A stretch of 24,969 nucleotides of DNA, from the IMG/VR virus record IMGVR_UViG_3300025411_000080, positions 1-24,969 of that record; one strand, written 5' to 3'. Below are positions 1 through 24,969 of this stretch, in pieces. Positions within the stretch are counted from its first letter, which is position 1. Each line of letters starts with the position of its first letter. The notes under the pieces were generated by a model. That model was not told where the DNA came from, did not search any database, and was given only the letters and a program-made list of their open reading frames with translations. Both the position numbers and the translations under genes were made by a program. The stretch is from a virus.

Positions 1-1
1 C

Positions 2-460
2 CCCGGCAATCCTTTTGCGGCAGGTAGCAAGATTGTGATGAAGTGTGATGGCAAGGCGCTATGGATGCGCTTACCATCAGGCAGACTTATCTGCTGGCAA
101 AGGCCAGAGCTCGATCTGCTCACCACTCCGTGGGGTAGTAAGAAAATGGGTGTTGTCGTCCATTCCCAAAACACTTACAGCAGGCAATGGAGCCGCAACG
201 CTCTTATTGGCAGCTCGATATTTCAATCCGCTGTTCAAGGAACTGCCCGGGACTTTCTTGCCGTGGCTATGCTTAATCTTGAAGCGAATGGTTTTCTGGT
301 AATCAATAGCATTCACGATGAGGTACTCCTCTTAGTGGAAGAACAAAACGGGGAGTCCGCGTTGGAGCAGGTCATTAAGATTATGACTACGCCTCCAGTA
401 TGGGCTCCCGATTTTCCTCTTGCTGCTGAAGGTTGGCACGGTAAACGTTACCGCAAGTGA
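2..460 (+). CDS. DNA polymerase family A, C-terminal fragment
   Basis: The frame is open to the left edge of the window, so this is the 3' end of a longer gene; the GTG at 35 is internal. The visible part of about 152 residues matches the end of the palm domain of PolI-type polymerases. It has a long helix containing SAVQGTARDFLAVAM, which corresponds to the family pattern QGxAAD..AM, followed after a short hydrophobic strand by the motif C residues His-Asp-Glu (SIHDEVLLLV). The acidic residue of HDE coordinates a catalytic metal in this family. It ends shortly after, as phage PolA proteins do. It would replicate the phage genome. It is the only plus-strand gene in the window and converges on the late structural block, overlapping its last gene by 13 bp. 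The family call is firm; whether a 3'-5' exonuclease domain is present cannot be seen. Confidence 0.88.
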   Translation, partial: PGNPFAAGSKIVMKCDGKALWMRLPSGRLICWQRPELDLLTTPWGSKKMGVVVHSQNTYSRQWSRNALIGSSIFQSAVQGTARDFLAVAMLNLEANGFLVINSIHDEVLLLVEEQNGESALEQVIKIMTTPPVWAPDFPLAAEGWHGKRYRK

Positions 461-2742
461 ACTAAACCACCAGCACGTTTTGGCACCACTACAGGCAGAT
501 TACCTTGATCATCTGGCTGTGGTGGTGGGGTTGGAATAGGCTGCGCGTTTTCGTAACCTTCTGGCGAATAAATCTGAACGTTTTTACCACCACCAATAAG
601 TTTGTAAGCAGTTGGCTCCGCCGCATTAACAAGTGCGCCGGTAGCAGTTGGTAAGTTTTGACGTAACTGCTCACCAGCTTGCTTAATAAAGTCTGGACGC
701 TCTGTTGCCAAGTCTTTTAACAGATCTGTACCACCTGTATAGCCAAGTCGTGTTGCCACGGAAGGAATAGCTACTGCAGCAGCTGGAGCAAGAATGTTTG
801 CCACATCTGGACCAGCACCAAATTTTTGTGCACCAAAATGACCTAACGCCCCAAGACCGCCACTTAATACACCGCCCAAAGTAAGTTCGTACCCAATTTT
901 GTTTAACATAGTTCCAGGTGTGCTTTCGGATTCTATTTTGTTAACTAGGGTTTGTACGTTAGCGTTTTGATTTTCGTAAGCGTTATCTAATTCTTCTTTT
1001 TGGTCCAACTTTATTTTGTCAAGCGCTTCTTTTTCTTTGGCATCTAATTTACCATGATGCTCTTCTAACTGTGATTTCCACTGATTAGCTTGATCTTCTA
1101 TTTTTTGTCTTTTTGCGTCTAAAAGTTTAGCGGCTGCCAAAGCATCTTGTAACTGCTCATCGTTTGCTGCGGCATAACGTTTAATAGACATTTCTGGTTT
1201 TAAACCACCAACTAATTGTTCAGGCGTAAATCTACCTTCATCCAACATTGATGATTTCAATCCTACAGCGCGTTGAGGACCTTGCAGTTGGCTATAGGCC
1301 CTGTTAGCGTCTTTCATTAACTGACCACCTTCAGTATCGCCAACGTGATCTAGCCAATGACCTTTAATATCTTTTAGGGCACCAGCTAATTCAACATCAT
1401 CTGCATTACCTTTAGTAAGCAAATTGTATGCGCGGTCCCCCAATTTTTGAAATTGAGCTTGCCATTGAACTGGTGAAATTAGTTTACTATCGCCACCTAA
1501 AGCAATTATCTTTTTAACTTCTTCGTCTAACCCCGGAACATCTGGATTATCTTCAACAACTTTTTTTAGCTTTGTTTCTAATTCTGGTGTAATTTTAATA
1601 GAGCCGCCAAGCTCAGGATCACCCAATAAACCAGTGGCTTTGTTATAAGTTTCGCTTAATCTGTCTTGAATATGTTTGATAGCATTACTACCAACAACAT
1701 CTTTTGGCAAAGTTAAAGATTGACCATTTTCATCTTTTAAATGAGATAGTACTTTGTTAAGGACATCTAAATGATACTGATCTTGTTCGTTGTTTAAATT
1801 TTCGTGCAGTTTAGCAACATTTTTATCATATCTATTTTTGCTATCTGCTTTTAATTGATTAGTTAATTGCTGTAACGGATGTTGACGGCTATCGTATGTT
1901 GCTTTTAATGCAGCATTTTCTCTATCTTTTTGGTTGCTTAACGCTTGTTTTCTTAAACGAAGCATTTCCAACAAATTTCTATTAGAGCTTTCTGCTTGCC
2001 CTTTAATACCAGCGCCGGGCAATACACGCAAGCCTCTTTCAATAGCCTGAGCTGCGCCACCCAAAGTTTGTCCTAAAGTGGCCCCAGATGTATCTTCAAA
2101 CCCCGGAATACCTTTGGCACCTTTGAGAAAACGAGAAACGTCAATACCTTGTGCAGCAAGGTCTTTTAAACGTTGTAATTGTGGTGAAAGAACTCGTGAC
2201 ACCCCGCCAACCACCTTTTCAGCCGCAGGGCCTAAGATAGCACCAGTACCAGCTTGTTCTGCTTTTTCTGGAAAATAGCCGGGTTCAGTAATCGATTTAC
2301 CTGTAGGCGTAAGTAACGAAGCACCTGCGCCAGTTGTAGCTGCTTTAGCCCAGTTAGGCAAATTAGCAAAATTACCTTCCATAGTTTTAGCCAATTTGGC
2401 AAATTTAGGAAGAGTTTTAGCACCTTGATATGCAATATCTAGCTCTTTAGCTGGTAACATAAAGCCGGCAAGATCACCAACAATACTTGATATGGAACCA
2501 CCAAGACCAGACTTTTTCTTAAACTCTTCGTCCATTTTTAACAAATCTTTGGCTGGCTTATCCCAACCAACCATTTCTGCTATGGCAGCAGGTGGTTTAG
2601 CTAAACCAATAAGAGCTCGCATAGCAGATGCAGTAGCTGGCTCAAATGTTTTTGCTAAAGATTTTTCTTCCTTAAAAGGGTCGTATTCAACTTCTTTTAA
2701 TTTACCTTTAAAGGGATCGTAATCGACTTTTTTTAAGCCCAT
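448..2742 (-). CDS. putative DNA ejection / internal virion protein (764 aa)
   Basis: I do not recognise a defined domain. The N-terminus carries a near-duplicate, VDYDPFK (residues 6-12) and VEYDPFK (18-24). Two long charged, coiled-coil-prone helical stretches lie at about 251-345 and 525-605. A Gly/Ala-rich hydrophobic stretch at about 620-665 could insert in or cross a membrane, and a Pro-rich segment lies near 735-745. The extreme C-terminus is KRAGGLVHLR, which includes a GG motif seen in other proteins of this phage. Size, helical character, a hydrophobic segment and position as last gene after the nozzle and an M15 peptidase fit an injected protein of the T7 gp15/gp16 or P22 gp16/gp20 kind, but that is inference from context. 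It starts 3 nt after the stop of the M15 gene with only a weak upstream GGA, suggesting coupled translation. The stop codon lies inside the end of the convergent polymerase gene. Confidence 0.6.
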   Translation of the reverse strand: MGLKKVDYDPFKGKLKEVEYDPFKEEKSLAKTFEPATASAMRALIGLAKPPAAIAEMVGWDKPAKDLLKMDEEFKKKSGLGGSISSIVGDLAGFMLPAKELDIAYQGAKTLPKFAKLAKTMEGNFANLPNWAKAATTGAGASLLTPTGKSITEPGYFPEKAEQAGTGAILGPAAEKVVGGVSRVLSPQLQRLKDLAAQGIDVSRFLKGAKGIPGFEDTSGATLGQTLGGAAQAIERGLRVLPGAGIKGQAESSNRNLLEMLRLRKQALSNQKDRENAALKATYDSRQHPLQQLTNQLKADSKNRYDKNVAKLHENLNNEQDQYHLDVLNKVLSHLKDENGQSLTLPKDVVGSNAIKHIQDRLSETYNKATGLLGDPELGGSIKITPELETKLKKVVEDNPDVPGLDEEVKKIIALGGDSKLISPVQWQAQFQKLGDRAYNLLTKGNADDVELAGALKDIKGHWLDHVGDTEGGQLMKDANRAYSQLQGPQRAVGLKSSMLDEGRFTPEQLVGGLKPEMSIKRYAAANDEQLQDALAAAKLLDAKRQKIEDQANQWKSQLEEHHGKLDAKEKEALDKIKLDQKEELDNAYENQNANVQTLVNKIESESTPGTMLNKIGYELTLGGVLSGGLGALGHFGAQKFGAGPDVANILAPAAAVAIPSVATRLGYTGGTDLLKDLATERPDFIKQAGEQLRQNLPTATGALVNAAEPTAYKLIGGGKNVQIYSPEGYENAQPIPTPPPQPDDQGNLPVVVPKRAGGLVHLR

Positions 2743-2745
2743 GGT

Positions 2746-4524
2746 TTAGTCCGGAGTCCATTCATAAGTTTTGCCATCTTGTATTACGTATACTTTATCA
2801 GCATATTGCCCCACACCCCAACGTGCACCTTCAGGAGCACCTTTTGGCAAAGGCTTACCAGATGGTGCGGCCGCTGCCTTAACTGCAGGAGCGCTTACAC
2901 CTAAATTTTTTGTAAGGTCTTGTTCATAAAGACCGCCAGGTTTCATATAATTAGCAAATGCAGATTTTTTGTCTAAAACGTTTGGTCGAGTAATAAACGT
3001 ATTTAAATTATTTCTAGCAACAATAGATGCTTTTTCAAACTCTAAAGTTCTCTTTAAGAATTCTTTTGGATCATTAATACTACCAATAGTTTTTTCAAAT
3101 ATTGCAACGTCACGGTCAGATAATTGACCACCCAAAGCAGTTTTAACATTACCAACAACTTGCTTTTTAAGAGCTTGATCAACAACGTTTTTAGTTGTTA
3201 AATCTTTTAATTGTTCGTCTGACAAATCGCCAAAGTATCCTTTAGCTTGTGTAATGGCTTGACGGAAAGAAGATCCTGGACCAATATCAGATTTGGGATC
3301 ACTAACAATTTTAAGGGCATCATCTAAATAGCGTACCCTATCTTTGTCATTTAAAATTTGTTCACCAAGTTTACCGCCTGTGTTTTTATTAAAATCTTCG
3401 TTATTAGCTTGAACGTTTTTAGTAAATGTTTCAGCAGATGCAGAACTACCTGGTGGCAAACCGCCAGTGTATGCTGGTTCTGTTGTTTTAGCGCCAGGTT
3501 TAGTTAATTCCCAATGATTTTTATCATTTGGAACTGGTTGTGTAAATCCAGCATCAATTAATTTTTGACGTTGATCTGCAGTTATTGGGCCCACATCAAT
3601 TGCGTTACCAGTTTGGTGTTGGCTGTAACCAGGGAAAGCTACAGGAGGTCCGTTGTAACCAGGTTTTTTGCTATTTAAATATAAATTATATTGTTTGTCC
3701 CAATCGCGGTCACCGCTAATAATTGGAACACCTAACGAAGAAGCAACTTGTACAGCAGTTCCTTGCTCACCGGTTGTATATGGTGTAGTTTGACTTGAAG
3801 GAGCCCCGCCCATACCCGGGCTGTATGGAACTTCAAAGCCATCTTTAACTGTCTTAAATACGCCGTAACCTTTTTCAAGCACTTGATGTTTAAGAACGTC
3901 TTTTTCTGGTCCTTCAGGCATGGCATTAATTGCAGCCATATTTTTTAATAATTCAGTTTTACCTTTAGTTTCATATTCTTCAACCATTCTATCAATAGCG
4001 TCAAAATCTGGAACAGGTTTATTAAGATAGCCGTATGCAACAGCTTGTAACGCTGGTGGTAAGCTATCAATTTTTTGTTGAACAGGAGATTTTCTTCCGC
4101 CAGCTGGTTGCGTTGCTGTGCCGCCAAGTGTTGGAGCATTGCCGGTTGTTGCAGATTGTGTGCTTGTACCGGCAGGCAAACCTAAGTTGTAATTCATGGC
4201 TTGTTGCTGATTAGCTAACTGAGCACGCATAGCAGCAATAGATTGGCGTCTAATTAAATCTTCTTGCTCTTCTTTATTTTTTTCTGCAGCACGTAAAGCT
4301 AAAGCACGGGTTGGACCTTCTGTTCCGCCCGCGCCCCATGCTGAAGTATCTTTTATACCTTCAATAATTTGGTTTAAAGGACTTTGACGTTGGTCAATCA
4401 TTTGCTGCATATTAGCAAGCAATTGTTGTGTAGATGCTTGATCTAAAGGAACGTTACCCTTTGGAACAGCTTCACCTTTTGTATCAAAACCTAAAGTCAA
4501 TCCGCCTGTTGTACTAGTTGGCAT
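2746..4524 (-). CDS. virion-associated M15 (VanY-like) peptidase protein
   Basis: A 592-residue protein with a D-alanyl-D-alanine carboxypeptidase-like (peptidase M15) domain at about residues 250-345. The domain shows SGDRDWDKQ near 270, matching the SGxRxxxxQ signature, then SQHQTGNAID, where His303 and Asp310 fit the SxHxxGxAxD zinc-binding motif, and NHWE with His337 as third zinc ligand. The N-terminal 110 residues are Gln/Ala-rich and helical, and the C-terminal 250 residues are charged helices of unknown role. M15 enzymes cut the peptide part of peptidoglycan. Being large and sitting among virion genes rather than in the lysis cassette, it most likely cuts the cell wall locally during DNA entry; that role is inferred. 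The start follows TAGGAAATAAAT, a good ribosome binding site. Confidence 0.82.
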   Translation of the reverse strand: MPTSTTGGLTLGFDTKGEAVPKGNVPLDQASTQQLLANMQQMIDQRQSPLNQIIEGIKDTSAWGAGGTEGPTRALALRAAEKNKEEQEDLIRRQSIAAMRAQLANQQQAMNYNLGLPAGTSTQSATTGNAPTLGGTATQPAGGRKSPVQQKIDSLPPALQAVAYGYLNKPVPDFDAIDRMVEEYETKGKTELLKNMAAINAMPEGPEKDVLKHQVLEKGYGVFKTVKDGFEVPYSPGMGGAPSSQTTPYTTGEQGTAVQVASSLGVPIISGDRDWDKQYNLYLNSKKPGYNGPPVAFPGYSQHQTGNAIDVGPITADQRQKLIDAGFTQPVPNDKNHWELTKPGAKTTEPAYTGGLPPGSSASAETFTKNVQANNEDFNKNTGGKLGEQILNDKDRVRYLDDALKIVSDPKSDIGPGSSFRQAITQAKGYFGDLSDEQLKDLTTKNVVDQALKKQVVGNVKTALGGQLSDRDVAIFEKTIGSINDPKEFLKRTLEFEKASIVARNNLNTFITRPNVLDKKSAFANYMKPGGLYEQDLTKNLGVSAPAVKAAAAPSGKPLPKGAPEGARWGVGQYADKVYVIQDGKTYEWTPD

Positions 4525-4536
4525 ATTTATTTCCTA

Positions 4537-5505
4537 TCAAGGCCCTTGCAATAAGTATGAATAATCTACACCATCTGATCCCATACCTGTTGTTGGGTCC
4601 ACAGTTACTCCATCTGGAATAGCATTTTGCATAACACTGCTAGCCGCGGTATTTCCGTATGTTGGATCAGTTATAACATTTCCGTTTGCGTCAGTAGTTT
4701 GACCAACACCCGGAGTGCTATTGCCAAATAAACCACCAACTAAACTAGCAATTGTTGTTCCTGGAGAAATTGTATTTAGCAACGCATTTAATCCTTGTGT
4801 ACCAGTGTTTAAACCGGTTAACAAACCCCCAATTTGGTTGATTGGGGCTAATTGAGTTGCATTTGTGGTTGTTGCGCCTGGGTTTACGGCAGATAAAATA
4901 TTTGCCAATTGGGCAGTTGATGTTAGGGGAGCTGCTTGTTGAGCTTGACCCAATGTTGTTTCTGTTGCAGTTCCTTGCTGCCCAATGTTTCCAAGTGCTG
5001 TGCTTGCGTTTACACCAGTTTGCTGGTTTGTTAAAGCAGATTGCATTTGAGCAGCAGCAAGGTTTGCTTGTGCGTTTGTTAATGCTGTATCGGCAGCAGT
5101 TGTGCCACGTAAACTACCAAACTGCCCAGAAGCAACTGCAGCTGCGTCAGCGGGGGCAGTAATTTGTGGAATTAAAGTTTGAAGTTGTTGGTTTTGAGCA
5201 GCATATAAACCACCTAACGCAGTGCTGGTATTTGGTGTAACTTGACCAGTTGTTGGGTTTACAATCCATGGATTCGCCGCTCCAGAAGCAATAGTTCCTA
5301 AAGCTCCCTGTGCTTGGGTGAATGGATTGTTTGGCCCGCTAAGATTATTAATAGCTTGCCCAGCAACAGTGTTTTGCAAAGTTGGCGCGTTTGCTGCACC
5401 AGAAACAGCATTATTTACAACGTTTTGTTGTGCAGTAGAATACCAAGATGGCAGCGTTGTTTGCGCTGTTGTCGTATTAGTTAATAGATTACTTAAGCCG
5501 GCCAT
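4537..5505 (-). CDS. probable internal/ejection virion protein, Ala-Gln-Thr-rich (322 aa)
   Basis: A low-complexity protein rich in Ala, Gln, Thr, Asn and Gly with almost no charged residues. Near the N-terminus is LPSWYSTAQQ. The middle part (about 127-180) begins with GQFGSLRGTTAAD and is a predicted amphipathic helix rich in Ala, Leu and Gln. The rest has Asn/Gly-rich linkers and a short hydrophobic Leu/Gly stretch around 225-270. This composition resembles small ejection proteins of podoviruses (P22 gp7 or T7 gp14 type), and it lies directly upstream of the M15 protein. I infer an ejection or internal role but see no diagnostic motif. Its ATG overlaps the upstream stop as TAATG, so translation is probably coupled. 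Confidence 0.5.
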   Translation of the reverse strand: MAGLSNLLTNTTTAQTTLPSWYSTAQQNVVNNAVSGAANAPTLQNTVAGQAINNLSGPNNPFTQAQGALGTIASGAANPWIVNPTTGQVTPNTSTALGGLYAAQNQQLQTLIPQITAPADAAAVASGQFGSLRGTTAADTALTNAQANLAAAQMQSALTNQQTGVNASTALGNIGQQGTATETTLGQAQQAAPLTSTAQLANILSAVNPGATTTNATQLAPINQIGGLLTGLNTGTQGLNALLNTISPGTTIASLVGGLFGNSTPGVGQTTDANGNVITDPTYGNTAASSVMQNAIPDGVTVDPTTGMGSDGVDYSYLLQGP

Positions 5506-7055
5506 TATTTTTTAACCTTTTTGTTAGCTTCTAACAAATAAGCCAACGGACCTTTACTATCCGGTGGTAGATGTTTTGCGTCATGTTTTTGTTTATGTTC
5601 TCTGATTGTTTCTAAAAAATTATCTAATACTTTAGAACCACTATCGTTACTACCATTACCTAACGAAGATACTACGTCAGCTGGAATTACAAACTCACCA
5701 TTGGCTAACATAGCTGGAACATCATCGGATGTGCCGTCTCCATTACCTTGAACATATCGATGTTTTAAACCGCCTTCGCTGTAAAATTCTGGTGTATGAA
5801 TACCTTCATTGGTTTCTACTCCGCCGCCAGTATTAAAATGAAATGGCGAAAAATGTGGACCAATAGCTGCAATATTTTCAGCTTGATAAGTTGGTATATT
5901 TAAACTTGCGTGTTTACCCATTGATAGCATTCTATCTGGATAACGAATTTTATCAGGACCTGCCGCGTAATCATATTCTTCCACATTACTACCTTCAGCA
6001 TATCCCGGAACTGATCCACCGGCCGCTAATGTAGGAGTTGTCATAGGAGTTGCAGGGGCAGTAACTCCTGCAGAAGGAATATCAGTATTGTATAATGGTT
6101 GATTATTTGAAAACGCCGCAGGATCTGGGTTAATTGTTCCCATTTTACCCGGTGTATAATTCGGCTGAATAACTTGGCTAGATGATGTGCCAGTATTTGT
6201 TCCAGTGTTGGTTCCGGTATTTAAATTAGACAAACCAGAATTTGTAGTGCCGGAGCCTTGGTTTGTGTGCGTTCCTAACGTTTGAGCAGAAGGAGCTAAT
6301 AAAGTATTTAATGCTTGATTTGCAAGAGTACCTATAACTTTATTGTTAAATACTTTACCAAGAGTGCTTTGCGAACCATCAGTTGGAGGGGTTGCCTCAG
6401 TATCTGTAGCTGGAGTAGATTCAATTACATTACCTTGGGCATCTGTCGTTAGGGTAGAGCCATCATCAAATGTTTGAGTAATATTGCCGGATGCGTCTGT
6501 AGTAGCGCCGGTTAAACTATTTGCATTAGTTATACCTTCTTGCGCTGTACTTAAAAGTGTATTACCTGATGAATTTAAAATTTCACCGGTTGAAGCATCT
6601 AAAAGATTACCACCACCAGCGTCAGTAATAAGACCTGAGGAAATAAGGTCGGTTGGTGCCATTCCAGCGGATAACATTTGACTTGCAGTTACACCGGCAG
6701 AAGCCATATCTGAAGCAGATATTCCAGCAGCCATTAAATTAGATACTGGTATTCCAGCTGAAACCATATCTGCTACTGGCACACCAGCTGATAACATACT
6801 ACTTGCTGATACACCAGCTGAAACCATTTCTGGCACAGATGCGCCAGCTGCAACTAAATCTGAAGCAGATACTCCGGCAGACACTAAATCAGAAACAGCA
6901 GCACCTGATGCAAGGGCGTCGGCTGTTGAAATATATCCGGCAGCAGCTTGAGCGGCAACGTCAGATGAGGCCAGCGTAAATGCTGAATCTCCAGCAAACG
7001 ATGATCCTAAAAAATCAGCAACCGGTGTTGCTATTAAATCTACTGTTCCGCCCAT
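5505..7055 (-). CDS. decapeptide-repeat virion protein with conserved C-terminal GTSD..GEFVIPADVV module
   Basis: A 516-residue protein with three parts. Residues about 40-145 hold ten tandem copies of a strictly ten-residue repeat of the form x-hydrophobic-x-[SA]-[AS]-G-[VI]-x-x-[ST], with glycines at 51, 61, 71 and so on to 141 and no indel. Residues about 150-340 are a Thr/Asn/Gly-rich linker. The C-terminus has GG-containing segments (AAGGSVPGYAEG, FNTGGGVET, YSEGGLKHRY) and, at about 438-465, the segment GDGTSDDVPAML followed by ANGEFVIPADVVSSLG. From memory, modules of this form occur in structural proteins of many uncultured phages, but their function is not known to me. Position between nozzle/GNAT and ejection proteins makes it a probable virion component. 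Start and upstream stop overlap as TAATG. Confidence 0.6.
   Translation of the reverse strand: MGGTVDLIATPVADFLGSSFAGDSAFTLASSDVAAQAAAGYISTADALASGAAVSDLVSAGVSASDLVAAGASVPEMVSAGVSASSMLSAGVPVADMVSAGIPVSNLMAAGISASDMASAGVTASQMLSAGMAPTDLISSGLITDAGGGNLLDASTGEILNSSGNTLLSTAQEGITNANSLTGATTDASGNITQTFDDGSTLTTDAQGNVIESTPATDTEATPPTDGSQSTLGKVFNNKVIGTLANQALNTLLAPSAQTLGTHTNQGSGTTNSGLSNLNTGTNTGTNTGTSSSQVIQPNYTPGKMGTINPDPAAFSNNQPLYNTDIPSAGVTAPATPMTTPTLAAGGSVPGYAEGSNVEEYDYAAGPDKIRYPDRMLSMGKHASLNIPTYQAENIAAIGPHFSPFHFNTGGGVETNEGIHTPEFYSEGGLKHRYVQGNGDGTSDDVPAMLANGEFVIPADVVSSLGNGSNDSGSKVLDNFLETIREHKQKHDAKHLPPDSKGPLAYLLEANKKVKK
6620..6935 (-). repeat. ten tandem 30-bp units coding a decapeptide repeat
   Basis: This stretch of the 516-aa gene encodes ten in-register ten-residue repeats such as DLVSAGVSAS, EMVSAGVSAS, SMLSAGVPVA and DMASAGVTAS. 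Glycine is invariant, hydrophobic residues are conserved at position 2, and the third base varies freely. The codon drift with amino-acid pattern kept indicates selection on the protein rather than recent DNA slippage. The pattern looks like a solenoid or helical repeat and resembles xxELxxAGfs-type repeats that I know from some bacterial and protist proteins. Confidence 0.8.
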
Positions 7056-7513
7056 TATTGTTCCATTACTATCGAATATGTTTTCTCAAAAAAATTACCA
7101 CCAAGTCGTTCTATCAATTTACCATAATCTAAAAATGGTTTAATACGAAATTGAATGCGCTGAGGTTTACGTTTTTTAATTTCTTCAGTAGTCCATTTTA
7201 TAAATTTGTAGCCCAGCATACCTTTACGGTAATTCGGACTAATGTATAAAACGTCTGAAGTAACTGTTAAACTTTTTTTATAGTGAATATGGTTTATAAC
7301 AAACCATAAACTATAACCAATCAATTTGCCGTCATCTCTGGCGGTGTGGATTTCTAACATACCCCTGTCGTACAACATATTGTACTGCTCAAGGTTTGGA
7401 TCCAATTCTATTACATCTGTACGTTCAGCGATCTCGTCATAGTGATCTTTGAACAGCTGCATCGCTTCATTGGCAAAAGGCATGGGCGCCTCTTTTTGAA
7501 ATGTAATCATCAT
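7055..7513 (-). CDS. GNAT-family N-acetyltransferase
   Basis: The 152-residue protein matches a GNAT fold in order: N-terminal helix and strand; the central strand pair (MLEIHTARDDGKLIGYSLWFV); a strand with VTSDVLYISPNYR; the acetyl-CoA pyrophosphate loop RKGMLGYKFI (family pattern R/Q-x-x-G-x-G/A); the following helix (KWTTEEIKK); and a last strand with the GG-containing loop LIERLGGNFFEKTYSIVMEQ. GNAT enzymes transfer an acetyl group from acetyl-CoA to an amine; the substrate here cannot be told. Two adjacent ATGs are possible, with a purine-rich AGGGGAAA just upstream. A later ATG (residue 11) is a poorer choice. It is the first gene after the second terminator-promoter element and is coupled to the repeat protein by TAATG. 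Confidence 0.78.
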   Translation of the reverse strand: MMITFQKEAPMPFANEAMQLFKDHYDEIAERTDVIELDPNLEQYNMLYDRGMLEIHTARDDGKLIGYSLWFVINHIHYKKSLTVTSDVLYISPNYRKGMLGYKFIKWTTEEIKKRKPQRIQFRIKPFLDYGKLIERLGGNFFEKTYSIVMEQ

Positions 7514-7522
7514 TTTCCCCTA

Positions 7523-7541
7523 TTCCTACATACACTAATGC
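7523..7541 (-). promoter_or_regulatory. putative phage promoter, copy B
   Basis: On the minus strand, GCATTAGTGTATGTAGG stands between the end of one operon and the GNAT start. It closely matches GCATTAGTAGATATAAGG at 14202-14219, which sits in the same position relative to a terminator and the next operon. The organisation (hairpin, T-run, AT-rich 17-18-mer ending in GG, then ribosome binding site) resembles single-subunit RNA polymerase promoters of T7-like phages, although the sequence is not a known T7/SP6/K11 consensus. The promoter role is inferred from repetition and position. Confidence 0.5.
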
Positions 7542-7570
7542 AAAAATAAGAGTGTTTACGCCCTATCTTT
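7541..7570 (-). terminator. degenerate intrinsic terminator, copy B
   Basis: On the minus strand AGGGCGTAAACACTCT can form an imperfect hairpin (one G-T pair and one C-A mismatch) and is followed by TATTTTTGC. It shares GGGCGTAAAC and the T-run with the stronger copy at 14221-14248. It lies just after the stop of the 87-aa gene, before the GNAT operon. The hairpin is weaker than copy A, so read-through is likely. Confidence 0.5.
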
Positions 7571-7826
7571 TTAAAGGGCCATTAACTAAATTTCCAAACT
7601 CATGCGCCCAATCTTGCCAGCTATCGTAAGTCTGCGGGTCTGGCGTACCATACGGTTGAAACGCTGCAGACTGCGCTATTTCTCTAGCAACCTTTTGCCA
7701 CTCATCTTCTGGAGCAAACGGTATATGGGTCTGGCTATAAAACAACACCAGATTTCCATTAAATTCATCCCAGCTAGAATAGTCTGGCAAAAACGGAAAA
7801 AACTGTTGGCCCTTAAGGACGCTCAT
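7563..7826 (-). CDS. hypothetical protein (87 aa)
   Basis: I do not recognise this protein. It is rich in aromatic residues (several Trp, Phe and Tyr: DYSSWDEF, WQKVAREIAQ, DSWQDWAHEFG) and has no membrane segment, signal or Cys. Its start overlaps the end of the nozzle gene by 14 nt, so it is likely translated as part of the adaptor-nozzle operon. It is the last gene before a terminator. A virion or assembly role is possible from position only. Confidence 0.6.
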   Translation of the reverse strand: MSVLKGQQFFPFLPDYSSWDEFNGNLVLFYSQTHIPFAPEDEWQKVAREIAQSAAFQPYGTPDPQTYDSWQDWAHEFGNLVNGPLKR

Positions 7827-9984
7827 CGCCTAACTCTTGGGTAATTAATAAACGACCTTGTTCATAGTTACCGCCAATCTCGTTAGATACTACCTGAAAT
7901 TGAACTTCACGATGCTCAACGCGCAAATCAATTTTTTCAGTAGATGGGCTAAATACGTATGGTCCTGAATCTTCTACTTGTGATGCAGCAAATTTACGAC
8001 CAATAATGGTTAAACTTAAATTGCCAGCTTGCACAAAATCAGGCTCAATGCGTCGAATGTGCATACGGCGATTATTACCGATAGCTTGTGTGTTGGCTGG
8101 TGTCGTTGTACCGCCAACCCAGCTAATATCGCCAGTAGTATAGCTTGAATAGATAGCAGTTTGTTCTTTAAACGATACCTGATCTAGCCCAGTTTCATGC
8201 TGCCAGATTGGGTAGCCACCTTGAATTTGATACGCCAAAGTGTTTGCCAACGGGGCCACGCCAAACGATGTAGCGCTGGTTACTAACGTTACACCATTAG
8301 CGCCAATTGCTGCATTAGAATAAAATTTAGCATTAGCAATTTGAAATACTGCATTTCCCGGCGCTTGACTAAATGTTAGATAAGACCCGGGATAAAATGT
8401 TGGTGTTAAATCGCCAGCAAAATATAACTGACTGGAATTTGCTGCAGGCAATGAAGCTGGATGATTAATAGTAACGTAGTCTTGACTAAACGTTACGTCA
8501 TAATTCCAATCTGCCCACAGCGGTGTTGGAAACACTTCTGTGGTGTATCCGCAAGAACGTTGTGCGCCAACAGCTTGGCCAGCGTCATACCAAAGTTTAT
8601 CTTTGACATTATAAATAATAGCATCAGTACATTCTGTCGCTGTGCCACGGGGATAAAAGAACCAAATCTCATTGTAACGTGGAACTTTGGTCGCCCATAC
8701 TTTTTGGCGCTGTTGATAATTAAGGTTGTTAAATAGCCAGTTTACGTTTTTATCATTTGGCACAACCGTAACACGACCGTCGTATAAATAGAAACGGTCA
8801 ACACCCATCCAATAATACAATCCATCCATCTCAACAACAGATTGAGATGACATAATAGAGATCTGGCTAGAAACAATATCGTATGTCCAATAGTTTGGCG
8901 CGCTGCCAGTAAATAGCACGCGAATCAAACTATCGGTTGCCCAGAACAATCCTGCTGGTGAATATGCACCACCGCGGATTGGCATACCAAAAACTACTTT
9001 ACCAGTAGCAACGTTAACTTGGTTTGCTAATGGTCCATTCCAATCGGTCAAAGATTGGTTGGCATATATTGAACTGACGTTGTTATTAGCAATAAATCCG
9101 TTAGAACCATACACAAAAATAAATGGGTGCAAGGCGCATACACCTCCGTCTACTGCAATAGCTTGATATGTTGGTGATGTGCCGCTAGTATCAGCTAAAC
9201 CATTAAATGTCCACTGTTCGGACGAATTGGGTAAAATAGAACCAATGTATACTTGAGATTTAATTGCATTATCAATATTGTTTAAATTTAAACCGGGGTG
9301 TGCAAGCAAATTAAGCGCTCCGCCCTGTGGATTATATTGATAATCGAACTGCCAAAGTAAATTGCTGTTTGCTGAAAAGTTATAGTTATACAACCACACA
9401 TTACTAATAGAACCAGAATGCGCTGGTGTAAAAGTGACTACTGTATTAGGTGATGTGAATGTAGAATTTGTTACTGTATACGGTGCTACAGTGCCACTTT
9501 GTGAAAAAATAATTTGTGTGCCATTTGAAAATGGCTGTGTATAACTAGTTGGGGTTGCATTAGAACTATTAATTGTAAACGACGTTGTATTGCTAGCACT
9601 AATGGTTGTATTGGCAATCGGAAACTGAGAATAACCGGGAATAAATACTGCGCGGTATGGTCCGCTACCAATTCCTAATGATTGTCCAGTTGCAAATACA
9701 TCTAAACCAACTCGAGTTCCAGCAAACACATAATTTACGCCATTGTAACCATTCATGGTCATACCACGCATGATGCCGTCAAACGTAGCGAATATTTCTT
9801 GATAGCCGCCCATTTTCTTAGGCACTTGACGCTGAAAACGGCACCATACACCATCAGTGTATTCTGGTGTTTCGAATATAGTACCGTCGCGTTTTATCCC
9901 GCCCGGTAAAGCCATTTTGTAAACTTGACTATACTGGGGCTGAATTTGTTGCTGTTGCGCTGGTTGTGCTGGCGCGACAGCCAT
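7813..9984 (-). CDS. tail nozzle-type protein (P22 gp10 / T7 gp12 functional class)
   Basis: A 723-residue, beta-rich protein. After a Gln-rich N-terminus, residues 20-75 read as a nozzle N-terminus (MALPGGIKRDG, GVWCRFQRQVPKKMGGYQ). The middle is full of Tyr/Trp-rich strands such as LYYWMGVDRFYLYDGRVTVV and YNEIWFFYPRG, consistent with the beta-propeller of podovirus tail nozzle or packaged-DNA-stabilisation proteins. An Ig-like or Ser/Thr/Asn-rich insertion occupies about 125-205. The C-terminus (RRMHIRRIEPDFVQAGNLSL onward) has the conserved final strands. It would form the distal tail tube, plugging DNA and opening on adsorption. It follows the two adaptor genes and a small fiber, the usual order. 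It starts at TAATG with the fiber gene; Met24 is an alternative start. The assignment is by sequence pattern and context, not by search. Confidence 0.75.
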   Translation of the reverse strand: MAVAPAQPAQQQQIQPQYSQVYKMALPGGIKRDGTIFETPEYTDGVWCRFQRQVPKKMGGYQEIFATFDGIMRGMTMNGYNGVNYVFAGTRVGLDVFATGQSLGIGSGPYRAVFIPGYSQFPIANTTISASNTTSFTINSSNATPTSYTQPFSNGTQIIFSQSGTVAPYTVTNSTFTSPNTVVTFTPAHSGSISNVWLYNYNFSANSNLLWQFDYQYNPQGGALNLLAHPGLNLNNIDNAIKSQVYIGSILPNSSEQWTFNGLADTSGTSPTYQAIAVDGGVCALHPFIFVYGSNGFIANNNVSSIYANQSLTDWNGPLANQVNVATGKVVFGMPIRGGAYSPAGLFWATDSLIRVLFTGSAPNYWTYDIVSSQISIMSSQSVVEMDGLYYWMGVDRFYLYDGRVTVVPNDKNVNWLFNNLNYQQRQKVWATKVPRYNEIWFFYPRGTATECTDAIIYNVKDKLWYDAGQAVGAQRSCGYTTEVFPTPLWADWNYDVTFSQDYVTINHPASLPAANSSQLYFAGDLTPTFYPGSYLTFSQAPGNAVFQIANAKFYSNAAIGANGVTLVTSATSFGVAPLANTLAYQIQGGYPIWQHETGLDQVSFKEQTAIYSSYTTGDISWVGGTTTPANTQAIGNNRRMHIRRIEPDFVQAGNLSLTIIGRKFAASQVEDSGPYVFSPSTEKIDLRVEHREVQFQVVSNEIGGNYEQGRLLITQELGDERP

Positions 9985-11288
9985 TAGAACGTCCCGCCAC
10001 TAATAAGGTTTGCTGTAAGCGTACCAGTAACAGTTACTGACCCACCAACTGAAAGTGATGCTGGAGTGCTAATTACAGGAGCCAATGAATTTGTGCCGTT
10101 TAAATCTAATATTTCTGTTCCGTTTGCGGTCACACCTAAAATACTTGTCCCGCGTAAATACATACCTGTTGCACTATCATTTACAAAAGAAAACGAGGGC
10201 GCTGTGGCAGATCCATTTTGTGCTAAAAATATTCCGGCGTTTGTCGTTGAAAGCGTAAATAGACCAGACGCTTCGCTAAGAACTAATGCTACTTGACCAG
10301 CCGATAAAACCACTGCAGCAGAACTACTACCAGTTGTATTAAATGAAAGGTTATAAGAACCTGATGTTGTATTGTTAATTAATACATACAGCTGGGTAAT
10401 TGCTGGAAGCGTAATACTTAAACCTGTTGTACGTGTGCCAGATAGGGCAACATAGGTTTGAATGGTTGGTGCGTACGTTGTTAAATTAAACGTGCTGCCA
10501 GTGATACTATCAACGTCATACGTTCCAGAGGTAAAGGTGACGTTGTTTTGATTTGTTAAACCAACCGTAAAGAAGTTACCAGTGGTTGATTCGTAGTAAA
10601 TAAATCCAGAATCACCGGGGTTAGCAGTAATACTAGACAAGCCGTTAATAACCGATGGCGTGGTTGTCTTGATTGTAAGTGTACCAGTTCCGCCGTTTCT
10701 AAAGCCAATCCACCAACCGGGGGACAAAGTGGTAAGGCTTGGTAGTGTGAATGTGCCAACGCCACCAACCCATACGTATGTATTAGCTCGGCTACTATTT
10801 GTAATTGAAGGTGATACTGATGTTTCAACAACGTTACTAGTAACAGCTAGTTGTCCCAATACCGTGGTCAATCCTGCGCCAGCCAACGAAGACGCATCAG
10901 CAGATGAAGTACCAGTGCCTAAGGTAATAACGCCCCAGCTACCGTTAACGTTAGCGGTATTATTGGTTAGGTAAAAATAAACTGTTACACCAGAATTAAC
11001 TGTAACGCCATTTAAACCATTAATATCTGTAACGGTAAATGCCACAGAACCTTTATTACGGAAAAATATATCGCTGCCAAGTGATCCTTGTGTTGCGTCT
11101 GGCAGGGCGACTGACAATCCAGTGGTAGATGGCGTGCAATCCATAATGCGTGATGCAGGGACCTGCGTGCCACTAACTACTTGAGGCCAGTAAAGCTGTG
11201 TGTTAGAGCTAAACGCTAAGGCGTAATAGGATACATCCGTTGGTTCAATAACGGTACCAGTAAACGGGGATACAAATGATTGTGACAT
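9984..11288 (-). CDS. small tail fiber / receptor-binding-type protein (434 aa)
   Basis: The protein is beta-rich and dominated by Ser, Thr, Gly, Val and Asn, with few charges. Three degenerate modules of about 65-70 residues lie at about 57-122, 177-243 and 289-350. Each runs L(P)-x..., a hydrophobic strand containing [FI]xN, TxT/S strand, Gly-rich turn, and a closing strand ending in W or F (for example TLPSLTTLSPGWWIGFRN). Residues 355-398 hold the segment ATAPSFSFVNDSATGMYLRG followed by TANGTEILDLNG, a module common in phage tail fibers. The C-terminus ends in GGTF, exactly like the collagen-like fiber. It sits between the adaptor and nozzle genes, so it may be a short fiber bound at the tail. 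The specific receptor is unknown. Confidence 0.68.
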   Translation of the reverse strand: MSQSFVSPFTGTVIEPTDVSYYALAFSSNTQLYWPQVVSGTQVPASRIMDCTPSTTGLSVALPDATQGSLGSDIFFRNKGSVAFTVTDINGLNGVTVNSGVTVYFYLTNNTANVNGSWGVITLGTGTSSADASSLAGAGLTTVLGQLAVTSNVVETSVSPSITNSSRANTYVWVGGVGTFTLPSLTTLSPGWWIGFRNGGTGTLTIKTTTPSVINGLSSITANPGDSGFIYYESTTGNFFTVGLTNQNNVTFTSGTYDVDSITGSTFNLTTYAPTIQTYVALSGTRTTGLSITLPAITQLYVLINNTTSGSYNLSFNTTGSSSAAVVLSAGQVALVLSEASGLFTLSTTNAGIFLAQNGSATAPSFSFVNDSATGMYLRGTSILGVTANGTEILDLNGTNSLAPVISTPASLSVGGSVTVTGTLTANLISGGTF

Positions 11289-11291
11289 AGA

Positions 11292-11912
11292 TTAGGGTTC
11301 CTGAACCGTTACGTTTCGGTCGATGCGGCGTTGGTTGTCTTCTTGTTTGAGCGCAGCCAACGAATCGTCGTAATATTGTTTCCAAATTGGTAGCTTGTCC
11401 ATGGCTTTTAAATATCCTTGAGCTTGCAATAAAGAGCCAAACAACATCGCCTGTGGGCATTCGCGCGTGAACAGATTTTGTTGATTTTGTGAATCTAATG
11501 GCTGGATTTCGCTGTAATACAAAATTTCAATAGGGTATGTAGCATCAGGTTTTGGTGCAAACGCCCAATTGTTATAGTCGTAATCGGCGTAGTAAAGCGG
11601 TGTGCCAGAAGATGACTCAGCTTGATATTGCGCCACATAATCTTGGCTGCGCAGCAAAATAGGCTGGCCATTACATTTCATTGAAACTGTTTTACGCCAG
11701 CGTGCTGGTTTGTTTAGTACCACTTGATTAGCAGATAATGTTGTTTCTACTACCGTTAACTGCAAATACGTTTTTAACTGCGCTGCAATGGCAGACTCAG
11801 CCAAACCAATTAAGTTTGGAATCTGTGCTACAAATTGAGCGTCATCGCGCTCCATGTAGTTAATAATGTCAGCTACGAGATTATCGTAGGTCATTTGATA
11901 TGCGCTGGTCAT
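11292..11912 (-). CDS. head-tail adaptor protein (SU10 adaptor-like)
   Basis: A 206-residue protein whose N-terminus (MTYDNLVADIINYMERDD, then FVAQIPNLIGLAESAIAAQL) is typical of adaptor proteins described for SU10/phiEco32-type podoviruses. These are helical bundles that ring the portal and connect it to the nozzle. Then follow short strands (LSANQVVLNKPARWRKTVSM), a region with YAQYQAE-like and YYADYDYNNWAFAP segments, and a C-terminal helical part with LFGSLLQAQGYLK. The start overlaps the upstream stop as ATGA, indicating coupled translation with the other adaptor gene. Confidence in the general class is good; the exact family is from memory of the motif. Confidence 0.74.
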   Translation of the reverse strand: MTSAYQMTYDNLVADIINYMERDDAQFVAQIPNLIGLAESAIAAQLKTYLQLTVVETTLSANQVVLNKPARWRKTVSMKCNGQPILLRSQDYVAQYQAESSSGTPLYYADYDYNNWAFAPKPDATYPIEILYYSEIQPLDSQNQQNLFTRECPQAMLFGSLLQAQGYLKAMDKLPIWKQYYDDSLAALKQEDNQRRIDRNVTVQEP

Positions 11913-12982
11913 CGTGTATAGTAGCTGTAGTTAGGTTGGAAGTAGATTGGTGACTTATCACGATCTTCTTCTTCGGCTTGCGTACGTAGATTAAGTGCTA
12001 ATTTTTCCAAGTAAGCAACGCGCCCCATATCAACACCGGGCAACTGCATCGCCAATTCATGGGTAAGCGCAGCTTGAATGTAAGGAATCCAACGGTTGGG
12101 CAGGTATAACTGATTAGTCAACGAGCCAACGTCCATCATCTGCTTTTCAATAATGAGCTGGAATACTTGGAAGTCGTTGGATGGTACAGGCCAGATATAC
12201 ATCTCTGGATCAATCTGACGGTTAAACCAGTATTGCAAAGAACGTACAGATGGAAACTGTTTGTTTGGTAAGTTCCAGTAGTCATCGCGGTTTAAGCGTG
12301 CTAATGGAATAACTTGTTGTGATTGTGCAAAAACAATTTGACGGCATGAAAATGGCGTCGATGTGGTAGAACGAATACGATGGTAGTAATACGGAATGGT
12401 CAGATTAATTGGGATGTAAGACCATGTACGGTCTTGCAAGGTTAGTGGCGTATCAAACGCAGCTTGCTGTTCCCATGTAATACCATCGTTACTTGTTTCG
12501 TATACCAAACCAGTATACGTTACGCTACCGTAGTTTGGTGCGTAGGCGTTGATACCAACGTAGTACACACTAGTTTGATTTTGATACTGAGCACCAAACC
12601 AGTTTTCGCTTACAGTAGTTGTACCAAAACCATTTAAGTTTTGATCAAACACGTTTGGTGAAGTTGAATTGTCAACAGGCAGTGCTGTCTCAATTTGTGG
12701 TGTCTGGATGTAAATCCAGTTTGCCTCGCGCACGTCAATCGTGCCCATTGGCATAGTAAGGATCTGCTGATTACTTTGCGCACCAAGGATGATATTCTCT
12801 AACAACCATAGGTTAACGCCGCGGTTAGACGAGTTCTGCAAAATGTAGAACAGCGCCTGCTTAGCGGCTTGTACGTACTCAGGTGTGATTTCTTCAGCTT
12901 GCTTTCCTGCGCCACGGAAGGCGTAGGAAATCATCTGATCAACGTCGACCGTAGTCTGGTTGTATGTATTAGAATAGGCCAC
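11909..12982 (-). CDS. tail adaptor / tubular protein with a discoidin-like insertion
   Basis: A 357-residue protein starting at GTG, 3 nt after the preceding gene. The N-terminal helical part (VDVDQMISYAFRGAGKQAEE, then ALFYILQNSSNRGVNLWLLE) and the C-terminal part (YWNLPNKQFPSVRSLQYWFN, then EMYIWPVPSNDFQVFQLIIE and WIPYIQAALTHELAMQLPGV) have the pattern of podovirus tail accessory factors (P22 gp4 or T7 gp11 class): Tyr-Trp-Phe-Asp/Asn-Arg followed by a WPxP strand and then a helix. Between them, at about 135-235, lies a beta-rich block with TSNDGITWEQQAAFDTPL and IPYYYHRIRS, which reads like an F5/8-type (discoidin) carbohydrate-binding fold inserted into the adaptor. The protein would sit between portal and nozzle. 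The inserted domain call is tentative. Confidence 0.7.
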   Translation of the reverse strand: MAYSNTYNQTTVDVDQMISYAFRGAGKQAEEITPEYVQAAKQALFYILQNSSNRGVNLWLLENIILGAQSNQQILTMPMGTIDVREANWIYIQTPQIETALPVDNSTSPNVFDQNLNGFGTTTVSENWFGAQYQNQTSVYYVGINAYAPNYGSVTYTGLVYETSNDGITWEQQAAFDTPLTLQDRTWSYIPINLTIPYYYHRIRSTTSTPFSCRQIVFAQSQQVIPLARLNRDDYWNLPNKQFPSVRSLQYWFNRQIDPEMYIWPVPSNDFQVFQLIIEKQMMDVGSLTNQLYLPNRWIPYIQAALTHELAMQLPGVDMGRVAYLEKLALNLRTQAEEEDRDKSPIYFQPNYSYYTR

Positions 12983-12985
12983 GGC

Positions 12986-13189
12986 TTACTTCTTCCGTTT
13001 TGCCATACCACCGCGTTTTAACTTAGACAAATCAGTATGTTTTTTCTCATGCAGCTGATCATCGTGCATCTTAAATGCTTTTTTGATCATGGCTTTGTCT
13101 TGATTAAAATCGGCTTCTGGAACTGTTCCGCCTTCTTTGTAATGGCCACCAGCGCACATCATCTTGCAGTTTTGTTCAAAGTCTTTCAT
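12986..13189 (-). CDS. small lysine-rich KxGG-motif protein (67 aa)
   Basis: A basic protein with two Cys near the N-terminus (NCKMMC), one KEGGTV motif at about residues 18-23 (YKEGGTVPE), a charged middle and a tail KRGGMAKRKK. No known domain is recognised. Similar [KE]xGGx[VA] motifs recur in the 267-aa neighbour. Its ATG overlaps the stop of the upstream 55-aa gene as TAATG, and the adaptor gene starts 3 nt after its stop. The position directly before the adaptors suggests a head-tail or capsid-associated protein; that is inference only. Confidence 0.6.
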   Translation of the reverse strand: MKDFEQNCKMMCAGGHYKEGGTVPEADFNQDKAMIKKAFKMHDDQLHEKKHTDLSKLKRGGMAKRKK

Positions 13190-13356
13190 TAGCGTCCTCT
13201 TCCAGCTGCTTTCTTCATTACCTTCTGTGGCAGGTTGGCTTTAGCTTTACCAGCTTTAATAAACTCTTTGCCTACCTTTTTAGGAATGCCGATGTTGCTT
13301 TTGCCTGCGGCAGCAGCGTACATGGCTTTTTGCTGTTGTTTAGATTCGATTGGCAT
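13189..13356 (-). CDS. small basic phage protein (55 aa)
   Basis: Found by reading the minus strand from the ATG at 13356. It translates to a 55-residue Ala/Lys-rich protein beginning [20 protein letters not shown], containing [15 protein letters not shown], and ending KKAAGRGR. The N-terminal pattern (S-K-x-Q-Q-x-x-M-x-x-A-A-x-G) followed by P-x-K-V-G-x-E-F resembles small basic proteins that I know from many phages. No function is assigned. It begins one base after the stop of the 267-aa gene and ends in a TAATG overlap with the next gene, filling an otherwise empty 168-nt gap, which supports it as real. Confidence 0.75.
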
Positions 13357-13357
13357 G

Positions 13358-14161
13358 TTAGTCCTGATTTGGATTTACACCAGATGGCATAGCGCCGTAG
13401 TTAGGTTGCTGTTGTGCCATAGGATTGCTCATTTGATTAGCAATTCCCGACAAGCCTGTACCATTACCGCCAGCTTGTTGCTGTTGACGTAATAGTTGTA
13501 ACTGCATTGCTGGTGGCAACTTACGCATTTCTTGCAACAATGCAAGACGATGCGCATCTTCATAAGAGTTTGGACCAGTTAACAAAGGTTGTGCTGGCAT
13601 GCCGGCAGACATAGGGGCTGTTTGGCTACCGGCAGCCATCTTTTTTACTTCACCGCCTTTTTTGTACTTGTTTGGTCCGCCTTTAGCGCCAGATTTGGCA
13701 TCAGCCATCTTAGCGTTGTCGCTTACCTTCTTAGCTTTTGATGAGCCAGCGGGTTTGCTTTTCTCTTTAGCAACTTCGCTGCCCTTCATGGCTGGCTTAA
13801 CAGCTGCCTTAGATGGAGCTGCGGCTTTCTTTGGCTTGATGTCTTTAGCTTTTTCAATGCTGTCTAAATCGCCAGATTTTTTCTTAGCGCCGTATACACC
13901 TACTGCGCCACCGTCTTTATATTTGCGAACAGTGCCCATGGCTTTCTTAGCACGGCCACCTTTTTTCATGGTGGTAGTAGTTTCGTCTTCAACATCAGGC
14001 GTTGTGCCTTTTAGTCCAGCAACCATTTGGCGCTTAGGACCTGCGTCTTTTTCTTTAACAGCAGGCACAGCCTTGCCGCCTTTTTTCATAATGTTCTTAA
14101 CTGCTACAGAGCCGCCTTCTTTGAAGCACTGCATCTTGGGTAATGTCTTAAAGCCGTCCAT
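13358..14161 (-). CDS. lysine-rich low-complexity protein with repeated KxGG motifs (267 aa)
   Basis: I recognise no enzymatic domain. The first 180 residues are rich in Lys, Ala and Gly and carry five motifs of the form K-[KED]-G-G-x-[VA]: [35 protein letters not shown] and YKKGGEVKK. The last 80 residues are Gln/Met/Pro/Leu-rich with one helical stretch ([18 protein letters not shown]) and a polyglutamine-like run. The strongly basic, disordered composition would suit nucleic-acid or capsid-interior binding. It is the first gene after the strong terminator and putative promoter at 14196-14248 and has a good GAGGAAA ribosome binding site. The plus-strand frame over the same region is a shadow. 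Confidence 0.6.
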
Positions 14162-14195
14162 GGGGTTTTCCTCGAGGTTATTGGATTGTAGGGTG

Positions 14196-14220
14196 ATCAG
14201 CCCTTATATCTACTAATGCA
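14196..14220 (-). promoter_or_regulatory. putative phage promoter, copy A
   Basis: On the minus strand the sequence GCATTAGTAGATATAAGGG follows the endolysin terminator and precedes the 267-aa gene by about 40 nt. Its first 18 bases match GCATTAGTGTATGTAGG at 7524-7540, with the same spacing from a hairpin. The T-run, ATTAG core, ATATA and final GGG recall promoters of single-subunit phage RNA polymerases. It is not a match to a named consensus, so the identification is inference from two copies in equivalent positions. Confidence 0.55.
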
Positions 14221-14248
14221 CAAAAACAGGGGTTTACGCCCCTAAAAA
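14221..14248 (-). terminator. intrinsic terminator after the endolysin, copy A
   Basis: The minus strand contains AGGGGCGTAAACCCCT followed by GTTTTTG: a perfect 5-bp GC-rich stem, a six-base loop and a run of five T. The TAA stop of the endolysin lies inside the loop (14234-14236). Orientation is minus-only, because the plus-strand side has an A-run. It would end the fiber-glycan-lysis operon. Confidence 0.8.
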
Positions 14249-14752
14249 CAATGCCCGTTCGCGTTTGCGGCGGTTGATAAGTACTTCTGGTTTATTCCAG
14301 TTTAGGATCGCATCTGCTGCGCCCTGCATGTCATTTTGGTTGATTTTCTTAACTACGGTAGAGTTAGAAAAATTAGTGCCTCCAATATTGAAACAGAGGC
14401 TGTATAGGGCGTCGAATTGGTGTTGCTGGAGGGGTACCTTTACCGAGGTCTCAACGGCCTCGCTACACCACTTTAAATCCTTCCTAAGCAGCTCTTCTAC
14501 CTGATCATCTGTCAGGGTGGCTGTCAGCAGATACTCTTCATCGGTTTTGATGAGGTGGCCAACACCAATCGTCCAAAGACCCTTGGAGTCTTGGTATGCC
14601 TTGTTGCGTGAGCCTTCTTCTTTGGTAATAAAGTCTAGGGTGGATTTTGCGATTGCCATGAGGTTTTCTTCAATCTGGGTATATCGGTTTGTGAAGTGAA
14701 AGGCTGCAATTATGCCTAAACACCACATTAGTACTACTAAAGTTTTTTTCAT
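14234..14752 (-). CDS. endolysin, GH24 lysozyme with N-terminal membrane signal (SAR-type)
   Basis: The protein has 172 residues. Residues 4-20 form one weakly hydrophobic helix (TLVVLMWCLGIIAAFHF) after two Lys, as in signal-anchor-release endolysins. The catalytic domain shows the T4-lysozyme triad: Glu46 (KEEGSRNKAY), Asp55 and Thr61 (TIGVGH), with the same 9 and 6 residue spacing as T4 E11-D20-T26. The later QFDALYSLCFNIG and NRRKRERALF segments are typical of GH24. It cleaves the MurNAc-GlcNAc bond of peptidoglycan at the end of infection. The ATG at 14752 has a strong AAAGGAG site after a palindrome. A start at Met32 would drop the membrane segment and has a poor site. The stop is in a terminator loop. 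Confidence 0.9.
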   Translation of the reverse strand: MKKTLVVLMWCLGIIAAFHFTNRYTQIEENLMAIAKSTLDFITKEEGSRNKAYQDSKGLWTIGVGHLIKTDEEYLLTATLTDDQVEELLRKDLKWCSEAVETSVKVPLQQHQFDALYSLCFNIGGTNFSNSTVVKKINQNDMQGAADAILNWNKPEVLINRRKRERALFLGA

Positions 14753-14766
14753 TTTGGCTCCTTTCT

Positions 14767-14787
14767 TTACGCTAGTATAGCGTAAAT
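14767..14787. repeat. perfect 9-bp inverted repeat in the endolysin leader
   Basis: Two perfect complementary arms, TTTACGCTA and TAGCGTAAA, are separated by three bases (14776-14778). They lie between the Rz stop and the AAAGGAG ribosome binding site of the endolysin. There is no T-run after it in either direction, so it is not a classical terminator. It could be an RNA hairpin (processing or translation control), an operator or a recombination site. The arms share GCGTAAA with both terminator elements. Confidence 0.8.
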
Positions 14788-14798
14788 TGGGGGGTCAC

Positions 14799-15209
14799 TT
14801 ATTTACTTAGTGAGTCGTATTGGGCGTAGCAGGCTTGGAGGCTGGAGCGGAGGAGGTCTGCTCTGGCAGCTTCCCTAACAAGAAATTCTGCATCCTCGGC
14901 AGAAAGGGCTCGCCCAGTTCCGTCTTGTCCATTTGCGGCGTCTTGGGCGCGACTGGGACGTTTACGCAGCTCGCTAACAGCATCGAGCAGCTGAGTATTA
15001 ATAGCTTGAATTTGTGCATCTTTTTCAGTCCTTATTTGGTCTGCTTCTGCTTGGTGTCGTTGTTCGGTTTCTTGGACAAGTCGGGTTTGTTCCAGCTTAT
15101 ATGTTTCAAAGCGGCTAGACTCAAAATGATACCCGCTATACCAAGCGGCAGAAAAAATAACAGCAGCAGCAATAATTTTGGCATAAGTTAAAATAGATAA
15201 AGGAAACAT
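14799..15209 (-). CDS. Rz: inner-membrane spanin subunit (Rz-like)
   Basis: A 136-residue protein with one N-terminal membrane segment (about residues 8-27, AKIIAAAVIFSAAWYSGYHF) and then a long charged helix (EQTRLVQETEQRHQAEADQI) predicted as a coiled coil, the Rz i-spanin plan. Together with Rz1 it would fuse the inner and outer membranes after the endolysin has acted. The Rz1 gene is wholly inside it in another frame, a standard arrangement. Its ATG overlaps the stop of the small membrane protein gene as TAATG. It is followed by the endolysin gene after 46 nt. Identification is by architecture and neighbours. Confidence 0.85.
   Translation of the reverse strand: MFPLSILTYAKIIAAAVIFSAAWYSGYHFESSRFETYKLEQTRLVQETEQRHQAEADQIRTEKDAQIQAINTQLLDAVSELRKRPSRAQDAANGQDGTGRALSAEDAEFLVREAARADLLRSSLQACYAQYDSLSK
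14807..15019 (-). CDS. Rz1: outer-membrane spanin lipoprotein (Rz1-like), embedded in Rz
   Basis: The 70-residue product has an N-terminal signal peptide (KFKLLILSCSMLLASC) with a lipobox L15-A16-S17-C18, after which the Cys is expected to be lipidated. The mature part is short and proline-rich (NVPVAPKTP and PASKPATPNTTH), as in Rz1 proteins. It lies entirely inside the Rz gene in the +1 frame relative to Rz. An AAGGA site stands nine bases before the ATG. A real signal peptide and lipobox in this position are unlikely by chance, so this overlapping frame is accepted as a gene. Confidence 0.85.
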   Translation of the reverse strand: MHKFKLLILSCSMLLASCVNVPVAPKTPQMDKTELGEPFLPRMQNFLLGKLPEQTSSAPASKPATPNTTH

Positions 15210-15433
15210 TATTCACTCTTTTGAGTTGCAGCCTTTGCACCAATCATCACGCCAGATCCACCTAATGTGGTAGCTAGCCCCATGCCTAATTTTTCCAAGT
15301 CAATCTCGGTGCCATGAAACGCGGCAAATAGTGCAATACCTAAAAAACCAATAACGCAAATTACTGCACAAAAACGTGCAGCGCAGTATGTCTGGTTGTC
15401 GTCTTCGGTAAGGATGTCTTTAAACAGTTTCAT
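15209..15433 (-). CDS. small membrane protein, holin candidate (74 aa)
   Basis: This 74-residue protein starts MKLFKDILTEDDNQTYCAAR, followed by a strong membrane segment (about 18-40, ICVIGFLGIALFAAF) and a second Gly-rich weaker hydrophobic segment (GLATTLGGSGVMIGAKAA) before a charged tail. Two-membrane-segment proteins of this size in a lysis cassette, next to an SAR-type endolysin, are holin or pinholin candidates. Two more small membrane genes are upstream, so holin and antiholin cannot be told apart. Translation is probably coupled: its ATG overlaps the upstream stop as ATGA, and its own stop forms TAATG with Rz. Confidence 0.65.
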   Translation of the reverse strand: MKLFKDILTEDDNQTYCAARFCAVICVIGFLGIALFAAFHGTEIDLEKLGMGLATTLGGSGVMIGAKAATQKSE

Positions 15434-15615
15434 TTTTGGTTACCTGCTAGTAGCGCAACTACCACAGCGATAAGTTGCATGGTCCATTGCCGCGTGTCCC
15501 CTGTGGACAAACATGGTATCCAGTCTAATATACAGATTGATCCGATAGTTGCTGATACGCCCACAACATAAACTAATAACCAGATCAAAACTTGTCTGTA
15601 GTTATTGCTGTTCAT
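15430..15615 (-). CDS. small two-membrane-segment protein, holin candidate (61 aa)
   Basis: Sixty-one residues with two hydrophobic stretches, about 9-31 (LIWLLVYVVGVSATIGSICI) and 45-58 (MQLIAVVVALLAG), joined by a short polar loop with Cys and Trp. This fits a small holin-like protein. It has no recognisable family. It starts directly after the stop of the preceding gene, and its stop overlaps the start of the 74-aa gene (ATGA). Which of the three small membrane proteins forms the hole is not decidable from sequence. Confidence 0.6.
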   Translation of the reverse strand: MNSNNYRQVLIWLLVYVVGVSATIGSICILDWIPCLSTGDTRQWTMQLIAVVVALLAGNQK

Positions 15616-15837
15616 TTAATTTGGCTTGGTGGCAAAGTAGTGGCTTATAAAGCCAACAAACGAGCTCAATGCAGAGACCACCATCATGCCTGCCCACATA
15701 CCGCCTTTAGATTTATTTGCCAACTCACAAAGTTGCTCAACTGATTTTTCGAGTTTGTCGATCTTTTTCTCAAGCGAATCAACCGTTGCAACAAGTTGAC
15801 CATACTTAAATATGTCGATTTGGTTATCGTGGTCCAT
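15616..15837 (-). CDS. coiled-coil plus membrane protein, XhlA-like architecture (73 aa)
   Basis: Residues 16-42 form a heptad-like amphipathic helix (VDSLEKKIDKLEKSVEQLCE), and residues 48-67 (WAGMMVVSALSSFVGFISHY) form one C-terminal membrane segment. This order, coiled coil followed by a single membrane helix, resembles haemolysin XhlA-type and related phage lysis-associated proteins. It is the first of three small membrane genes before the spanins and endolysin. It may be a holin partner, antiholin or accessory lysis protein; the precise role is not shown. Confidence 0.6.
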   Translation of the reverse strand: MDHDNQIDIFKYGQLVATVDSLEKKIDKLEKSVEQLCELANKSKGGMWAGMMVVSALSSFVGFISHYFATKPN

Positions 15838-15841
15838 TTAA

Positions 15842-16054
15842 TTAGCCAATCAATGCTGTTACTTCAGCTTGTGTTAGTCCTAATGCTGTTAGTTTAGCTA
15901 GTGCAGAAGCCTTTGCATCTTTAGCGTTGATGATGCGGTACTGATTACCCCCAAAAGCACTGTTCGAGTTGACTTGAACGGCTGTGGGCGCTGAGGTAGC
16001 AGCCGTAAGCACTACGGTGTTACCTAACGGAGTGAAGGCTGCGGATACGCTCAT
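15842..16054 (-). CDS. hypothetical small structural-type protein (70 aa)
   Basis: The protein has an N-terminal beta-like part (SAAFTPLGNTVVLTAATSAP and QVNSNSAFGGNQYRIINAKD) and a C-terminal Ala/Leu-rich helical part (ASALAKLTALGLTQAEVTAL). The first half reads like the start of small phage head-decoration or fiber proteins, while the second half resembles the short helix-turn-helix C-termini found at the ends of other phage proteins. It could be a chimera of two short modules. It overlaps the upstream 57-aa gene by ATGA. No function can be assigned. Confidence 0.5.
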   Translation of the reverse strand: MSVSAAFTPLGNTVVLTAATSAPTAVQVNSNSAFGGNQYRIINAKDAKASALAKLTALGLTQAEVTALIG

Positions 16055-16224
16055 TGTACGGTTTCTTCCTTTTGTTCTGGTGCAGGTACTTGTGGATCTG
16101 CCTGATTCTTAATGTTTGCTAACAAATTCCATGCACCTGTTTTGGTCGGTAATTCACCTAACATTTGCAAAATGTAGTTCACTTCGTTAACAGACAATTC
16201 CAGTTTAATTGTTACATCTTCCAT
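16051..16224 (-). CDS. small phage protein (57 aa)
   Basis: Read by hand from the ATG at 16224, preceded by AAGGGGATATAA as a good ribosome binding site. The product starts MEDVTIKLELSVNEVNYILQ and continues MLGELPTKTGAWNLLANIKN. It looks like a short globular helix-strand protein, with a Pro/Glu-rich tail. From memory this sequence pattern is frequent in aquatic phages, without known function. Its TGA overlaps the next gene as ATGA. It fills an otherwise gene-free gap of about 195 nt between 16054 and 16251. Confidence 0.78.
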   Translation of the reverse strand: MEDVTIKLELSVNEVNYILQMLGELPTKTGAWNLLANIKNQADPQVPAPEQKEETVQ

Positions 16225-16250
16225 TTATATCCCCTTACGGTTGTTAAAAA

Positions 16251-16472
16251 TTACTTAGCAATAGCTTCTTCAAAAGGTGTTAAATCATTAGAGCCATAAT
16301 ATTCTGCACCTTTAGCAATTTGAATTTCAAGGTGTTCTTTATTGCGCTTAACTGTATCAGCCCATTCTGCATCAGTCATATCAGCAGGTTTTCCTGCGTT
16401 GATAAGGTTTACAGAATCCATAGCTGCTTTATAGTCTTGTGCTACTTGTTGTTCGTGTGTCATTTCAATCAT
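16251..16472 (-). CDS. hypothetical acidic small protein (73 aa)
   Basis: A soluble, charged helical protein (MTHEQQVAQDYKAAMDSVNL, then DMTDAEWADTVKRNKEHLEI). It has no membrane segment or Cys and no family that I can name. The ribosome binding site TTAGGAGC overlaps the stop region of the S74 fiber gene, two bases upstream, so translation follows the fiber. Position right after the chaperone-tagged fiber allows a fiber-assembly role, but nothing in the sequence demonstrates it. Confidence 0.6.
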   Translation of the reverse strand: MIEMTHEQQVAQDYKAAMDSVNLINAGKPADMTDAEWADTVKRNKEHLEIQIAKGAEYYGSNDLTPFEEAIAK

Positions 16473-16474
16473 TT

Positions 16475-18787
16475 TTATGCTCCTAATTTAGCTTGTAATG
16501 CGGCGATTTGCGCTGCTTGGGTTGTTACTAAGGTGTTAAGTTCTTGGATTGCTTTAAGAAGGACTACAGTTAAGCGTTCATATTGGAAGCCTTCGACTTC
16601 GCCTTCTGCGCCATAAGATACCAATTCTTTAATGCCAGCTTGGTCAACTTCATCAGCAATAATACCGAAATGGTCTAAAGTTTGGTCATCGCCTTCAGAT
16701 TTAGATTTGTAACGAACTGGTCTGAATTTATTGACATCAATAGATTCTAAATCACGAATATCTTGCTTGTATTTCAATGCTGAAGTAGAACGAACAAACT
16801 GACCGCTAGATGTAACGAACATATTGGCAGCACTAGCAGTTGTGCTTACATAGGCTTTAGGAACAAAAATGTCTTTGTTGTTATCTAGCCACAAATTAGG
16901 ATTACCATCACCATCAGATAACACAATGTAGTTACTTGATGTACGGATGTCTAGGCTGTTTTGATTGCCTGAGTAAGCACCAACAATAGTATTTTTAGAA
17001 CCACTTGTCATTAAGTTACCAGCAACAGAACCTAAAAATGAGTTATAAGTTCCTGTTGTAGCGTTTTGTCCAGCAAACGCACCTACATAAGTATTAACAC
17101 CATTTCCAGCAGAACCTAAATTGTGTGTTTGACCAGCTTGATAGCCTAAGAAAGTATTGTATGTAGAAACAGAGGTAGTATAACCAGCCTGCATACCAAA
17201 GAAAGCGTTACTTGCACCAGTAGTATTAGCATACCCAGCTTGATAGCCTACTGCTGTGTTATTAGAAGCGGTGGTGTTTGACTTCAAAGAACCTGTTCCA
17301 ACAGCCACATTATATGAACCTGTGGTGTTGCTATACATAGCTGGCAAAATTGAAGAACCAGCATCATATCCACCGATTGCTGTATTTGATTGACCTGTTG
17401 TATTTGCAGTAAGGACATTATCACCAACTGCTGTAATACCAGTTCCTGTTGTGTTTGCAGAAGCCGCTTCTCTGCCCAATCCTGTATTTCTTGCTCCTGT
17501 GTTTGTAGCTAATGCTCTATAACCAAAAGCTGAACTTCCATCTGCTGTGGTAGTGCTATATAGAGCTTGATAACCTACTGCTGTGTTATTAGATGCGGTG
17601 GTGTTTGCTTGAAGTGATTGGAAACCTAAAGCGGTATTGTTAGCGCCTGTTGTATTAGAATATAAAGCCGAGTTACCAAAAGCCGCATTATAGCCTCCTG
17701 TAGTATTTGCCAATAGCGCATTGCAACCAAAAGCATCTACCGCACCAGTTGTGGTGGCTCTTGCAGCTTGGTATCCAACCGCAGTATTTGCAATTCCAAC
17801 GCAAACATCGCTATATAATGCTTGATAACCTAAAGCAGTTACAACTCCACTAGTATTGTGGGTATACCCAGCTTGATAACCTACTGCTGTGTTATTAGAT
17901 GCGGTGGTGTTTGATGCAAGGGCTTGATAACCACCAGCAAAGTTATTGTTTCCAGAAGTATTTACCTGTAATGCTCCTTGACCAATAGCTGTGCTATTAC
18001 TACCTGTGCTATTAGCTTGCATAGCATATTGACCAATAGCTGTTAGATAACTACCTGTGGTATTTGATTGTAATGCTGCCTGACCAAAAGATGAATTATT
18101 TGTTCCTGTAGTAGTTCCATAACCAGAAGCTGCACCAATAAAAGTGTTATAAGCACCTGTCGTATTACTATACCCAGCCTGATAGCCTACTGCTGTGTTA
18201 TTAGATGCGGTGGTGTTTGCTTGAAGTGCTTGATTGCCAATAGCAATATTGTAAGAACCAGAAGTATTTTGATAAAGCGATTGCAAACCAAATGCAGAAT
18301 TATAGCTACCGCTATTATTGTTACTTAAAGATTGGTAACCAAATGCTTGGTTTTGTTGCGCTGAAGTTGCTGATGGTAAAGCATATTGACCAAAAGCTGA
18401 ATTATATCCACCAGTATTTGTAGCTGCTAAAGCACCATTACCTACAACAGTATTACTAGAAACACTACCACCACCCTTACCAACAGTAAGACCTGATATA
18501 GAAGCGTCATTAGCTAAAGTTAAGCTAGTGCCGTTAAAGGTCATATTGGCAGAACCAGCCAATGAACCGCTAGAGTTGTACTGAACTTGAGTATTGGAGC
18601 CACCAGCAATACCAGCACCGCCTTTACCAGCGATGATCTGCACAACACCGGCGTTGTCTTTATAGTACAACTTGCCGTCGGTGATGTTGATTGCCAACTC
18701 ACCATTGACGAGGTTAGCGGCCAACGGCGCTGTAGCCGCTGTGGTGCTGTAGTATAACGAAATTGGTGTGTAGCCCGTAGCTGCCAT
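16475..18787 (-). CDS. tail fiber with YadA-head-like repeats and S74 intramolecular chaperone
   Basis: A 770-residue fiber. Residues 1-60 have a virion-attachment-type start (LYYSTTAATAPLAANLVNGE, then LAINITDGKLYYKDNAGVVQ). Residues about 100-630 are tandem Asn/Thr/Gly-rich units with NTAxG motifs (NTTASNNTAVGYQAGY), the pattern of trimeric YadA-type head beta-rolls. Residues about 640-770 hold the S74 chaperone of endosialidase-type fibers: SALKYKQDI has Ser669 and Lys674 with the spacing (S+5=K) of the self-cleaving dyad, followed by FRPVRYK, HFGIIADEVDQ and a C-terminal coiled coil (TTQAAQIAALQAKLGA). The chaperone should trimerise the fiber, cleave itself before Ser669 and be released. 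It follows the glycosyltransferases, starts with AAGGAATAAAT ATG and contains long direct repeats. Confidence 0.88.
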   Translation of the reverse strand: MAATGYTPISLYYSTTAATAPLAANLVNGELAINITDGKLYYKDNAGVVQIIAGKGGAGIAGGSNTQVQYNSSGSLAGSANMTFNGTSLTLANDASISGLTVGKGGGSVSSNTVVGNGALAATNTGGYNSAFGQYALPSATSAQQNQAFGYQSLSNNNSGSYNSAFGLQSLYQNTSGSYNIAIGNQALQANTTASNNTAVGYQAGYSNTTGAYNTFIGAASGYGTTTGTNNSSFGQAALQSNTTGSYLTAIGQYAMQANSTGSNSTAIGQGALQVNTSGNNNFAGGYQALASNTTASNNTAVGYQAGYTHNTSGVVTALGYQALYSDVCVGIANTAVGYQAARATTTGAVDAFGCNALLANTTGGYNAAFGNSALYSNTTGANNTALGFQSLQANTTASNNTAVGYQALYSTTTADGSSAFGYRALATNTGARNTGLGREAASANTTGTGITAVGDNVLTANTTGQSNTAIGGYDAGSSILPAMYSNTTGSYNVAVGTGSLKSNTTASNNTAVGYQAGYANTTGASNAFFGMQAGYTTSVSTYNTFLGYQAGQTHNLGSAGNGVNTYVGAFAGQNATTGTYNSFLGSVAGNLMTSGSKNTIVGAYSGNQNSLDIRTSSNYIVLSDGDGNPNLWLDNNKDIFVPKAYVSTTASAANMFVTSSGQFVRSTSALKYKQDIRDLESIDVNKFRPVRYKSKSEGDDQTLDHFGIIADEVDQAGIKELVSYGAEGEVEGFQYERLTVVLLKAIQELNTLVTTQAAQIAALQAKLGA
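17247..18218 (-). repeat. higher-order 306-327 bp repeats within the S74 fiber
   Basis: A nearly identical stretch beginning CCTACTGCTGTGTTATTAG on the plus strand (coding TASNNTAVGYQ) starts at 17247, 17574, 17880 and 18186. The spacings are 327, 306 and 306 bp, all multiples of three. The match is nearly exact over about 33 bp, and the segments between copies are more diverged. Units of 102-109 residues thus sit on top of the shorter beta-roll repeats. Confidence 0.85.
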
Positions 18788-18789
18788 AT

Positions 18790-19227
18790 TTATTCCTTAT
18801 TAAGGTATGCTAATACTTCTTTTGGTTTTACAAATCGGTCGTTTTTATGTTCAACAAACTCCCACCATAGGAATTGGTTTTCTACTAAAGTTGACCGATC
18901 TTTTAGTAGGTTAATATTTTCTGGGTGGCCAAAAATAAAAGGATCTGATACTGACCACAACACTATTCCACTTTTGCCTTCATCCCACGCAAGGTGTTGA
19001 AAAAAGCTGTCAACGCCAATCCATGTTTTGCACTCCCTAAGCAACTGTCTTAACTCGCTTATTGGCAAGTTTTTTCTAAAGTCTGGTACCAGTTGCTTTT
19101 CGCCTTCTATTCCTACTTGGATAATTGGCTTGTCAATCTGACTAATCAATTCTTCCCAGTAAGGATAGTTCTTTGGGTTCTGTTTACCATTGCGCAGTTT
19201 TTGTGCATACGGGGCTATGATAATCAT
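18790..19227 (-). CDS. C-terminal half of a GT9 (heptosyltransferase-like) domain
   Basis: I place the start at the ATG at 19227 (MIIIAPYAQKLRNGKQNPKN), which overlaps the stop of the upstream gene as ATGA. A longer frame starting at 19275 would only add 16 residues overlapping the upstream gene. The 145-residue product resembles the C-terminal, nucleotide-sugar-binding Rossmann half of GT9 enzymes: WIGVDSFFQHLAWDEGKS with Asp73 and His78, then IVLWSVSDPFIFGHPENINL, matching the family's D-S/T-x-x-x-H-L-A and lfGxsdP patterns. The other half is fused to the end of the upstream GT2 gene. The two would have to associate, or be joined by frameshifting, to form a full GT-B enzyme. Confidence 0.7.
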   Translation of the reverse strand: MIIIAPYAQKLRNGKQNPKNYPYWEELISQIDKPIIQVGIEGEKQLVPDFRKNLPISELRQLLRECKTWIGVDSFFQHLAWDEGKSGIVLWSVSDPFIFGHPENINLLKDRSTLVENQFLWWEFVEHKNDRFVKPKEVLAYLNKE

Positions 19228-20198
19228 GTGTATAGCTTCCTGTACGCGTCTTCTAAACTGCCTTTCCATTTCCACTGATCCATTTTGCCGTATATGTTAT
19301 ACGGGCCAATGTCACCAAATAACTTCTCTGCTTGCGCTATTGATCTGCCGGGAACCACTTCAGGGTAGCATGTAAAAACTTCAGGGCTACGTATTGCAGG
19401 CAAAACATGACTAAATACAATGTGATCGCCAAGACCGCAATTGAGTACCACAATGGTCTTATCACGATACTGCAAAACATTCCTAAAAATTTGTTCATCA
19501 TAATCATACATCTCGCGTCTTGTTTCACTGCGAATCCCACCTTGTGGGTTCTTCATGTGCCATGTTACGGCATCTGGTACCGCTAAAATGCTGTAGCCTC
19601 TGCGGTGCAAGTTATAAGTAAATAGCGTCTCTTCTCTGTGCGCCACTCGGGACAAACCCAAATTATAATCTTGCACACCAGCGCGATACAAGAAGGTGCA
19701 ATGTAAATGCTCAACTTCTCTTGCTGTTGCTATCTTGCCCCACTGCACGTTGGGCTCACTATCAATGTTATCAATCTTACCGGTAACATTTCCGGTGTTT
19801 GGCATATATGGCGGGGTTAACACCGAACCACCTACAGCACCTAAATTGGGCCAGATTTGTGTCCAATGATACAAATTCTCAAGCACGTTGGCTTCCGGTA
19901 TTGCGTCATCATCACAACGCCAAACCCAATCGTAGCCCATCGTATTTGCGCGTTGGTGGATGTGGTGCTGACCTTTTTTATCAGCGTACTGCCACTCCCA
20001 TGCAATACCTTTTGCATCTAACATTTGAAAAAAGTATTGGTAAATCATCTCACTGCGCATGTCTTGTGGCTTGTCATTATCATCAAACACAACCAGCTTA
20101 TCTACTGGTTTGGTTTGGTTAATAATAGCGTTTAATACTAGTGGCAGTGTTGTAAAGTACCTCCCGCGTGTTGCCACGGAGCAGAGAACTTTACTCAC
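19224..20198 (-). CDS. GT2 glycosyltransferase fused to N-terminal half of a GT9 domain
   Basis: A 324-residue product from a GTG start that overlaps the previous gene by 8 nt. Residues 1-240 are a family 2 GT-A transferase: MSKVLCSVATRGRYFTTLPL at the N-terminus, then YDWVWRCDDDAIPE with the metal-binding DDD at 96-98, then a GLSRVAHREETLF acceptor-side loop. From about 247, DKTIVVLNCGLGDHIVFSHV and the following LPAIRSPEVFTCYPEVVP look like the first Rossmann strand and Gly loop of GT9 (heptosyltransferase) enzymes, ending after AEKLFGDIGPYNIY and LEDAYRKLYT. The C-terminal GT9 half is encoded separately by the next gene. It would add sugars to a phage or host glycan; the substrate is unknown. 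Confidence 0.75.
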   Translation of the reverse strand: MSKVLCSVATRGRYFTTLPLVLNAIINQTKPVDKLVVFDDNDKPQDMRSEMIYQYFFQMLDAKGIAWEWQYADKKGQHHIHQRANTMGYDWVWRCDDDAIPEANVLENLYHWTQIWPNLGAVGGSVLTPPYMPNTGNVTGKIDNIDSEPNVQWGKIATAREVEHLHCTFLYRAGVQDYNLGLSRVAHREETLFTYNLHRRGYSILAVPDAVTWHMKNPQGGIRSETRREMYDYDEQIFRNVLQYRDKTIVVLNCGLGDHIVFSHVLPAIRSPEVFTCYPEVVPGRSIAQAEKLFGDIGPYNIYGKMDQWKWKGSLEDAYRKLYT

Positions 20199-21465
20199 TT
20201 GCAGTCCACCGACAAATCATCAAGTTGCAAGGATTTGACGCGTCAATCTTTTGTGGTACATCTGTAATCTCGCCGTGCTCGTTGATGTAATTAAACTCAA
20301 AGCCCGAAAAGTGACGTTCGTTCAATCCATGCAGCTTATGATGTGGCCCCCAAAATCCGGGTGGCTCATTCATTGGCACAGTAATCAACAAACGCTTACA
20401 GTGCTTTTTAAGATTCTCAACAATCTCCATGCCGGTGTCAAGGTGCTCAATTACTTCAAACGCCACAATGGTGTCATACTGTTCTAGCTCGTAGGTGTTG
20501 ATGTCACACCATTCAAACTTAGCGTTGTACCCCCAGTCTTGTTCTTTAGCAACTTCAACAATGATTGGGTCGTAGTCTACGCCGGTATACTCAATGTCTT
20601 TTGGAAAAAATTGAATACCATAACCATTTGAACAACCAATTTCTAAAATTTTTTTACCGAGCAGATTTTTTGCTGCCCAGTTGTATCTTGTTACTTCGCG
20701 TGGGTATACCGTATCGCCTTTTAGAAATACTGCGCGTTCCCAAAAGTTTGATAAGCGCCAGCGGTACCATTCTGTGTTGTACTTTTTAGCTAACCTTAAT
20801 GAGTTAATTAAAAAGATGTTGTCCCAACCTTGTACTAAATTGGCGTCGTGCATGGTGCCTTCGCCTTTGTGGTAGATTGGAAAGCCGCCTGTATATTGCG
20901 TTCCATCCCACAACTTTTCAAACACTTCTAATACTTTAAAGCCAGCTTTTTCAGCTTCAATGCAAAATTCAGTATCTTCTCCGCCGCCTACGCCGTACTC
21001 TTCGTTTAGTAATCCGATTGTATCGAATACTCTGCGGTGAATCATAACACAAAAGAACACTGCAAAATCACGACCCGCTGGTTCAGAATTTCCTTTAATA
21101 ATGCAAGAGATTCCACAGTTTGGATCAACAAATGGCCTGTCTAAAATGTCAAGCCACTGGTTTTGATTTTGTTCCAACAAAACAGTGTCGTTATTTAACA
21201 AAACAATTTTGTTGCATGTTGCAACCTTAATGGCTGCGTTATTTGCTCCTGAGTACCCAAGTGCTTTGTCTGACCAAACCACTTTTAAATTGGGCACTGC
21301 TGTTGCCAAATAATCTAAGTATGCTTTTGTGTTATCTACACAACCGTTTGCGGATATAATTAATTCAATGTCTTCTAAGTTGGTATACTTAACAATTGAA
21401 TCCACACACGGCTTTAAATACTTTTCACAATGATTGTAAGTTGGTATTACAATGCTATATTTCAT
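20191..21465 (-). CDS. GT2 glycosyltransferase - SAM methyltransferase fusion
   Basis: The 424-residue protein is best started at the ATG at 21465, which follows TTTGAGGACAAT; the ATG six codons earlier has no ribosome binding site. Residues 1-240 are GT2: YSIVIPTYNHCEKYL, LIISANGCVDNT, LLNNDTVLL as the DxD-like site at 91-94, and the GGGEDTEFCIEAEKAG acceptor motif near 162-175. Residues about 265-400 are a class I methyltransferase: ILEIGCSNGYG (SAM-binding motif I, 273-283), VDYD after strand 2, FEVIEHL at 336-342. The enzyme could transfer a sugar and methylate it, a combination known in surface-glycan biosynthesis. It follows the collagen-like fiber by 37 nt and opens the glycan cassette. 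Confidence 0.85.
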   Translation of the reverse strand: MKYSIVIPTYNHCEKYLKPCVDSIVKYTNLEDIELIISANGCVDNTKAYLDYLATAVPNLKVVWSDKALGYSGANNAAIKVATCNKIVLLNNDTVLLEQNQNQWLDILDRPFVDPNCGISCIIKGNSEPAGRDFAVFFCVMIHRRVFDTIGLLNEEYGVGGGEDTEFCIEAEKAGFKVLEVFEKLWDGTQYTGGFPIYHKGEGTMHDANLVQGWDNIFLINSLRLAKKYNTEWYRWRLSNFWERAVFLKGDTVYPREVTRYNWAAKNLLGKKILEIGCSNGYGIQFFPKDIEYTGVDYDPIIVEVAKEQDWGYNAKFEWCDINTYELEQYDTIVAFEVIEHLDTGMEIVENLKKHCKRLLITVPMNEPPGFWGPHHKLHGLNERHFSGFEFNYINEHGEITDVPQKIDASNPCNLMICRWTASE

Positions 21466-21502
21466 ATTGTCCTCAAAGTTCATACGAACTTATATTATAT
21501 TA

Positions 21503-23509
21503 CTAAAATGTTCCGCCTGTCACCCCGCCGGTAAAGGCGTTAGTTACGGAATTGTATGTTAAGCCAGTGTTTACATAAGGGGCTTGGCTGCCTGTTGTTC
21601 CAGAAACAAAAGTAACGTATCCGGGGTTTAGGGTACTGGTGGTGGTTACGGATATGGCTGTTGGAGTCACACCACTGTAACCAGAGATGCCGCTGTAGCC
21701 GGAGATACCGCTATAGCCAGAAATACCACTGTATCCACTGTAGCCAGAGATACCGCTGTAACCAGAGATACCGCTAAAACCGCTGTAACCAGAGATACCA
21801 CTGTAGCCAGAAATACCGCTGTAGCCAGAAATACCGCTGTAGCCAGAGATACCAGAATATCCGCTGTAACCAGAAATACCAGAATATCCGCTGTAACCAG
21901 AGATACCGCTGTAACCAGAGATACCGCTGTAACCAGAGATACCGCTGTAACCAGAGATACCGCTGTAACCAGAGATACCGCTGTAACCAGAGATACCGCT
22001 GTAACCAGAGATACCGCTGTAACCGCTGTAGCCAGAGATACCAGAATATCCGCTGTAGCCAGATATGCCGCTGTAACCAGAGATACCAAAATATCCGCTA
22101 TAACCAGAAATGCCGCTGTAGCCTGATTTTCCGCTGTATCCGCTAAAACCACTAAAACCAGAGAAACCGCTTATGCCGTTTGCAATGGCAAAAATGATTG
22201 GTAAATTGTTTGCAAATCCGGTTGTGCCTGTACCCGAAGAGCTTACCAATGAAGCGGGGATTGTATAGTATCCACCAGCGTTTGTTGGGGTTCCAGTGAT
22301 AATCCAAGTTTGTTGGTTAGCACTGTTGCTTTGATCTTGAATAACAACTTCTTCAGTCGTTGCAAGCAAAGCCAAAAATACGCTAATGTCAACACCATTT
22401 GCTGCCGTTGTGCTGACGTTTAATTGTGTTGCACTTGTTTGTGTGGCGTTGTTCCACAACAAATAATCTATTCCGGGGTTACCGCTGGTAGCAGAAGTAT
22501 TTGCTTTATAAAAATAATAACTGCTTGATATACCGCTTGCGCCGCTGTAACCTGATATTCCGGAACCGCTGTAACCAGAGATACCGCTGTAACCAGAGAT
22601 ACCGCTGTAACCAGAGATACCGCTGTAGCCAGAATAGCCACTAAAACTAGAATAACCAGATGTGCCAGAATACCCGCTATAGCCGCTATAGCCGCTTATT
22701 CCAGATCCAGAGTACCCAGATATGCCTGAGAAGCCAGAAAGGCCTGAAACGCCGCTATAGCCCGAAATACCGCTATATCCACTGTAGCCAGAGATACCGC
22801 TGTATCCTGAATAGCCAGAAATCCCTGACCAACCGCTGTATCCGCTGTAGCCTGACACGCCAGAACCACTATAGCCAGAGATGCCTGAAAAACCAGAAAG
22901 ACCAGACACACCACTATAGCCAGATGTTCCGCTATACCCGCTGTAACCTGATATACCAGAGATACCAGAGTAGCCAGAGATGCCAGACCAGCCACTATAA
23001 CCGCTATAACCAGATACACCAGAACCTGAGTAGCCAGAGATACCAGAAAATCCAGAAAGACCCGATACGCCACTAAAACCTGATATGCCGCTATATCCAG
23101 AATATCCACTAATACCTGAATAACCAAACGCGCCACTGATACCAGAGTATCCAGAAAAACCACTGGTTCCTGATTTACCGCTGTATCCAGAAGTACCAGA
23201 AAAACCACTGTAGCCAGATACACCGCTAAAACCCGATGTACCTACGCCGCTATAACCAGAGTATCCACTATAACCAGACCAGCCAGAAATAGGGCCAATA
23301 ACTTGTTGTGTGCCATCGCTGTAATAAATTACTAAATCGCCATTCGATGGAACGTAAACAATTGTAGTGATCAGTTTGCCGGGCGACGCAGCATTGGCAA
23401 TCTGTGATACAGACGCCTGCTTTGTTACTCCGTTTTGTACCAGCGGTACCTGTTCGTTACCAGTTAAGGTGATCGCAACAGGCAGCTGCGTTATCGACTG
23501 ATCTGCCAT
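21503..23509 (-). CDS. collagen-like Gly-X-Ser tail fiber
   Basis: A 668-residue fiber. Residues 1-75 are a virion-attachment-type start (ITQLPVAITLTGNEQVPLVQ, then NGVTKQASVSQIANA). Two blocks of Gly-X-Ser triplets follow: about 76-328 and 445-615, with X mostly Tyr, Ile, Phe, Val or Trp and Y almost always Ser, and no Pro in the triplets. Between them is a 115-residue beta-rich domain (SYYFYKANTSATSGNPGIDY through IPASLVSSSGTGTTGFANNL). The C-terminus (about 615-668) is another beta segment ending in GGTF. A few breaks (GSGVSG) recur in the first block. The protein should be a trimeric fiber; lack of Pro makes a classical collagen helix uncertain. There is no clear ribosome binding site, only an A-rich leader. 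Confidence 0.85.
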   Translation of the reverse strand: MADQSITQLPVAITLTGNEQVPLVQNGVTKQASVSQIANAASPGKLITTIVYVPSNGDLVIYYSDGTQQVIGPISGWSGYSGYSGYSGVGTSGFSGVSGYSGFSGTSGYSGKSGTSGFSGYSGISGAFGYSGISGYSGYSGISGFSGVSGLSGFSGISGYSGSGVSGYSGYSGWSGISGYSGISGISGYSGYSGTSGYSGVSGLSGFSGISGYSGSGVSGYSGYSGWSGISGYSGYSGISGYSGYSGISGYSGVSGLSGFSGISGYSGSGISGYSGYSGYSGTSGYSSFSGYSGYSGISGYSGISGYSGISGYSGSGISGYSGASGISSSYYFYKANTSATSGNPGIDYLLWNNATQTSATQLNVSTTAANGVDISVFLALLATTEEVVIQDQSNSANQQTWIITGTPTNAGGYYTIPASLVSSSGTGTTGFANNLPIIFAIANGISGFSGFSGFSGYSGKSGYSGISGYSGYFGISGYSGISGYSGYSGISGYSGYSGISGYSGISGYSGISGYSGISGYSGISGYSGISGYSGISGYSGYSGISGYSGYSGISGYSGISGYSGISGYSGISGYSGFSGISGYSGISGYSGYSGISGYSGISGYSGISGYSGVTPTAISVTTTSTLNPGYVTFVSGTTGSQAPYVNTGLTYNSVTNAFTGGVTGGTF
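21667..22178 (-). repeat. Gly-X-Ser repeat block 2, with perfect 18-bp minisatellite
   Basis: About 170 residues of Gly-X-Ser. Within it, 21888-22013 is seven perfect tandem copies of ccgctgtaaccagagata (plus strand), coding GYSGIS on the minus strand, flanked by diverged copies. Exact identity of seven consecutive units, against synonymous drift elsewhere, indicates recent copy-number change by slippage or recombination. Confidence 0.92.
22525..23284 (-). repeat. Gly-X-Ser repeat block 1, with three higher-order modules
   Basis: About 250 residues of Gly-X-Ser. A larger unit carrying VSGLSGFSGISGYSGSG, with the same Gly-Ser-Gly interruption, occurs three times, and two copies continue into the same VSGYSGYSGWSGISGYSG. 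The interruption shifts the triplet frame at regular intervals, suggesting flexible hinges. Confidence 0.85.
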
Positions 23510-23518
23510 TTGTTTTTA

Positions 23519-24139
23519 TTAAGTATAAGTAAATGCGCCGTGCGCTGTTGCAGTTCCAAACGGAGAAATCACAGTTAAGTCTACTAAGCCCGCAACAGCA
23601 TGCGCTGGAGTCGTGGCTGTAATTTGCGTAGAGTTGACAACATTAAATGTGCAAATTACACCGCCTAGTTTTACAGTATTTACGCTAGTAAAGTTTTCAC
23701 CATTAATGGTTACTGGTGTTCCACCTGCTTTTGGTCCAGTGTTTGGCGTTATTGTGCCAACATACGGAAACAAGGTCATTGGTGAATACGGGAAACTTAA
23801 TGTATTCAAGTCGCCTTGTGTGTTTCCACTGTATGGTGATACTCCATCAATAAACATGGAGTTTTCATCTTGGAAACCACCTTGGGTTAATATCTGATTA
23901 CCACCAATTGGTCCCGTAGCTACTGAAACGTCTGGTCTTGGATGACGTAATGCAATATTCTCTGTTTGTAATGCTGGTAAACGCCATGGATCAAAATCAT
24001 CCCGATCTTCTGCACACACGCGCATGCCCGGGAAATTTGGATCAGGCATTAAGTCTACGTAGGGAAACTTTCTGCTGCAGCGATCGCATATTCCAATCGC
24101 TACAACAGAGTTTCGGCTAGTATCTAAGTAGACAGGCAT
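23519..24139 (-). CDS. CxxC-containing protein with IPT/TIG Ig-like domain (206 aa)
   Basis: The N-terminal 45 residues hold CDRC (Cys18, Cys21) and Cys42 in a zinc-ribbon-like setting (GICDRCSRKFPYVDLMPDPN). A region of Asn/Gly/Pro follows. The last 80 residues read as one IPT/TIG beta-sandwich: GTITPNTGPKAGGTPVTING, then ENFTSVNTVKLGGVICTF, QITATTPAHAVAGLVDLTVI and a closing FTYT strand. IPT/TIG domains occur on phage capsid or tail surfaces as decoration or binding modules. The gene lies between two virion protein genes. A fourth zinc ligand is not obvious, so zinc binding is only a suggestion. The ribosome binding site AAGG overlaps the upstream stop. Confidence 0.72.
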   Translation of the reverse strand: MPVYLDTSRNSVVAIGICDRCSRKFPYVDLMPDPNFPGMRVCAEDRDDFDPWRLPALQTENIALRHPRPDVSVATGPIGGNQILTQGGFQDENSMFIDGVSPYSGNTQGDLNTLSFPYSPMTLFPYVGTITPNTGPKAGGTPVTINGENFTSVNTVKLGGVICTFNVVNSTQITATTPAHAVAGLVDLTVISPFGTATAHGAFTYT

Positions 24140-24148
24140 TTAATTGCC

Positions 24149-24940
24149 TTAAGCGGTTTGACCGTCGTTTTTGATCAGTTTGCCAGTTACAATAATACCC
24201 ACAGCATACGTGCCTGTACTTGTTTTTAACTGCCACTGAATATCAGTTTTTTGACCGTATGCAAACGGATCTTGTGAACGTGTTGCGGTATAAATAGAAG
24301 TAAAAGGCTGTTGTAAAATAGATGACTGAACACCTGTCACGTTATTGTTTGTAACAACGTTATAAACAAGATAGTTGCCGCTGGTGTAACTATTAGACGT
24401 GTTGGCTTCTACATAATCTAAATAGAATGTGTATCCATTTGGAACAGTGTAGATAGTGCTCTGTGATTTACCGATCCCAGTGTTAATCTGGGCTAAAGTA
24501 TTTGCGCCTTGTTTAACACTAATTGCACCTTGGTTGGTGTTGTAACCACTTCCCGGTTTTGTTAAAAACAAGCTGTTAACACGCAAATAGCTGTTAGTTG
24601 TTACTGTGTTGCCGCTTGCAATTGTAACGGTTTCAGATAATGGGTTAAAGTTTGCATCTAAGCCATTAATTAAAACAGTAGCACCAATGTCGCTAGCAGA
24701 TCCGCTTGCTACGTTTGCCGTTGCAGCTGATGCTGGAAAGGTATACGTAGTTGCGTTTTCCCAAATAGGAATAGACGTTGTTGTTACGTTTGCTTGATAA
24801 CCAAAAATACTAACGGTTGTGTGGCCAGCAATTTGACCGCGAGCAACTTGCAAGTCAAACGGCTCGTAAGCCCCGACCTTAGTTACCGATTCAAAAGATG
24901 AAGGATTTTGTTGTAAGTTTGTTACTAAATTCGATGCCAT
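24149..24940 (-). CDS. phage virion structural protein (263 aa)
   Basis: A beta-rich protein with FDLQVARGQIAGHTTVSIFG near residues 28-47, a pattern that I know from virion proteins of many aquatic phages. Then follow WENATTYTFPASA, LINGLDANFNPLSETVTIAS, YLRVNSLFLTKPGSG and YTVPNGYTFYLDYV, in the same order as in those proteins. The function there is unsettled; capsid decoration or collar has been suggested. It is a soluble protein with no signal. A good AAAAGGAAA ribosome binding site lies before the ATG. It is the first late gene visible on the minus strand. Upstream genes (to the right) are outside the window, so the operon start cannot be seen. Confidence 0.7.
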   Translation of the reverse strand: MASNLVTNLQQNPSSFESVTKVGAYEPFDLQVARGQIAGHTTVSIFGYQANVTTTSIPIWENATTYTFPASAATANVASGSASDIGATVLINGLDANFNPLSETVTIASGNTVTTNSYLRVNSLFLTKPGSGYNTNQGAISVKQGANTLAQINTGIGKSQSTIYTVPNGYTFYLDYVEANTSNSYTSGNYLVYNVVTNNNVTGVQSSILQQPFTSIYTATRSQDPFAYGQKTDIQWQLKTSTGTYAVGIIVTGKLIKNDGQTA

Positions 24941-24948
24941 AATAATTT

Positions 24949-24967
24949 CCTTTTAAAGTTAATGCGG
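24949..24967 (-). promoter_or_regulatory. possible third copy of the putative promoter, at the window edge
   Basis: On the minus strand, GCATTAACTTTAAAAGG begins like the two elements at 14202-14219 and 7524-7540 (GCATTA at the start, A-GG at the end) and is followed by the start of the 263-aa gene. The middle bases differ and the hairpin, if any, is cut by the window edge. The GG is also the ribosome binding site. This is a weak candidate. Confidence 0.2.
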
Positions 24968-24969
24968 GG

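What the first reader, a model, noticed from the sequence alone, without database searches (positions are those of the whole stretch)
18790..20198. A GT9 glycosyltransferase domain split between two overlapping genes
The end of the GT2 protein (from residue 247, NCGLGDHIVFSH) looks like the first Rossmann half of a GT9 enzyme and the next gene (D73, H78, SDPFIFG) like the second half. The genes overlap by ATGA and lie in different frames. Either two polypeptides form one GT-B active site, or a frameshift makes a single GT2-GT9 fusion, or one is a recent break or assembly error. A functional two-subunit GT9 would be unusual.
Basis: partly seen in the sequence, partly recalled or inferred. Interest (0 to 1): 0.58.

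Follow-up and report, generated by a model that had tools for sequence, protein, structure and literature searches.

The report
Conserved two-gene GT9-like phage glycosyltransferase
In a large group of lake phages, a sugar-transferring enzyme that normally is one protein chain is encoded by two overlapping genes, one of which also carries a second sugar-transferase domain; the split is shared and kept by selection, so it is not a sequencing error, but that the two chains work together is still inferred.

Summary
Gene 1 (20198-19224, minus strand) is a GT2 domain followed by about 78 residues with a GxGDH motif; gene 2 (19227-18790) is 145 residues that match the whole C-terminal (donor-binding) domain of GT9 heptosyltransferases. 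The genes overlap by ATGA. The split is no recent break or assembly error: 301 of 301 held loci with both halves are split here, 0 fused, including isolated phage P19250A. Programmed frameshift is disfavoured: 0 of 131 distinct junctions has a slippery heptamer, and two loci have another frame relation yet remain split. A ribosome-binding-like purine tract before gene 2 is kept. Both halves are under purifying selection. Key WaaC residues have counterparts spread over the two chains: D13 in gene 1 (by motif); K192, D261, H266 in gene 2. The C-half as a GT9 domain is well supported. The N-half as the GT9 N-lobe is only suggested (right-place profile alignment; WaaC top but tied in a structure comparison; Foldseek nothing) and it is much smaller than known N-lobes. 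A complex was not tested. Best reading: a two-chain GT9-like GT-B enzyme, analogous to Alg14/Alg13 of another family, in a cassette beside tail-fibre genes.

The parts
19224..20198 (-). Gene 1: GT2 (GT-A) domain, about residues 1-245, plus C-terminal GxGDH mini-domain; 324 aa, GTG start
   Evidence: ORF; Pfam GT2 in 70 of 70 aligned relatives, best 9e-9; D96 D97 D98 invariant in 70 of 70
19227..19460 (-). N-half: proposed reduced GT9 N-lobe (residues 247-324), GLGDH with D258 at 19425-19427
   Evidence: AF2 pLDDT 97.0, pTM 0.86, beta-alpha-beta plus three helices; G, G, D, H invariant in 99 of 99; GT9 assignment suggestive only (against: 64, 67, 73)
18790..19227 (-). Gene 2: GT9-like C-domain, 145 aa; K19 (19171-19173), D73 (19009-19011), H78 (18994-18996)
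   Evidence: Pfam PF01075 hit in 100 of 100 relatives; Foldseek/VIA to WaaF, WaaC, TibC C-domains; hhalign E 2.2e-13 to 74 cellular GT9 proteins
19224..19227 (-). ATGA stop/start overlap of the two genes
   Evidence: sequence; ATGA or GTGA in 299 of 301 loci
19236..19241 (-). AGGAAG, ribosome-binding-site-like tract 8 nt before the ATG of gene 2, inside the RK codons of gene 1
   Evidence: 0 of 122 pyrimidine-ending Arg codons at this place against 15-70% at eight other conserved Arg positions
20191..21483 (-). Upstream gene: GT2 plus methyltransferase fusion, overlaps gene 1 by 8 nt; usual upstream neighbour
   Evidence: Pfam; -8 nt gap in 61 of 95 loci with an upstream ORF found
16475..18787 (-). 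Downstream gene: repeat-rich tail spike/fibre protein with weak S74 chaperone match
21503..23509 (-). Collagen-like (SGYSG) tail fibre upstream of the cassette

Best explanation
The pair encodes a genuine two-chain GT9-like GT-B glycosyltransferase. Gene 1 makes a GT2 enzyme with the small acceptor-side (N) lobe of a GT9-like enzyme at its C-terminus; gene 2, translated from the overlapping ATG by coupled or local re-initiation, makes the donor-binding (C) domain. The two chains would meet so that the Asp of GLGDH (gene 1) faces Lys19, Asp73 and His78 (gene 2) across the cleft, as D13 faces K192, D261 and H266 within one WaaC chain. The complex would so join two transferase activities (GT2 and GT9) and, from its place between tail-fibre genes and beside a GT2-methyltransferase gene, most likely builds a glycan on tail fibres. 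Shown: conserved split, sequence signs of separate translation, purifying selection, C-domain identity, invariant residues. Inferred: N-lobe identity, complex formation, activity, substrate.
For: 301 of 301 held loci with both halves are split, none fused; the 80 loci found with gene 2 alone and the 78 new ones found with the N-half alone all hold the other half next door. Two DNA patterns for an in-frame fusion found 1 (unrelated) and 0 stretches in the viral contigs, against at least 120 for the split form. Gene 2 begins exactly at the C-domain: model residues 1..145 match WaaF 182-344 (Z 12.8, rmsd 2.7, 128 aligned), WaaC 180-320 (Z 12.7, rmsd 2.3, 119) and TibC 218-388 (Z 12.5, rmsd 2.8, 138); hhalign E 2.2e-13. 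K192, D261, H266 of WaaC align with K19, D73, H78, present in 131 of 131 distinct loci; the D of GxGD is present in all 128 whose contig covers it. In WaaC, D13A, D261A and K192A drop activity 4688-, 2027- and 926-fold (PMC5713226, passages). dN/dS medians 0.154 (N-half, 538 pairs) and 0.085 (C-half, 97 pairs). The N-half aligns at the beta1-alpha1 'GD' start of GT9 proteins; that score at that place is reached in 1 of 400 column shuffles, for each of two templates. In the second look at N-half structure matches the top chain of 368 was WaaC residues 1-149 (Z 3.9, rmsd 3.5, 77 aligned).
Against: Foldseek finds no meaningful match for the N-half in PDB (best prob 0.12) or BFVD; WaaC's Z 3.9 is tied with unrelated folds; hhalign of the N-half by score alone is not significant (36 of 200 shuffles reach it for cellular GT9, 5 of 200 for phage one-chain GT9-like; hhalign prob 0.3 against six GT9). 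The N-half has two strands; even the reduced TibC N-lobe has four (PMC4358343, passages). Protein distances of N and C are not better correlated (0.34) than those of GT2 parts and C (0.39-0.50), so no special co-evolution of the halves is seen. No complex was modelled or assayed. The heptosyltransferase signature D(T/S)(A/G)XXH is DSFFQH here, so the third position differs.
Confidence: 0.62

Rival explanations
1. Two independent proteins: gene 1 is a GT2 enzyme whose C-terminal mini-domain is only an accessory or docking domain, and gene 2 is a stand-alone GT9 C-domain that binds a nucleotide sugar or regulates, without a joint active site.
For: N-half not recognised as a GT9 N-lobe by Foldseek; only two strands; no extra co-evolution.
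Against: Strict adjacency in 301 of 301 loci; gene 2 begins exactly at the domain boundary and a lone C-domain would lack the acceptor side and the catalytic base; motif residues of both lobes invariant; N-half aligns at the right place of GT9.
Confidence: 0.23
2. A programmed -1 frameshift or similar recoding makes one GT2-GT9 fusion chain, alone or beside the short product.
For: Frames are -1 related in 299 of 301 loci.
Against: 0 of 131 distinct junctions have an X XXY YYZ heptamer in the usable stretch; in 80 of 131 a stop lies 12 nt before the gene 2 start; the last codon of gene 1 varies; L225 and L227 have a +1 relation and a 26-nt overlap; the RBS-like tract is kept.
Confidence: 0.05
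3. Recent break, pseudogene or assembly/sequencing error of a fused GT2-GT9 gene.
For: GT9-like enzymes are usually one chain, e.g. Pelagibacter phage HTVC111P gp53.
Against: Same split in 301 of 301 loci, 131 distinct junctions, and in an isolated phage genome; no fused form found; purifying selection on both genes.
Confidence: 0.01
4. Two-chain enzyme as in the best explanation, but acting on host surface polysaccharide (O-antigen or LPS) rather than on tail fibres.
For: GT2 and GT9 enzymes commonly build LPS (family knowledge, recalled); GtrB-like PHROG match of the upstream gene.
Against: The genes lie between tail-fibre genes in the window and often before a tail-fibre-like gene elsewhere; no flippase or anchor gene was seen among the window genes scanned, which does not exclude host ones.
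Confidence: 0.09

Closest known systems
GT9 heptosyltransferases WaaC/WaaF (HepI/HepII)
   Same: C-half matches their whole C-domain; K192, D261, H266 counterparts conserved; GD motif at the start of the N-half
   Different: They are one chain with a full N-domain; here two chains, N-half about 80 residues, signature third residue F, GT2 domain fused in front; sugar donor unknown
TibC / bacterial autotransporter heptosyltransferases (BAHT)
   Same: Best Foldseek hits of the C-half; also a reduced N-lobe (residues 98-195, four strands); a D110A mutant was used for the ligand structure (PMC4358343, passages); acts on protein
   Different: TibC is one chain with an N-terminal beta-barrel and a four-cysteine iron finger; gene 2 has one cysteine, and a GT2 domain takes the place before the N-lobe
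Alg14/Alg13 and EpsE/EpsF two-chain GT-B enzymes (GT1/GT28 type)
   Same: N-domain and C-domain of one GT-B enzyme on two chains, split at the domain boundary (PMC8993221, passages)
   Different: Another sequence family; no GT28/Alg14 Pfam match listed for 100 gene-2 and 70 gene-1 relatives; Alg14 carries a membrane-association domain, gene 1 a GT2 domain
Pelagibacter phage HTVC111P gp53 and relatives (80 loci)
   Same: Phage GT9-like protein next to a tail-fibre gene; hhalign to the C-half E 2.7e-9
   Different: One chain of 293 aa, no GT2 domain; direct similarity to gene 2 is weak (tblastn E 0.4)

Membership tests
GT9 (Pfam PF01075) | Profile match of the C-terminal domain | tested here: met
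   100 of 100 gene-2 relatives hit it at E up to 10, best 1.3e-7; the window protein itself scores 17.7 bits, below the 22-bit cut-off; two relatives pass the cut-off in the genome search (29.7 and 23.2 bits)
GT9 (Pfam PF01075) | C-domain fold | tested here: met
   Z 11.8-12.8 to the seven GT9 entries listed, next family 10.7
GT9 (Pfam PF01075) | N-terminal Rossmann lobe on the same chain | tested here: not met
   Different gene in 301 of 301 loci; hence 'GT9-like'
GT9 (Pfam PF01075) | N-lobe fold present anywhere in the pair | tested here: inconclusive
   Right-place profile alignment, 1 of 400 shuffles; WaaC 1-149 top but tied, Z 3.9; Foldseek none
ADP-heptosyltransferase (WaaC type) | Signature D(T/S)(A/G)XXH (PMC3559599, passages) | tested here: not met
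   DSFFQH or a close variant (DSFMQH, DSFIQH, DSFVQH, DTFFQH) in 128 of 128: D, S/T and H kept, third position F; so not filed as a heptosyltransferase
ADP-heptosyltransferase (WaaC type) | ADP-heptose as donor | not testable with these tools
   needs an enzyme assay
Two-chain GT-B enzymes (Alg14/Alg13, EpsE/EpsF) | N and C domains on separate chains, split at the domain boundary | tested here: inconclusive
   The C side is met: gene 2 residue 1 at C-domain start, conserved split; the N side depends on the unproved N-lobe
Two-chain GT-B enzymes (Alg14/Alg13, EpsE/EpsF) | GT1/GT28-type sequence family | tested here: not met
   no such Pfam family listed among members of A4 and A6
Two-chain GT-B enzymes (Alg14/Alg13, EpsE/EpsF) | Physical complex needed for activity | not testable with these tools
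   no complex prediction or assay available
TibC/BAHT | Four-cysteine iron finger in the C-lobe | tested here: not met
   gene 2 has a single cysteine, C66
Programmed -1 frameshift genes | Slippery heptamer before the stop | tested here: not met
   0 of 131

The most novel reading that the evidence does not exclude
A two-chain GT9-type enzyme of a kind not described in the papers I could search: a three-domain, two-gene machine in which a GT2 (GT-A) enzyme carries a minimal GT9 N-lobe that completes, in trans, the active site of a separately made GT9 C-domain, giving phages a compact two-step glycosylation unit for their tail fibres.
Probability: 0.45. Interest if true: 0.68.

Novelty: new variant of a known kind. 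Interest (0 to 1): 0.52.

Why it matters
Two-chain GT-B enzymes are described in what I read for Alg14/Alg13 and EpsE/EpsF (PMC8993221, passages); my searches of the paper library found none for GT9. If right, the pair shows that GT9 active sites too can be shared between chains, gives a very small N-lobe for studying what the acceptor side of a GT-B enzyme minimally needs, and names a widespread, unannotated cassette of freshwater phages (hypothetical proteins in P19250A). It also warns annotation pipelines: the window's gene 2 lies under the Pfam cut-off and gene 1's C-terminal part matches nothing there.

Tried and rejected
Assembly error or recent break: rejected by the conserved split. 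Frameshift: rejected by absence of slippery heptamers, by upstream stops and by the different frame relation in L225 and L227. In-frame fused relatives: DNA patterns gave one hit, L582, with no similarity to either half beyond chance, and none. The 116 loci newly fetched by the split pattern are all split, but that pattern demands the split, so they are no independent test.

Led nowhere: PHROGs for either protein (none convincing); plasmids (none); whole window against phages by megablast (none); N-half in PDB and BFVD by Foldseek; GT2+N profile against PDB sequences (no glycosyltransferase hit); co-evolution of distances (no special N-C signal). The first tries at dN/dS and at distances stopped with script errors (the mapping and shuffle results had already printed) and were redone. 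A search of 386 cellular genomes for gene-2 relatives gave matches in 17: one, G003, is the genome of the known cassette contig L224 (E 2.2e-77); the other 16 have weak matches (E 3.2e-7 or weaker) to open frames of 253-416 aa, not further classified. WaaC E222 falls in an alignment gap, so no counterpart is claimed. The GT9 comparison set took 74 of 80 loci; six without a suitable open frame of 280-480 aa were dropped. Neighbour scans used 33 upstream types plus the window (less one near-duplicate) plus P19250A, and 51 of 82 downstream types.

Full report
What is there. Two genes on the minus strand overlap by ATGA. Gene 1 (20198-19224, 324 aa) carries a GT2 domain and a C-terminal mini-domain; gene 2 (19227-18790, 145 aa) follows in the -1 frame. 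The window is a 24,969-base virus record without a megablast relative among 50,697 phage records.

Is the split real? By protein search at E 1e-3 the only phage-collection relative of both genes is Methylophilaceae phage P19250A, with two adjacent 'hypothetical' genes, the same 4-base overlap and 66-70% identity; it is called a siphovirus of the freshwater LD28 group in PMC8163748 (passages). Searches of IMG/VR with each half alone, with an N-half profile and with a divergent gene 2 gave 158, then 62, then 76 new loci, and one search of the genome collection gave three MAG contigs. Of 302 held loci, 301 carry both halves, the remaining one being the one-chain Pelagibacter phage protein; 301 of 301 are split and none fused. 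299 have ATGA or GTGA; L225 and L227 have gene 2 in the +1 frame with a 26-base overlap. Many loci share contigs or are near identical: distinct 120-base junctions number 131.

One chain or two? No junction has a slippery heptamer (0 of 131), and in 80 of 131 the gene 2 frame is closed by a stop 12 nt before its start. The last codon of gene 1 varies between TTA, CTA, ACA, GCA and others. The Arg codon of the conserved RKLY motif, which sits where a ribosome-binding site for gene 2 would lie, never ends in a pyrimidine (0 of 122) although eight other conserved Arg positions do so in 15-70% (the sequences are related, so this is not a probability). A plain search for Shine-Dalgarno-like 4-mers at -16 to -5 finds one in 56 of 131, so the tract is purine-rich rather than a strict consensus; in the window it is AGGAAG-N8-ATG. 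I read this as selection for a ribosome-binding site, so gene 2 is made by its own or by coupled initiation. Both parts are under purifying selection: median dN/dS 0.145 (end of GT2, 285 pairs), 0.154 (N-half, 538 pairs), 0.085 (gene 2, 97 same-length pairs), among 128 distinct loci and counting only pairs with dS 0.1-1.

What is gene 2? All 100 aligned relatives hit Pfam GT9, best 1.3e-7; the window protein is under the cut-off. The AF2 model (pLDDT 89.9, pTM 0.85) matches TibC, WaaC, WaaF and 3tov (best E 1.5e-3, prob 1.00), and residues 1..145 span the C-domains of WaaF, WaaC and TibC with Z 12.5-12.8; the nearest other family, UDP-GlcNAc 2-epimerases, has Z 10.7. hhalign gives E 2.2e-13 against 74 cellular GT9 proteins (columns 174-323 of 327) and 4.5e-8 against a smaller set. 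WaaC K192, D261, T262, H266 align with K19, D73, S74, H78 (the underlying sequence match is weak by itself, E 0.08). These are residues that mutagenesis and structure mark in WaaC (PMC5713226 and PMC3559599, passages read). K, D and H are present in 131 of 131 distinct loci.

What is the N-half? AF2 gives a confident but small fold, beta-alpha-beta plus three helices (pLDDT 97.0). GxGDH is kept in all 128 distinct loci whose contig covers it; the one 'GDC' reported by the pattern is a false start in L297, which has an ordinary GAGDH further on. Profile comparison puts KTIVVLN-CGLGDHIVF on the 'GD' start of cellular GT9 proteins and of the phage one-chain family. By score alone this is weak (36 of 200 and 5 of 200 shuffles reach it); score and place together are reached by 1 of 400 shuffles in each case. 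Foldseek sees nothing; the second-look aligner ranks WaaC residues 1-149 first of 368 chains, but at Z 3.9, tied with others. TibC shows that GT9 N-lobes can be reduced: residues 98-195, four strands instead of six, helices on one side (PMC4358343, passages). The N-half here is smaller still. I therefore hold its identity as probable, not shown.

Context. The usual upstream gene is a GT2-methyltransferase fusion (of 34 different upstream proteins scanned, GT2 in 27 and the Methyltransf_12 domain in 25), overlapping gene 1 by 8 nt in 61 of 95. Downstream lie tail-fibre or collagen-like proteins in many loci (of 51 scanned, the commonest PHROG, collagen-like minor tail, is in 18). In the window a collagen-like SGYSG fibre gene lies upstream and a repeat-rich fibre gene downstream. 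A virion-glycosylation role is therefore the favoured guess, and only a guess.

Comparison. It works like Alg14/Alg13 and EpsE/EpsF, where the N- and C-domains of a GT-B enzyme are separate chains (PMC8993221, passages), but belongs to another family. It is GT9-like by its C-domain; I do not file it as a heptosyltransferase, because the signature's third position differs and the donor is unknown. No paper on a two-chain GT9 appeared in four searches, of which I saw the listings only apart from the papers named here; the library holds open-licence PMC papers only.

Verdict. Against it stand the missing fold match of the N-half, its small size, no excess co-evolution of N and C (0.34 against 0.39-0.50 for GT2 parts and C), and the lack of any test of a complex.

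Noticed in passing
20191-21483 (-): GT2 plus SAM-methyltransferase fusion directly upstream, a common partner of the pair in other phages; its role in the glycan is open.
   Followed up: partly
21503-23509 (-): Very repetitive SGYSG/SGISG collagen-like tail fibre, a possible acceptor rich in Ser and Tyr.
   Followed up: no
L223, L224, L225: The cassette sits in contigs of MAGs labelled Mucilaginibacter, an uncultured bacterium and Nitrosotalea; more likely phage contigs binned with them than host genes.
   Followed up: no
L305:37-2025: One-chain 662-aa protein with an N-terminal part I read (recalled, not searched) as GT8-like and a C-terminal GT9 domain: a glycosyltransferase fused to GT9 on one chain.
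   Followed up: no
15210-16474: About 1.2 kb between the spanin-like gene and the fibre gene without an ORF of 80 aa or more lying wholly inside it.
   Followed up: no
35-460 (+): DNA polymerase-like fragment on the opposite strand at the window edge (phrog_7766, 1.2e-29).
   Followed up: no
5505-7055 (-): Decapeptide-repeat region (PF25296, 3.5e-18) in a protein with a weak tape-measure match.
   Followed up: no
gene 1 relatives (alignment A6): 35 of 70 members weakly match RE_AspBHI_N (best 5.5e-4); probably chance, unexplained.
   Followed up: no
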